Below, piece after piece: positions 1 through 64,000 of a DNA stretch of 64,000 nucleotides (within the stretch, counting starts at the first letter, position 1; every line of letters starts with the position of its first letter). Made by a program: the position numbers and the translations under genes. The notes under the pieces are model-generated. The model saw nothing but the letters and a program-made list of their open reading frames with translations. It did not search any database and had not been told where the DNA came from. The DNA comes from Paraphaeosphaeria minitans (lineage: Eukaryota; Ascomycota; Dothideomycetes; Pleosporales; Didymosphaeriaceae), in NCBI GenBank assembly GCA_015832175.1, contig WJXW01000011.1, forward strand, positions 930,001 to 994,000. The letters are read 5' to 3'.

Positions 1-1857
1 ATGAGGCCAAATGATATGAATAGCCTTGCCACGGCCGATAGCGAAGAATTCGGGGTGGCGCGATGATGGCTTCGCCCGAGTCTTCAACTGTCCACCAGAT
101 GTGTTATCATCTTGGGAAGGCGAGGGCGGGAGGACAAGGCCGGTCTTATCCAGTTCGTCGAAGTCGCTGTCGCGCACAGGGTCGACTGAGGCCCAGAAAA
201 CAGTGCCATTGACTCCTATGCCTAGGACACTCTCAACAGACTGCCGAGACGAGTCCTCACCCCCGACACAAAGGGCGACATTGAATAGGCGCTCCTGGTG
301 GTGTTCAAAGACCTGGCGATAGTCACCGTTTTCCTGGCGAATGATCCGGAAGCCGCCCTTCTTGACAATAGCGTATACAATGAAATTCTTGCTCGCTGTT
401 ACAAGAGAGCGGTCGATCTGGTCGAACTCTTTTTTGAGCCTAGCGACGTCCATAACGAGATCCGGCGAAAAGAGAATACGTGGCTTCTGCAAGTCTTGGA
501 CGGTGATAGAGGCGAACGCGCGCATAGGGAAGCGATAGACTATTACCGTCTGATCTTCTTCCTTCGCTGGGCTGTCCTCAGCACTCTCCCAGCTGTCGGC
601 AACATCACCCTGGGCAATGTCGTTCGCAACTTGCTTCAGCGAGGCGGCAATTGGCTTCGAGACTTCCTTCTCTAATGCCTTGAAGTTAGCATCATCATCC
701 AGCTCTTTCTTGATCTCCGAAGCAGTCTCGATGATAGCTTCTTCGATCTCCTCGACTTCCCCAGCCGGCATTCGAGCAAGCTCCTTCGCGGCCTCGGCCT
801 CGAGAGTCTCCTCAATCTCCTTACCGATTTGCTCACCCAACTCACTGACAGCCTCGGCGACAGTTTCGTGTGGAGCATTGGCGGGTGACAACTTCCGGTG
901 CTTATGTTGCGATTGGGGTCGCTCCTCGCCACTACTAGTAGATGCAGATCCATCCAAGCCGTGCTTGTGCTTGAGTATCTCCATCTTGGGGGCGAGCGCG
1001 GGAGCCTTCGGGGCCTCAGGAACTGGAGTCCTGTTTCGGGGACTGGCAGCTTCCAATTGTTCGAACGGGTTGCGATAGGTGAAGCGCGGAGCGTCGTTGG
1101 GACGAGTGGGTTCTGGCTCGAACTGGGACTGGCCCGGTCCATCGGATCCGAAAACCCTCATCGGAGAGGCAGCAGACGAAGCCACATTCGGATCCGTAGG
1201 GAGGTTCTCAAGGGTTATTTCAAGAGTTGCAGCGGCGGCAGCCAAGTCTCGAGCCACGTCGTTGACAGCCGTTTCTGGCTGCGGTGCGACGGGCGGAGGA
1301 GAGAAAGCTGCGGCTGAAGCTCGTGAGGAGTGAGCATCGCTCTGAGCAGGCTTTGGGTTCAACAAGCGCATCAGCAGGTCCTGTTGCTGGTGCTGGCTCG
1401 ATGCAGACGCCGACTCGGGTCGAGCAGCGAGTGATGCGGCGCTGGCGGGCGCCTGCGTCGATTTCCCGCCTGTGAAACCCGCAACAAGATCAGAGGCTGA
1501 GATAGCGCGGCCGTTAGCGGAAGGGGTGTCCAACGCCTGCGCATTCTGTGATGTGCGCCTCTGTTGCGCAGCGCTGGGCTGCGAATTGAAGCGCAGCAGA
1601 TTCAGCAGCTGCGTCGACTGTTGTTGCGGTGTCTGCTGCGACACGCCAGCCTGTTCAGGACCTGGCGTATTCGCGACGGAGGAATTGGGCGACATAATTT
1701 CAGATTGGTGATGCGGCTGCGGTCCGCCGGGCGATGGCGAAAAGACAGGTGACGATACTGAGGGTTGGTGATGACCGTGTGGCGAGTGTTGCGGAGCGTT
1801 GCTGCCGGTTGAGCCCTGGCCGTGAAGCAGGGCAAGCAAATCTTGCAGATCCGCCAT
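1..1857 (-). CDS. EDC4/Ge-1 (Pdc1)-like mRNA decapping scaffold, 3' end beyond window
   Basis: An open frame runs from the ATG at 1857 to the left edge (619 codons, no stop, no intron seen), so the C-terminal part is missing. The N-terminal third is Gln/Ser/Pro-rich and holds three short leucine helices: residues 4-11 (LQDLLALL), 83-90 (QLLNLLRF) and 160-168 (DLLMRLLNP region). These look like the helical leucine-rich motifs that bind Edc3/Dcp LSm domains in P-body proteins. An acidic, probably helical stretch follows at about 335-400. The visible part ends in a globular region (around FFAIGRGKAIHIIWPH) that resembles the start of the WD40-like domain of fungal EDC4/Pdc1 proteins. The expected role is a cytoplasmic scaffold for Dcp2 decapping in P bodies. 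The family call rests on layout and remembered similarity; the motif reading is inference. Confidence 0.6.
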   Translation of the reverse strand, partial: MADLQDLLALLHGQGSTGSNAPQHSPHGHHQPSVSSPVFSPSPGGPQPHHQSEIMSPNSSVANTPGPEQAGVSQQTPQQQSTQLLNLLRFNSQPSAAQQRRTSQNAQALDTPSANGRAISASDLVAGFTGGKSTQAPASAASLAARPESASASSQHQQQDLLMRLLNPKPAQSDAHSSRASAAAFSPPPVAPQPETAVNDVARDLAAAAATLEITLENLPTDPNVASSAASPMRVFGSDGPGQSQFEPEPTRPNDAPRFTYRNPFEQLEAASPRNRTPVPEAPKAPALAPKMEILKHKHGLDGSASTSSGEERPQSQHKHRKLSPANAPHETVAEAVSELGEQIGKEIEETLEAEAAKELARMPAGEVEEIEEAIIETASEIKKELDDDANFKALEKEVSKPIAASLKQVANDIAQGDVADSWESAEDSPAKEEDQTVIVYRFPMRAFASITVQDLQKPRILFSPDLVMDVARLKKEFDQIDRSLVTASKNFIVYAIVKKGGFRIIRQENGDYRQVFEHHQERLFNVALCVGGEDSSRQSVESVLGIGVNGTVFWASVDPVRDSDFDELDKTGLVLPPSPSQDDNTSGGQLKTRAKPSSRHPEFFAIGRGKAIHIIWPH

Positions 1858-2437
1858 GGTGAAGGAGAAAAGGAAAGAACTGGTGATGTTAGAAAGTTGA
1901 AGGTGAGAAGCGTTTGTAGGTGAGAGAGCTGTGTTGGCGATGACGCTGCGATGGGAGCCCAAAATTCGCGTGCGGCAGCCCCAGCACAGCCTCTGTTGAT
2001 GCGTGTCACTTACCAGCTCCACCGAGCGCTACTGTGTGGATATAAGCCAACCAACAGGCTGATTGTAGAGCAGAGACGCTGGACGATCGCCTGCGAATGA
2101 ATTGACAACGAAGAAGAGCTGCGGAGTTGGCGCGTCTTCAACAGCGGACCGTCTTAGACTGCATGCGGGAAGGTGCGACGACGCTCAGCCCCGCGAGGCA
2201 GCTGCATCACGTGACCCTCTCTCGTCCACGGCTTGTGCGCTTCGACATAAGATAGACTAATGATATGATGTCTTGACTTTACGACCATCTACTTAATGCT
2301 TATGGGGCTTTTTTTAATGAAGCGGGCAAGCTTTCCATCCGTGGCGGTGAAAAGTGACGGTAGCTAGCTTATCATCCTCCCCATATTGGAGCAGGCAACC
2401 CTTGAAAACAACAGACAATACTTCTTGTGCCTAAATT
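1858..2437. other. Intergenic: promoter of EDC4-like gene
   Basis: This 580-bp gap holds the 5' flank of the gene starting at 1857 and the 3' flank of the ENGase gene. I see no coding sequence and no repeat. A pyrimidine-rich stretch on the minus strand directly precedes the ATG, as is common in fungal 5'UTRs. Confidence 0.6.
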
Positions 2438-4702
2438 TCACGCCAACGGAAGTACGCTTTCTTGTTTGAAGCGAGAAATCTCCTCACCATCAAACCCAAC
2501 GCCAATCAACACAACCTTAACGCCTCCCTCAAAGTTCTCGACGAAAGCCTTGGGAAGCACATGCTCCAGCGCATATGCTCTGCCCAGATCCACGCCGTCT
2601 ATCTGGATTGCAAAGTAAGAGAAAGGACCAGTGATATCGCTGAATGGTATCTCGGACGTCGCAAGTGTGGATCTCTCCTCATCGCCCAGAGTATTTGTAC
2701 ATGTCCAACGCAGTCGCCAATGTTCAGTGTCACCTTCCGCCCGCCTTTCAATCTTCACCTTCTCGACCGAGTATTTGTCTTTGAGGTTTGGGTAGGAGCG
2801 TGGAGCGATGCGAATATCGTAGATCCTGAGGAAAGGGGTTTTCGACTTTTCAAAAGCCGGTGACTTAATTCGGATGCCGAGCTCTTGAAGTCGGACGTAT
2901 TCATACGGACCATGATCAGGTATGACCACGCATTTGGTTGTTCCAAGTGACAGAAGGTTTCCTTCGATTGGGACACACTTGACGCCACTAGAATATTTCA
3001 AGTAGATACTCGCAACCTCGTTGGTTTTGCAGGTCATAGAAAGTTGCAACGAACCATCCGCCGGCATATCAAGCTTGAAAAGAGGCAAGTTGCGCTCGTA
3101 GGCTTGAGTTCTGTTTGCTAGATCTGGGTTGTAACTCTCATAAGCGACTGACAGGAAGGGTTGAACCCTTTCTAATCGGTGACTGGCCTTCTCAACTATG
3201 AGTCGGCTGAACGCGGCATCAAGAGGCGTTTGGCCATCATATACCCGTGCAAGTGCGAAACTTGGCAGTATAGATTGTGATCCCAGCTGCGAGTGCATTT
3301 GCTTGCCGTTGTATAATCGCTGCGCTTCCTTCGCTTCATGGGTAGCAAATGCTCTACCAAAGTCAGTAAAGAAGAACCTCTCCGATCCTGCTGGATATTG
3401 TGTAGCATATCCTGTGATGGGCTGGTCCGCATTGGCCGGATGGCAGAAGCTGGCTTCGCCGCGACATGGGCAAGTCGCTCCATCCCAGAGGGCTTCGCCT
3501 TCCCACATAGCACGCTCAGCTTCTCTGCCATGACCTGGGAAGTGCTCGAAAGACCATGCCGGGCCAAAGACACCTGCAGAAAGCCCGATCTCCGCGAGCT
3601 TGCTGACAGCGATACCGGTATTAGTTCCTCCGCCCCTAATCTCTGGGTACGTCGTCCGGGGAAGTCCAAAATCCACCGTATTTTGCGCCCATACATCAAT
3701 GCCAAAGTACACTTTTTTGGTTGGCAGGCTATGCTTTGATGCGACATCTCTCGACGCTGAAGCGTTGGCTTCTTTCCAGCTGTAATTGGTGAGCACCGCG
3801 CCACAAGTGGCCGAGAAATCGATGTTCTTGTCATTCAGCCTGTTCTGATAGGATATCTTATTGCCCTTGGTAAGGGCATCGTACCTAAAAGAGCCTCCGG
3901 TTAGGAAAGGGAGTGCGTTCTAGACATGTAGATGTACGAACCATATCAGCTCTTTGTTGGCGCCGATCAACTCCTTTAGTTGGCGCAGAAATGGACCCAG
4001 CTCTAAGCTATTATGGGGAAATGGTTTCTCAATGTTTATCAACCAGCCATCAAAGCTAAGAAAGTGTTGTCAGCCATGCCTTAACGATGCGTCCCACGCA
4101 ACTCACCCGTAATGACTAGCTATATCACAGAGTCGCTTCGCCAGTGGGAAGTCTATTCTTTCTTGGCCGTTCTCTCTCTTCCTAGTAGAGCGCAATAACC
4201 TCTCTGTGGCTTTGGTTTGTGGTTCAATGAGGAGAGTTCCAAACGCCTTGACGCCGTTTCTATGCAGCGTGTTGATCCACGAGGGCGGAGGCACACAAAC
4301 AAGTTTGTGGGAAAAGTAAATGAATGACTGTACGTATTGAAGGTATTCACAACAATAGGCTTCCTCGTCGAGACCGACTGCAGATGCGGATTCGTACCCA
4401 TGGTAATTTCCCGAGTAGTCATGGCATATCAGGACATTTGCTTTCTGTGCTCCATTTTCACTGATAGGAGACGGACGGGGTAGCAGAGGAGTATTAGCAC
4501 GCTGAATCGGATCCGAGTCAGCCTCGGTCCAGGCTTCTAGTTGATCAAAAGTGTCGAAGTATGTGAAGCCCTTTAGCTGATCGAGTCGACGCTGCTTCTC
4601 GCGTTCTTTGGGTGTGGGGCCAGTGTCTGGAGAAGGGAACAAGTCACGGTATCTATCCCGAATAGGCCTGAGAATGTCTTTCCAGTCGGTTAAAAAGGCC
4701 AT
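2438..4702 (-). CDS. Cytosolic endo-beta-N-acetylglucosaminidase (GH85, ENGase)
   Basis: ENGase cuts the chitobiose core of N-glycans, releasing oligosaccharides from misfolded or retrotranslocated glycoproteins in the cytosol. Model (718 aa): exons 4702-4107, 4055-3942 and 3884-2438; both junctions restore frame exactly. Exon 1 carries the GH85 opening (TYFDTFDQLEAW, VLICHDYSGNYHGYE, YLQYVQSFIYFSHKLV). Exon 2 carries FDGWLINIEKPF with the catalytic pair Asn206 and Glu208. Across the second junction comes IWYDALTKGNKISYQNRLND, another family hallmark. The C-terminal half (about 470-718) is a beta-rich accessory region. I chose the ATG at 4702 (MAFLTDWKD); the frame is open 39 codons further up but that part looks non-coding. 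Intron 2 uses an unusual GTTCGT donor. No signal peptide, in keeping with a cytosolic enzyme. It is head to head with ERD2, 460 bp away. Confidence 0.92.
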
Positions 4703-5162
4703 ATTAAGCTGTGCTGGAGCGCGCAACGCTGTTGAGACGTGGACGGAACAAGCGACAACGATCACCCGCAACTTGCGTGAACCATCCCCGCAGAAGTCAT
4801 GCCTCGTATCGAGCAGCACTTCCTGCTGCTGGACTGCCTATGACACTCAAAGAGACGGGTGCAAAATAAAATTGTGGACTCTCACTTGTTCATGGCACGG
4901 TTTGATACTACAGACTGCCAGTCTACTGCTTCTACTCGCGGTACGAATGGTAAGCGGCGGTGACGTTGGGGTCGCGAGTACCGACAGGGTTTTTTCTTGG
5001 CGCTGCAAGGATCCCAGCTCGCCTTGGTAGGTACGCGCAGCGCCCTCGGAGCTCCAAACGTGTCAATTTCATTTCGAGTCTTCAACGTCCTCTCACTACC
5101 ACGTTCCTCTATAGGCCCACCCGTATTGTGCACCCAACTGAGCGGAAGGATCGCGCGCCAAA
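4703..5162. promoter_or_regulatory. Shared divergent promoter, ENGase / ERD2
   Basis: This 460-bp interval separates two divergent genes and must hold both promoters. A TGACGT half-palindrome (4961-4966), a CRE/bZIP-type site of the kind used by HacA-like factors, lies near its middle. A single hexamer is weak evidence. Nothing else stands out. Confidence 0.45.
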
Positions 5163-6075
5163 ATGATGAATCTCTTCAGGTTACTAGGTGCGTTCTGCTG
5201 CCATCCTTAGCCACTATACAAGCCGCAATGGCTCCTGACATGGACATCGCATGAAGCAATTGGAAGCGCATACTGACTGTCGCATTGCAGGGGATAGTTC
5301 CCATCTCCTATCCATCTTGATATTGCTCCAGAAGATGAAGTCGTCAAGCGTACGCCCATGAAGCCCCGCCAATCCGGAGAACGTAGCCTAACAGCAGCAG
5401 AGCGCGTCCGGTATCTCGTTCAAGTCACAGTTTCTCTACCTCATCGTATACGTTACCCGATACGTCGACCTTCTTTGGACCTTTTACGAGCCCAAGTCGC
5501 TCTACAACACCATCTTTAAGATCATCTTTATCAGCACGGCCTCGTACACCGTCTACCTCATGCTCAACGATTACAAGCCCACCCACGACCCGAATCTCGA
5601 TACCTTCAAGGTGCAATACCTGATTGGGGCCAGCGCGATATTGGCGATTCTTTTCCCGTACAAGTACAACTTCACGGAGGTGGGTGCAAGGTCTAGCTGG
5701 AACGAACGGGCTGAAATTGACCGTGGCGCAGATCCTCTGGGCTTTCTCCATCTGGCTTGAATCGGTCGCTATCCTCCCACAGCTCTTTATGCTCCAAAGA
5801 ACGGGCGAGGCGGAAACCATTACCACCCACTACCTATTTGCTCTTGGTGCTTACCGTGCGCTGTACATTCCCAACTGGATCTACCGATACTTCTTCGAGG
5901 TACCGCGCTTCTGGGATCCCATTGCCGTTATCGCAGGCATCGTCCAGACCATCCTCTATTCTGACTTCTTCTGGATCTACTACACAAAGTGCGTCTTCAC
6001 CACGGCGGGAAGGGATGTGATTGCTAACGAGAGATCAGGGTCATTCAAGGCAAGAAGTTCAACCTGCCGGTGTAG
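5163..6075 (+). CDS. ERD2: ER lumen protein retaining receptor (KDEL/HDEL receptor)
   Basis: Golgi-to-ER retrieval receptor for HDEL-type luminal proteins; a seven-helix membrane protein. Model (218 aa): exons 5163-5187, 5291-5349, 5401-5679, 5732-5988 and 6039-6075, summing to 657 nt. Signatures in order: [93 protein letters not shown] and the C-terminal KKFNLPV. Length and order match the fungal family (about 210-220 aa). The third exon follows three consecutive CAG trinucleotides (5392-5400), all usable in frame. I took the last because it gives the same loop length as yeast Erd2. A second ATG follows the first directly; either may start translation. Confidence 0.95.
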
Positions 6076-7198
6076 GGGACCGGGTTCTTTCCAGCGTTAC
6101 TTGCGAATTCGAGCGACGGGCATGAGGCAGTCGGGGTCGCCAGGCTATGTGGAGTCTGGCGGGAGCTACCCGCATTCAAAGACTGCAATTACTCTCGTGC
6201 TGTATGATCGGGCCATGCGGTCAGTTTCGAATGGCGCCAAATGTATTACGAGTTCCATTATGCGACTACGGAAGGTGCAGGCGTTCTGGCGCAAGGCACA
6301 TGCAAAGGAATCTATGTTGAGGGTAGGGTAGATTGTTGGGCGTTTGTGAGGACACTGCGTCCTTGAATGGGTGGATATACCATGGCCTGCAGCTGTATTT
6401 CTATTCAAATACATCTACGGATGTGTGAGCATGTGGTTTTCCAGGCACATTTTGCACGCACGTTGCTCTTTTGCATTTGATGCCCCGCCCGATGCTGATC
6501 GAGCTTGTCCTACCTGCAGTTCCCCAGTTCTACCAATTTGCGCATCACTGCCCAGCTGCCCAGGTTTCCTGAGATAGACAGACTTGTTCGCGGATTGTAT
6601 ATTTGACATGGCGCAGATTAGGAGCTTTTTATCGGTCTTCTAGTGAGGCACGTGCTCCTCATCTGCGGTCTCATTATAATGAGCGTAGGTTGTGTTTAGC
6701 GGAACCTGCTCCAATCCAAGTCGATAGTGATGCCCTCATCCGTGGAGCTCAGGTGATTTCTCACACGAATGGTGTCATGTGCAAGCTTCGCGTGCAGAAC
6801 CCTGCATGTTGTTACACTGTATGCCGTAGTATTCCGCTTGTAGAATTTTGATCCAATCATAACATAATTTTGCGGTACCGACATTACTATCCTGAGCGCC
6901 GAGATCGACGATATTGAAAAATGAATACATCGAAATAGAATAGCGTCCCCTCGTGAAGGTACGGTCATGTTCGGATCTAGATGGATCCCAGATGCGACAG
7001 AGTTGACTTTGGTCTCGTCCACCCGTCAGCTCCACATTCCTACTGACGCCAGTCTCCCCGACCATGTTGTTCCTCTCCGCCTCTTTCCATGGTCATTCTC
7101 GACTTCTGCGTGCCTGTAGCCAGCTCAGGTGTGGTTCCCGTAAATGTGACTCCAATCAACTTGCGCCGCATACCATACCCCACGTTCTTGAGGCACTG
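6076..7198. other. Intergenic, no gene seen
   Basis: About 1.1 kb downstream of ERD2 with only short random frames on both strands. Position 7040-7198 is the region into which the cysteine-rich relic at 7199-7825 would continue if its TAG were read through. Confidence 0.5.
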
Positions 7199-7825
7199 CT
7201 AGCTTCTCGCCTTCCCGATGTCCTGTTGCGCCGCAGGACCCAAACCTCCACGCATCATGCCGCCAGACACACATAATGGTTGCTCAAAGATCACGCAGCG
7301 GTAGTCCCTCCGAATATTGTACACCAGTGTCGAATTAAAGGCGGAAGGGCCAATGGGATCATAGCATTTCACGCCTCTTATCGTATAACTGTCACCCGTG
7401 TCTTCGTCAAAGTCCTCACGGGCGCAAAGATACTCATCAACCCTACCGGGGGCCTCGGTATCCGTCGTGATGTCGCCCGCATACTCGCCCAACCAGTTAC
7501 ATTTCTCACCCGAAGGTCTCTGGCCGTAGTACTGGTCCCAATGGTAGTCATCTGGATGCTGCTCATGCGTGGCCCCGAAGCACTTGTAGCTCTTCGCCTG
7601 TCCCGTCTCTTGTACCTTCTTGCCAGTGCCCCCGTACACGGCGGCGTTGGCACCGCAATCGGGCTCTTCGTATATCATGCATCGACAGCCCTGACTGACC
7701 TCATCCTCAACACCAAGTATCTCGTAAATCATGGTTGCGTTGCGAGACTTGCTCCCCTCTAGGTTGTAGCAAGTGATGTTGCCTAGATCTGGACCTCTCC
7801 CAGAAGAACAGTAACGTACATCCAC
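7199..7825 (-). pseudogene. Cysteine-rich secreted-protein-like relic with internal duplication
   Basis: An open frame of about 208 codons with regularly placed cysteines, made of two related halves. Half 1 has NITCYN...GCRCMIYEEPDCG...GKKVQETGQAKSYKC; half 2 has GVKCYD...DYRCVIFEQPLCV...QDIGKARS. The frame ends at a TAG exactly where half 1 has Tyr of SYKC, and the next codons after the TAG again include a Cys. At the other end there is no ATG or signal peptide: the first codon is GTG and an in-frame TAA lies two codons upstream, at the edge of AT-rich DNA. It therefore looks truncated on both sides. It may alternatively be an exon of a gene whose first exon lies in the AT-rich tract. Function is not recognised; the Cys spacing suggests an apoplastic protein or effector. 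Confidence 0.45.
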
Positions 7826-7849
7826 GCCTTACGGAACACCCATTGTACC

Positions 7850-8510
7850 GGAACAATTTCTAAGTACTTAGACATTAGGACTTAACAAAATCTACTACTT
7901 TTATTACCTTAGGGCGAGACTCCATAATTAGGTACTTTAACATCTTCTCTCCCTGTCTAACCTTAGCAATCCCAAAATTACAGCTGTTTATAAGACGTCT
8001 CCCGCCCTTTTTTACAAAGGTATATGTTTTCAATCGAGATCAATTACAACGAGCTATAGGGCCAACGCCATGTCACTGTAGATTTCTCGCCAATTAAACC
8101 CCTTCTCCACTTACCCAAGAATCTAGTTCTAGTTATACGAGATGAATCCCGGCGTTAGGGTTGTTGTTGGCGTGCAATTTATGCGGATCGCCACCCCGGG
8201 TCGGTACTATGGTTAGAGGCAAAAGTAGTGTCGAAATTGGGTCCGGAAATGAGTGCCAATAACTATATTTTACGCAGTCACGTGGGTTTACTGATATGGG
8301 ATGAAACTCTTAATTATCTACCACTTTGTGTGCCCGCTATGCGTAGCAATTACGCCCCTATACCTCTCCTCTATACTATCTACTATAGAGAGGACGTATC
8401 TAGGCGAAATTGTATCTCACGCCTACACAGGGAAAAAGGGGATAAAACTGCGATTGCATTGTTTTTAATACAAATTACTATGGATTAGAATATCTTGGCA
8501 GTAATAATCC
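7850..8510. repeat. AT-rich tract, probably RIP-degraded repeat
   Basis: Composition changes sharply from the surroundings: many TA steps, CTA/TAG trinucleotides and stop codons in all frames, with no coding signal. This is the usual look of repeats mutated C-to-T by repeat-induced point mutation in filamentous ascomycetes. No terminal repeats or transposase remnants can be recognised by eye. Confidence 0.5.
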
Positions 8511-8992
8511 AGTTTTTGCAATGCCGAGCGCTCCAACCACCCACCCCCTGCCATTTGACACTACTTTTGCCTGTAACCATATTGCATCGCCAAAAGCTCA
8601 CCCAATCAGAACATTTGACTATAATGCTTACCTGTTGTATCTTATCTTATCTAAACACTTGGCTTGTGGCTGTGGGGCTCCCGCACCTGCCAGCGCTGCG
8701 TGCCGGAACAAGACAATCACCATCGTCCCCAAAAAAGAGATAGGCCCCATCAATCGCGAAGCCTGAAACGCCCACATCCGGAGACAAAGCCTCCAGTTTT
8801 AGGCGCGGAGCCGGTAGATTTTCTAGTCGCTCTGAGGCGGGTATCGCTTGACGGACTACGCTATTGGCTGCCTAGTTGTGTGGCTTTGTTCGCTGAGTCA
8901 ACCAGAACATCAGGTCTTTCACGATCCGTCAGTTTGCAACAGAGCGACCTGCCAAACAACTTCACGATGCTGCACAAGATACAGCTTAACCA
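8511..8992. other. Intergenic 5' flank of the family relic
   Basis: Moderately GC-rich sequence between the AT-rich tract and the pseudogene at 8993. No reading frame with coding character. It may be the original 5' flank that was copied together with the relic. Confidence 0.35.
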
Positions 8993-10183
8993 ATGTCGCA
9001 ACCAAATTTAACGAAGCCTCAAGACGTCACGCCACCCCCTAGTATCATAGAGCCGCCTTTGACACCTCCATCAAAGACAAGAAGCCAGTTGCAGATGCTC
9101 ATCGCGTTATCGCGCTATTTAGAGATATCCAAGCAGGAAGGAATACCAAAAGAGACAGCCAGATCGAATTCCAGGTTGCGAAAGGAGAGTTCGACCAGAT
9201 ACAGAGTGTGCTCCTGCAAGACGGCCCTCTTTTGAAGTTTGTAGCAGCCAGCATACGGTGAGTGGTCTTTAAAGACCACGATGAACACGGCTGATGGAGA
9301 ACTTTGGCAGATATGACTACGACGAAGCCATACACCTACTAGTAGTTCGCATGCCTACTGGGGTACACGAATTTTTCATCGACGAGGTGGAAGATGACAT
9401 TCGGAGCCAACTGAAAGCAATCCGTAACAGACCTGACCGGACGGCCCAATTCGCGCAGAATATACGACCCGCCCGATCTACTGAAATACGTTTCGCTACT
9501 AGAAGTCGCGATATCATCCAGACATATCGTTTGGGCATAAGGACGCGCGATTTCCGGGGCTTATCGTGGAAGTCGCATTTTCGCAGGATTATAAGCAGCT
9601 ACGCCGCTTGGCTGAGAACTATCTTTTGGATTCGGATGCAAATGTACGGGTCGTCGTCGGCATAAACATCGCATACGATAAAGTGTCGCGCAAAGCGACG
9701 ATATCGATTTGGAGGCCAAAGCTATCTAAAACCCCAAATGGATATGACTTAGAAGTTGAGGAAGAGGTGATGGATGAGGTAGGCTTGGACTCCATAAATT
9801 GAACGTGTGCTCAATACTCTAACACTCTTAATCATCAGGTTTTCCGTGATGACGAAGGTAACTCCGTCGAACACACCGGCTTACGACTCCACCTGAGCGA
9901 TTTCACCTGCGAAAGGATTGCACAAGAGGAAACGGGAGCAGAGGATGCAGAAATTCGCATTTCTGGAACGCAGCTCTGCCAGTATGTTGCTACAGCGGAG
10001 AACAATGTACAGCGAGCTATGCGCGAGCAACCTTTGCCTAGTAGTAACATCATCAACAAACGAAGACGATCGACAACACCTCCTAAAGAGCTCAGGCCGG
10101 AGGATAGAGCAAGGTACGTTAAGCAGGAGAAGAGAGCGACGAAGCGCGGGGATTATGACGTTAGTTATGAGCATAAACAATGA
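8993..10183 (+). pseudogene. Frameshifted copy of an expanded fungal gene family (nuclease-like fold suspected)
   Basis: Three frames must be joined to read one protein. It opens with ATG TCG CAA (MSQPNLTKPQDVTPPP). A one-base shift near 9070-9090 then leads into DAHRVIALFRDIQAGRN and GEFDQIQSVLLQDGPLL. A 53-bp intron at 9258-9310 is followed by DEAIHLLVVRMPTGVHEFF and AQFAQNIRPARSTEI. A second shift near 9515 leads into FPGLIVEVAFSQDYKQL and LLDSDANVRVVVGINI, and a second intron at 9779-9838 precedes a basic tail ending at the TGA at 10181. I remember this layout from uncharacterised proteins present in many copies in Dothideomycete genomes. The P..IVEVA.S segment followed by VRVVVG recalls PD-(D/E)XK/Uma2-type folds, but that is speculative. 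Both introns keep good splice sites, so decay seems recent. Confidence 0.6.
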
Positions 10184-10333
10184 ACCAAGAGCTTCTCAGA
10201 GAGATCAACCATGTTACCTGTGATTGGCTATGAAGTAGATGCCTTCCCGGTGCTGCGGCATAAAGCGCTATTCTATCGTAAAGCATAAGCAAAAGGATGA
10301 GGCTACGCCTCAACAAGTGCAATACAGTAACCC

Positions 10334-10757
10334 TCAAGCTCCAAGACGGCTTGCATCAATCATGCTCATGTTCTGGCCGTTTTCCGAACCACCACTTTCC
10401 ATTTGCGTCAGGAGCTTTCGCACTTCTGAACCATCTTGTCCCATTGTTCCAGTGCCATACACCATCTCTGCCAACATTCGCAACTGCATCGGCATCTTGT
10501 CATCTCCGTAATGCTCAATTACTTCTTGCTTCGTTACCTTTTCCCCTAAGTTGCTCCACGCGCCACTCTGGCCAAAGTAACACATTCTTCGTCTTTCTCA
10601 GATGTCCACCATGGCGGAAGAAGCTTTGGACGTGCGGCTGCCTTTTCGAGGTACTTGCGGAAGGGCTCGGTGCTAGATAAGAGCCAGTATAGACAGTACG
10701 CGGCATGGCCTTGCCCTCATAAGTCAGAGGAAACGACTTCCTTCGCGAATGGAGCAC
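10334..10757 (-). pseudogene. samB-like (MYND zinc-finger family) C-terminal fragment, frameshifted
   Basis: Reading down the minus strand, three frames supply consecutive pieces of one protein: SRRKSFPLTYEGKAMPRTVY, then WLLSSTEPFRKYLEKAAARP and LLPPWWTSEKDEEC, then FGQSGAWSNLGEKVTKQEVI, EHYGDDKMPMQLRMLAEMVY and a Gly/Ser-rich end at 10334. The order and the PMQLRMLAE.VYGTG core match the C-terminal region of samB/Mub1-type MYND proteins (regulators of morphogenesis). The MYND finger itself is absent upstream. Two frame changes and the missing N-terminus make this a degraded partial duplicate. Recognition is from memory, so confidence is moderate. Confidence 0.5.
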
Positions 10758-11027
10758 TCAAAGGACTGAGTAGTATAGGATTCGCGCACGTTCGACAAGA
10801 GTTCTGGTGCAGAAGCGACTAGAAATAGATCTGGGTCTCTCGATTGCTGCCATCCTCCACTGCCGGGACGCTAGCAGATCAAGGCATAGCGTACGTTTTA
10901 AATACATGACACAATGCAATGCAGCCCTTGCCGCTAACCGCCCGCGCATGGAATAACTCCTACCCTTCGGAGCCGTCGGACTTTGCAACGCTTCGTTGTC
11001 AGCTCTTATAAATCTCGAAGGATGAAT
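10758..11027. other. Short intergenic stretch
   Basis: The lost 5' part of the samB-like relic would lie here. No recognisable MYND Cys/His pattern is present in any minus-strand frame. Confidence 0.4.
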
Positions 11028-11505
11028 TTATAAAATAGTGATGCATGAAAAGGCCGCCGAAGTACGGTATTTCAGTGGTATATTGCGCAGGCAGGAGTTG
11101 AAAGTTGAGACATGAAAAGTCGCCGTGCACGGGGCGATCGACAGCGCGCTTGAAACATTATCTCTTCCCATGCCAACTGATGTAAAGAAGGAAGCACAGA
11201 GTGCTCCAGCTGTGGGAAAAGGTTTATAGGCCTGGAAGCGTGTTGCACTACCTTTGAAATGCTTGCCACAGAGATTCTCAAGGCTAGGGGAATTGACGTC
11301 CGTCATGATTCGCCCGCAGTAGTGGCCTTTGTTTGGAACACATTGGCTTATCATATTCCTGGGAGATTAGGGCTTTTCAAAGAAGGTCGTTGAATAGTTT
11401 ATCAGCCAAGTTGGTAGTGGTTGAGTAACTTGTGCCTTGGTTTGTTTGGCACAGTGCGAAATTGATGGCGGATAAAAAGCCGAGAAGGAGAGCCTGGATA
11501 TACAT
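11028..11505 (-). CDS. Possible small secreted cysteine-rich protein
   Basis: The ATG at 11505 (context AAAATGT) starts a clear signal peptide, MYIQALLLGFLSAINFA. If an intron is taken from a weak GTGCCA donor at 11452 to the CCCAG acceptor ending at 11359 (94 bp, with a good CTAAT branch site just upstream), the frame enters MISQCVPNKGHYCGRIMT and continues to a stop at 11028. This gives 127 aa with seven cysteines in the mature part. Without splicing the product would be a 42-residue peptide ending at 11377. Neighbours are all relics, so this could be an intact effector candidate in an accessory island or another decaying gene. The sequence of the mature protein is not recognised. Confidence 0.35.
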
Positions 11506-12733
11506 TTTCTTTTCAGTTAATAACAAGCCGAACCTGTCGCCTGATTGGGTTGGTTGCGGATACGCTGGGTGCAAGTTGGAGAGCTTGCAGACCAAGTATC
11601 AACGTATACCGAAAGCAAAAGGGACGTGCCGTACATTCAATCCGAGCAACTGCGCAGGCAAGTGTGGGCGAGACGCTGCTGTTATCCTCGCGTGTTGTGG
11701 CAGATCAAAGCGCTTTAATTCACACTGCCATTGTCTAAGACGAGTCGCCCCGGACAATCTAGACACCCGATGCGTCTTTGTAGGGTAGCCTCCCACTTTG
11801 TTCGTACAAATTACCTTGAGTCCTCACCAATCGCAGTGTGACAGTTGCAATCTTCTGTGATAGTGGTGAGCAGGACAGAGCTCAGTAACACCATCCACTC
11901 TGACTTCCACCTGTCGAACAGTCACCTAGCAGGATCTCGGCTTCTCTCCGACTCATAGGTCCGCATAGCGCTCTTCCCCACACCCGTTGCACCCGCACAC
12001 CTCTGCTCTTGCTGCGCAGGGCCCTACATTGGCCCGCGCCGACATTCGGACCCTGCATCTGAGCAAAACGCCGTGGAATGTTGGTGACTGTTGGACTTTA
12101 GAGTTTACAGGGTAGGTAGGAGGGTACCTATGCTGTTGGCATGGGTTGCAGTTGTGCCCCGGTGTCGAGGAGATTTGAGGTGGCTCGGGCTTACAATTGA
12201 TCCCCATGCGGTTAGGCAGCAGCATTGGGTACGGTACCGTAGTGTGGCTGTTTACGTGGGGGTTATCGCGCTTGGAGTCTAAGATGAGGAATTCAGGTAC
12301 GGAGACTATGGAAGGCGAGAAGATTGCAGTATGATCTAGATTGCAAATGTATGTACAGGACTGTGACGCTGAAAGTGAATACCGAAAGCGCCTACGCTGT
12401 CGTAACGCTATGAAAAAAAAATGAAAAAATCTGGAACCGCCTCTGCTATGAAAGTTGTATTCTTCAATAGAGAAAACAGTTAGACTATTTCATGGCCACA
12501 TAAAGCATGGCACTCCTCCTTACCCACAAAGTCGACACCTTCCCTGAGGCGCAGGCGCATCTCGGGGTTCAACTTTGAGGCTTGCGCAGGCCCTGCATCC
12601 TCCATCACATAGTACCGTACCTAGCCCCGGTCAATGCTCATCACACGCTGCATTCGGCAATCAGCCTCGCGTATTGCCGCCTAGTCCAACGCTGGCTCCA
12701 CCATTCGCCTGCAGGGTCTTATAGCTACTAGTT
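11506..12733. other. Intergenic, no gene seen
   Basis: About 1.2 kb with only short frames lacking coding character. Small A-runs occur at 12414-12427. It marks the end of the gene-poor stretch. Confidence 0.5.
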
Positions 12734-13984
12734 CTAATCTCGCAGTATGCGCAGCTGGTTTCCGTGGAACGAAATCCTGCTTGCACGGGCCGTGCGACAT
12801 AGATGCGCTACCTTGATAGAGACGCTGTGAGCGGTCATGTCGGCGTCCATGGACTGGTCGTCGTCGTCGTCAGAATCGTATTCTACGTCCGAGTGGGATG
12901 AGTGTAGCGGCTCTTCCCATTCGTACCCAGAAAGGTTTGAGCGTACGGAAGGGCACCGCTTGAAGCATCCTAGTGTCGGCGTCGCTTGCGGCGTGGGTGG
13001 GAGACTGATTACTGTTTTGGCTATAACGGGAAACGGATCCGTCATCTCTTCGTTTGGTGGAGAGGGATGGAGAAGTGTGCTTTTCTTGCGGGATGGCGCA
13101 TTAGGCCGGCGAGGCGCAGATGTCGGAATGGGCGCGGAAGTGACGGGTGCTGGAAGCGAAAATTTGAAAGGAGAGCCAAGTTCTTCTGGGCCATCAGCTA
13201 CGGATTCGACTTGAGGAGACGAAGGATGAAGCAACGTGGAGCTCTGTCGCTTCGGTGCATCTGGGCGCGAGGGAGGTGTGGCTGGTGGTGTAAGGTCCTG
13301 GAATGAAGAGGTAGAAGCGCGCGGTAAGGGCTCGAAGAGTTCCTGTAACGGCGAAGATGGATGCAATAGAGTCGATCCCTTCCGCGGGGGAGATGGACTG
13401 CGTATGATTGGAACCAAATTGTTGTCAAACTTCCTTGTGTCACCGTGAGGCAGCTGGCGAGTGGAAACAATCGATGGACGACGTAAAGAAGGAACCGAGG
13501 AATCAGATGAACTCCCGCTGAGATCACGCTTGAGGTTCGGTCGCCAGTTAGACCTTTGGCCCGAAGACCGAGGAATGTTTGACGAACGTTGTCTTGAGAT
13601 ATCCATCCATCTTTGTGTCAACGCCGCAGATTGTCGCGGCGACAGCGAGGAGTCGTCGTCATCAACCTCGTCATCCGCCTCGGGTATCAAATCGCTTTGG
13701 TAACCGGAGTCATATTGTTCGTTCAGGTCCTCCTTAACCTGGCCCAGCATTGAGAAGTCACTGCCACTACCACTGCCGCGCGCAGCCAAGCCTCCTCTTC
13801 GAGCAAAATATCTGGGTCCACCGCACTCGCGACACATCTTTCTAGTTATGATGGGGCGAGCGTGTTGCCGAATGTGAGAGCAGGGCTTGTGGCCAAAGAC
13901 AGAACGTGGTGCGTTGGCACAATGTTGCCATATAGCGACGGTGTGATCGCATGGTGTGTGGTCGATCGGAATAATGATACACAT
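12734..13984 (-). CDS. Uncharacterised Ser/Pro-rich protein with N-terminal Cys/His cluster
   Basis: Single-exon frame of 416 aa. Residues 1-60 contain many Cys and His (CDHTVAIWQHC, KPCSHIRQH, MCRECGG), suggesting a small zinc-binding module. The rest is disordered, rich in Ser, Pro and Asp. Three copies of the same linear motif, RKGSTLLHPSSP, RQSSTLLHPSSP and RKKSTLLHPSPP, are spaced through the middle, each preceded by a basophilic-kinase-like site (R-x-x-S). An acidic run (YDSDDDDDQS) lies near the C-terminus. I do not recognise the family; similar proteins are, as far as I remember, annotated as hypothetical in Pleosporales. A regulatory or scaffold role is only a guess. Confidence 0.7.
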   Translation of the reverse strand: MCIIIPIDHTPCDHTVAIWQHCANAPRSVFGHKPCSHIRQHARPIITRKMCRECGGPRYFARRGGLAARGSGSGSDFSMLGQVKEDLNEQYDSGYQSDLIPEADDEVDDDDSSLSPRQSAALTQRWMDISRQRSSNIPRSSGQRSNWRPNLKRDLSGSSSDSSVPSLRRPSIVSTRQLPHGDTRKFDNNLVPIIRSPSPPRKGSTLLHPSSPLQELFEPLPRASTSSFQDLTPPATPPSRPDAPKRQSSTLLHPSSPQVESVADGPEELGSPFKFSLPAPVTSAPIPTSAPRRPNAPSRKKSTLLHPSPPNEEMTDPFPVIAKTVISLPPTPQATPTLGCFKRCPSVRSNLSGYEWEEPLHSSHSDVEYDSDDDDDQSMDADMTAHSVSIKVAHLCRTARASRISFHGNQLRILRD

Positions 13985-14666
13985 GTTGATCGTTTCGTAG
14001 AAGGATAGCGAGATGTCGTCAAGATCTATAGCTACGTAGACTTGTGTCCCGTAGTTTTATAAGGACCGGGATTTAGGTCGCCGACGTTCGAAAGCGGAAA
14101 GGCTACGACACCGCGAGGCTGTGTAAGGCGGTGATGGTAGGCCGTCCTTCGTGGAGAGAGTGCGAGGCTAGGATGAGGAGTACGACTAGAAATACCAAAC
14201 GGACAACCGCGGTAGTGTCGCTAAAGCTAGACTAGTAGATGCACGCGTCAAACGAAGGCCGAAGGGTACGAAAGATATCGAAAGTTGATGTGACTTGTTA
14301 GCTGCAGTGTCAGCAACGCAGGGGAGGCCATATCATTTAAAGGTGACGTTCGTTTCCCGGCCTCGCAAATCGCCTGAGGAACAAGACAAGCGTGCTTTGG
14401 GAATGGCGTTGGGTTTTTGGTTGGGGTGGTCATGGCGTCGGAGTATGTAGACCATCGGGAGTAGCCCGGTGACCCACTAAACGACCGGATTCCGTGGACA
14501 TGCACGTCCGCTCCTACACCGTCCTCTTAGCCATTTTACCCCAATGAAGTTTCGCAAGCTTCGGTGAGCTGCACCGATCAACCTTGGCTTGTGTTGGTTT
14601 TGTCGCCAAGCCATCGCCAAAGGATGCGAATGATGTAGAGAGGTGTCAGGTTACCGGGACGTGCTT
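13985..14666. other. Intergenic
   Basis: This 680-bp gap lies between two minus-strand genes: promoter of the gene starting at 13984 and 3' flank of RNase H2A. No gene or repeat seen. Confidence 0.5.
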
Positions 14667-15755
14667 CTAGAAGACCTCCATCTCCTCCGTAACTCGCTTA
14701 CCAAACCAATCAACGAGTTCGTCTCCACCAGCCTCGTTCCTCGACGCAAAGAAATCGGTCATGCGCATATCGCCATTTCCGTCGTCGTCGACAGGCCAGT
14801 CTACCTTTAGGTCCGCATTCTTGCCCTCTAGCAGTTCTTTGGCTGTGGCCCACGAAAATCGGCACTCGTTGCCCCAACCAAACACGGGATCAATGTTCTG
14901 CTTCAGCCACGTGGTGGTGCGGACATCAGACGGGTAGCCCGATCCCCATGCGACCATGCCTTCACCATTTGACTTGTCTTTGACGGTAGCGTTGCCCGCG
15001 GCAACCTGGTAGGGCTCATAGCAGGCATCGAGCGCTGCATCTCGGGTAACCTTGGCGCACACCGAAGCGGCGCTCACAACGGGATACAAACTGTCGGCCT
15101 TTTTGGCTACCGTGATGCGCACTGTGGGCCATATCCTCTCGAGCTTCTTTTGGTACACTTCGGGCTTGCCAATGGTGTCGATGTATATCTCCGTGACATT
15201 GACTCCCATGGCTATGACCTCTTTGATCAGATCTATCGTTGCGTCCATGGCCTGAGCGTTGAGATTGTACTGCGAGGGCGCAAGCATGTTGGCGGAGATG
15301 TCACGGGCGGACATCAAGCGGGTTGCCCAGCCACATGCCGCGTGAAGGTCTGTTTCCCTCGTGCAAAGTTTCCGCATCAAGTTAGAGCGAACTTCCGGAG
15401 TCAGGACTTTGGAGTCGTCGAAATGGTGTGTTTCAGCTAGAAGACTCTGCTGTAGCTCAAGAGGCAGGTAGAGGAGTGCGTAGACCATCGGACCTGCAGC
15501 TATAAGCAACAAATAGAACGAAAGAAGCAGCTACCTACCCAACACTGGGCCACGACCAGCTTCGTCGACACCCAGTACCACCTCCCTTGTCATGTCATGT
15601 GCGATTTGCGATGGGATGGGCGAGAAATGGGAGTAGGATTTGCCAGCCAGCACGTCAGGCCTGCAGACGGAGGGCGCACTGAACACGTCTGACGCCGGAG
15701 TTTCGAGCTCAATCTCCTCAGTGTCCATCTGGAGTTCCTCGTGCGATGCAGTCAT
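14667..15755 (-). CDS. RNH201: Ribonuclease H2 catalytic subunit A
   Basis: RNase H2A cleaves RNA in RNA:DNA hybrids and starts ribonucleotide excision repair; nuclear, with subunits B and C. Model (347 aa): exons 15755-15539 and 15493-14667. The junction falls inside the type 2 RNase H signature and restores DEAGRGPVLGPMVYAL. The expected acidic active site is complete: Asp64 and Glu65 (DEAGRG), Asp178 (EIYIDTIG) and Asp206 (KKADSLYPVVSAAS). DDSK at 98-101 and GSGYPSD further on are also family motifs. Length fits fungal homologues. The N-terminal 50 residues are a variable acidic extension. An ACGCGT box lies about 85 bp upstream of the start. Divergent from the Tma64 gene. Confidence 0.95.
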
Positions 15756-16421
15756 CTCTGTTGGGTTGGAAGAGTCGATAGGATAGAAAACGATGAAGTG
15801 GTAGTTTAATGACGGTGCTGCTGGATTGGAGACGCGACGCGTCGTGAGTCGCGCTAAGCCAATTCTAGAGTAGCGTGTGCAGCATCAGCATGAAGCGAAT
15901 GCTGTGCAACAAACAAACACTCCACCTGCCGTGTTCGACGCCTTTCACAACTGCCAAATGCAGCATCTGCAACCGGCACTGGGCCCTGTCTCCAATGTCT
16001 ACTTGCCAGAATGTTGCTTCGGGCTGATCGATATAAAGACTCCATCTGGCGGCTATGGGTCTAGAGTCAATGCATGGCACATGCATGGTTTCGGGACAGA
16101 AAAGAGAAGAGACATTGCCAATCTTCACAGAGCAAAGCAAAGCGAAGCTCACATTGTGAGTGAGTTGGACTCATCACCCCGCGCTAGCCCTTTATGATCC
16201 GCACTAGTCTCTTATAAGCCGCGCTAGCGTCGCGCTCGACCATGACTTCAGCGGGGGAAGCTGCGAGTTCATAAAACAGCGGCACGCTCTACACGACAAG
16301 CTGCACCCCACGATTTTTCTTCGACCGACTTGTCGTATAACGATCCTGCTCTTTGTAAACAGCTCCGAGTACCCCACCGAACCACTACATCGCCAGAAGA
16401 CGAGTCGGCCTGCTGCGCATC
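15756..16421. promoter_or_regulatory. Divergent promoter RNH201 / TMA64 with MluI cell-cycle-like box
   Basis: A 666-bp bidirectional interval. A perfect 10-bp palindrome CGACGCGTCG at 15835-15844 contains ACGCGT, the MCB element bound by MBF-type G1/S factors, 82-90 bp upstream of the RNase H2A start. Role inferred from position only. Confidence 0.4.
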
Positions 16422-18664
16422 ATGTTCAAGAAGAAACCCAATGTACGCCACCTCCAGCTACCTATGCGGTACCTAGCGCCACAACCTGACTTTCTACAGA
16501 TCAAACCCCTCAGTCCGCTCAAGTCGTCAGAGCGCCGCAGGACAGCCGATCAGATCATAGCTGATTTCCAGATCCCTCTACCCGTCGAGACGACCACGGA
16601 TCCAGAAGACAAGGCAGCCTCCACTGCTGGCCTCACCGCCCTCCGAAGGTCACTGCTGCCCGAGAATGCGCTTTCGGCACGGTTCACCACGACCGCTGGA
16701 CCAGACCTCAAGCAGGTATCGGGCACGGTATATGTCGGTAGTCACGAAGGGACCGGAGAAGAGCAGAGGATACTGTGGGCCAAGGTGGGCGAGAAGATGT
16801 ATCCGACCGGTATGTAGGAAGCATGACGGTACTACGCGGATATTGCACGTTGTTGAAATCTGCAATGCGAAAGCCAGCATCCCACAGTCCAAGCATACGA
16901 CACAAGCTGACGCACGTACAGTATACACACTCTGGCACAATCCGGGCATCATACCGCTCCTGTACACACCATCTTTCGTGGTTGAGAAGCTTCAGGGGGG
17001 TGCGGATCTTATGACCCCGGGGCTGCAGCGAGGCCCGCCTTTCCCAAAGAAGGCGACTAAGGGTAAGTACAATCAAGGCGCCGCGGCTCCTGGGCTGCGT
17101 TAATCCACATGGCACCATACAATGACCACAGCAAGCTGACTGCATACCAGGCACAGTAGTTGCGATCGCAAGTTTGGAGCGCCCCACTGTACCCATGGCG
17201 GTCGGCACATGCGAAATCGACGTCAGCTCTCTAGGAAGCGTCCAGGGCATGAAAGGCCATGCTGTGTCGACATTCCATTGGGCTGGCGACGAGTTGTGGT
17301 CATGGAATTCAAACGGCCAACCGGGCTCCGAACCGCCAGCTGTCTTGCACGGATGGGACGATGAGGCCGACGATATGGCGTTAGCAGCGCAGACCGCCAG
17401 CCTAGATGTCCAAGATGGCCAAGAAGGCGACGTTGCGCTAAATGCGGATCCTACCGAACGATCAGAGGCCGAAAAGGCACAGGGAATCGAAGGCGAGGAT
17501 GCCCCGTCGTTCAAAGATGCCGTGGAGGTTGTCGACGATCGGGAATTATCCCAAAAAGGTAAGCCGAGTCCCCCAGAGAAGTACGATGTATCCCTCTGAT
17601 TGTCAGCAGAGATTGATGACGCATTCCGAGATGCATTTCTCTTTGGCGTGCGCTATCACATGGACCGTAATCGAAACCACCCCAGCATCGGTCTTGACTT
17701 TCCGCTCTCACAATCCAAGGTCATGTCACTCCTGGTCCAACCGTTCCTACCAACCTATACACCTGCAAGAACCGCCTCTTTACAAATCAAGAAAACTAGC
17801 TGGAAGAACATTCGGAAATTTATAAAGTACTTGGACAAGCAGCAGATCCTCAAGTCCAAAGAACAGAATGGCAACGAAACAGTAGTCATGGACATTGACT
17901 TCACTGATAGACATATTGAGGCTTTCGTGCCGTACCGGTTGCCAAAGAAAGATGCGCCGACATCATCAGGTACCAACGGTAAGCCCGCGGCGTCGTTGTC
18001 CGCCGAGTCGTCCGTGGGACAAAAGCTCAAGCTCGTTTTCCTGCTGCGACCGAAAGAGAAACTTGCACCGTTATTCCACGTCGCCAAAGCGGATCCTCGC
18101 GGATTATATACGCCTGCAGAACTGAAGCAGGTCTTGATAGCCTACATAGAGGCTGAAAATCTTGTCTCCGAGAAGAACAAGCGCCTCATCAAAATCAATC
18201 CACAGCTTGCGGACGCGTTGCTTGGTTCTTCGGCTGCAGACAACGCTGCGCTCGCATCTGGTGCGATTCCTCGCGACGCGCTTGCTGATCGTGTGGTTGC
18301 AGCTGCATCGCCCTTCCACACGATTCTCCGGAACAATGAGGATATTGCTGATTCCAAGCCAAAAGCCGGCGCACCACCCAAGATCCAAATCCTGATGGAA
18401 ACCCGGAGTGGGAACAAGACGGTGACGAAAGTAAGCGGTGTCGAACCTTATCACATTGCACCACAGCCACTTGCGGATGAACTACGAAAGACGTGTGCAG
18501 GCAGCACGAGTGTAGACCGACTGCAGGGCAGCAGTCCGAAGAACCCAGTGATGGAGGTGATGGTGCAGGGCCCGCAGAAAGATGCCATCATCAAGGCGCT
18601 TGAGAAGCGCGGCGTCAACAAGAACTGGATAGAAATAGTGGATAAGACGAAGAAAAAGCGATAG
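16422..18664 (+). CDS. TMA64: Translation machinery-associated protein 64 (eIF2D homologue)
   Basis: eIF2D/Tma64 binds the 40S subunit and removes deacylated tRNA and mRNA after termination (recycling), and can deliver tRNA to the P site. Model (644 aa): exons 16422-16442, 16500-16809, 16922-17062, 17151-17558 and 17610-18664. Visible parts: N-terminal MFKKKPN..IKPLSPLKSSERRR; a PUA-type region with VYTLWHNPGIIPLLYTPSFV and VAIASLERPTVPMAVGTCEI; an acidic linker; a SWIB/MDM2-like region (IDDAFRDAFLFGVRYH onward, with WKNIRKFIKYLDKQQIL); and a C-terminal SUI1 domain (QILMETRSGNKTVTKVSGVE to VMEVMVQGPQKDAIIKALEK). Order and length match the family. The last intron can end at 17606 or 17609 (CAGCAG), differing by one residue. 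Confidence 0.93.
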
Positions 18665-19310
18665 GCCTGAGCAAACCGCAGGCCAAGCAAGGCAAGGGGT
18701 ACTGCAGCCACACTGGTATCTGTTGTCCCCTGGTTCTAATGCTGGGCTCGGTTTCGTGCTGCCATCCAACTCGCGGAGCAACGCAGCCTAGCCGGCGCGG
18801 CGAGCGTAATAGATGGGCAGATGCGTCATGAGTCAAATTTCGAAAAAATAAACAAGCTTAACACTTTTCGGTGTCCATGAAATACGCCAAGATGCCGGCG
18901 GAAGCCACATTGGTGATGGGTATGTAGGTTCCGGAGGAGACTACGATGAGTTACTTAATGCAGTTAGCAGTGCACGAGTCAGGTGTACTCGTTCCCACCT
19001 TGGAATGCTTCAACCCAGACGCTAGACCCTGGTACTACATCCATTAAACAGCCTTTTACAGAGACTTCACCTTGGAGTCCTCCTAAGGATGTCCAAAGTT
19101 ACCATATGTAGGAGAGCTTGCGAAGACCCATGCTCGGAAGGCGGCGCTAAGACGTCCGAGCCTCGGCCCCTGATAAGAATTACATAGGTAGCAGTCTAAG
19201 ACATGGTGCAAACCCACATACACCATAAAGCGCAGCCCTATCGCTTTGAGGGCGTATTGCCGCCTTCTTACAATCGCGAATTTCCCTCGTTCATGCCGTT
19301 GAAGCTCACA
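18665..19310. other. Intergenic
   Basis: About 650 bp between two plus-strand genes: 3' flank of TMA64 and promoter of the hotdog protein. No feature seen. Confidence 0.5.
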
Positions 19311-20464
19311 ATGTCGCGCACGATCAGCATAGTAGCTGTGGGAGCTGCCGTGGCTGCGCTGGTCAGCCAGTCCAGCTCCCGCACTCTGCTGGCCAAGTGG
19401 TCCGGTGTGAATGCGCCGGGAGGCGTATGGAGGCTCCTCGCGATCATCTTCGCGCTCATGAACTTCAAGAGTTTACCGTTTGTGTGGCATGTACGTATCC
19501 TACCGATATCCTCCCTTCCAGATCGATCTCAAGGCTGACAGCGCACCTCCAGCTACGCTTCTTAAAGGCCTACTGGTACCAAATCTTCGTCCAACCTACG
19601 CCGATTCCGCCACACGCCCTCTTCCAACCCGTCATAACGCAAACCCATGCGCCCCTCCTCGAAATCGACTTCAACATGCACAAGTCCAACAGCACCTACT
19701 TTGCTGACATGGACATCTCACGCACACACCTCTTCACGAGCATTGTGCGCAACGCGATCCGCAAAGTCTCCGACGGCGGCTTCCACATGCCCCGCGCCTC
19801 GAACAAGAGCGCCAGCGTCAGCGCAGCCACCGCCGGCCTGGGCGCAACAGAGGGCACCAGTGCCCCCGCGGGCGGAAATGCAAAATACATGATCGCGCTG
19901 GGCGGCGTGCAGTGCAACTTCAAGAAGGAAATCCTGCCGTACCAGAAATTCGAAATGTGGACGCGGCTGCTGAGCTGGGACCGCAAGTGGTTCTACCTCG
20001 TCACGCATCTGGTGAGGCCTGGCGTCGGGAGGCCCGCGAGCTTCAGCCTGCAGCCGTGGCGGAAGAGCAAGCGCGTGCAGGGCGAGGAGGTGGATCCCGA
20101 GAAGCTCAAGGGCGCCGTGTTCGCGACGGCGATTGCGCGATATGTGATCAAGCGCGGGAGGCTGACGATTCCGCCCGAGAAGGCGCTGTTCGATGCGGAT
20201 ATGGTGCCCGAGAAGCCCGAGGGGTGGGTGTATGCTGGCGAGGTGGAGGGGGAGATGAATGGGAAGGTTAATGGGCATGTGGAGGGTGTGTTGCCGGAAA
20301 AGGGCAGCGTGGACTGGAACTGGGACGTCATCGAGAGGGAGAGAAGGAGGGGTTTGAGGTTTGCGGAGGCGTACTCGGAGCTCGATGGGCTGCACGAGGT
20401 GTGGGATGGCGGCAAGGACGGGGTGTTGGGCGAGTTTGCAGATTTGTCGCTGCTGCATAGGTGA
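19311..20464 (+). CDS. THEM6-like hotdog-fold thioesterase-superfamily protein
   Basis: Model (363 aa): exons 19311-19490 and 19553-20464. The N-terminus has a hydrophobic segment (ISIVAVGAAVAALVS) and WRLLAIIFALMNFKSLPF, likely a membrane anchor. It is followed by RFLKAYWYQIF and a hotdog region with THAPLLEIDFNMHKSNSTYF, MDISRTHLFTSI and EMWTRLLSWDRKWFYLVTHL, the pattern of THEM6/4HBT_2-type acyl-CoA thioesterase-like proteins. A Gly/Ala/Ser-rich insertion splits the domain at about residues 150-180. Activity cannot be read from the sequence; many THEM6 relatives lack demonstrated activity. I chose ATG 19311 for its A at -3; in-frame ATGs at 19293 and 19203 are alternatives. Convergent with the TTC36 gene, 214 bp apart. 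Confidence 0.8.
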
Positions 20465-20678
20465 GTGTGGCATGGCGTTAGAAATACCCCTAGATCTGTT
20501 GCGCGATGGACGACCAAAGTACACAAAAGTGCATTCACGTGTGCAACCACAACAACCTCCTGCAAAGCGATGCGGAAGACATTCCCATACAAGCCGGCTC
20601 CGTAGGTACGAGTCGACATGCTGCTATCGTAAGTCCACCAGGGTGTCCCCTTCTTCTCTCGAACCCGCACGCCTCTCT

Positions 20679-21416
20679 CTAGCCCAGCGCATCCCTCCTC
20701 TCCTCCCTCAACGCATTCCTCACAATCGCCCCGCACATCTTCGCATACGGATTCGTCCTCACGCTCATCTCCCGCGCAACCTCATCCCCGTACTTCGCCG
20801 CCCCCGCAAAATCCGCACTCGCCACCTCCTCCAGCTCGCTCTTCCCTTTCCCCTTCCACTCCCCCCCTAGCTCCGCGGCCTTCAAATACAGGTACGCGCG
20901 GTGCGAATACGCGGTCCGCAGGATGCGCGCCTGGTACGTGGACACGGAGGAGCTCGCGGCTGCCGAAGAGGGGAGGCACGTCGATATTGCGCGTGACAGG
21001 TCGGAGAAGAGGGCGTCCAGGTCGGGATCGGGTGAGGTGAAGATGGAGGCATCGGCTCCTTCCGGGGAGGAGGAGGAGGAGGATTCCAGCAGCATGCGGC
21101 GGAGCATGGCGCGGTTGAGGTAGGCGCTGGGGTAGGAGGGGTGGCTCGAGATTATCTCGCCTTGTCGTTTTATGGCGGCTTCCATGTCGGAGGGGGAGGA
21201 GCGGGAAGTGATGCTTCGCACCAAGTCGTTTTGGTGGGCTTCTAGGGTGGAGAGCTGGGATGATGGGATGGTCGGATGTGAAGGTAGGGTGTCGTCGATT
21301 GTGGAGGTTGATTTTGCTGCTGCGACCGAGGAGGGGAGTGTTTCTGGGTCGAAGAGGGCGTTTAGGATTCTTGCGTCGTTGGTGGAGAGTGTGGTGTTGG
21401 GCGTTGAGCCGGCCAT
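20679..21416 (-). CDS. TPR protein, TTC36 family
   Basis: Single-exon frame of 245 aa. It begins with a disordered stretch and NDARILNALFDPETL. TPR-like helices follow (KRQGEIISSHPSYPSAYLNR, YSHRAYLYLKAAELGGEWK, SADFAGAAKYGDEVAREMSV), and it ends in NPYAKMCGAIVRNALREE, close to the C-terminal signature of tetratricopeptide repeat protein 36. A poly-Ser stretch and a long Ser/Asp-rich insertion separate the repeats. TTC36 proteins are thought to act as Hsp70-associated adaptors, and animal TTC36 stabilises HPPD by protecting it from ubiquitination. The next gene here (22528) encodes HPPD, a suggestive neighbour, though I would not claim a functional link from adjacency alone. Confidence 0.8.
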   Translation of the reverse strand: MAGSTPNTTLSTNDARILNALFDPETLPSSVAAAKSTSTIDDTLPSHPTIPSSQLSTLEAHQNDLVRSITSRSSPSDMEAAIKRQGEIISSHPSYPSAYLNRAMLRRMLLESSSSSSPEGADASIFTSPDPDLDALFSDLSRAISTCLPSSAAASSSVSTYQARILRTAYSHRAYLYLKAAELGGEWKGKGKSELEEVASADFAGAAKYGDEVAREMSVRTNPYAKMCGAIVRNALREERRDALG

Positions 21417-22527
21417 CTTCGGCCGTGGTCGTGGTCGTGGTTTGGGATCAGAGGGAGGTTGCTTCCAAACGGTGTATCGAAGAATCTGAAAATCTGTGTC
21501 GCGGGATTGTACAAGGTGTTGTATGTACTTGGACTCAGTGCTCAGGAGCGTTCAGATTGGCTTTCACGGTCATGTGACGTCGGCTTACGGGTTGAGGCGG
21601 CTGTTCTGGTGGCTTCGGATCTGGCGCTACTACCAAAAGGGCTAGCCGCTTCCGGACTGTGAGCTCGATGCCGAAATCATGAAATGCATCTCGGCATGGG
21701 ACAATCTCTACATGGACAACATAACCAAGCTACGACTCAAGGTACCGCATACCAAATAATACTCTACGCATATCTGGCCCCATTCGTGCCATCAGGTCGT
21801 GATAAAGAAGTCACAAGCTACCTACCTACAACAACGCGGCAGCAATCTGCTTCCTGCAACAACCGCCCTACCTACCTATTATCCGCTCCTTGGACACCAC
21901 TTACAAGTCGACCTAACCAGCGCAACCCCACTGCGGAGCAACAATTCGAATTGTTATGGATCAGTACATTCCGTTCCGGTGTCCGTAAAGCCGCACCGAT
22001 ATAACAACATCATAACATGCGGTGTCTGGACTTTCTCGGCTTTCCCGGCTAGGCGCGGAGCTAGCAAACAATGGGACGACGGCCCTCTCAGGAAGGCAGC
22101 TCGGCACAAGCGACATGGTCAGCGCAGTGACGACGTTCGCTCATGGGAAGGATTGAAGCTCGGTTTGTGAAGGAGATGGAACGCTCGGATACCTTGAAAG
22201 GCTGACTTGAACCGCCTCCACCTGTATAATAGACCCCCAACTCGCTCACTGGCACTCCTCTCATCACACAGTCCCCACGGGCACTCCTCTCATCACACAG
22301 TCCCCACTGGCACTCCTCTCATCACACAGTCCCCACGGGCACTCCTCTCATCACACAGTCCCCACGGGCACTCCTCTCATCACACAGTCACCACTGCCAC
22401 TCCTCTTGTCACACAGTCACCACCACTGCCACTCCTCTTGTCACACAGTCACCTCGACCTGGCACCTGGACTGTGATCAGTATACACTTCTATACACCAG
22501 TAATAATCACTCTACTTCATACACATC
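21417..22527. promoter_or_regulatory. Divergent promoter region TTC36 / HPPD
   Basis: A 1.1-kb bidirectional interval. Its right-hand part holds a 29-bp minisatellite (22250-22452), listed separately. Several TACCTACC motifs around 21830-21880 form a low-complexity patch. Confidence 0.5.
22250..22452. repeat. 29-bp minisatellite, about 7 copies, in HPPD promoter/5'UTR
   Basis: Direct tandem repeats of a 29-bp unit starting GGGCACTCCTCTCATC and ending CAGTCCCCAC. The first five copies are nearly identical. The last two diverge (CTCTTG for CTCTCA; CACCAC insert), so the array is oldest next to the gene. It ends 75 bp before the HPPD ATG. Confidence 0.9.
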
Positions 22528-23803
<1,276 letters not shown>

Positions 23804-24208
23804 GGGGGGGGGGGGAGGTACTTGCGTTGTGGTGGCATATGAGAATTGTCCGGGGGGTGTCGGGACCGGGATCTTATTTTGAGCGTTGAAAGTCAGCGTT
23901 GCGAGTGATTGACACTCTGTTTCGAGTGCATGTATCGGCATTTTCTTGGCATTTCTTATTATCCACCCATATCAGTCCTTCTTTGCACTACATGAGGCAC
24001 TTGTCCTAAGCGTTGAAGCAAAAAAGATTGAGCTGCCATTCCAAGTCTATCCCGCCAACATCCATCTAACATTAAGTTAATGCAATCTACCTAGTCGAAC
24101 CATCGTGGCGTAAAGCATGTCGTCATAAACAAAAGCCTTTCGCTTTTCTCATCAAAACCCAAACCTCCAAACCAACGCCCGCTACAACGCAAACCCATCA
24201 CCGTTACA
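23804..24208. other. Convergent intergenic region with poly-G run
   Basis: A 405-bp gap between convergent genes. It starts with an uninterrupted run of about 13 G (about 23804-23816), a likely sequencing and replication weak point. Nothing else seen. Confidence 0.6.
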
Positions 24209-26811
24209 CTACATGGGCAAGTTCCATATGAAATCCAACGTCCCATCGTCAAAGCCTTGCTGGAAGCTCGGGTTCGAATCCAGACCAAACGGCGCCATTG
24301 CGGGATCGAAAGGCAGGGCCAGCCAGTCATCGTCCGGCATCAAGCCGTGAACGTCGTTGGCCAGCGAAGCGATCCCCGAGGTGCCAGCGTTGTGGTTGTT
24401 CAAAAAGTCCATTCCCGCGGTGGTGTTGTTTTCAAGCGAAGCACCGCGTGAAGGGATGCGCGGCGGACGCGCAGACACGACAAAGTTCTCGCGCAACTTG
24501 GCCACGTGCAGGTCGAGCAACGTAGCGTAGCGCGAAGCGAGGTGCATGTCATCCAGCGTGCTGGAACGCATGGCGCGGATCGCGGCGTCCAGGATGTCCA
24601 GCGAGTTTTGGAGCTTCTGGTTGCGGGAGCCCAGACTCAGCGCTTTGATTAGGTAGATGGAAGATGCAGAGATGCGAAGGAATATCCGCACTGGTGAGTA
24701 GCGCAGCGCTCCAGACTCATAGAGCTGGACGACTTTCTGCAGAATCTGACAGCTCCCATCTACAACTTCTTGTATGAAGTCGTAGTCTCTTGGTTCCAAG
24801 TTGAGTGGTAGGATCTCCTCTTGCGGTCCGTCGGGATCGGTTTCAGCCAGGGTACGCTCCACCACGGCTTGCATACCGAGAGAGTTTGTGTAAATTCGGA
24901 CATACTGGTACTCTATGCACAGCATGTCGTGAAGCCCGACCTTGAGCTCTGAAGTGATGTTAGCAAGGACAAATGAACAAAGGTGACTGGTAACTCACTG
25001 CATGGATCCAGGTATTTCTTCCTCCACGTCGTGAGCAGAGGTTGAAAGTGTTCAAGAAGGCCTATGTATCTTCCTGTTCGTAATAAATTGCGCGTCGTAT
25101 TCGTTGAAGGATAGATAGTGTCCGACACCGATCGAGCCAATTTTGTCAGCTCGACCCATGCGCTCATGAACCCTTGCCACTCTTCAGGCGCACCAGTAGT
25201 CGAGTTCACAGGCAATTTCTCCATCAAAGCATGATTCAGGCTTTGAGGGATCATGGATGTACAGCCCAGTCGCCACGATAATTGTTCGATGAAAACATAG
25301 AGCAGCTTTCGAGCGCGGATTCGTCGCTGAACGAGCGCTTCGGGTGACGTCTTCGGGTACGAAAGCTGGTCCTTTTCAACGTTCCCGTTGTCTTCGAACA
25401 AGCCTAGCTCTTGAGCGAGCGAGAGTGCGCAGCCCATCAGCATCCAAGACATCCGGTCTGATCGTTTTGCTGGCTCAATGACGTCTTCGAGCCAGCGACT
25501 GGAAGTGGTATCGCCTTCTAGGATCTGAACACCCTCTGAAGTGGTGTTGTTAGCTCCAATCATGAGCTCGCAATCCCAACCGTCACTGGCAGTAGGGAAG
25601 TGCAAAGCGCGTGGATGCCACTCAGACAGGAGAAGCAGTGCTTCTATAGACCCGATTGTGCGCGATTGAGCCTTGGACAACTTCACCTGTCCTAACATGA
25701 TCTTCATAATGAAGCGCTGGCATTGCTCCCACAACCGATCGTGGACAAAGTAGCCTCTGGTAGCTCCGCCAACGCCAGGCAGGACGTTGTAGCGTGAGGA
25801 TATCATGAGAATAGTCACACACAAGAACGGATCCAAAGCTATCAAGGACCAGTGGTTCTCGTGATGAGAATAAAAATCGGAAAGAATGGGTGAGAGAGGT
25901 GAGCAGTTCTTGAAGAATAAATCCACGTAGGTAACGGCTTCGTGGGCAGAGAACCAGCCCATCTGTACGAATCTACATGTCGTCCATACGCGCAGTGTCT
26001 CTGGAGATGGCTGTGACATCTGCACGGGTTGCGCCTTGAACGTAAAGGGAGAGGATGGTTGGCCATCGGGACCTAGTGGGCGCCATGGTTAGTGTCGGTG
26101 TAGCAAAGGTTGACTCGGGGGTATTTGAAGCAGCAAATCTGGAATCTGAACTGGAAGCTTGTATTGGCACGGAAGGTTGTGAGGGCAAGATTGCATACCT
26201 AGACCATGCGACGTACCTGAGCAAGGGGTATCTTGCGCTTGGCTCTCGACACGTGCCTGGTTCTCAAGCGCATCTCTGTGATGTGCAGCTTCAAAAAGCA
26301 AGTTCAAAGCATCGCTACCACTGGAAACTACCGTCCTCATGACGGAGTGGGATAGATCCGGCTGAGAAGTAGAAATTCTGCGCAAGTGGGCTGGTGGGGA
26401 CAATATATCAGACCGCCTGGTATGTACCGAATCATGGGGAGACATGGACTGGGCAGCAATGGAAGCAGGGCGCTGGTTGAATATCTGCTGTGCTCCATTG
26501 GTCCCTGAAGGTATATTGACATGATGCTCAGCAGGATGGTCTTCATGCCTCGCCTCGCCAGGCTTCCGTCGTTTGACCCACGAGCGCTCCGAACGGAAGA
26601 CGCATTCGCGCATCTCCCTCTTGCAACGTTGACATGGTGGCTTCAATTCGCCCTCAGGTGTAGTGTCGAGTATACATTTAGCCTTACGCTGGCGACAATT
26701 GATGCAGGCCTTGTAAGCCCGCTTGAAGTCGTCAGGGTGGGGCCGCTTCTTGGATGCGGTGTCCTGTGGCGCTTCGGGCGATGTCCTGTCGTTCTGTGGA
26801 TGCTGCGACAT
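24209..26811 (-). CDS. Zn2Cys6 transcription factor with fungal-specific MHR domain
   Basis: Model (802 aa): exons 26811-26217, 26072-24999 and 24948-24209; junction phases agree. Residues 30-75 hold the binuclear zinc cluster: KACINCRQRKAKC, then PPCQRCKREMREC, six Cys in the GAL4 pattern with an enlarged middle loop, followed by a basic linker. The middle domain (SPILSDFYSHHENHWSLIAL, DRMSWMLMGCALSLAQELGL, RIRARKLLYVFIEQLSWRLG) is the fungal transcription factor regulatory region. The C-terminus is acidic and aromatic (DDDWLALPFDP, DGTLDFIWNLP), a plausible activation domain. The finger recalls Aro80, which controls aromatic amino-acid catabolism in yeast, and the gene is tail to tail with HPPD. 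That link is speculative. Intron 1 (144 bp) is longer than most here. Confidence 0.85.
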
Positions 26812-26932
26812 GACGCGACGGTGGAATGACTGCGAGGAGGATATCGCAGGAGAATTTGCTTGCAGGCGGCCGGCAGTGGGTGGGTTGCGGCATTTCGCGG
26901 CTTGCCCCGCCTTGGGCCGCGGCTCCCGAGTC

Positions 26933-27043
26933 CACGTGAACAGCCGACTTACGACGGCACGAGAACACCCGGCACGTGAGCACCCGACTTACGACGGCAC
27001 GTGAACACCCGGCACGTGAACACCCGGCACGTGAACACCCGGC
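26933..27043. promoter_or_regulatory. Array of five CACGTG palindromes (15-bp tandem unit)
   Basis: CACGTG occurs at 26933, 26973, 26998, 27013 and 27028, the last three exactly 15 bp apart inside a repeated CCCGGCACGTGAACA unit. A degenerate copy with CACGAG lies at about 26958. A second element, CCCGACTTACGACGG, occurs twice in similar form. CACGTG is the core of Cbf1/Pho4-type bHLH sites. The array lies 120-220 bp upstream of the Zn2Cys6 gene start. Confidence 0.75.
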
Positions 27044-28047
27044 CAACTTCACTAAGGCGTGCGTCGGCAGGAGAGCATCCGCCACACTTCCTCAGACAAG
27101 TACCCACCGCCAAGAACGTCTGCTTTTCCCAAGCTTCATGTCGTTGTTGTCTTCAGACTGCGGCGAAGCTCTCTCCAAACCACTTTTGCCATCTAGAGCG
27201 AATCTCTCTTCAGTTTTTTTTGTTGGCTGGAACGAACCTCTTGGCCGGTTTTCTCGTTGAGCTGGAGAGACGTCTCCCCGCCGTCGTTACTGTTAAGAGC
27301 GAACCCATAGTCGCGTCTCCGAGTCCAGGAGACGGTGTGCGCTGCCGACCTTGCGAACCGCACCAGTGGGGATGCGCGGACTGCTCAACACTGCAAAGCG
27401 AGGCGGGGGCCGGAGCGAGATCTGCCAGCTTCTCAACCGCGAACACACGATTTGGCGATGGACTTGGTAGGAGCACCGCGCAACGAAGTCGTGGCATGCC
27501 GCGTTGTCATTTGCATCACTACACTAGGCGCCAATGCTACAGCCTCGTCACAACGCGTTTGCATAACTCCCTAGATGCAGTGAAGCGCCTTTCCCATCTA
27601 CAAGTACAAATAATGGGTTGACAGGCAACTGATATACATGGCAAAGATGTAATGGTTGCCCTTGTTTAGACGTTTTTTCAGGAATGAAAAGTAATGGTGA
27701 CGATTATCGAGCGAGACCAGTAAAGCCGACAACACCGTGACGACTCCCCCATCCCATAGATAGTGTATAAGACCCGCGCACATGCCGTACAAGACTGCCT
27801 GCACTGCCAAACCACAGCCTTACCCAATGCAAGCCCATAAGATGTTGACTGACTGGAGGCTACCCGCGTCTCCAACTGCGCGACAAAGGAGAGAAAGAGA
27901 TCTGACTACGCATGAAGCCTAACCGCCGTAGGGCCGGGTGACGAATTCACCACGACGACACGTAATGCGTGGGATAATTCGTAGATTCGTGATGCGTTGG
28001 GTCGGACGCCCCACGGAGTGTGGTTGGGAGAAGCGAGGGCGTGGTAC
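27044..28047. other. Intergenic, no convincing gene
   Basis: About 1 kb. A 206-codon plus-strand frame (27001-27621) begins inside the CACGTG array and lacks any recognisable domain or stable composition, so I do not call it. No repeat beyond the array. Confidence 0.45.
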
Positions 28048-29361
28048 TTATGCGAAAGCGCCAACGATAGACATACCAGCCGCGCCGATGAGGACGTAGC
28101 AGAAAGCCTTCTTCTTCATGCTGCCGGTCAACGTGTGCTGTGCTTCCTCTGACAGGAAGTCTTCTGCCAGCAAATCGACTAGCGCAGCGTAGAGCAGGAG
28201 ACCCGAAGAGATGGCATTGAATGTGCCGATGAGAATCAGACCAAGCGGGCTCTCAGGGTCGAAAGCATTGCCGACTGCGAGACCGAGAGCCTGGCCGAAG
28301 GGAGCGGTGGTTCCGAAAGCGACAACGAGTGCCCACGGCTTCCAGCTGCCCTTGGGATACGGAACTGCGGCGATACGCGAGCCCAGACCGAGACCCTCGA
28401 AAGCTTGGTGGAAGACGATGGCGACGAGGAGAACGATGAAACCGTCTGCCGTGAGCGAGATAGTCATGCCAACGAACACCGAGTGGAAAAGGATACCGCC
28501 TTCGATGAGCGTGATCTGCGAGGATAGTTTCCTGAGCAATACGGGGTCCACGGGGGCTTCCTCAACATCGACCTCAAAGTACGACTGCTGCTTCTCGACG
28601 TCCGAAGGCGGCGGCTGGTTGTAGTTGGGTAGAGCGGGCATAGCGCGGTTGACCATGGCCATCATCTCGTCGCGCTGGCGCACGTATTGCTCGTAGAAGA
28701 CGATGAACCACGGCGGCATCTCAGATTTGACATCGAGTTGGTCGGCATCCTGCTTGCCGAAGGGGAAGTCGGACCTCTCATATGTGTTTGCTACCCATGG
28801 GCCCTTCTTGTCGGCCGGATACGCCATGGTGCCCTGCGAATCGTAGCTCTGAATGCGCCGGATGGGTCTGTTGAAGGCATTTTGAACACCTTGCTGAGCC
28901 CCTCCAGCAAATTCATGTCCATCGGCGCTACCGTGGCTGTGGCCTCCAGTCTTCGAGTTGAGCCACATCTCGATGACGAACAGAACAAAGAGCGAGCCCA
29001 TCATGATGACACCAGGCATGGCAGGGTACTTCTCCGTAAAGAGGGCCGGCAACGACGGGTCGTTGAGCGATTGAAAAGCCGTTGGAAGTAACTGAGATCG
29101 TCAGTGCATGCACCGCCTGAGGCTGCGATAGCTTACATGCACGAAGGCTGTTGCTATGAGCACTCCAGTGCCGAAGTGCTTACAGAAAAAGAAAGCGCCG
29201 GGCGGTATCTTCATCCATTTTACCTTCTTTGCCAACACCGGAAAGCCGGCGCCCGAGATACTGGCGACGAAGACGATGACTAGACGAGTCAGTGTGGGTT
29301 GAGGTGCCTCGGGACGAGATGTCTTACAGACCGCCGCGATGTGGATCGCGTCTACCGGCAT
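28048..29361 (-). CDS. ZIP family zinc/iron transporter
   Basis: ZIP carriers import Zn2+ (or Fe/Mn) into the cytosol. Model (406 aa): exons 29361-29328, 29279-29137 and 29091-28048. The splices restore TM1 (IAAVFIVFVASISGAGFPVL) and ATAFVHLLPTAF. The conserved metal-site helices are present: His262 (FHSVFVGMT) and His287/Glu291 (FHQAFEGLGLG). The long cytosolic loop between TM3 and TM4 contains a short His-rich patch (GGHSHGSADGH), typical for Zn regulation. C-terminal helices follow (LGLILIGTFNAISSGLLLYA, FCYVLIGAAGMSIVGAFA). Length and motifs match fungal plasma-membrane Zrt-type proteins. It diverges from a Mn-type CDF transporter, with 1.4 kb between the starts. Confidence 0.93.
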
Positions 29362-30764
29362 GGTGAAGATAGTTTTCTATTTTAAAAGTTGCAAGGGAAA
29401 TGGAATGAATGCAGAAAAAAAAGAACTCCGTATAGACTTGCCAGCAGCCTCAGGAGAGAGAGAGAGGAAGAAGAACAAAACACAAGAAAATCGAATAGAC
29501 TAATAGTCTCTGCCAGAGAGTAAAGGAAGTGAACGAGGTGACCCACGGTTACAACTTGAGGCTCGGCACTGGTAATGCGTTGTGCTTTAAGGATGTGGTA
29601 CTTGGGAGCCAACTAGCCGCTCCTGGATGATCAGCACGGGCTCAGAACATTTGGGTGGAGCACCATGGTAGTGAAGCTTCAATAACGTAGACCGAGTCTT
29701 AGTTTGGGTGAGATGGGATGAGGCTTGACACAGAAGAGCGGAGGCCCAGACTGTGCCGGGTACCACCACCTGGAGAACCAATCCAATACTTCCTGGTCAT
29801 GGCAAAAACATGGTGTCAAGGCTAGAGTGACGGCTAGGCAATGGGGAAGCCCAGTGTGGACCCTGTGCAGTGGCTGCGATGAGGCTCTAGCGCCACGCTC
29901 GGCTCGTGGGGCCAACGGGTGAAGTAGAAACATTCAAGCTCATCCAAGCCATTGATTGATGCGCTTGGTGTTGTAGAGAGAGGCGACCTGTTGCAGTGCG
30001 GGTGGGAGAAATCAGGTACACAAATTGGGGGAGCCAATGGGAGGCATCGTGTTTCCACTCGCGGCAGACGCCAAGTCGGCAGACAGTTTTCCGCTGCGAT
30101 GATCAGCTTGGACATAGGTACACGATGGCTTGGCCAGGTGGTTCAGAAACGCGAAGAGCATGAAGTATCGTGGTTGAGATGCAGATGGCGATCTTTTAGC
30201 GCGGCCGCATGATCGCCCGCTTACCTACCTAGTCTACCGTAGGTACCCAGTCCAACAGGCATTCGACAAGGGACGAGAAGAGGAAAGAATAGCCTTACAC
30301 ACCCGCGCCGGCGGCAAGTGTTGGCGAGCTGCCTCAGGCTTGATCTCACCGCGAAGCTTCCCACGTTTGCACACTTTCCACCGTGCCCACATTTCCACCA
30401 CATTTTCAGGCCCACGCACCCTCACCATGTGATCCACCCGCACATGAGGCAATCTATGCCCACAGCATCCTTAACCGTGGGGGGACACGCCATGGCTCAA
30501 AGCGTGTCACCCATCGTTGCCCAAAACGCTTAGCGAGTTTGGCACTCCGTCCCATACTCCGCACCATCACAATTCACCCTGCTGCAGACGCTTGCACGCG
30601 TCTAGTGCTTCTCGGCATGCAGAGAAGCTCTCGAGTAGCGAGCTAGTCCACGGCGCTCTTCGCCGCTCACCGTTGTTCAATACAAAAGTCTCCCTATATG
30701 GCCTGCCTCTCTCTCCCATTCCAGGCATCAACAGAACAGATCCACTTCATCACGCTCGGAAAAC
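29362..30764. promoter_or_regulatory. Divergent promoter region, ZIP / CDF metal transporters
   Basis: 1.4 kb between the two starts with no coding frame. It presumably contains both promoters and 5'UTRs. GA-rich sequence at 29455-29480 precedes the ZIP gene. I found no clear zinc-response element by eye. Confidence 0.5.
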
Positions 30765-32388
30765 ATGTCTTCCGACTCTCGTCGTAAGGCTTTTGTCTCC
30801 GATTGCGTCGCATGTTTCCACTGACCTCTACTTTAGCCTCCTCGCAGAAAGGCCGAGCTGCCGACCAAACATTGGTACCACTCGAGACTGGCTCCTCGTC
30901 ACCGACAGCCTTGTCCGCACACTCCACTGTCACTACTAATGAGCAGGTTGATGCCATCCACTCTCTGGGCACCAACGCTGCCAGTGCTCCAGCCAAGGAC
31001 CAGCTAGGCGACGTCACCACTATCGACGGCGGTGATCCATTGGGTCTCGGCCAGCACAAACGTGCCAATGTCACGCAGAGACAGATGGAGGTTGACTACC
31101 CGTCTGCCAACAAACGCCACATGAAGAAGTTCTACACGAGACAGAACGCTCTCATCGACCAGTTCCTCGAAAGTGGAGATGAGGAACGCTTAGCTGCTCT
31201 TGACACCTTGGAAAATGGTCCCAAGGTCAAATTTGCGGTAAACGCTTCGTTCGTGGTCAACTTCTTCCTGTTCGTGATCCAGCTTTATGCTGCCATCTCC
31301 ACTGGTTCGCTGTCACTGTTTGCTACTGCAGCAGATGCTTTCATGGACCTAGTATCTTCCATCGTCATGCTCATCACATCTCGAATGGCGGCACGGCCCA
31401 GTGTATACAAGTACCCTGTCGGTCGTACACGTATTGAAACCATCGGCATCATCATGTTTTGCTGCCTTATGACTACGGTTGCTATCCAATTGATTGTAAG
31501 CTTCTCTTGGCCTCCAAGTTTAACAACATGCTAACCATCGCCAGGTTGAGTCTGGGCGGGCCTTGGGTGAAGGTGCCTCGGAGCACGAACAGCTCCACAT
31601 CATCCCCATCGTGTTCGTGGGTGTCGCAAGTAAGTTGACCCAAGACCGTGGTTCTTTGTACGATTGCTCATTCAGCCAAGTCCTCTGCAAAGGCTCTCTA
31701 TGCATGTACTGTTTCTTCCTCCGCCGGTACCCTGCGGTGCACGTTTTCTTCATCGATCACCGCAACGACATCATTGTCAACGCCTTCGGTTTGACCATGT
31801 CCATTATCGGAAGCCGTGTTGTGTGGTATCTTGACCCCCTCGGTGCCATCCTCATCGGTCTTCTGATCCTGTGTTCTTGGGCTGCCAACGCCTTCGAGCA
31901 TGTGTGGCTCCTTGTCGGCAAGTCTGCACCGAACGAGTTCATCTCCAAGCTCATCTACCTCGTGGTCACGCACGATACCCGCATCCAGAAGGTTGATACT
32001 GTAAGTGTTTGACGACTTGACCCGCACATAATCAAATTGACCAAGACTAATCCGTGACAGTGCCGAGCCTACCATGCTGGTCAGAATTATTACGTCGAGG
32101 TCGATATTGTCATGGATGAGAACCTACCACTCAAGGTCACCCACGATGTCAGCCAGACCCTGCAGCGAAAGCTTGAAGGTTAGTGAATCTAAGTCCCAGA
32201 CCTCGGGGCTTGATGACTTACTATGAGTAGGACTTGCCGATGTGGAGAGAGCCTACGTGCATGTCGACTATGAGGACGAGCATGACATCTACGAGGAGCA
32301 TAAGCCCCTCTACGAGATCACCGAGCGACGATCGATCAAGCAACGCGTGAAGGCGCTCTTGTCGAGGAACAAGGAACAAGCTTCATAA
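30765..32388 (+). CDS. Cation diffusion facilitator, manganese-type
   Basis: CDF antiporters export divalent metals from the cytosol to vacuole, Golgi or outside. Model (452 aa): exons 30765-30783, 30837-31495, 31545-31629, 31681-32000, 32061-32178 and 32231-32388; total 1359 nt. Residues 1-135 are a variable cytosolic N-terminus. Membrane segments begin at VKFAVNASFVVNFFLFVIQL. The metal site reads D173-x3-D177 (AADAFMD) in TM2 and D280-x3-D284 (IDHRND) in TM5; DxxxD in both helices is the mark of the Mn-CDF branch, unlike HxxxD of Zn carriers. The C-terminal domain has VDTCRAYHAGQNYYVEVDIV and VERAYVHVDYEDEH. Exon 4 uses an AAG acceptor at 31680, chosen because it alone keeps the frame and the family sequence. 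Confidence 0.93.
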
Positions 32389-32951
32389 CGTCCCTCATCT
32401 TCACAGACGCCTCGTCTCTCTACCGCACACGATCACGAATTGTATTACTAGTTCTCGTCCTATCATCTCAGACCTTGGCGATTCATTTCAGTGTTCAAAA
32501 GCCCTTTTCTCTTTCTGCATCATTTGATACCTCAGTGCTTGGGGCGCAACGCGCAGCACTTCACATATAGCACGTACACCTACCTAGTCACTCTTTGACA
32601 CGAACGTTGATGAATTAGTCATTTGGGGACTGCAATTTATTTCGATTTTTTTGTAAAGTTATCTCTTCCCGTCGTTTCTCATCCTTTCTGCGAACTGGGT
32701 CGAAATAGCTGAAACCACGTCCCAAGACCGGATCTTCCCATCAATTTCATTATAGCAGTCCACCGGACTGGGTGAGTTGCCTTGGACATTCGAACACGCA
32801 CGCGCACGCGCAAGCCTACCTGATCGACAAGCTCAGCAGGGTCTGGCCTCAAAGGTCCACTGTAGTACCCCAGTGTGGAGGAGCACGCTGATGACGGCTC
32901 GGCGTCACATTCATTTCCTCTTCAGATATTTGTAGTGCGGTAGGGCACGTG
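32389..32951. other. Convergent intergenic region
   Basis: A 563-bp region between convergent genes. Contains a short CACGCACGCGCACGCG stretch at about 32795. No gene. Confidence 0.5.
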
Positions 32952-34685
32952 TCAGCGGGTGCCTTCGTAGACGATGGGCTGGAGGTGGACGAGTCCGTCT
33001 GGGCCCTGGGAGATGTTTTTGTCCATCTGCCTGGAGGGGCTGACATCTGATTGTTCGGCGTGCTGATGGGCTGCGAGCTGCGAGAGTGCGGTATTGATTG
33101 ATGCTAACTCTTCTTCCAAGGTCCGGTGGGCACCGGAAGACTTCGCGTACTTGGGCGACAGCGCCGTCTTCTCCTTCGGCGACTTGGTAGGCAGAACTTC
33201 AGCCGCCGTGATAGGAGCCTTCTCGACTAGGAGGCCGTCCTCGACGTCTGTCTCGTACATGGCGTGGCGACGTGTTCGGTACTTCTTGTCTGTCAGGACG
33301 GAATCGGAGTTGGAATTGAAATCGCTGTTGGACTTGAGCTTAAGCTTGGTGAGGCAGGTCAAGTCGGGAGGTATGTACTCCATCGTCTCGTGGATATCGT
33401 CCTCCTCGTAATCATCGACGTATTTGGATACTCCGTTGGTCGCCGCGCGGAGTTCGATGCGCTTTTCGTTGGATGCATTGCGCTCTGCGATGCGCTTCTT
33501 CTCGAACTCTTTGCGCACCACGCTGGGATCTTCCCCTTCTCGTTTGTCGGCTGCGATTTCTGTTAGCAGGTTACTTCGTCCAAACTCCACCGAATCTTCT
33601 TCGTAAGGCGTGCTCTGCATCTTCTCGTCGACAGCCACGGCCTTCAGCAGGTCAGTCAAGGCAGAGCTGTCGACGGGCTTAGAGTGTGGCAGAACGGGTC
33701 CGCCTCTCTTCATGGTCGGCACGGTAGGGTCCTCTTCCTCCACATACGAGCTCACCGGGTTCCATATGACGGTCTCGACACTTGAGACGCTATCCAAGCT
33801 CATGCTACGTGCCCTCTCTAGCCTTCTACTTTCGGCCCGCTCTTTACGACCACGCTCACGCTTCTCCCTGCGCTCTCTTCGCGATTTGTGACGTTCTTCT
33901 TTCTCGTCCTCCAATGACGTAATGGCGTACTTCTCCGCCTGGAACATTTTCTTCATATACAGGTCCTCTTGCCTCTTCCGCTCTCTCGCCGCCTCCATGG
34001 TTTCCTTCTGCACGTCTCCGAATGTAGGAGCCGACTTCTCTAGCTCGCGGAAGAAACTCCACCGCTCAGTCGTCTCGAGATACCAGTGTCGTATTGCCGA
34101 GCTCTCCGAAGGGGGATAGAGTCTGTCGATGTAGTTGCGCACGAAGTTCTGGCCCATCTCGCGCTGGATTGGCGAGTCGACTGAGAAATTGTGCCACACG
34201 CCTTTGATCTCGAAGAGCGTGACGGGCATGCCAATCATGAGCGTGGTCTGGATGTGCATGTACAGGGCTTCGATGCCCTTCGGCGGCAGCACCAGGGCCA
34301 TCCATGCCTTGTGGATTGCTATGCTTACAGACAGACTCGGCATCATCTGGAACATTTGGTAGTCCCCTGTGGGAGTCTTGATGTGCGCAAGCTGCATCAT
34401 GCGCGCAAGGATGTATCCTAGGCCTTCGAGTTCCATGTCAGCGAGGATGTTGATGCCAACGTAGGGCGTCCGTAAGGACATGCGGATGGCGGACGTGCTG
34501 AGTTCCTCGGGCGGTGGTAGAAGCCATTTGAGGAGGACGGGAGCAAAGTGGAGGACAAGGGTGAGAGGGATGTTGGTTGGAAGTTCAGAGAACAGGTCGA
34601 GGTCGTTGATGCCGAAGAGGACAAAGGGTGGTGAGGTAACGTTCTTGGGCAGAGGCGAGGCAGGGAATTGGAGCATGTAAGACAT
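32952..34685 (-). CDS. Uncharacterised 577-aa protein with charged coil region
   Basis: Single-exon frame starting MSYMLQFPASPLPKN. Residues 1-225 look globular, with hydrophobic helices (PLTLVLHFAPVLLKWLLP, SVSIAIHKAWMALVLPP, LEGLGYILARMMQLAHI) and WYLETTERWSFFRELE. Residues about 230-305 are very rich in Arg, Glu and Lys and probably helical (ARERKRQEDLYMKKMF, RREKRERGRKERAESRRLE). The C-terminal half is disordered with many Ser and Asp, ending in a short coil (TLEEELASINTALSQLAAHQ). I do not recognise a family. The continuous frame and normal codon character make it a real gene. The next gene upstream is divergent at 35367. Confidence 0.75.
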   Translation of the reverse strand: MSYMLQFPASPLPKNVTSPPFVLFGINDLDLFSELPTNIPLTLVLHFAPVLLKWLLPPPEELSTSAIRMSLRTPYVGINILADMELEGLGYILARMMQLAHIKTPTGDYQMFQMMPSLSVSIAIHKAWMALVLPPKGIEALYMHIQTTLMIGMPVTLFEIKGVWHNFSVDSPIQREMGQNFVRNYIDRLYPPSESSAIRHWYLETTERWSFFRELEKSAPTFGDVQKETMEAARERKRQEDLYMKKMFQAEKYAITSLEDEKEERHKSRRERREKRERGRKERAESRRLERARSMSLDSVSSVETVIWNPVSSYVEEEDPTVPTMKRGGPVLPHSKPVDSSALTDLLKAVAVDEKMQSTPYEEDSVEFGRSNLLTEIAADKREGEDPSVVRKEFEKKRIAERNASNEKRIELRAATNGVSKYVDDYEEDDIHETMEYIPPDLTCLTKLKLKSNSDFNSNSDSVLTDKKYRTRRHAMYETDVEDGLLVEKAPITAAEVLPTKSPKEKTALSPKYAKSSGAHRTLEEELASINTALSQLAAHQHAEQSDVSPSRQMDKNISQGPDGLVHLQPIVYEGTR

Positions 34686-35366
34686 GGCGGCTTCAGGCTT
34701 GTCTGCAAACGATGGCTCGCTCCGTTGTCAATCGAGACTGGTTGGGTTTCGGTGTCAATCGATACTGGTTTGGTTTTCGGTGTTTGTGCACCGAGATGTT
34801 GGGAAGTTCTGCGGCCAGACGACCCGGTGAGATGGAAGGTGGGTTTGGTCTGCGTGTCCAAAGATTGGCAAAAATGATGTTGGGTCTTGCTCTTGGTAAG
34901 CAATTGGCTGATGCACCCAGGCAGACACTTTACGTGCCTTGCGAGCGGTCTCCAGAGTAACCTCGCGGCGACGTAAGCGGGTTGCAGGTGCGTCGAGAGA
35001 GCGAGCGCACGAGTCGGTTTGATCCGGTGCGGCAAACACGGGACTGGACACGGTTGCCTCAGCACCTGCTTTCACTGGGATTGAACAGATGGCGTGCTGA
35101 AAGAATACAGATTCAAGAAGTGGGATCGTGCATTCAGGAACAGCTGGCTGGAGCACAAATGAATGAAGGTGAAGAAGCACGACTGGAGCAGAGGTGATTT
35201 AACTGCCTGCTCAGACGACCTCTCAAAGATAGCTAGCCTCGTTCCCGCTTGTACATAAGAAGACGCTGTCGCTCTATCTCAGGGCAACCACGCGCCCGGG
35301 TTCGCACCTTCCCCAACTTCCTCAACACTCGACGCCAGCCAAACAAACCGCCCGCACCCACTTTGC
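34686..35366. promoter_or_regulatory. Divergent promoter region
   Basis: 680 bp between two divergent genes. A short direct repeat, GTGTCAATCGATACTGG against TTGTCAATCGAGACTGG, lies at about 34724-34765. No reading frame with coding character. Confidence 0.5.
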
Positions 35367-37595
35367 ATGCTCAAATCCATGGGCGAAGTACCGGAACGAC
35401 TCTTCATGTCCGCCGCAGCTGGAGATGTGGCATTTGCCGTCTCCAGTGAGAATGGGGACAACGCAAAGGGCAAAGAACTTGTTGGATTCCGTTCACGTAA
35501 GACGCGCTCGCCCACTCCCTCACCGCCGCCGCTCTTTACCTTCGGCAAGAAGGATTCCCGCACCACCTGGCATAGACAAGCTACTAGTGAACAGAACTAC
35601 GTCCAGCTCGTTGTGGAGCGCGAAGGCTTTCCTAACGGCGCCATCATCGCCGACCGCCTCGATCCGCGCCTGCTATTTCAGGTGGCTCCAGGTCTCAAGA
35701 AGCGACTGGAGGGCCGTCGCATCTTTGTGCCGCCGGCATCATGTCTGGACGAGGACACCATCGAGTCTGTAGTGTTCGGTCTCTTGCGCTGCGCGAAAGA
35801 AGGAATACCTGTTCCCGCGCCGGTGGAGAACAAGTCCGTCCGTATGATAATGATGCACTGCGTTCTGGTATTCTTCGACATGGAAAAGGAAGCTCGAAGT
35901 TTGGAAGCCAAGTTGTGGGATTCGTTCCAGCAGGTGAAGCTCACGCCCATGGATGTGCTCTGGATCTGGGACACGTTTAGTGGACGAGTTCAGTCTGAGC
36001 CCTACACTGCGCCATTTTCCCACCAGTACGTGCAGATGATGGCCTGGCAGATCTTGAATCTGGACGCGGTAGGTTTGCTGGACGACGATATCCGCCATCT
36101 AATCGAGCTGGAAAAAGAGCCAAAGTACTTCACTCAGACAATGGAGGCGCGCTTCATCACTCATCGCTTGGGCAAGGATCCTCTTGCTCCAGAAACGAAG
36201 ACAAAGGTGCCTTTGATACCTCAGGCCACTGAGAGTGAGATACCGAGCGGCATGGCGAAAGGCACTGTCGATACTCAGAAGAACAAATCAGAGCCCAAGG
36301 TTGCGAAACAAGCACGCCAGGCGTCCACAAACCATGAGCCGAAGCCTAGCAATCTGAAGTCGATCAAGCCACTGCTGTGTATTAAAGCGCCAGCATTCAA
36401 GTTGGCGGGGCTCACTGATGTGTTCAAGTCGCCTCCACCACGCCCGACGCCTCTTGGAACGTCAGATAGCTCGACTACGAAAACACTATCAGCCCCTCCG
36501 AAGTTCAACTTCTCTCGCGCATCGACGAACATCGTAGCGGATTCAGAAGCAGCCTCGCAGAATACTGCGCAAGCCGGCGCGAAGCGATCTGGTATGTTCA
36601 CAGGTAATGCGAACGGCGGGAAGGAGAACCAGATGACCTCGAATGCACAAACATTCAATGCAATCTCCGCTGGATTCCGTTTCAAGACGAGCGGGGCGGA
36701 TGCTTCCAATCTGGCAATATCGAACACGGCCACTATTCCATCATCTTCATCGTCAAGGAGTGGTGTTGCCACAACATCTCAACATCTGCGCGATGCTTTT
36801 GGTCAACCTTTGGCTGGCCCACCTGCTCAAACTAGGAAACAGCCACCTTTCTTTCCCAACTTCGGGTTGGAAGCTCCTGGTATTACCCAACCCACTAACA
36901 GCGCATCTTCTCAGCCTACTGTTGGACTAGGAGTTTCCGGAGGGTCAACCTCCAATCTTTTCAGCGGTCCTAATCCATCACGGACTGTTACCCCAACACC
37001 CTCAACTCAGACTCCAGCTTTGAACACGTTTAACCTTTTTGCCACACCGAACACCCGCTTTCAGACTGCAGCGCCATCTCAAGCTCCACCTAACACAGGC
37101 TTCAGTGGATTCGGTGGTGCTGCTGCAGCGTCTTCAGGAACTTCTCAGGGTCAGCTTTCTACCGCCGACAACACATTCAATATGCCCACGTCGAACGCAT
37201 CTTCCACAACTGCGTTTGGCACACCTGCGCCGAACCCTCCAAGTAATGCCGGTTGGTTCGGAGCCTCTTTGAATAGCTTCATCCAACCAACACCAAACAC
37301 TCCAGCGCCTGACAACAGCGGCTTTCGTGTGAACACCAACTTCGGCGGCCAATCCCAGCAGCCGGACGCATTTAGTCAATCTCAGTTTGGCGCTCAGTCC
37401 CAGCCTCAGCAACCATCTGCTATCAACTTTCCCAACTCGTTAGCTAATCCAGCAAACAGCGGTGGGGCTGGTGGCAACCCGTTCGCGTTCCAGGGTAACG
37501 CTGGTGGTGGTGCAGGTGGCTCCCCAAGCGGTGCGACGGGTGGTGGGATGGTGCGGAGGATTGCGAAGGCGACTGGGCCGAAGCGTAGGCGGTAA
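35367..37595 (+). CDS. FG-repeat protein, nucleoporin-like, with unknown N-terminal domain
   Basis: Single-exon frame of 742 aa. The C-terminal 350 residues are Ser/Thr/Asn/Gln/Pro-rich with scattered FG or FG-like dipeptides (SGFGGAA, TAFGTPAP, WFGAS, NFGGQ, QFGAQ, NPFAFQG), followed by a basic end GGGMVRRIAKATGPKRRR. This mix is typical of nuclear basket FG nucleoporins, and the basic tail could be an NLS. The N-terminal part (about 60-270) is folded (YVQLVVEREGFPNGAIIADR, LDEDTIESVVFGLLRCAKEG, IIMMHCVLVFFDMEKEARSL) and I do not recognise it. Alternative starts are the ATGs at 35379 and 35406. Calling it a nucleoporin is inference; other FG/FG-like disordered proteins exist. Confidence 0.65.
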   Translation: MLKSMGEVPERLFMSAAAGDVAFAVSSENGDNAKGKELVGFRSRKTRSPTPSPPPLFTFGKKDSRTTWHRQATSEQNYVQLVVEREGFPNGAIIADRLDPRLLFQVAPGLKKRLEGRRIFVPPASCLDEDTIESVVFGLLRCAKEGIPVPAPVENKSVRMIMMHCVLVFFDMEKEARSLEAKLWDSFQQVKLTPMDVLWIWDTFSGRVQSEPYTAPFSHQYVQMMAWQILNLDAVGLLDDDIRHLIELEKEPKYFTQTMEARFITHRLGKDPLAPETKTKVPLIPQATESEIPSGMAKGTVDTQKNKSEPKVAKQARQASTNHEPKPSNLKSIKPLLCIKAPAFKLAGLTDVFKSPPPRPTPLGTSDSSTTKTLSAPPKFNFSRASTNIVADSEAASQNTAQAGAKRSGMFTGNANGGKENQMTSNAQTFNAISAGFRFKTSGADASNLAISNTATIPSSSSSRSGVATTSQHLRDAFGQPLAGPPAQTRKQPPFFPNFGLEAPGITQPTNSASSQPTVGLGVSGGSTSNLFSGPNPSRTVTPTPSTQTPALNTFNLFATPNTRFQTAAPSQAPPNTGFSGFGGAAAASSGTSQGQLSTADNTFNMPTSNASSTTAFGTPAPNPPSNAGWFGASLNSFIQPTPNTPAPDNSGFRVNTNFGGQSQQPDAFSQSQFGAQSQPQQPSAINFPNSLANPANSGGAGGNPFAFQGNAGGGAGGSPSGATGGGMVRRIAKATGPKRRR

Positions 37596-37955
37596 AGAGC
37601 GCGTGGCTAGTAGGAAAGAGTGACGTGAAGTTGCGATCGTTTGATGTGAGCCGAGTCGGGGGGATGTCAAGTCACGTGGAAACTGCAAACGAGTAGATAA
37701 CATGGTGTTGCGAAATGCCGAAATGTAGTTCCAGTCGCAGTTCCAATCTGAGTGGTTGCGAAAATCAAAATCATATGCATACGAACCACCCCTATTCCAG
37801 TATGACGACGATTGTATATTCTGGTGACGATAGAGCTGTGTTTGCTTAAACATATGAGTTCTCAAAATGTCTTGACCGAGTATGTAAACGAGTGACTGGC
37901 CAACTCATCTCCTCTTCTGCACTCACCAAGCTCAAGTCGAGGCATAAGCAACCAC
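37596..37955. other. Convergent intergenic region
   Basis: 360 bp between the FG protein and NMT1 stops. No feature seen. Confidence 0.5.
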
Positions 37956-39121
37956 CTACACCTCCTTCCTAGCCGCAGCACCAACGACCGTCTTCGCGGC
38001 ACTCTCAAGCCGTTTAAACCCTCCACTCTCTTTGACCCCCTGCTGCAGCACAACCATCCTCTTCTGGTCGCCCGTAGGATCCGCACTATCAGCCTCCAGA
38101 CCCCATCCCAAATACTCATTGGTATAGTTCGGCGTGAACCCCTCCCCTAGCACGCCCAGCCTCTTCCCGTAGCGCGTGACCTTGTCCCAGTCGCGGCGCA
38201 CATTCTGCAAATCCGGCGAGAAATACGCGAAGCTGCGCTCGAAGATCTTGCGGTTCGTCGGGGTGTCCATGGCGCTCTTGAAAGCGCAGAACTCGCTCCA
38301 CGCGGCGTCGGGCGAGGCCAGCACGAAGTCGGTCGCGCGCTTGCAGGCGCGCAGGAAGGCGCGGACGCGCTCGGGATTCGCGGCGAGGAAGGCGTCGTTG
38401 GCGATGTACAGGATGCTGCAGAAGCAGCAGCACCCGAGCTGCGCCAGCTCGTCGATGCGCAGCATGTGCACTTGGTCGGGCGCCCGGCCGGCCGCGGTGA
38501 GCCAGGCTTCCAGCTCCACCATCTGCACGTTCTCGAGGCCGATGCCGGCGTCGATGTCGCCGTTGATGATGCTCTTGGTGACGTTCATGCCCACGCGCAC
38601 GGCGGTGTAGTCGGTGGGCTGCATGCCGTAGTGCGCGGTGAGCTCGTCGAGCTGGATCTTGCCGAACTCGCCGACGTAGCCGATCTTCTTGCCTCTGAGC
38701 GTGGTGAAGTCGGAAGTGATGCCGCTGCTGGTGAGATACACGATGCCGGTGAAGGGCTCGTTGAGGAGGGAGCCAATGGATGTCACGGGGAAGGAGCGCG
38801 CGGCGGCGGCAAGCGTGTGGATCATGGCTTTGAAGCCGAGATCGACTTTGCCAGTGCCGATGATCTCGGTGACGTCCTGTTCAAGTCGGTCAGCGATGTG
38901 GAAGGAAGTAGATGAGAGAGGGAAGAGGTACGCTGGGATCGTTGGGCTCGAGGAGCGCGACTTGGATGCCTTCGTCCTTGAAGTAACCCTTGCTCTGGGC
39001 GAGGTAGAGGGGGGCGTGGTACGGCGTGGCGTGCCTGTCCGGCATCAGTCCTGCTCATGTAAACGACAGCATCATGTGCGACAGACCAGTTGGTCAAGAA
39101 GGTTATCTTGTCAGTAGACAT
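37956..39121 (-). CDS. NMT1: 4-amino-5-hydroxymethyl-2-methylpyrimidine phosphate synthase (thiamine synthesis)
   Basis: THI5/NMT1 makes the pyrimidine half of thiamine from PLP and its own active-site histidine, so it is a single-turnover suicide enzyme needing Fe. Model (352 aa): exons 39121-39087, 39034-38932 and 38876-37956. Splicing restores [18 protein letters not shown] and [20 protein letters not shown]. The PLP lysine Lys62 and donor histidine His66 (GFKAMIH) sit at the same numbers as in yeast Thi5, and the CCCFC iron motif is at 195-199. The C-terminus ([20 protein letters not shown]) is ordinary. Expression is very likely controlled by the TPP riboswitch in the 5'UTR intron (39366-39144). 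Called THI5 in yeast, nmt1 in fission yeast and Neurospora, thiA in Aspergillus. Confidence 0.97.
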
Positions 39122-39129
39122 GTTGGCTT

Positions 39130-39342
39130 TTATTCACGGAAAGCTAGGGAGATCAGTACGCAGAGGCGGAGATAGGGGATCAAGAAGCAGCTAGTCCTTT
39201 CGCTGGAATTATCCAGATCAAGTTTGAACGGTATGATCTCAGAACAAGCCCGTCTCCAGTCCACCGTAGCTGTCAGGAAAGGTGTGAATTCTCCGCCATG
39301 AGAGGAGAGACTGGAAACGAGGCCTGAACACCCGCCATGCAT
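39130..39342 (-). other. Upstream ORF overlapping the TPP aptamer
   Basis: The ATG at 39342 opens a 70-codon frame that runs through the whole aptamer and the predicted 3' splice site, stopping 9 nt before the NMT1 start. It exists only in transcripts that retain the intron or splice it inefficiently. In Neurospora NMT1, uORFs in TPP-bound mis-spliced mRNAs reduce translation; this frame fits that role. Confidence 0.5.
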
Positions 39343-39366
39343 GCTTCCGATTGTTCATGAGAATAC
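39144..39366 (-). other. Predicted 5'UTR intron of NMT1 carrying the riboswitch
   Basis: The donor CAG|GTATTC at 39366 and an acceptor TCCCTAG ending at 39144, with branch-like TACTGAT 8 nt upstream, delimit a 223-bp intron wholly within the 5'UTR. The aptamer lies inside. Alternative donors may exist; none was tested. Confidence 0.55.
39182..39350 (-). ncRNA. TPP riboswitch aptamer (eukaryotic, THI element)
   Basis: On the minus strand the conserved TPP-aptamer blocks occur in order. The 5' element GCGGGTGTTC is followed by a long P3 stem whose arms CAGGCCTCGTTTCCAGTC (from about 39327) and GACTGGAGACGGGCTTG (to about 39245) are complementary with G-U pairs. Then come TCTGAGATCATACC with the CTGAGA pyrimidine-sensing motif, and CTTGATCTGGATAATTCCAG plus CGAAAGGA, the pyrophosphate-sensing arm. 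P1 can form between GAAGCA (39347-39342) and TGCTTC (39189-39184). The extended P3 is typical for fungal NMT1 aptamers. In fungi TPP binding alters splicing of the surrounding intron and lowers expression. Confidence 0.93.
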
Positions 39367-40101
39367 CTGAGCTTGGCGCAACTTGACTGTGATAACCCCG
39401 ACACGCGAGGAGGAGGGGAATGATGCCCCAGTTGCTGCTTTCACGGCATCGTACCGGTTGGTGGTTGAAGCTGCGAGAAAGTTGCACGAGAAAAAGGTCG
39501 ATTGGAGTGTGGAGTTGAATTATTGTGGAATGAGTCTGAAGTTCTCATTTTATACTTCTTTTCTATCGCCGAGCATAGGTACCATGCGGGCCAGTAAATC
39601 ACTTATATGTACGTATGATTGTCATGCTGATGGTGGGGCAATGAGGGGTTCGAACCTTGTGCAGGGCCGTTCGTTGCAGTGGATCGCTTCTGATTTGTTG
39701 GTCTGGCGTTGGATGGGACCTCGATGAACGTCAGTTTAATTAATTGTTGCTTACAGGCCACTAGCCATAGAGCCGGTTGAATGAGTACCTTTGCAGGTAA
39801 CTAGTAGACTACAATGATGGTGGACAAGAGCTGTTGGCTTTTTCGTTCAATTTGATGTGCGTTGATGGGAGCGTCAGGACTGAGCGATGGCTTTAGGTGC
39901 GGTAGACCCTCATCTTTCGTAGGGATTGTTTTTCTAGAAAGATCTTTTCATGAGGCCGGTAGCTAGCTGTATTCGGAAGAGAACCTTTGAAAGTGTATAA
40001 ATGGGGTTGAAATCCAAGCGGGGAGCCACCCTTGAAGCTGACCATGTGAAGCAATGAGTGCGCTTGGATCCGAATAGGGATGTTGTAGGTAGCCGCGCGA
40101 A
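39367..40101. other. Intergenic / NMT1 promoter
   Basis: About 730 bp. No reading frame of note; holds the NMT1 promoter and leader upstream of the riboswitch intron. Confidence 0.5.
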
Positions 40102-40139
40102 AACGGGGCTTGGCATCCTTAACGGGGCTTGGCATCCTT
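40102..40139. repeat. Perfect 19-bp tandem duplication
   Basis: AACGGGGCTTGGCATCCTT occurs twice in direct succession (40102-40120, 40121-40139), 72 bp before the ATG of the tri-snRNP 27K gene. Confidence 0.95.
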
Positions 40140-40211
40140 CACTCTCTTGAATATCACCGTGCAGGCTGCGATTAGTCTCCAACAATCACCGCACACACAC
40201 ACAACCAAGCC

Positions 40212-40871
40212 ATGGCAGACGAAAGGCGCGACGGCGGAGATCGGATGCGCGATCGCCGAGACAGAGACGACATCCGAGACTCGCGAAACGGTGGTCGCGA
40301 CCGCGCAAATGCACCCGATGGCCGCTATCGTTCGCGCAGCCCGCGACGAGATGGCGGAGACCGACGCAGCGGCTACCGTGACCGCTCGCCGCCCGGCCGT
40401 GGTGGCGATCGAGGCAGAGGGAGAGGCCGAGGGGGCAGGGGGAGGGGCGGCTGGGATGGTGACCGCGGCGGCGACAGGCGGCAATATAACGACAGAGATG
40501 GCCGCGACCCTCGCTCCAACCGGGAACCGCCCACCGGGCCCCGCAGCGTCCCTTCAGGCCCCAGGCGGGACTTCAACTCCGGTGGCGCCCCCAAGCCTCC
40601 CGCCGATTCGCGCGCAGCGGCCAGCCCAGAAGCAGACGAAGACGTGAACATGGAGGAGCAGCCACAGCGGCAGCGACCCGAGGGCATGGACGATGACACT
40701 TGGGAAATGGCGCAAGCCATGGGCTTTGCGCGCTTCAAGAGCACCAAGAACACAAAGGTGCCTGGGAACGACAAGAACTACGGCGTGAGGAGGGAGAAGA
40801 AGATGGAGGCGAGACAGTATATGAACCGCCAAGGTGGATTTAACAGGCCGCTTTCGCCGTCGCACGGCTGA
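40212..40871 (+). CDS. U4/U6.U5 tri-snRNP 27 kDa protein (SNRNP27) homologue
   Basis: A spliceosomal tri-snRNP component. Single-exon frame of 219 aa with ATG in the good context AGCCATGG. Residues 1-110 are an RS/RGG-type tail ([40 protein letters not shown]). The conserved C-terminal domain spans about 156-219: MDDDTWEMAQAMGFARFKST, then NKNYGVR-like sequence and RQYMNRQGGFNRPLSPS, the hallmark of the 27K family. In the animal protein this domain contacts Prp8/Snu66 and affects 5' splice-site choice. Length is as expected. Confidence 0.93.
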   Translation: MADERRDGGDRMRDRRDRDDIRDSRNGGRDRANAPDGRYRSRSPRRDGGDRRSGYRDRSPPGRGGDRGRGRGRGGRGRGGWDGDRGGDRRQYNDRDGRDPRSNREPPTGPRSVPSGPRRDFNSGGAPKPPADSRAAASPEADEDVNMEEQPQRQRPEGMDDDTWEMAQAMGFARFKSTKNTKVPGNDKNYGVRREKKMEARQYMNRQGGFNRPLSPSHG

Positions 40872-41622
40872 AAGGGAAGACAAGCCGTCAGTCAACTTTC
40901 GCACCACCACAAAGCACAACTCCCACAATAGCATTCAGACCACCCATTGCTCCTGCAGGATGAATACCAAAGAGCCCAATAGTAGGACAAAGATTCGGGC
41001 GCATAGCTGCAATACCAAAGGCCATACAAGCTGGAACATGCGTAATCCGTCACACGCTGCAAGATACACTTTTCATACCCGCTTCACGAGCCAAGCACCC
41101 AAGCTACGTACGGCCTTCATTCGCCTTTTGTTTCACCTCGCGCATGTCGAACAGTCTGACAGATCGATACCAGAGACGAGCGGATCGGAGAGTTTGGTAG
41201 CGGAAGCTGAGTCAAATTCTGGGCTCGTCATGAATGTGTGCAGTTCTTTAGATGAGAGCAGTTCTTTCGGGCACTTCATTCTGCCTATGAAGCAGGCCAT
41301 AGATAAATGACATCGTTCGATTTTGGGTATACGCCTATATCTGGCTTTGGTAGTGCCACATAACCTTGCACACAGTAATCTGAATACCTCGACGCAGTCA
41401 ATGCTCTGATACTGCAGGTGGCTGATACAGCTGGCTGCACTAGAGCGTTGCATTCTCAGCTTGAGTTCTTTACACAAATGCGGTCACTGCGCCACAGTGT
41501 GGCACCCCCGAGTTCCCCACAGCCCATGCCGCGCGGCAAGTAGGTACAAGCGAGACATCAATGTGTCCAAAACCCCACTGCAGCTCGTCATCTACCACGA
41601 ACACGCGCCGCGATAAAGAAAC
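40872..41622. other. Intergenic
   Basis: 750 bp between two plus-strand genes; a 114-codon minus-strand frame (41133-41477) has no recognisable features. Promoter of the glucosidase lies at the right end. Confidence 0.5.
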
Positions 41623-44218
41623 ATGGCGCGCAATTCCAGATGGACAAGCAACCTATTGCGGGCCCTGACTGTCGCTCTCTTTGCCCAATTGTCGCTGGTT
41701 GATGCGCAGGTCGCTGAGATTGAGAAGGCGAGCAACGATAGCCTGCTATGGGGACCTTACAGGCCTAACCTGTACTTCGGCGTGCGGCCCAGGATACCAA
41801 AGAGCTTGATGGGCGGTTTGATGTGGACGAAGGTGGAGGACCATACGGTGCAGCACAGTAAGTGGTAACTCCATTCCTCGGACAGCTGCATGCGATTGTA
41901 GCTTGCACCGCAGGTATACCATGGCAAACATTGCACTTTTACTAGAGCACCATTAACCTGGAATCACAGCTGTCCGACACACTTGCGAGCAGCACGAGCT
42001 TGACGGCTATGGATGGGACGAATACGATGTGCGCACTGGTGGCCGCCAAACCATCCACGACCCTGCGAACCACATCGATGTCACGACAGAGTTCATAAAG
42101 TTCCCTGGCGGTCAGCATGGCGGCAGCTGGGGAGCTCGAATCAAAGGCACGCCCCGCGCCGATGCACCTCCAGAATTGAAGACAACAGTGATATGGTACA
42201 ACACGCTGGAGGGCCTGGGGTCCCTCGTGGCAGAGGGAGACGTAGAAGAGACAGGTGCCGAGAGCGATGTGTTACTCAATGGTATGACACCCGAGCTTGG
42301 CAATTTTGAGGTGAAGATTACAGCAGGCAAGGGAGATCACCCAGAGTCGAACCATCCTAGCTTCCAAGAGAAGCCGCTGGATCGAACGTTTGTAGCGAGC
42401 TCGCAAATACCACCCGAGGCTCTATGGCAGTCTAAGCAGGTGCTCTTCGCGCAAATGAAAGCCGAGATCGATACGCTTGTGCCCAAGTACGGAGAGGAGA
42501 ACCCTCCTCCGCCGGCGCAGGTATATACCATTAGGCATCAGCCTGGACACGGGAACATCCACTTGGTTCAGAAGGTTTTCGAAGGCGCCTTCGAATTCGA
42601 TATTCTGTTCTCGTCTGCTTCTGCACCCAAAGCTATTACTTCTGAGGATCTCACGGTACAAATCAACTCTGTCACATCCGGATTCTCCACTCGATTTACC
42701 GACATATTTAAGCCGCAGACGCCGTTCGTCCAGGAGCGCTATGAGGAGTTCTCCAAGTCTCTCTTCTCCAACTTGATCGGTGGAATTGGATACTTCTACG
42801 GTGACTCGCGCGTTGACCGTTCTGACGATTCCGCATACGAAGAGGATAACGAGGGCTTCTGGGAAGATGCCGCCGAAGCTCGTGCTCGTAACGCAGCGCA
42901 GCTGGAGGGCCCTTCCGAGCTGTTCACCAGCATTCCATCGCGGCCGTTCTTCCCGCGAGGTTTCCTTTGGGACGAGGGGTTCCACCTTCTTCCCGTTATT
43001 GACTGGGATGTTGACCTAACACTTGACATCATTAAGAGTTGGTTCAATTTGATGGACGAAGAGGGCTGGATTGCGCGTGAGCAGATTCTAGGCGCCGAAG
43101 CTCGCAGCAAGGTTCCGGAGGAGTTCCAAATCCAGTACCCCCACTACGCGAACCCGCCCACGCTGTTCATGGTCATCACCTCGTTTCTCGACAAACTGGA
43201 CGCCGTCAACGCCGATACTAGCAACGAGAGGGTGCTCGCTGAGAAGTCATACTTCATGCAGCTTGCAAACCGAGAAGCTGCCCTCGAGTATCTACGTAAG
43301 CTTTATCCGCTTCTGAAGCGCCAGTACTTCTGGTTCCGCAAGACACAAGCTGGTGATATCAAGAGCTACGAGCGCGAGGCTTTCTCCACGAAAGAGGGTT
43401 ACCGATGGCGTGGTCGCACCCCTCGGCACATCTTGACCTCCGGCCTTGACGACTACCCGCGTGCACAACCGCCGCATCCTGGAGAGCTTCATCTTGACCT
43501 TCTCAGCTGGGTCGGCATGATGACAAGGTCTATCCGCCGTATCGCTGTGTATCTCGACGAAACTGATGACGCCGCCCAATTCCTGAAGTTTGAAGAAGCC
43601 ATTATCAAGAACCTGGATGACCTACACTGGTCCACCACAGAAGAGGCATACTGTGACGCCACCATCGATGACTACGAAGAGCACAAACTTGTCTGCCATA
43701 AGGGATACATCTCACTATTCCCATTCCTGACTGGCCTCGTCGACAAGGACAGCCCCAAGCTAGGCGCCATCCTCGACTTGATCAGTGACGAGGACGAGCT
43801 CTGGAGCGAGCACGGGCTGCGAAGTTTGAGCAAGAGCAGCGAGTTTTACCACACTGAGGAAGATTACTGGCGCGGCCCCATCTGGATGAACATGAATTAC
43901 CTCGCTGTCCAGCAACTACTGGTAAGTTTATCCCTCAAACAATGACACGACCTGGACGAGCTAACGACTACTCAGAACATTGCACAGCAGAAGGGCCCTC
44001 AGCAGGCCAAGGCAAAGCAGCTATACACCGACCTCCGCAAGAACCTAGTTAGGACTGTGTACGAGAGCTGGAAGGAGACCGGCTTTGCGTGGGAACAATA
44101 CAACCCAGAGACAGGCAGGGGACAGCGCACGCAGCACTTTACAGGATGGACGAGCCTAGTGGTGAAGATCATGAGCATGCCTGACCTTGAAGGTGGCAGG
44201 ACGAGAGACGAGTTGTAG
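41623..44218 (+). CDS. CWH41: Mannosyl-oligosaccharide glucosidase (ER glucosidase I, GH63)
   Basis: Removes the outermost alpha-1,2-glucose from Glc3Man9GlcNAc2 just after N-glycan transfer; a type II ER membrane protein. Model (809 aa): exons 41623-41857, 41970-43921 and 43976-44218. The N-terminal signal-anchor is LLRALTVALFAQLSLVDA. Next comes the GH63 N-terminal domain (LLWGPYRPNLYFGVRPRIPK, YGWDEYDVRTGG). The (alpha/alpha)6 catalytic domain carries the family signatures FFPRGFLWDEGFHLLP, ILTSGLDDYPRAQPP and EEDYWRGPIWMNMNYLAVQQ. Normal ending (FTGWTSLVVKIMS). Length matches fungal Cwh41. Intron 1 (112 bp) falls after the QH residues preceding TVRHTCEQHELDGYG. Confidence 0.96.
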
Positions 44219-45025
44219 GGGCCATTCGACTTCTGACAAGTAGAGCATATCGAAAGGAGGAGGTACGCCGGTGCCCCGCGGATGATGCATGAGGATATGA
44301 AGCGGCAGAAATGAAAGCAATGACTATGTAGATAGAGCCCGTGATCCAATAAAGAAGATGTTAATATGGATCAACCTACCAGAACTCCGGTGGCTTGATG
44401 GAAGAACTCCAGCCTTAAAGCGCTTCTGCGCCCCTGCGTTTGCTTACCGCCTCTCAGGACACCACTCGGCGCATCCCCCACGCCTTTTGCTTCTCAGCCA
44501 ATCAGATCTCCGATTTCGTCTTTGCGGCCCCCAACGGATTCTGCGGATTTTGAGAATTGGTCCTGAATACCTACCAACGCCGGCGCCAGGAAATTGCAAC
44601 CACAGCCCTTCCGCCCTCGCTTCTCGCGATGTATGTCCTGGTTCATGGCTTGGCGCATGCGCTATACCGCAAAGGCAGCGGGCAGTGCAGGCCTCGCGTT
44701 GGGGGCCTGGAGTGCGCGATCAGGTGCTTTCGCGTGAAGGGTGTGAGACGCGCCTGGGTGCGTAGGTAGTACAAATGCGGGGACGCGTGCCTAGGTACCT
44801 AGTCTATCGTTCTTTGTTGGAACACAGCGTTACAACAGCAGCATATCCATCTATCCATCGCAACACTCTTCTTCAACCTAACAGCAGCGTATCCACACAT
44901 CGCAACACTCTTCTTTCAACCTAGAAAAAGCTCTTCAATCTAAGAAAACACTCAAGTGTCCCCTACACAAGCTAAACATAACCAGCTCATCACCGCCATC
45001 ATCCCAAACCAACACCACACCCACC
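44219..45025. other. Intergenic
   Basis: 800 bp. No coding frame accepted. At 44850-44945 two similar AACACTCTTCTT(T)CAACCTA segments form a loose direct repeat upstream of the DUF4267 gene. Confidence 0.5.
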
Positions 45026-45442
45026 ATGCCCTCCTCCGGCTCCCCACCAAAACTTTTCCGTATCCTCGCCACCCTTTTCGGTACAATCTTCCTCGGCTTC
45101 GGCACAGCCTACACCCTCTATCCGCGCGCCGCATGCCCATCTCTCGGCCTCCCCGCGCCAACAACGCCCCGAGACGCGGACATCGTGGACGCCATCATGA
45201 TTCTTTTCGGCGCGAAAGACCTGTTCGTTGGTGCGAGCATCCTGGCGGCTACGTGGTTGGGGAATAGAAGGGTTGCGGGTTTGCTGTTGGTTCTGGGGAG
45301 CGCGTGTGCGGGCGTGGATGGGTGGGCTGTGAAAGGGATGAGCGGGGAAGGGGAATGGAATCATTGGGGGTATGGGGGGGGGGGTTATGGGGGTTATGGG
45401 GGTGCTGATGGCGGGGATGCTGGGTTGATTTCGCAACATTGA
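45026..45442 (+). CDS. DUF4267-type small membrane protein
   Basis: Single-exon frame of 138 aa starting MPSSGSPPKLFRILATLFGT. Hydrophobic segments: ILATLFGTIFLGFGTAYTLY, IMILFGAKDLFVGASILAAT and RVAGLLLVLGSACAGVDGWA. The GAKDLF..G..I and lone Asp of VDGW fit the DUF4267 family of four-helix membrane proteins common in fungi. The C-terminus is a Gly/Tyr-rich tail (GYGGGGYGGYGG) encoded by a G-rich stretch. Function unknown in the family. Confidence 0.75.
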   Translation: MPSSGSPPKLFRILATLFGTIFLGFGTAYTLYPRAACPSLGLPAPTTPRDADIVDAIMILFGAKDLFVGASILAATWLGNRRVAGLLLVLGSACAGVDGWAVKGMSGEGEWNHWGYGGGGYGGYGGADGGDAGLISQH

Positions 45443-45666
45443 ACGGCGTATATTGTTGGAGATGGCAGGTTCCTTGTCCGCAACTTCCTACTTTATGATA
45501 AAGTGGTTCAAGCAGAAGTCACGACCACTTACGCAGAATGTCACTCATCCGATTCGCATCTGCCGTATCTGGCTTGAAAAACCTCAACTCAATCCCTGGA
45601 CCGCGGATCCTCATATACTACATTGAACAACCTTTCCATTTCTATGTACCGTATCAAATCCCTACA

Positions 45667-46955
45667 ATGAAAGCATTCCACATCATGGGGTTGTCCTCGT
45701 GTATCGCGACTCTGTCCTTGGCATATGGTTTCAGATCGAAGGAACAGCGGATCGATGTGACTGGCAAGCACAAGTTCATCGCTCCTGACCTCAAGAGGGA
45801 CTATCGTGGGCCATGTCCAGCTCTCAATGCGCTGGCGAACCACGACTACATCCCACGAAACGGCATCGCCACCGTTGACCAGATCATAACAGGTCGGCAA
45901 AGCCCCACCTGATACCTCAACGTGTACTAAATCTATACCAGCTGCATCAAAGGCCTTTGGGTTCCACGAGAATCTCGCTCAAATAACCACCATCTACAGC
46001 ACCGCATTCGCCGTATCTGCCAACCTGAATAATATCTCGATCGGCGGGCCGCTACGACAGGGGGATGTGACGACGGACAATGATGTAAAGCTCAGGATAC
46101 GTCCGCAAGGACTTGACTTTCCTCACATCAGTCTCGAGAACGATGCATCTCCTACGCGCCGGGACAAGTACGAGAAGGGAGCGAAGGGCAACAACTACGA
46201 CCTGTCATTGAAACTGTTGAAGCAACTCTTCAATCGTCAAAAGGATATCGCGGACCACAAGGTCAACTCCAACATCAAGATGCTAGCACACCACCGTTAC
46301 CAGCGCATCCAAGACAGTATCCACAAAAACCCCAACAAGTTCTTCCAACCCTTCAACGGCTGTTTCTTACAAGGCGTCAACCACGCCGCCATCTATCGAA
46401 CGTTTGCGAATCACAGCGTGGAACACCCGCTGGGACGTCTTGATCGGCAGACCCTGATGTCTTTCTACGGCGTTTACAAGAAGGGACATAAGCTCAGATA
46501 CCGCAAAGGTGGCGAGCGAATCCCTGACTTTTGGTATAGACGTCCGTTTGATGATCCCTACACCCTTGAAAAGGCGAATCGGGACCTTTTGGAAATGGCA
46601 GAGTATCATCCCGAGCTCATCGACAAGTACCTACTGTGCAGGCGGTAACGTGAAAAAGCGAAAGTACGCCACCATTGATATCGCCAACCTGACAAACGGT
46701 ACCTACGAGACGAATGCGCTTAGAGACGGATACAACCTTACGTGCGCGGGGTTGGTGACAAGTGCTCAGACAGCGCCGTACTGGTTGTCGCGGTACTACG
46801 ATGACTTTGGTAAGACGTTGGTGCCCCGATTGCTGAGCAGACTACCGCCTCTAGTTACGGGCCTGGGGTGTATTCGGTTAGGGGGTACGCTGGATCGAAA
46901 GGTATTTGAAGTGTTCCTAGGTTTCAATGAGAGCTTGAAGGTACCGAAAGCATGA
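45667..46955 (+). pseudogene. Heme-thiolate (chloroperoxidase-like) peroxidase with a frameshift
   Basis: Exon 1 (45667-45892) starts with a signal peptide MKAFHIMGLSSCIATLSLAY and contains the heme-ligand motif PCP at 49-51 (RGPCPALNALANHDYIPRNG). Exon 2 starts at 45942 and contains ENDASPTRRD at 141-150, where the family's acid-base motif is EHD: the His is replaced by Asn. The frame runs to a stop at 46648. The remaining C-terminal part (AGGNVKKRKYATIDIANLTN, YETNALRDGYNLTCAGLV) is in another frame from about 46630 to the stop at 46955. No intron of realistic length can join them, because the only GT..AG pair spans about 17 nt. Either a one-base indel has broken the gene or the assembly has an error. 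Secreted peroxidase/peroxygenase (HTP) family. Confidence 0.7.
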
Positions 46956-47229
46956 CGGTGATGAAGCGGTAGGCTGCAGGCGTTCGTATAGGTATGAACG
47001 CGTCCTGGAGTGGCCCGAGTCAAGTTACATGCCTAGAATATCGTTGCTAGTGGCGATCGCGGAAGAGAAACTATCCTTTAATTTAAGTCGAGATGGATAT
47101 GTCCGTGCACAGGTGTGTATGTCTCGGGTAGCACTTGGTCACGTGGAGGCGCGTAGAAATTAGCGCGAAACGCGTCATTTAGGTAGCCCTAGGGACTCGA
47201 CAACAAGCCCACCTCGATGCTCATATGCA
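46956..47229. promoter_or_regulatory. SLD7 promoter with SCB/MCB-like box
   Basis: The sequence GCGCGAAACGCGTCA at 47163-47177 combines CGCGAAA (SCB-like) and ACGCGT (MCB, 47170-47175), 55 bp before the SLD7 start. These are the SBF/MBF sites of G1/S genes. Confidence 0.5.
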
Positions 47230-48803
47230 ATGGCCGATATCTGGAGCGGGAGCATTCTGCTTCCAGATCAGACGGCAATCAAAGGTCTTGTGCCAGCGCT
47301 ACCTTTCCAACCTAGCAGCAGCTGACAGCTGCAGACATAACTCTCGCATCCCACGTCACCGTGGCCGTCGCCGCAGCCTCACTGCGCTTTCTAGCCATAG
47401 TCGATACCGCTCAAATACCGTTATATCTCGCTGCCGGACCGAGCTTGGAGGTATGGACAACGAGCGAAGACACCGAAGAGTGGTTCTCTTCGGTCCTCCT
47501 CAACAAGCCTGCCGCGCCGCAAGATGCGCAGGCAAGTCGGTGGTTGACCTGCGCACGCGCACAGTCGCCTGTTGCTATTCTTGTGCAAGTGGAAGGGAGC
47601 CAATTGGATACCAATGGACCCAGAATCACCGAAATCCTCTTCTATGGCACAGTTGCGGCGCCTGCTCATGGTGCGCTGCCAACACCGCCCTCCTCTTCGC
47701 CCGACTATTCTCATGCCATCCTAGATCAGGAGCCACTGCCTGAGCTGAAAGTGCATGCGTTGCCGTTATCATCCGACCTTCTGCACAAGCCGACACTACC
47801 TCAACACCCACCGCCCTCGCCTAGCTTGAGCACATCAGAACCACGTACCCACGTCGAGCCGCAATTCCTTCCACCTACGTACACCTGCGATCAGACGCCC
47901 ACGTCACCAAAGCGAAAGCGAGATGTCTTCGACGAGGCTACACAAGCGCGGAAGAAAGCTCGAAGCAAGGGGGGAGAGAGCATAGCTGCTGCTGCGGCCA
48001 GGGGTCAAGAAAGTCAGCGGGCATTGGGCCACCGAAAATCCCTCTCGATAGATACGAAGGCGCTACCATACCCTGATTCAAGACCGGGCTCTGCGAACGC
48101 ATTGACACGGCCTTCGTCCCGACAACTTTCTAGATCACCCAGCATCTCCTCCGATATTCGACCTTTGAGCAGGAAAGGGATCCCAGAAAGTCAAGCAAAG
48201 CGCTCTGCCTTATCGCAGGTCGTAACTGTCCCACTACAACCAGAAGAGCCAACAACAGAGTCAAGAAACAAGGAGGCACTTTCCAGAGTCGTCATGGCCG
48301 CAATGCGCATGCACGGCCTGCAACAGCGCAAGAAGAACAAGTCCCGACGAGGGTCCGTAGCACCTGGAATTCGGATCGAAGAGCAGCTCAGTGAAGAAGC
48401 TGCCGCGGAAGAAGCCGCGGAAGAAGCCGCAAAAGACGAAGAGTACAAACTCATCTACCATCAAACGTACAAGAGCGCGGTGCTGGCCTTCAGAAAGCAC
48501 ATGTCGTCAAAGCCACTGCATTCACAGCCCGATCGGCTGCGCGATGTTGTGGAGAGACTGCTCGCTATTTTCTGTGTAGATCCGCTTGCGCAGCCTTTGC
48601 CGGGAGAGGAGACTACTAATCCATTAGCTACGCCTGGACGGCAGCACCTAGGTCTCCCTGGCTCGACTCATAGTCGCGCGAGTCCATTCGATATGCCGAG
48701 CGGAGCGAGACAGAATGCGACCAAGACTACTGTGAAAGGAGCCATTCACACGGGGTCGCCACTCGGAAAGAGAAGATTAGAGAATGGAGGACTGCCTGGG
48801 TGA
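47230..48803 (+). CDS. SLD7: Sld7-like DNA replication initiation protein
   Basis: Sld7 partners Sld3 in loading Cdc45 at origins. Model (507 aa): exons 47230-47284 and 47335-48803, with a 50-bp intron whose branch site CTGAC lies close to the CAG acceptor. The splice gives MADIWSGSILLPDQTAIKDI followed by TLASHVTVAVAAASLRFLAI, the beta-rich N-terminal domain. The middle is disordered with a bipartite-like NLS (PKRKRDVFDEATQARKKARS). The C-terminal domain at about 385-430 (EYKLIYHQTYKSAVLAFRKH, LRDVVERLLAIFCVD) is the recognisable Sld7 C-terminal helical domain. A poly-Glu/Ala coil (EEAAAEEAAEEAAKDEE) precedes it. Without the intron the ATG frame hits TGA at 47323, so the intron is needed. 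Confidence 0.82.
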
Positions 48804-49040
48804 GCATGATCAATGCGCACCACGTTCTGTGCCATATTTCATACGCGTGGTAAGCCTGGGACCCCTGCAGTGGCAGTGCTTCCAGTGTAATAGCAGCAAC
48901 CGATGTCTTCTCGTTCCGACCTCGCAAATTAGAGATGGCGCGGCGGAAAGATTCTGGAAAGTGGTGAAAGAAAAGTTCGCAAATGTGAAGCGCGTGGTAC
49001 TGTACCAAACGTGCGCTCGGCATTCATTGTACAAGGGAAC

Positions 49041-49574
49041 ATGTCACCATGGCTCCGGCGCCTTCCGGAATCTTGTCCGCCTGGCATCGATGCGACCGTC
49101 TTTTTCGCTATGGCCCAAGGCAGCCCAGCGTTCAGATGCGATCTGATCCGAACGAATAACACTCCTATGCACATGGAGAGGTCGCTGTACCGGCTTTCGA
49201 ACAACGGGGAAATTGAAAAGTTCACACCGCGGCGACCCTACCGAACAGTTCTGATTCCGATGCGAGTGTTCAACGGGTCGGTTGGACAATTTGAGAAGAT
49301 TAAATATCCAGAGGAACGCATTGAATGCCAACGCCGTGGTCTGGGGTTAAAGATGATTGAAGCCATGGGTCAATGCAACTTCGCTCACAACGATTTTATT
49401 GGACCATCTTCCTGCCCCATGCGATATTGCTACGAGCTATTTACGCAGTCTGGGCAGTGGGTGCTGCATGCAGCTCTGGAACACGTCAACGACCTCATTC
49501 CCGGACGCCAATTCGAAAGCTGGCCGCCAGAGGTAGGGCAGAAGCTCGCAGGCCGCAACGTCGAATTGTTGTGA
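49041..49574 (+). CDS. Hypothetical protein, doubtful
   Basis: An open frame of 177 codons from an ATG with A at -3 (MSPWLRRLPESCPPGIDATV). It contains reasonable protein-like stretches (RTVLIPMRVFNGSVGQFEKI, GLGLKMIEAMGQCNF, QWVLHAALEHVNDLIPGRQF). Another frame just downstream (to 49768) reads IEEAWMGQLRTDPDWDTGVL and WWRFASWVRGRRR, which looks like a protein C-terminus, and 48860-49050 has a CxxC-like stretch (LQWQCFQCNSSNR) in a third frame. The pieces may belong to one decayed gene or one with introns I could not place. No family recognised. Confidence 0.3.
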   Translation: MSPWLRRLPESCPPGIDATVFFAMAQGSPAFRCDLIRTNNTPMHMERSLYRLSNNGEIEKFTPRRPYRTVLIPMRVFNGSVGQFEKIKYPEERIECQRRGLGLKMIEAMGQCNFAHNDFIGPSSCPMRYCYELFTQSGQWVLHAALEHVNDLIPGRQFESWPPEVGQKLAGRNVELL

Positions 49575-50155
49575 TGAAACAGAGAAACAATTTCAGTAGG
49601 AAACGGATACAGCAAGAGGACAAGGCTACAGAAGACGAGAGGGTGGGGATCGAGGAAGCGTGGATGGGGCAATTGAGGACCGATCCTGACTGGGATACGG
49701 GCGTCCTGGCGGAAGACACCCCTCTCTGGTGGCGCTTTGCGAGCTGGGTGCGGGGAAGAAGGAGGTAGGTCGTAATCTCACATTCTCCTAAAAGGTTCAC
49801 TGGCGAGTGCGCACCGAGCTGCTCGTGCCGGCGCAAGACATCCTGGAAACGTTTCCAAGGCTGGATGCAGAGCTGGTGGACCAAGAAGCAGACACTACAC
49901 CCCGAAAGCAGATTTTAATACGCATCATACTATCACCCCACAAGACTCGCAGGCGCTGTGACCAGACATTGCAGGTGAGACTCAACGGCACAGATACATG
50001 GTGGCGCCTGTCATTGGTGTGCGGCACAGCGTGGTGACACGCGGGGGCTGAGGAGCCACGACCCAAAGAAAGCGACGTTCACCGGTTTTGAGATTGTTCT
50101 CTGACCCTATCCGGTAAGCGATGAATCCCGGACAGGAAGCACCAGAAAGCACACT
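49575..50155. other. Intergenic
   Basis: No accepted gene; the left part may hold the 3' remainder of the doubtful ORF. Confidence 0.4.
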
Positions 50156-50289
50156 CAAGCAGGAAGCAATATCAAGCAGGAAACACTCTCAAGCAGGAAA
50201 CACTCTCAAGCAGGAAACACTCTCAAGCAGGAAACACTCTCAAGCAGGAAACACTCTCAAGCAGGAAGCACCCTCAAGCAGGAAGCAAT
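50156..50289. repeat. 17-bp minisatellite, about 8 copies
   Basis: Direct tandem copies of CAAGCAGGAAACACTCT. The central five are identical; the outer copies carry substitutions (GGAAGCA...). Located about 1 kb upstream of the Argonaute gene. Confidence 0.92.
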
Positions 50290-51259
50290 TCGCTTGTAGC
50301 ATGGTTAATCAAGATATCTGTGACATGGCAGCCTGTGGATCTGGAGCAACCTATGCGTGATGGTGAGGAAACGAGGAAAACGTTTATGGAACGAGACAGG
50401 TGGCGGTGTGTTGTGTGTGTTGTTACGCACCGGGCCGGGAGTGTGTGGTTGCACAAAGGATGTGAGGACTCTGGAGTAAAGGTGAGACAGGCATCGCTGA
50501 AGGTGATGATGTGTCCAACGAGAAGAGGTGCTGGAGACATGATAGGCACACAAGCCATCTCCGCATCATCCCGCATCGTTCTTCAACCCTCGTGGCCACC
50601 TACGCTGATCATGGCACTCTACTATCACAGCCTCGTGGAAGCCTTGGAAGATGCAACGCAACGCAATGCGAATACGTACTGGCGATAGCACCGACTACGG
50701 TGAGTCGCCAATCAACCAAATAAAGTGCCACGGCCCGTCCTTGGAATAGGAGGCTGCTCGTTGCTCTCAGCAAAGGCAGCTTGTGGAGCAGCCTTCGTCG
50801 GGAAAAGCAATAGTCTAACAGCTGCCATAGATTACCTCAATGAAAAAAGAGAATCTCAAACCATTTCGGACATCATCACAGCCGCAAAGCCAGGTTCTCG
50901 CCATGTCTTCCACTGTCCAACAGACACATTGGTTCCTTCGACGCGACCTGACGCGCCCGCGCAGGGATCGGTCCGCGTCCCTCGCCACTCGGTTGGCCGC
51001 CACGCTTGTCACTACCGTCACTACCCCACTTGGGCCCCGTACCCGTACCTACCCGTGCCCGCCTACGTCCCGCTGTCTGATTCCTTTATCATCATCCGTC
51101 CGGTCAAGGCTGGCAACCCTCCAGCCTGCCGCATCTCTGCTATCTAGAATATATCTATACTGACCCCAAAGCTTTCGTCCCAGCTGCTTGCTGCTTGCTG
51201 CTTTCTTTGCACACCCGACCGAGTGAGACTTTTCGAAGATCTCAACGAGCCATTCAAAC
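50290..51259. promoter_or_regulatory. Argonaute upstream region
   Basis: Nearly 1 kb without a convincing coding frame. Low-complexity GCTGCTTGCTGCTTGCTGC occurs at about 51183-51202 in the probable leader of the Argonaute mRNA. Confidence 0.45.
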
Positions 51260-54200
51260 ATGTCCACCGGATATCGCGGTGGTGGCCGAGGCGGAGGCGG
51301 AGGCGGATTCCGTGGTGATCGAGGAGGAGGCGGCGGTGGCGGCTTTCGGGGTGATAGAGGCGGAGGAGCCTTTCGAGGCGATCGAGGCGGTGGCAGGCGT
51401 GGCGGTCGTGGTGGCGGGCCAGTACCTGTTCAGGTCTTCCCGTGAGCCTTAGTCTTGTAGTGATACCCCGTCGTCTTCGTGCTAATTGTGACCAGGAACC
51501 AGCAACAGCAGAATCCCAAGATTGCCCAGGTTGAGGATGCCCTCCTACCAGTGGCCAAAAAGACGCTGGACCTCAGCACCTTGAAGCTGAGTGATGATTA
51601 TCCTACCCGCCCGGGCTTTGGCACCAGAGGTACTAAGGTGCTCCTTACGGCGAACTATGTCGAGCTCATTCCACCCTCCAACCTTGTGCTTCACCAGTAT
51701 GCGATTCAGACCAGCCCAGAGGCCGCCGGACGCAAGCACAAGCGAATCATGCAGCTGCTGTTGGAGTCACCGGAAGTTGCTCCCCACAAGGGCAACGTCG
51801 CCACCGACTTCAAGTCTACGCTGATCTCCAAGACGAAGATCAGCGACCAAGAACAAATCGACGTAGAAATTGTGTATCGTTCTGATGGAGAGGATGAGCC
51901 GGGAACTGGAGCATCGACCTACAAGGTCCGTCTGCTTTTCGTCAAGAGCCTGAGCATCAGGCAGTTGACTGACTACCTCAACTCTACCAACTTGAGCAAC
52001 GCAGTTGAGAACAAGCACGAGTTCACACAAGCATTGAACATCTTTCTCAACCACTACGCCAAGTCCGCCAACAAACTGGCCTCTATCGGATCCTCAAAGG
52101 CATTCTCCTTGAGCCAGAACACTGCTCGAGCAGACCTAGGCGCTGGACTGGAAGTTATCCGCGGCTTCTTCTCGAGCGTACGAACAGCGACTTGTCGCAT
52201 CCTGGTCAATGTCAACGTCAGCCATGGGGCCTTCTACCAGACTGGGCCCCTCCCGGGACTGATGGGCAGTTACGGCACTCGTAACACGGCATCGCTTGAG
52301 AAATTCCTGAAGTTGGTTCGCGTTCAGACCAACCACTTGCCTGAGAAGAAGAACAAGGCCGGCCAAGTGATTCCCCGTATCAAGACCATATTTGGCCTTC
52401 CGAGGCATGATGATGGACACGGTCTTCCGAAGCCCCCAAAGGTCCCGTCCCATGGTGCAGGCGCCAAAGACGTCCAGTTCTGGCTTGAGGGCGACGGCGG
52501 ACCAAATGCTACCAAGGCCAAGGCTAAGGGTGGCAAAAAAGAAGGGCCAGCGACTGGTGGAAAGTACATCAGCGTATACGACTTCTTCAAGACAAGTAGG
52601 TATCCCTTCCTCTGATGCTCAACGATATCTGACATGTCACAGCGCACAAACGAGTCTTAAAACACCCAGAGCTTCCCGTGGTCAACTGCGGGAACCGTCA
52701 GAATCCCATGTATCTGCCTGCAGAAGTCTGCACGGTCATTTCTGGTCAACCCTCAAAGGCGAAGCTCGACAGCCGCCAGACACAAGAAATGATCAAGCAT
52801 GCTGTTCGCAAGCCGTGGGAGAACGCGGCTTCGATCGTTCAGCAGGGTATCCAGACTGTCGGTCTTGACGAGAAGTCCAACATTCTCTTGGTAAGTCACA
52901 GCGACCCATTATCTCACATCGCATGCTGACCTTGACCCTAGAAAAGTTTCAATCTTCAGATCACACCAGGACTCATCAAGGTCCCTGGTCGCGTTCTTAA
53001 CGGCCCCAAGGTGATTTACAAGGGCAACAAGTCTACCGAGACCCGGTTCGGTAGCTGGAACATGATGAACATCAAGTTCAACGCCGGTGCAACGATCCCA
53101 GACAGGAAGTGGTCGTTTATGATGATCGCCTGGCAGGGAGGGCGAGACCCTTTCGAAAAGCCTCAATTCGACGCTGTGATGCGCGAGTTCCACCAGGGTC
53201 TCATCACGATCGGCATTAATGCAGGTGCACCGCTTCCGGGCAACAGGATCCCAATCACTTACCCAGAGGATCCGGCCCTCGACGCCGCCTTCAAGCGCGC
53301 CCAAGGTGCGGGTTTGCAGCTCCTCGTCCTCATTTTGCCGGAGGCGAGCATTCCGCTCTACAAGCAAATCAAGACGCTTGCCGACAAGGTATATGGTATC
53401 CACACCATTTGTTGTGTGGCTCAGAAGCTAGCCAAAGATCGAGGTCGCGACCAGTACATTGCCAATGTTGCATTGAAGGTCAACCTTAAGCTCGGCGGTG
53501 TCAACCAGGTCGTCGAGCCCAAGAACCTCTCTATCATCGACCAGAACAAGACGATGGTCGTCGGCTTAGATGTGACGCATCCTTCGCCAGGCTCCACATC
53601 CAACGCACCATCTGTTGCTGCAATGGTAGCTTCAGTCGACAAGTACTTGAGCCAGTGGCCAGCCGTCTTGCGCGTTCAGAAGGGCCGCCAGGAGGAAGTG
53701 GATGCGGTTGGAGAGATGCTAAAGTCACGCCTGAACCTTTGGAAGACGAAGGGCAAGCACACCGCTCTCCCCGAGAACATCCTCGTCTACCGCGATGGTG
53801 TGTCCGAGGGACAGTACGACATGGTCCTTGGCAAGGAGCTCACTCAACTGCGCCGTGCTTGCGAACAGGTCTACCCACCGCCCGACACCAAGAAGGGCCT
53901 TCCCCGTATAACGGTCATCATCTGTGGCAAGCGTCACAAGACTCGCTTCTACCCAACCACAGAGCAGGACTGTGACCGCTCCGGCAATACCAAGCCCGGC
54001 ACCGTCGTCGACCGCGGCGTGACAGAAGCGCGGAACTGGGACTTCTTCCTCCAGGCCCACGCTGCACTGCAAGGTACCGCACGTCCGTGCCACTACTACA
54101 TCGTGCATGACGAGATTTTTCGACAAATCTACGCCAAGCAGATTCCGCCCCCTTCCCAAAACATTGCGGATATCGTCGAAGACCTGACGCACAATATGTG

Positions 54201-54429
54201 CTACCTTTTCGGCCGTGCCACCAAGGCAGTGAGTCTCTGCCCCCCTGCCTACTACGCCGATCTGGCGTGCGAGAGAGCTAGGTGCTATCTGGCAAACTTG
54301 TTCGACAGTCCTGCGCCGAGCACAGCACCCTCCCAGGCGGGCGGCTCGACTGCACCTGGAAGAGTGGCGGCGACCGCGGATGACGTGCAGATTCATCCAA
54401 ACCTGAAGGACACCATGTTCTACATCTAG
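51260..54429 (+). CDS. Argonaute, QDE-2 type
   Basis: The RISC slicer of the RNA-silencing (quelling) pathway. Model (1005 aa): exons 51260-51441, 51496-52595, 52643-52890 and 52942-54429. Residues 1-60 form an RGG-rich tail (GYRGGGRGGGGGGFRGDRGG). The N, PAZ (about 350-470, YISVYDFFKT...LPVVNCG), MID and PIWI domains follow. PIWI catalytic residues are present: Asp720 (VVGLDVTHPSPG), a Glu around 761/762 (GRQEEV), Asp795 (VYRDGVSEGQ) and Asp950 (AYYADLACERARCY), giving DEDD, where animal Argonautes have His in the last place. C-terminus DTMFYI matches the ..MYFV/A type. It appears catalytically competent. No Dicer or RdRP gene lies in the window. Confidence 0.96.
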
Positions 54430-54925
54430 ATGGCCGATACAGCTTTCTCGCAAGCACCATCGGATCTCTGCAGAGGTGTCGACCATTGGACTCATCGTCT
54501 ATGTCGACCTCTTTGTACCAGCTTGAGCCCATAAGCTATCTGCGTCATTTCTCGGACTCTCACACATGACTTCCATTTCGCGGCACATGATCTACCCGTC
54601 TTTTCTTGCTATATACTGCGATCTGATATTGGATAATTATTTTCTTTTTTGGATAACTACATCCACTGATTTACCATCGTGGCCGCGGACTGTGGCACAT
54701 CTTGAAATATCTGGCAGTCTAACTCAATTCACTCATAATTACTCATGCCACACTCTCTGTCTTCAACTGTCCTTTCTTAGGTTCTTGCATGCGCTACTCT
54801 TGCTATTTCCGTCTGCACCTTGGTGGCTCGATGCGGGCTTTTCAGCTTGGATTTGATCATCGGTCTACCAAAAAGTATACGCCTGCTAACTTGGAATAGC
54901 AGGTTCGCCTACGGCTTCCACCGCT
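54430..54925. other. Convergent intergenic region
   Basis: About 500 bp between convergent Argonaute and CVNH-LysM genes; AT-richer, with no gene. Confidence 0.5.
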
Positions 54926-56098
54926 CTAAACCAACTCCAGAGATCCATTCTTATTCCCTATCCTCTCATCCAGCACAATCCTGCTCGTCACCCAGTCCCC
55001 ACCCCTCCTCAGATCCCCCTCGAGCACCTGCCCATCCTCGACTAATCTCACATTCCTTGCCGAAGCCCCGAAGCCGGCCCCGCCGCCCCCGCCGTACCCG
55101 CCACCCGGCACCTCCAGCCTCTGACCCGGGTATACCATGTCCTCATTCTGGATCCCATTATGCCTCGCCAGCTCGTGGAAATCGCAGTTGTGCCTCGCCG
55201 CAATGGCCCGCAGCGTATCCCCAGGCTGCACCTCAATCGCCGACGAGCCACCCGACGACCGCCCACTCGACCACCGGAAGCTGCCGTCGTCGTTCTCCAG
55301 GATGCGGTCCAGGGACAGCGTGCTCCCCTGCCACGACCCATCCTCGCGGCGACACTGCGCATGCAGGTTGTACTCCCCGTGCGCATCGAGCCGCACATCC
55401 CTCGACGACCGCGTGAAGCCGCCCGCGAAATTGCCCCCGAGGTGGTGCGCGTTGCCACCGTGCCGGTACTCGTTGCCCCCGTGTCGCTCCTTCTCCTGCT
55501 CCCACTTCTCCCTCTCCTTCTTCTCGTCGCGCTTGTCCTTCCAGTGCGAGGCCCCGTCCTGGATCATGTGCCCTGTCAGCGCGCCGCCGAGGGCGCCCAC
55601 GATCGCGGACGTCTTGCTGTGGCCGGTCGCGGGGCCGGCAAGCTTGTACGCGCCGTATCCACCGGCTGCGGCGCCGGCCGCTGCGCCGAGGAAGCCGCGC
55701 GAGCTTTCCTGACCGTCGGCGTTCGGAGGGGCGCCGTATTCGGGGTCGCGGTTGTCGCGCTGGCCGTAGGCGTCGTTTGCCGGAGGCGAGTTGTAGCCGC
55801 CGTACTGCTGAGGTTGCTGGCCGTATTGCGAGTCGTGCTGCTGGTACTGGGGCGGGGGTTGGCTGTGGTTTTGCTGGTTTCCGCCGTACTGCGAAACCTG
55901 GCCTTGACCTTCCGAGTAGTATTCGCTTGCGAGGCCTGGACGGCCTTCGTGCTGATGGCCTCCCTGCTGCTGATAGCCTCCCTGCTGCTGATAGCCTCCC
56001 TGCTGCTGATAGCCTCCCTGCTGCTGATAGCCTCCCTGCTGCTGGTAGTCTCCCTGCTGCGGATAGCCTCCCGGCTGCTGGTATCCGTTGTTGTACAT
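54926..56098 (-). CDS. CVNH-LysM lectin with glycine-zipper segment
   Basis: Single-exon frame of 390 aa. Residues 1-130 are Gln/Tyr/Gly-rich, including five perfect YQQQGG repeats (18-47). Residues 135-178 form a glycine zipper (GFLGAAAGAAAGGYGAYKLA, AIVGALGGALTGHMIQDG). A cyanovirin-N homology (CVNH) domain follows, split by a LysM: CVNH part 1 at about 224-276 (GGFTRSSRDVRLDAHGEYN, SLDRILENDDGSFRW), LysM at about 288-332 (VQPGDTLRAIAARHNCDFHE, NEDMVYPGQRLEVPG), and CVNH part 2 at about 342-390 (SARNVRLVEDGQVLEGD, ERIGNKNGSLEL). A CVNH domain interrupted by LysM is a known fungal arrangement (for example in Magnaporthe). No signal peptide, so it is probably intracellular or unconventionally exported. 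Mannose-type and GlcNAc-type glycan binding is expected. Confidence 0.92.
   Translation of the reverse strand: MYNNGYQQPGGYPQQGDYQQQGGYQQQGGYQQQGGYQQQGGYQQQGGHQHEGRPGLASEYYSEGQGQVSQYGGNQQNHSQPPPQYQQHDSQYGQQPQQYGGYNSPPANDAYGQRDNRDPEYGAPPNADGQESSRGFLGAAAGAAAGGYGAYKLAGPATGHSKTSAIVGALGGALTGHMIQDGASHWKDKRDEKKEREKWEQEKERHGGNEYRHGGNAHHLGGNFAGGFTRSSRDVRLDAHGEYNLHAQCRREDGSWQGSTLSLDRILENDDGSFRWSSGRSSGGSSAIEVQPGDTLRAIAARHNCDFHELARHNGIQNEDMVYPGQRLEVPGGGYGGGGGAGFGASARNVRLVEDGQVLEGDLRRGGDWVTSRIVLDERIGNKNGSLELV
55958..56047 (-). repeat. 18-bp coding repeat (YQQQGG x5)
   Basis: Five in-frame 18-bp units in the N-terminal coding region of the CVNH-LysM gene, nearly identical in DNA sequence. Copy number is likely to vary between strains. 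Confidence 0.9.
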
Positions 56099-56818
56099 GA
56101 TGGCGGCGACAAGACCAGTCTCTGAAGGGTGCGAAACAAACGTCGAGGCTTTTCAGTATGTTAGAGCGCACCTCTCTGCTCGTCTCGAACAAGTGTGAAC
56201 TTCACCTTCAAGCTTTCGTGGACCTTGATATATAAATATGCTCGGTGGGTCCAGAATGGTGTGGCAGTGTGGAGGCGCAGCCCGCCCGCTGGCCAGTCAC
56301 AACGGCGTTGGCGGACCCACCATTGAGACACCGCCACGTCGCAACGTAAGATGGTTGTGGGGGCACTGGGGACCTTGCCGGCCAAACCGCATCGAAATCA
56401 TCTCTGGTCCAATCGCCCCTTCACGACCATCGCGCCATGAGCCTCTCCGCTGATGCTTGCGCGAACAGTGCTACGTGCTACGGATAGATCGGCCTCGGCG
56501 GCGGATGTCCAGGTCACCGCCCCGGAGGCGGGATTTGGCTGATGGAACAGACGATGCTCGACGGACCAGCTTTCCATTGCAACGGCCAGAGACGGCATTC
56601 TGGCTTTGCGTGCTGGCTGTGTCGACGGATGGACCTGGACTGTGTGTACATCACATCGAAGGAGAGGCTGCGCTGTCGAGCTGCATAGCAACCAGCTTAC
56701 CGGTGCCATCTTGACCCCAAGCGGGGACTCTTCTCTCCAGGTGCGTACTATTACCTAGGTATAGCTCCTCCTAGACGCGAATCTTGCCTTCTCGATCGTT
56801 ACGGCGCGGAGGGATGCT
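56099..56818. other. Intergenic
   Basis: 720 bp: promoter of the CVNH-LysM gene (a TATATAAATAT run at about 56229-56239) and 3' flank of the next minus-strand gene. No gene seen. Confidence 0.5.
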
Positions 56819-58489
56819 TCAGGTTCTTGGAGTATGACCTACCGTAGTGTCCAAAAGTTCCGTTACTTCGTCTTCGCCATTGTAGCGACGGGTGAGGGAC
56901 AGAGACTCACCTGTGTCTGCTGATACCGCTTCGAAAACACCAGCCGCGGCTTCATCGAACAACGTCCCTATCCACACATAGGAGCCTAGCAGCTCTCTCA
57001 CATCGTCCCACGTCGATACCTCACATGGCCCTGTGAGTGTCCGCAGCCCGTCAATCAAACGTGCGAGAAAGTCCACGTCGTGCGCAAAAGATAATGTTCC
57101 CACCATCAGCAGCCACACCCGGTCTTGAGCCGTCGACGTGGAATCTGCCAGGATGGTTTCCAAGGACTGCCGCCAGACCAACGTGAAGTGGCCGTTCAGC
57201 CAATGGACCGTCTTCCAGTCCAGGAAAGTGGGAGCTGCAAACGCTAGCATCCCCAGTCGGAAATATTCCTCGAGCGTGCCTTGCTCGAATCGCAAGTGGA
57301 GGAGGCGGTATAGGATAGATCCCATGGCTTGCAGGAACGTCTCTGCCTTTACTCGGGCAGTCGGGTTGCGTGCGGCGATGTTCATCACAGCACAGAAATG
57401 CGACAGGGCGGCCCAAACCGACGAGAGTTTTGTATCCAGTCTGCTTTTCATGTGGCCGGGTTCTCTGCTGGAGATGGCATGTTTCGGTGGCAAGATCAGC
57501 GGCCAAGGGATCTCCTCGTACGTGAAGAGCACTGGTCGCTGGCCATTTTCGTAGCAGATGCAAAAGTCGGTTCGGACGATCTCCTGGACCAGAATCCTGG
57601 GAGAGTGGCGGAGGGTTTCGCGTGTGCCTTTGAGTTTAACGAGCTTGATCAGGGCAACGTTGTGTTGGTGTGCGGCCTTGTGGTCGCCTCGTGCGTAAGA
57701 GTAGCTGGAAACAAACGAAAAAAAAAACCATCAGCAAGTAAATGATAGACTCAAAAGACTACGTACCCAGACAATAACAGCACTGTCATCAGATTGGAGT
57801 CAGCCAGTACTTCGCTCCGGTCATTCGTCGCGATTCGTTTCGAAAGGATCCGGATGGATTTATCGAAAGAAGTCAATTCCTGACGTCGAGCTTCAGCACT
57901 CGGTGTCCTCCCGGAGTAAGTATCGAAAAACGCCTGCGATGTCACACAAGCGACATGCAGGTAAGCTGGGTCAGATAGCAAAGGCGGAACCCACGACTGC
58001 AGGAGTCCACCTTGGTCGGGAATGATGCACTGGTCCAGCAAGAACATGGCCTGGGAGGACACCGAGAGCACTGCTTTGGCACCAGGCCTAGCGACCCGCC
58101 GTCGACAAGGAACCAAACAGTTGCTTACGCGTGAAGATGTCTTGTACAAAAGCAGCCTCGATTTCGTCGGCGAATTGGACGCCGGAAAACTTGCTGCACG
58201 ACCATCTTGAGATGCTTTCGAGTGGCATCAGCTCGTCACCGCTCGAGGCAGATGTCGCGTTTAGCACAGTTCCACCCGTTGGTTTCGCCTGTGGCTTGGA
58301 CTCCTTCTTTCGGTTCTTTCCTCGCATCACGTGGCTTCGAATGAATTTCCGCTTCGCTGGGTCCACGTTGGCTTGCCCCACCGATACGATGAACGGCAGG
58401 TCGGCTGTGGATGCGCTCTGAGCGATGGCGAACCAGCAACAGTGCTTTTTGGGGGTCTTACTGCCAGTGTCGCGCTTCCCCGTAGCCAT
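56819..58489 (-). CDS. Fungal_trans_2-type regulator without zinc cluster
   Basis: Model (516 aa): exons 58489-58129, 58070-57767 and 57704-56819; phases agree. The N-terminus has FIVSVGQANVDPAKRKFIRS followed by HVMRGKNRKK, the short opening motif seen in fungal proteins of the Fungal_trans_2 group, often mislabelled tachykinin family. The rest is helical with the expected pattern: VLSVSSQAMFLLDQ, then LHVACVTSQAFFDTYSGR, LMTVLLLSGYSYARGDHKAA, FRLGMLAFAAPTFLDWK and RVWLLMVGTLSF. No Zn2Cys6 cluster precedes it. The exon 1/2 junction is the least certain: the CAG acceptor at 58071 was chosen because nearer AGs break the frame. The last codons contain GTAGGT, so a further short 3' exon is possible. 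Target genes unknown. Confidence 0.7.
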
Positions 58490-59375
58490 CGATCGGAAAG
58501 TGGGGCTCGAGACCTTGTGAACTCGAGCCTGTTTGGCAAACTACCTGGAGCAGCAAGGGGGGCTCTACGCTTAAATATTGGTCGATGTAACCTATCGGTA
58601 TGGTAAAAGACCCTATCAAAACAAAAGGGCACGCTGTAAGAAAGGCACAGTAGCTGCGAACCCGATTCTTATGAACAGATCATCCAGGCACCACGCCAAG
58701 ATGAAATGTAAGCTGTTTGGGGTCCAGGTACATATGGCCGAAGGAGCGGCTGAATCGTCGGGTAAGGAACTGCATTGCGAATTGCGTCACGTGCCCGCCT
58801 GCGGAACATTGAAGGTGAAAATATCGGCAGATCAGGATTGTAGGCACTTTCGAGGAGTCCAACTACTTGCAACTAGTACTACTGATGACCTAATCGGTAA
58901 AGCCCTCAGCTCATCTCCGGTCTCTATGCTGATATGCGAGCCAGGGCAACGCCTTCTTTGCTACACCTTAGACGTCATGTGCTACAGTCTTTCCGTGCGA
59001 TAGCAAGACCACGGGGGAATCTGGGGATGTGTCCGTTCTTAAGACTGAACGGAATCCAGCTCCCCCAGATCGATACCGTAGGTATTGCACAATCGAGATG
59101 ACCGGCAAATAAGCCAGGTCGGATCCGGTTTCACGCGATCACCAAAGGTTTCGTCGTACGCTCGATGGCCGAGATATTCACGCACTTATTAACGGAGCTT
59201 CATCTCGAAGTACCAACATCCGCAACTAAAGACGTGAACGACAGCTTCCAAGAGCGACTGCCACGCTTGGCATCCTGAACCGCGCTGGTGCCTTCTCTCC
59301 CACGCTGCATGTTTTTCCAGGTCTGCGTCCATCGCAGATAGCGAACCCGAGCTACAGTGAAGCCTATATCGGCGT
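58490..59375. other. Intergenic
   Basis: 890 bp: promoter of the Fungal_trans_2 gene and 3' flank of the MFS gene. No gene or repeat seen. Confidence 0.5.
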
Positions 59376-61228
59376 TCAGGGTAGATTGTCCGCCTTGCTA
59401 AGTCGCCTGACACCCTCGGTCTTTCTGTCTTCCGCGAGTATAGAAGCGAACTTGCTGGCCTTCCTGATTTGAGGGCCCTTCCAGTAGAAAATGTAGATGG
59501 GGAAAACGACCAGGCAAGACAGGCATGCCAGGACCGTGGTTGCGTACTCCGACGGGCGCGTGTCACTCAGATTCTTATAAAGCGGTGTGGCGTACATTGC
59601 TGCGATTCCAGCAAGAAAGTCCTAGAGGTATGGTCAGCGTATGCCCTGACGTTTGCCAAGCTTAGAGCTTGCTTACCCTCGCGAAGGCATTTCCGCCCGT
59701 TGCGGATGCAGAGTATGGGCCGTAGGCTGCAATCTGTCGTTTATTAGCTAAAAAGCGCTAGGTTGTTCGTATAGGAAGGTCTACCATGTAATCTACCGAG
59801 GAATAGTAGATGGCGAAGTTCGCCAATCCAACAAGGAACGAAAAGATCATAGGTGCAATCCAATGCGTAACTGGCGGTCCCATACAAGACCAAGCAAAGC
59901 CGAAAAGTCCGATAGGCTCTAACAGGGCAAGGAACAAGAGGGGTTTCAATCTTCGCTCGGGTGATGATGAGTCAGGCCCGTTTTTTTTCTTGAGGTGTTC
60001 GTCTCTCCAAAAGATAGGCCAGTAAAGGAAGTAGGTGAAGAAGTAACTGGCATTGATGGGTATGAATGCCCATGCAGTTGCCAGTGTGCCGAATCCAAAG
60101 TTATCCGGGAAAGTGATGGCGAAGGCTTCAAGGAAGGTGAAAATAAGAGCGTCCGAGAAACCCGACAAGAGCGAAAGGAACAACACAATAGGCTCGCGAA
60201 CAAACATCTCGAAAGGACGTAACCAGATCTTGCCAGCCTCTTTTAGTGAGATGCGTGGTGACTTGAGCTCATTGGGTCCGTATACATTGGGGTCCTCGCC
60301 GCTTTCGCGACGGCGCTTAGCTTCGCGGTCGATCAAGATGGTGGATCGCGACTCCGGCATAAAGAAGTGAACAGCTTGCACTACAACACCGAATATCAGT
60401 TGTATCCAAAAGTTCCAGCGCCAGCTGAGGACTGTTTCATGGTTAGTTCTTGACCGGTGTACCTATCGCAAGGAGGGAAGACTGACATCGCTCGATAGGG
60501 CCACCAATAACGCCACCAATGCTGGTACCGATGGTTGAACTCAACACAATGAAGCATAGTGCCCAGTGTTGTTCCTCTGGGTCGTAAAGATCCGCAATGA
60601 GGCCGAGGGTAACACTTCCACCGGCAGTTGACAGGCCACCCTGAGAACGTCAGACACAATTTCGCAGGAGGTCATCCTCTCAACTTACTAGAGCTCTGCA
60701 CACCACGATCGTACCAAAATTCGGCGCGACGGAATTCGGTATTTGCCAGATATTGATGAAGAACAAACTCAGCTGCAAGATGGGCCATCTGCCGAATTCT
60801 TCACTCCAAGGAGCCCACAGCTCACATCCAAAGCTGTAAAAGACGAGATATATCATCTGCCCGACTCGCGCAGCTTGCGTACTGATACCGAAATGCTCAG
60901 CGATCGGTTTGACTGCATTTGGAAACACCGACGTATTGAAGTTCATGGAGATCTGAATACCGGCGATCGAGGACAGGTACATCCATTTTTTCCAGGTAGG
61001 CCAAGAGTAGGCCAGTTTATCCCAGCAATCTTTTTCCCTCAATTCGCGCTTTCCGTCTGGACGTGGTACCATCGATGGTCTGTGAAACTTCCCATCGAAC
61101 CAGGATTTGCTCCTCCCCTCATTCTGTGAACGCTCCTCCCGTTGCTCGATGCCATCGCGTCCTTCCTCCTCCATCGGTGGCAGGACTGGGGGCATGTTGC
61201 CCTGGGTTTCCGCGATCTTCTCCCTCAT
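59376..61228 (-). CDS. MFS transporter, DHA1 drug/polyamine:H+ type
   Basis: Model (547 aa): exons 61228-60689, 60640-60487, 60431-59785, 59733-59677 and 59621-59376 (1644 nt). The cytosolic N-terminus is charged. TM1 starts near WKKWMYLSSIAGIQISMNFN. Family patterns follow: GWAPWSEEFGR-like motif A region (CELWAPWSEEFGRWPILQLS), GGLSTAGGSVTLGLIAD, SSTIGTSIGGVIGGPIE (motif C region), LSWRWNFWIQLIFGVVVQAV, and in the second half YMIAAYGPYSASATGGNAFA with RDFLAGIAAMYATPLYKNL. These match fungal multidrug/polyamine exporters. Twelve helices fit the length. The ATG at 61228 has A at -3; the frame is open 29 codons further up. Substrate cannot be told. Confidence 0.9.
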
Positions 61229-62441
61229 AGTTTTGGTGTCTGTGGGGTCGCGAAAGCACGGGGAAGATATCAAGAATACTGGAGTAAAAGCATCAGCGGC
61301 ACTTAAGTCCATCAAGACTCCGGCGGAGAGGGTCGATCATGACGTTGCGTATGGAGGTTTGCATGACAAGGTCCACTGTCCGTGAATTTGGATACGCACC
61401 GTCCACTCTGCAGGAGACGCTACCGCCATCTCTAGGAGCATTTTGAAGCAGGTCCAGCGGTGCACGATGGGCCTCACAGTGTTGTTCGTTGGATAGGCGT
61501 TGCTAAAAGGTTGAGACCCAGTTAAATGACGGCTAGCTCACGATCCCACCACGAAATTTTCGTCATGCCCACTGTTCTTCAACTGACAAGTGATATATTA
61601 GTTCGTGATAAGAGTGGGATCGCAGGCCGAAAAAGTGTTAGAAGTTGGCAACATGCGGGTCGTGCTTTGAAACTTGTGCGGCTCTGCTGTTGTCTCCACC
61701 CGTCCAGGAAGCATACCGAGACGCTAGAGGAGAAGAGCGGGTACATCGCGATCGTTACTCGCGCAGAAGCACAGATCTAAGGCACGAGCATCGACGATGC
61801 GAGAGATCGTGATGTTGCAAGTGTCGTGCTGCGATGGAGTCAGCTTCCGAAAGAGCGTGGGCAATTTGTATCGATTTGCTACCTCACCGCATCGGTTTCC
61901 GATATATATTGCCAGTATCGTGTATTTGGGATGTTCTTTGGGTTCGATGACCAAATGTCGGATAGGCAAACAGTGAAGTCGAATGGATTTCATCGTTGCC
62001 TGCCTCCTTCCGCATCACTCAAGATGGGCACCTGCAATTGGTAAGACTCTTGCGTCGCCACTCCTACGCTTCGTCGCCTCAAAGGCCATAACATCGTGTA
62101 GCCAACGAGCTTGCTCTTGTGAGCGGATGCACGCGTTGATGTGGCATTGTACTCACATAAAGAGTTTTGTGTCTCATAGGTAATGCGTTCAAGTTTTGAG
62201 GGTGCTGTCTTGTCCAATCAGATCAAGCGAGTTCTTCCACGCGAGATGCGAGATGCACCCCGCGATTGTAACAACGTCGTCATCGAATATTATCTCAAGC
62301 TACTTCCTATAGAAAAGGACTGCTGGCAGTCCTTTCATAAACCTTTTCCACATTCCCAATCTCTACAGAAATATCGCGGCCAATTCACCGACTGTACTCT
62401 TACTTTATTCACCCTAAAATCATCAAATCACATCTTTCAAG
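61229..62441. promoter_or_regulatory. Divergent promoter region MFS / SDR
   Basis: 1.2 kb between divergent starts, no coding frame accepted. The SDR leader is rich in ATCA/TCAA and the ATG context is AAGATGGG. Confidence 0.5.
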
Positions 62442-63496
62442 ATGGGTGAACAGGAAGGCCCCATCACGGCCTACCCGTCGACAGAAATAAAGCCTCAGAA
62501 CCAAGAGGGCGGCCCTGGACTGGACAAGAACATGGACCCATACGCGAACTGGACACAGCTCGAGTTCTGGGACGACGACGGCAAACCCTACCTCAAGGAG
62601 TACGAGGGCAGAGGCCTTTTGGAGGGCAAGGCTGTTCTGATCACCGGTGGAGATTCCGGGATCGGAAGATCAGTTGCTATCTTGTTCGCGCGAGAGGGAG
62701 CCGATGTCAGTATCGTCTACCTACCCGAAGAGGAAGAGGACGCGCAATACGTGAAGAAGAAGATCGAGGAGGCAGGACGAAAGGCGAATTTGATGGTATT
62801 CAACTTGCGGGATAGGAAAAATTGCGAGAAGGCCGTCCAGGGGCATATCAAGGCTTTCGGGAAGCTCAATGTCCTGGTCAACAATGGTATACATAGATCC
62901 TGCTCGGTTGAACCATGCCTCATGCTAACTCCGCGCAGCTGCAATGCAGGAAGGGTGCGAAGATATTTCTGATATTGACCTCGATGTTACAGAGAAGACT
63001 TTCCAGACCAACGTCGTTTCCATGTTCGCCATGACCAAGTACGCTATCAAGCACATGAAGCGCGGCGATTGCATTGTCAACAGCAGCTCTGTCGCAGCTT
63101 ATATGAGCAATCCACAGTTACTCGACTACGCGTCCACAAAGGGTGCAATCGCGACATTTACTCGAGGTCTTGCGCAGCAGCAAGCAAAGAATGGCATCCG
63201 TGTGAACGCTGTCGCCCCTGGCATTATGTGAGTTCCCTATCGGCGTGCTTCGCCGTGCGCAAAAGCATTACCAAGGTTAATATTGACTATGATGAAGTTG
63301 GACTCCTTTGCAGCCAGCCACTAAGAATGTCTCCGACGACGCAATGAAAGGACTGGGTGTGGGAGCGTGCCCGCTCAACAGACCAGGCATGCCCATTGAG
63401 ATGGCTACGCTTTACGTGACCCTGGCTTCTCCCTTTGGTTCTTACTGCACTGGAGAAGTCCTTCATGGATCGGGTGGCATTGAGATGCAGGGTTGA
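62442..63496 (+). CDS. Short-chain dehydrogenase/reductase (YhdF/YghA-like)
   Basis: Classical NAD(P)-dependent SDR. Model (310 aa): exons 62442-62886, 62939-63227 and 63298-63496. The N-terminal extension (1-60: PGLDKNMDPYANW, DDDGKPYLKEYEGRGLLEGK) is typical of the YhdF/YghA or glucose-dehydrogenase-like subgroup. Cofactor motif TGGDSGIGR at 68-76; NNAA at the first junction; catalytic Ser near 198 (NSSSVAAY), Tyr212 and Lys216 (YASTKGA); APGIIWTPLQPATK restored by splicing at an AAG acceptor (63297); C-terminal GEVLHGSGGIEMQG. All catalytic residues present. Substrate unknown; bacterial relatives act in general stress. Confidence 0.93.
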
Positions 63497-63857
63497 ATGA
63501 GTACGTACTGAACAAAGTAATGAACAGACACATTTGCAATAGACCTACCCCAACTAAGCGGCTTAAATTCTAGAACATATTGATTGAACACTTACATGCT
63601 CACTGCTTAGGAGACCAAAACGAAGCTCATCTCGAACACGCGTTCTGCAGGGTAAATATAAACAGCGCAGGAGATAGACCGTGTGAATCCTTTTGTAATC
63701 AACAATTGATTGTTTAAAATAGAAGGAAGACAATGCAGTTAAAAAAAAGTAGTAGTAGTACTATAAATATATTTTATAGTTCTGTGCTATACTTAGAAGT
63801 AACAGGCTACTTAATACTTAGCCCTGTTGTCCTATAGATCTCTACTCTAACTAGTAT
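63497..63857. repeat. AT-rich tract at right edge
   Basis: From about 63700 the sequence is dominated by A/T runs and TAGTAGTAG/CTA motifs, with stops in all frames. It resembles the tract at 7850-8510 and is probably RIP-affected repeat DNA. Confidence 0.45.
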
Positions 63858-64000
63858 CTAGTCAATTGCTTCACTGTAATACTTCCTCACAACATCCGTT
63901 AACCCAAGATGAAAAGCGGTATCGATGAATCGCTTGCACTTGGTCTTAACTAGGCGGCCTGTATAGGCCGCATGCGTAGACTGGAGCTCGACATACTTTG
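63858..64000 (-). CDS. 3' end of an unidentified ORF, runs off the right edge
   Basis: On the minus strand the window starts within an open frame: AAG TAT GTC..., 46 codons reading KYVELQSTHAAYTGRLVKTK and so on to YYSEAID, then TAG at 63860-63858. Codon composition is normal compared with the AT-rich DNA immediately downstream. Too short to name; could be a host gene or part of a repeated element. Confidence 0.35.
   Translation of the reverse strand, partial: KYVELQSTHAAYTGRLVKTKCKRFIDTAFHLGLTDVVRKYYSEAID

What the first reader, a model, noticed from the sequence alone, without database searches (positions are those of the whole stretch)
39144..39366. TPP riboswitch inside a 5'UTR intron of NMT1
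All conserved TPP-aptamer blocks (GGGTGTTC, CTGAGA, CTTGATCTGGATAAT, CCAGCG) are visible on the minus strand, with an extended P3 of about 17 bp. The aptamer is bracketed by plausible splice sites 5' of the thiamine pyrimidine synthase. Fungal TPP riboswitches act through splicing, so this gene is probably switched off by thiamine. The P3 insertion is gene-specific and worth describing.
Basis: partly seen in the sequence, partly recalled or inferred. Interest (0 to 1): 0.75.

Follow-up and report, generated by a model that had tools for sequence, protein, structure and literature searches.

The report
TPP riboswitch controlling NMT1 splicing
The leader RNA of a fungal vitamin B1 gene carries a vitamin-sensing RNA switch of a known type that probably turns the gene off by changing where the RNA is spliced, and it may hide its splice site with an unusual part of the sensor.

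Summary
Window 39346-39185 (minus strand) is a complete TPP aptamer upstream of NMT1/THI5, in a genome identified as Paraphaeosphaeria minitans. RF00059 scores it 49.1 bits, under the 54.3 cut-off, and misplaces the 5' arm because P3 is long (about 88 nt). Long P3 stems are usual in fungi, so P3 is not the novelty. This is the published Type I design, in which TPP favours the proximal donor S2 (39366), keeps the uORF and lowers expression. The unexpected part is the predicted mask on S2. Published N. crassa NMT1 uses P4-P5; here that pairing is at background level, while S2 can form 16 Watson-Crick pairs with the TPP-contacting strand (base of P3, CUGAGA, 3' side of P2). Folding favours this in NMT1 (mean pair probability 0.81), not in THI4 or NCS1. 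One looser control is not significant, and I had no relatives' DNA and no RNA data, so this mask stays a prediction.

The parts
39546..39554 (-). TATA-like box TATAAAATG
   Evidence: sequence; promoter role and transcript start are inference, no transcript data
39449..39454 (-). distal 5' splice site S1 (GTACGA)
   Evidence: the same GTACGA lies upstream of the proximal donor in 3 of 3 Type-I-like leaders of this genome: NMT1, THI4, NCS1; not shown by RNA
39441..39449 (-). two-codon uORF (Met-Pro-stop) whose AUG overlaps S1; removed by S1 splicing, kept by S2 splicing
   Evidence: isoforms from an assumed start at 39520: 0 upstream ATGs after S1 splicing, 1 after S2 splicing, 5 unspliced
   Evidence: sequence; 32 nt before the P2 arm in both NMT1 and THI4, 25 nt in NCS1
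39351..39367 (-). S2 strand of the proposed masking helix, GGUAUUCUCAUGAACAA (U39357 bulged)
   Evidence: 16 Watson-Crick pairs with 39247-39230; mean pair probability 0.81 in the ligand-free ensemble
39185..39346 (-). TPP aptamer, P1 to P1'
   Evidence: RF00059 49.1 bits; model R1 73.4 bits, E 2.3e-16 over 39342-39185
39335..39346 (-). P1 5' strand (pairs with 39194-39185; 10 pairs, two single-base bulges)
   Evidence: duplex -7.6 kcal/mol; in the R1 alignment two of the five P1 pairs are non-standard
39330..39334 (-). P2 5' strand CGG(G)U (pairs with 39232-39229); middle pair G-C here, C-G in THI4 and NCS1
39309..39326 (-). 5' arm of the 17-bp extended P3 (one bulged U)
   Evidence: local fold of 39329-39242, -37.8 kcal/mol
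39245..39261 (-). 3' arm of P3; its last 3 nt are shared with the masking helix
39230..39247 (-). masking strand UUGUUC-UGAGA-(UC)-AUACC: base of P3, J3-2 binding loop and 3' side of P2
39237..39242 (-). CUGAGA, the pyrimidine-recognition motif
   Evidence: sequence; motif role from PMC5882874
39196..39222 (-). P4-P5 with L5 UAAU and J4/5 GCG (pyrophosphate recognition)
   Evidence: sequence, model alignment; roles
39144..39156 (-). branch-like site CTGAT and 3' splice site TAG
   Evidence: sequence
39087..39121 (-). NMT1 coding exon 1
38932..39034 (-). NMT1 coding exon 2
37956..38876 (-). NMT1 coding exon 3; 352-aa protein in all
   Evidence: Pfam NMT1 E 1.1e-72; THI13 and THI5 chains in the PDB, E 1.6e-143 to 9.2e-142; one locus found in the genome

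Best explanation
This is a fungal TPP riboswitch in the 5'UTR intron of NMT1 that chooses between two 5' splice sites. With little TPP, the proximal donor S2 is masked by pairing with the aptamer, the distal donor S1 is used, the uORF leaves with the intron and NMT1 is made. With TPP, the aptamer closes, S2 is freed and used (or splicing fails), and the Met-Pro uORF, or five upstream AUGs in the unspliced RNA, stay in the message and lower translation. Shown here by sequence: the aptamer, both candidate donors, the uORF, the gene, and the complementarity. Inferred by analogy: TPP binding and the splicing outcome. Predicted by folding only: in this gene the mask on S2 is mainly the ligand-contacting strand (base of P3, CUGAGA, 3' side of P2), a strand exchange with the 5' side of P2 while most of the long P3 stays paired in both states. 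My confidence is 0.9 for the Type I switch and about 0.5 for this mask.
For: Aptamer: RF00059 49.1 bits; out-of-sample model 73.4 bits, E 2.3e-16. Gene. Layout S1-uATG-S2-aptamer-3'SS in 3 of 3 Type-I-like leaders of this genome, each with GTACGA as S1; NMT1 isoforms differ in upstream ATGs as the model needs. Mask: 16 Watson-Crick pairs; -16.3 kcal/mol in NMT1 against -5.9 (THI4) and -8.5 (NCS1) for the same segment. 6 of 1471 GTA sites of the window reach -16.3, among them S2 itself and the segment's own antisense site; 23 of 20000 random window 24-mers reach it. Mean pair probability 0.81 at 37 C, 0.84 at 25 and 20 C; expected pairs 12.9 at each of three transcript lengths; 0 of 100 shuffled S2 flanks reach that.
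Against: No transcript, probing or relatives' sequence. A looser statistic (S2 -14..+20 against the whole 3' core) is not significant: 67 of 1000 shuffles do as well. NMT1's S2 also pairs fairly well with THI4's segments (-12.6 for P3'/J3-2/P2', -13.8 for P4-P5), and the S1 region reaches -14.8 with the aptamer's 5' arm, so energies near -14 are not special. With the aptamer forced, S2 opens only modestly (unpaired 0.25 to 0.34; S1 0.46 to 0.48). The masked ensemble is 8.3 kcal/mol more stable than the one with P2-P5 forced (-118.9 against -110.6), and the free ensemble holds almost no P1, P2 or P4-P5 (0.00, 0.01, 0.00), so switching would need TPP capture during transcription or an error in the energy model. 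A P4 mask is weak but not absent (-9.6, UCAGGU with ACUUGA). In THI4, S1 splicing would still leave one upstream ATG from the start I assumed.
Confidence: 0.9

Rival explanations
1. Same Type I riboswitch, but S2 is masked by the published route, pairing of P4-P5 with the sequence at the proximal donor; the 16-pair match with J3-2/P2' is a coincidence or a side structure.
For: P4-P5 pairing is the mode reported for N. crassa NMT1 (PMC5882874). THI4 of this genome pairs S2 with P4-P5 and its neighbours in the fold (expected pairs 3.7-7.6), and UCAG|GU at the NMT1 S2 can pair ACUUGA of P4. P2' carries AUACC, complementary to any GGUAU donor, so part of the match comes free. The whole-core shuffle test is not significant (67 of 1000).
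Against: In NMT1 the P4-P5 energy (-9.6) is ordinary: 576 of 1471 GTA sites do as well. Expected S2 pairs with P4-P5-P4'-P1' are 0.0 at all three lengths tried.
Confidence: 0.4
2. An aptamer that may bind TPP but does not control splicing in this species; thiamine control, if any, is transcriptional.
For: No expression data here; diatom genes with predicted TPP aptamers were found not to respond to thiamine (PMC9544697, title, passages).
Against: The recognition motifs, both candidate donors and the uORF are present, and the same layout is kept at three genes.
Confidence: 0.06
3. The Rfam register is right: the 5' arm starts at 39277 (CAGCU/AGCUG as P1) and P3 is short.
For: RF00059 aligns this way, with a good P1 and a five-column P3 in which one pair is non-standard.
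Against: It ignores the 17-bp P3 helix; the THI4/NCS1 model takes the 39334 arm at 73.4 bits, with P2 compensated against THI4 and NCS1. Incomplete RF00059 matches at long P3 are a reported artefact (PMC11683625).
Confidence: 0.03

Closest known systems
Neurospora crassa NMT1 TPP riboswitch (Type I of PMC5882874; original work Cheah et al. 2007, not seen, known here only through citing papers and recall)
   Same: gene, 5'UTR intron, two donors with a uORF between, aptamer between the proximal donor and the 3' splice site
   Different: reported mask is P4-P5 with the proximal donor; here P3'/J3-2/P2' is the predicted partner and P4-P5 pairing is at background level
THI4 and NCS1-permease TPP riboswitches of the same genome (L002/L005, L004/L007)
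   Same: S1 GTACGA, uATG, S2, aptamer with GGUGUUC...CUGAGA; a model of these two detects NMT1
   Different: donor context AUCAAG|GU or GUCAAG|GU, complementary to P4 CUUGAU (energies -13.1 and -14.3, themselves reached by 208 and 226 of 1471 GTA sites); weak pairing with J3-2/P2'
N. crassa NCU01977 / Type II (urea transporter family; as described in PMC5882874)
   Same: TPP aptamer controls a choice of 5' splice site by alternative pairing
   Different: uses the P1' strand and a far alpha element; the DUR3-like L003/L006 is this genome's candidate
Aspergillus oryzae thiA (Kubodera et al. 2003; seen only as cited)
   Same: TPP aptamer in a 5'UTR intron of a thiamine gene
   Different: sequence not available here; details not compared

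Membership tests
TPP riboswitch aptamer (RF00059) | covariance-model match over the family cut-off | tested here: not met
   49.1 against 54.3 bits, E 1.4e-6 in the window. All 4 matches found in this genome are under the cut-off. Long P3 is a reported cause of incomplete RF00059 matches (PMC11683625), so I weigh this test little.
TPP riboswitch aptamer (RF00059) | P1-P5 fold with a complete 5' arm | tested here: met
   model R1 from THI4+NCS1 matches over positions 1-155 at 73.4 bits, two P1 pairs non-standard in that register; own assignment P1 10, P2 4, P3 17, P4 3-4, P5 4 pairs
TPP riboswitch aptamer (RF00059) | recognition motifs CUGAGA(U), GCG in J4/5, UAAU in L5 | tested here: met
   CUGAGAU from 39242, UAAU and GCG within 39222-39196; motif roles
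TPP riboswitch aptamer (RF00059) | binds TPP | not testable with these tools
   needs in-line probing
Fungal Type I splicing riboswitch | two donors flanking a short uORF in a 5'UTR intron, aptamer, 3' splice site before the start codon | tested here: met
   S1 39454, uORF 39449-39441, S2 39366, TAG 39144, ATG 39121, by sequence only
Fungal Type I splicing riboswitch | P4-P5 complementary to the proximal donor (as reported for N. crassa NMT1) | tested here: inconclusive
   -9.6 kcal/mol, 576 of 1471 GTA sites as good; the test is weak, since THI4 and NCS1 also miss significance (208 and 226 of 1471)
Fungal Type I splicing riboswitch | thiamine shifts splicing from S1 to S2 | not testable with these tools
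   no RNA data
Fungal Type II (long-distance alpha/P1') riboswitch | aptamer in a 650-900 nt internal intron of a urea-type transporter | tested here: not met
   the NMT1 leader intron is 223 nt from S2 or 311 nt from S1 (coordinates), 5' of the coding region

The most novel reading that the evidence does not exclude
The NMT1 switch of this lineage has moved its splice-site mask from P4-P5 onto the ligand-contacting strand itself: the same CUGAGA/P2' nucleotides either grip thiamine or cover the donor, a direct competition between ligand and splice site, while THI4 in the same genome appears to keep the P4 mode (NCS1 unclear). The long P3 would then be the fixed clamp that holds the exchanging strand beside S2; against that last point, PMC8786325 states that P3 length does not interfere with gene regulation (passage).
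Probability: 0.5. Interest if true: 0.5.

Novelty: new member of a known kind. Interest (0 to 1): 0.3.

Why it matters
The switch itself is an expected member of a published class. If the mask is real, NMT1 and THI4 of one fungus would cover their proximal donors with different strands of the same aptamer. This would suggest that the sensor can be rewired to a splice site through more than one strand that closes on binding, and that ligand and donor can compete for the same nucleotides. It also gives a clear case of the standard Rfam model misplacing the 5' arm of a fungal TPP aptamer.

Tried and rejected
Rejected: the Rfam placement of the 5' arm; P3 length as a novelty; Type II for NMT1 (intron length). 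A second NMT1 copy for comparison: the search found only the window locus.

Led nowhere: exact-pattern scans for the fungal aptamer in viral contigs (2 patterns, 0 hits) and prokaryote genomes (1 pattern, 0 hits), so I obtained no fungal DNA outside this genome. A pattern search of the whole genome found 3 places, the three Type-I-like aptamers already known. No repeats of 12 nt or more were reported for 39100-39600. Searches for a P2 or J3-2 mask or for the NMT1 mechanism listed no paper that describes such a mask in its title or the start of its abstract; searches on this fungus and on Dothideomycetes (0 papers) gave nothing on its riboswitches by title. Cheah 2007 was not looked up; Li & Breaker 2013 is not held. 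So absence from print is not shown. The alternative energy sets gave three identical values, so I count them as one set at most and rely on the default set at three temperatures. The two-sequence alignment behind model R1 does not line up the NCS1 P3 by structure.

Full report
What is there. The minus strand of window 39346-39185 carries every block of a TPP aptamer. RF00059 finds nothing at its gathering cut-off. At relaxed threshold it gives 49.1 bits, E 1.1e-8 on the 501-nt stretch and 1.4e-6 on the whole window, aligned with a 5' arm inside the P3 insert. P2 is CGG(G)U/ACCG here and CCG(G)U/ACGG in THI4 and NCS1, so its middle pair changes on both sides. P1 has 10 pairs with two single bulges, P3 17 pairs. 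RF00059 is reported to give incomplete matches when P3 exceeds about 60 nt (PMC11683625, section 8). Folding energy alone is no evidence: 19 of 200 shuffles of the 161-nt region fold as well.

Which gene and organism. The three coding exons 39121-39087, 39034-38932 and 38876-37956 join to 352 aa, Pfam NMT1 E 1.1e-72, PDB chains THI13 and THI5 E 1.6e-143 to 9.2e-142. The best public match is 100% identical, named from Paraphaeosphaeria minitans, on a contig of 1,931,927 bases, the length of contig C11 that holds the window. The species is a pleosporalean ascomycete. One NMT1 locus was found in the genome and 4 RF00059 matches, 0 of them over the cut-off: NMT1; THI4 (Pfam Thi4 E 6.8e-106) and an NCS1-type permease (PF02133 E 1.1e-16); and one beside an exon that matches urea-proton symporter DUR3 (E 2.7e-5), though Pfam and NCBIfam gave no family and the next exon no PDB match.

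How the leader is built. Between a TATA-like box (39554) and the start codon (39121) lie S1 GTACGA (39454), ATGCCGTGA (39449-39441), S2 CAG|GTATTC (39366), the aptamer, CTGAT and TAG (39156-39144). THI4 and NCS1 have the same order, and GTACGA is S1 in 3 of 3. From an assumed start at 39520, S1 splicing leaves no upstream ATG in NMT1, S2 splicing leaves the Met-Pro uORF, and the unspliced RNA has five upstream ATGs; in NCS1 the counts are 0, 1, 3 and in THI4 1, 2, 6. This is the Type I plan of PMC5882874 (parts 1-4 of 7 read), in which TPP favours the proximal donor and keeps the uORF. TPP binding and the splicing shift are inferred for this species, not shown.

What masks S2. The reported partner for N. 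crassa NMT1 is P4-P5. I compared S2 (-14..+20) with three aptamer segments in each of the three switches and two of the segments with a background. P3'/J3-2/P2': NMT1 -16.3, THI4 -5.9, NCS1 -8.5 kcal/mol. P2'-to-P4: -5.9, -6.1, -7.5. P4-P5: -9.6, -13.1, -14.3. Against all 1471 GTA sites of the window the P3'/J3-2/P2' values are reached by 6 (NMT1), 1061 (THI4) and 823 (NCS1); two of the 6 are S2 itself and the antisense of the segment. The P4-P5 values are reached by 576, 208 and 226, so the P4 mode is not significant by this statistic even in the sister genes. Of 20000 random 24-mers of the window, 23 reach the NMT1 value; of the 20 printed, 5 lie on the antisense of the segment. Of the 24-mers scanned in the upstream leader the 12 best all overlap S2. 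The helix has 16 Watson-Crick pairs, 39367-39351 with 39247-39230, broken by one bulged U and one bulged UC.

Folding of the 400-nt leader. Ligand-free, the helix has mean pair probability 0.81; with the helix forced the ensemble energy is -118.9, with P2-P5 forced -110.6 kcal/mol. The probability is 0.84 at 25 and 20 C. Expected S2 pairs with the segment are 12.9 at each of three transcript lengths in NMT1 and 0.0 at each in THI4 and NCS1; 0 of 100 shuffled flanks reach the NMT1 value, the best giving 10.2. THI4 pairs S2 with P4-P5 and its neighbours (3.7-7.6 expected pairs); NCS1 is unclear (0.0-1.6). The 17 P3 pairs keep a mean probability of 0.82-0.89 in the masked or free ensemble and 0.93-1.00 with the aptamer forced.

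Against this reading. A looser test over the whole 3' core gives 67 of 1000 shuffles as good for NMT1 (184 for THI4, 332 for NCS1). NMT1's S2 scores -12.6 and -13.8 with two segments of THI4, and the S1 region -14.8 with the 5' arm of the aptamer, so moderately strong matches are common. Forcing the aptamer raises S2 exposure only from 0.25 to 0.34; the free ensemble holds almost no P1, P2 or P4-P5; and the 8.3 kcal/mol gap is large for ligand binding to overcome at equilibrium. A co-transcriptional capture of TPP has been proposed for N. crassa NMT1 (as reported in PMC7404189, passages). AUACC in P2' is complementary to donors of the form GGUAU, so part of the match comes free; the UCUCA and GAACAA parts do not. 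I obtained no fungal DNA outside this genome, so the decisive test, conservation, was not possible.

Novelty. The switch is a new member of a known kind. Long P3 is ordinary in fungi. The possible new point is a change of masking strand within one genome. Searches listed no paper with such a mask in its title or the start of its abstract. Of the papers opened I read PMC5882874 (parts 1-4 of 7) and PMC11683625 (section 8 and passages); of PMC8786325, PMC9544697, PMC10226581, PMC7404189, PMC6152003, PMC11900860, PMC10907184 and PMC5997356 passages only. The original N. crassa paper was not seen, so this is not a claim of absence from print.

Noticed in passing
L005 2125-2345 (THI4, G000 C17): THI4 leader has the same S1 GTACGA / uATG / S2 (AAG|GTAAAA) / long-P3 aptamer plan; its S2 context AUCAAG|GU matches P4 CUUGAU, and the fold pairs S2 with P4-P5 and its neighbours.
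   Followed up: partly
L007 1988-2155 (NCS1-type permease, G000 C10): Short-P3 Type-I-like switch; S2 splicing would leave a 28-codon uORF that overlaps the main start out of frame, a stronger block than in NMT1 if used.
   Followed up: partly
L006 3315-3440 minus strand (DUR3-like gene, G000 C6): Fourth TPP aptamer, just upstream of an exon matching urea-proton symporter DUR3 (E 2.7e-5; no Pfam or NCBIfam family): a candidate for the Type II long-distance mechanism. Intron ends and alpha element not mapped.
   Followed up: partly
window 37956-39121 (NMT1): The public record of this protein is named glycylpeptide N-tetradecanoyltransferase; 21 of the 120 proteins listed (of 1417 found), this one included, carry that name. 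This looks like a mix-up of nmt1 (no message in thiamine, recalled) with N-myristoyltransferase.
   Followed up: partly
L008 1500-1660 minus strand (G000 C14): U1 snRNA candidate under the Rfam cut-off (35.9 against 69.5 bits) that carries ATACTTACCT, the sequence expected at a U1 5' end (expectation recalled), on the minus strand.
   Followed up: no
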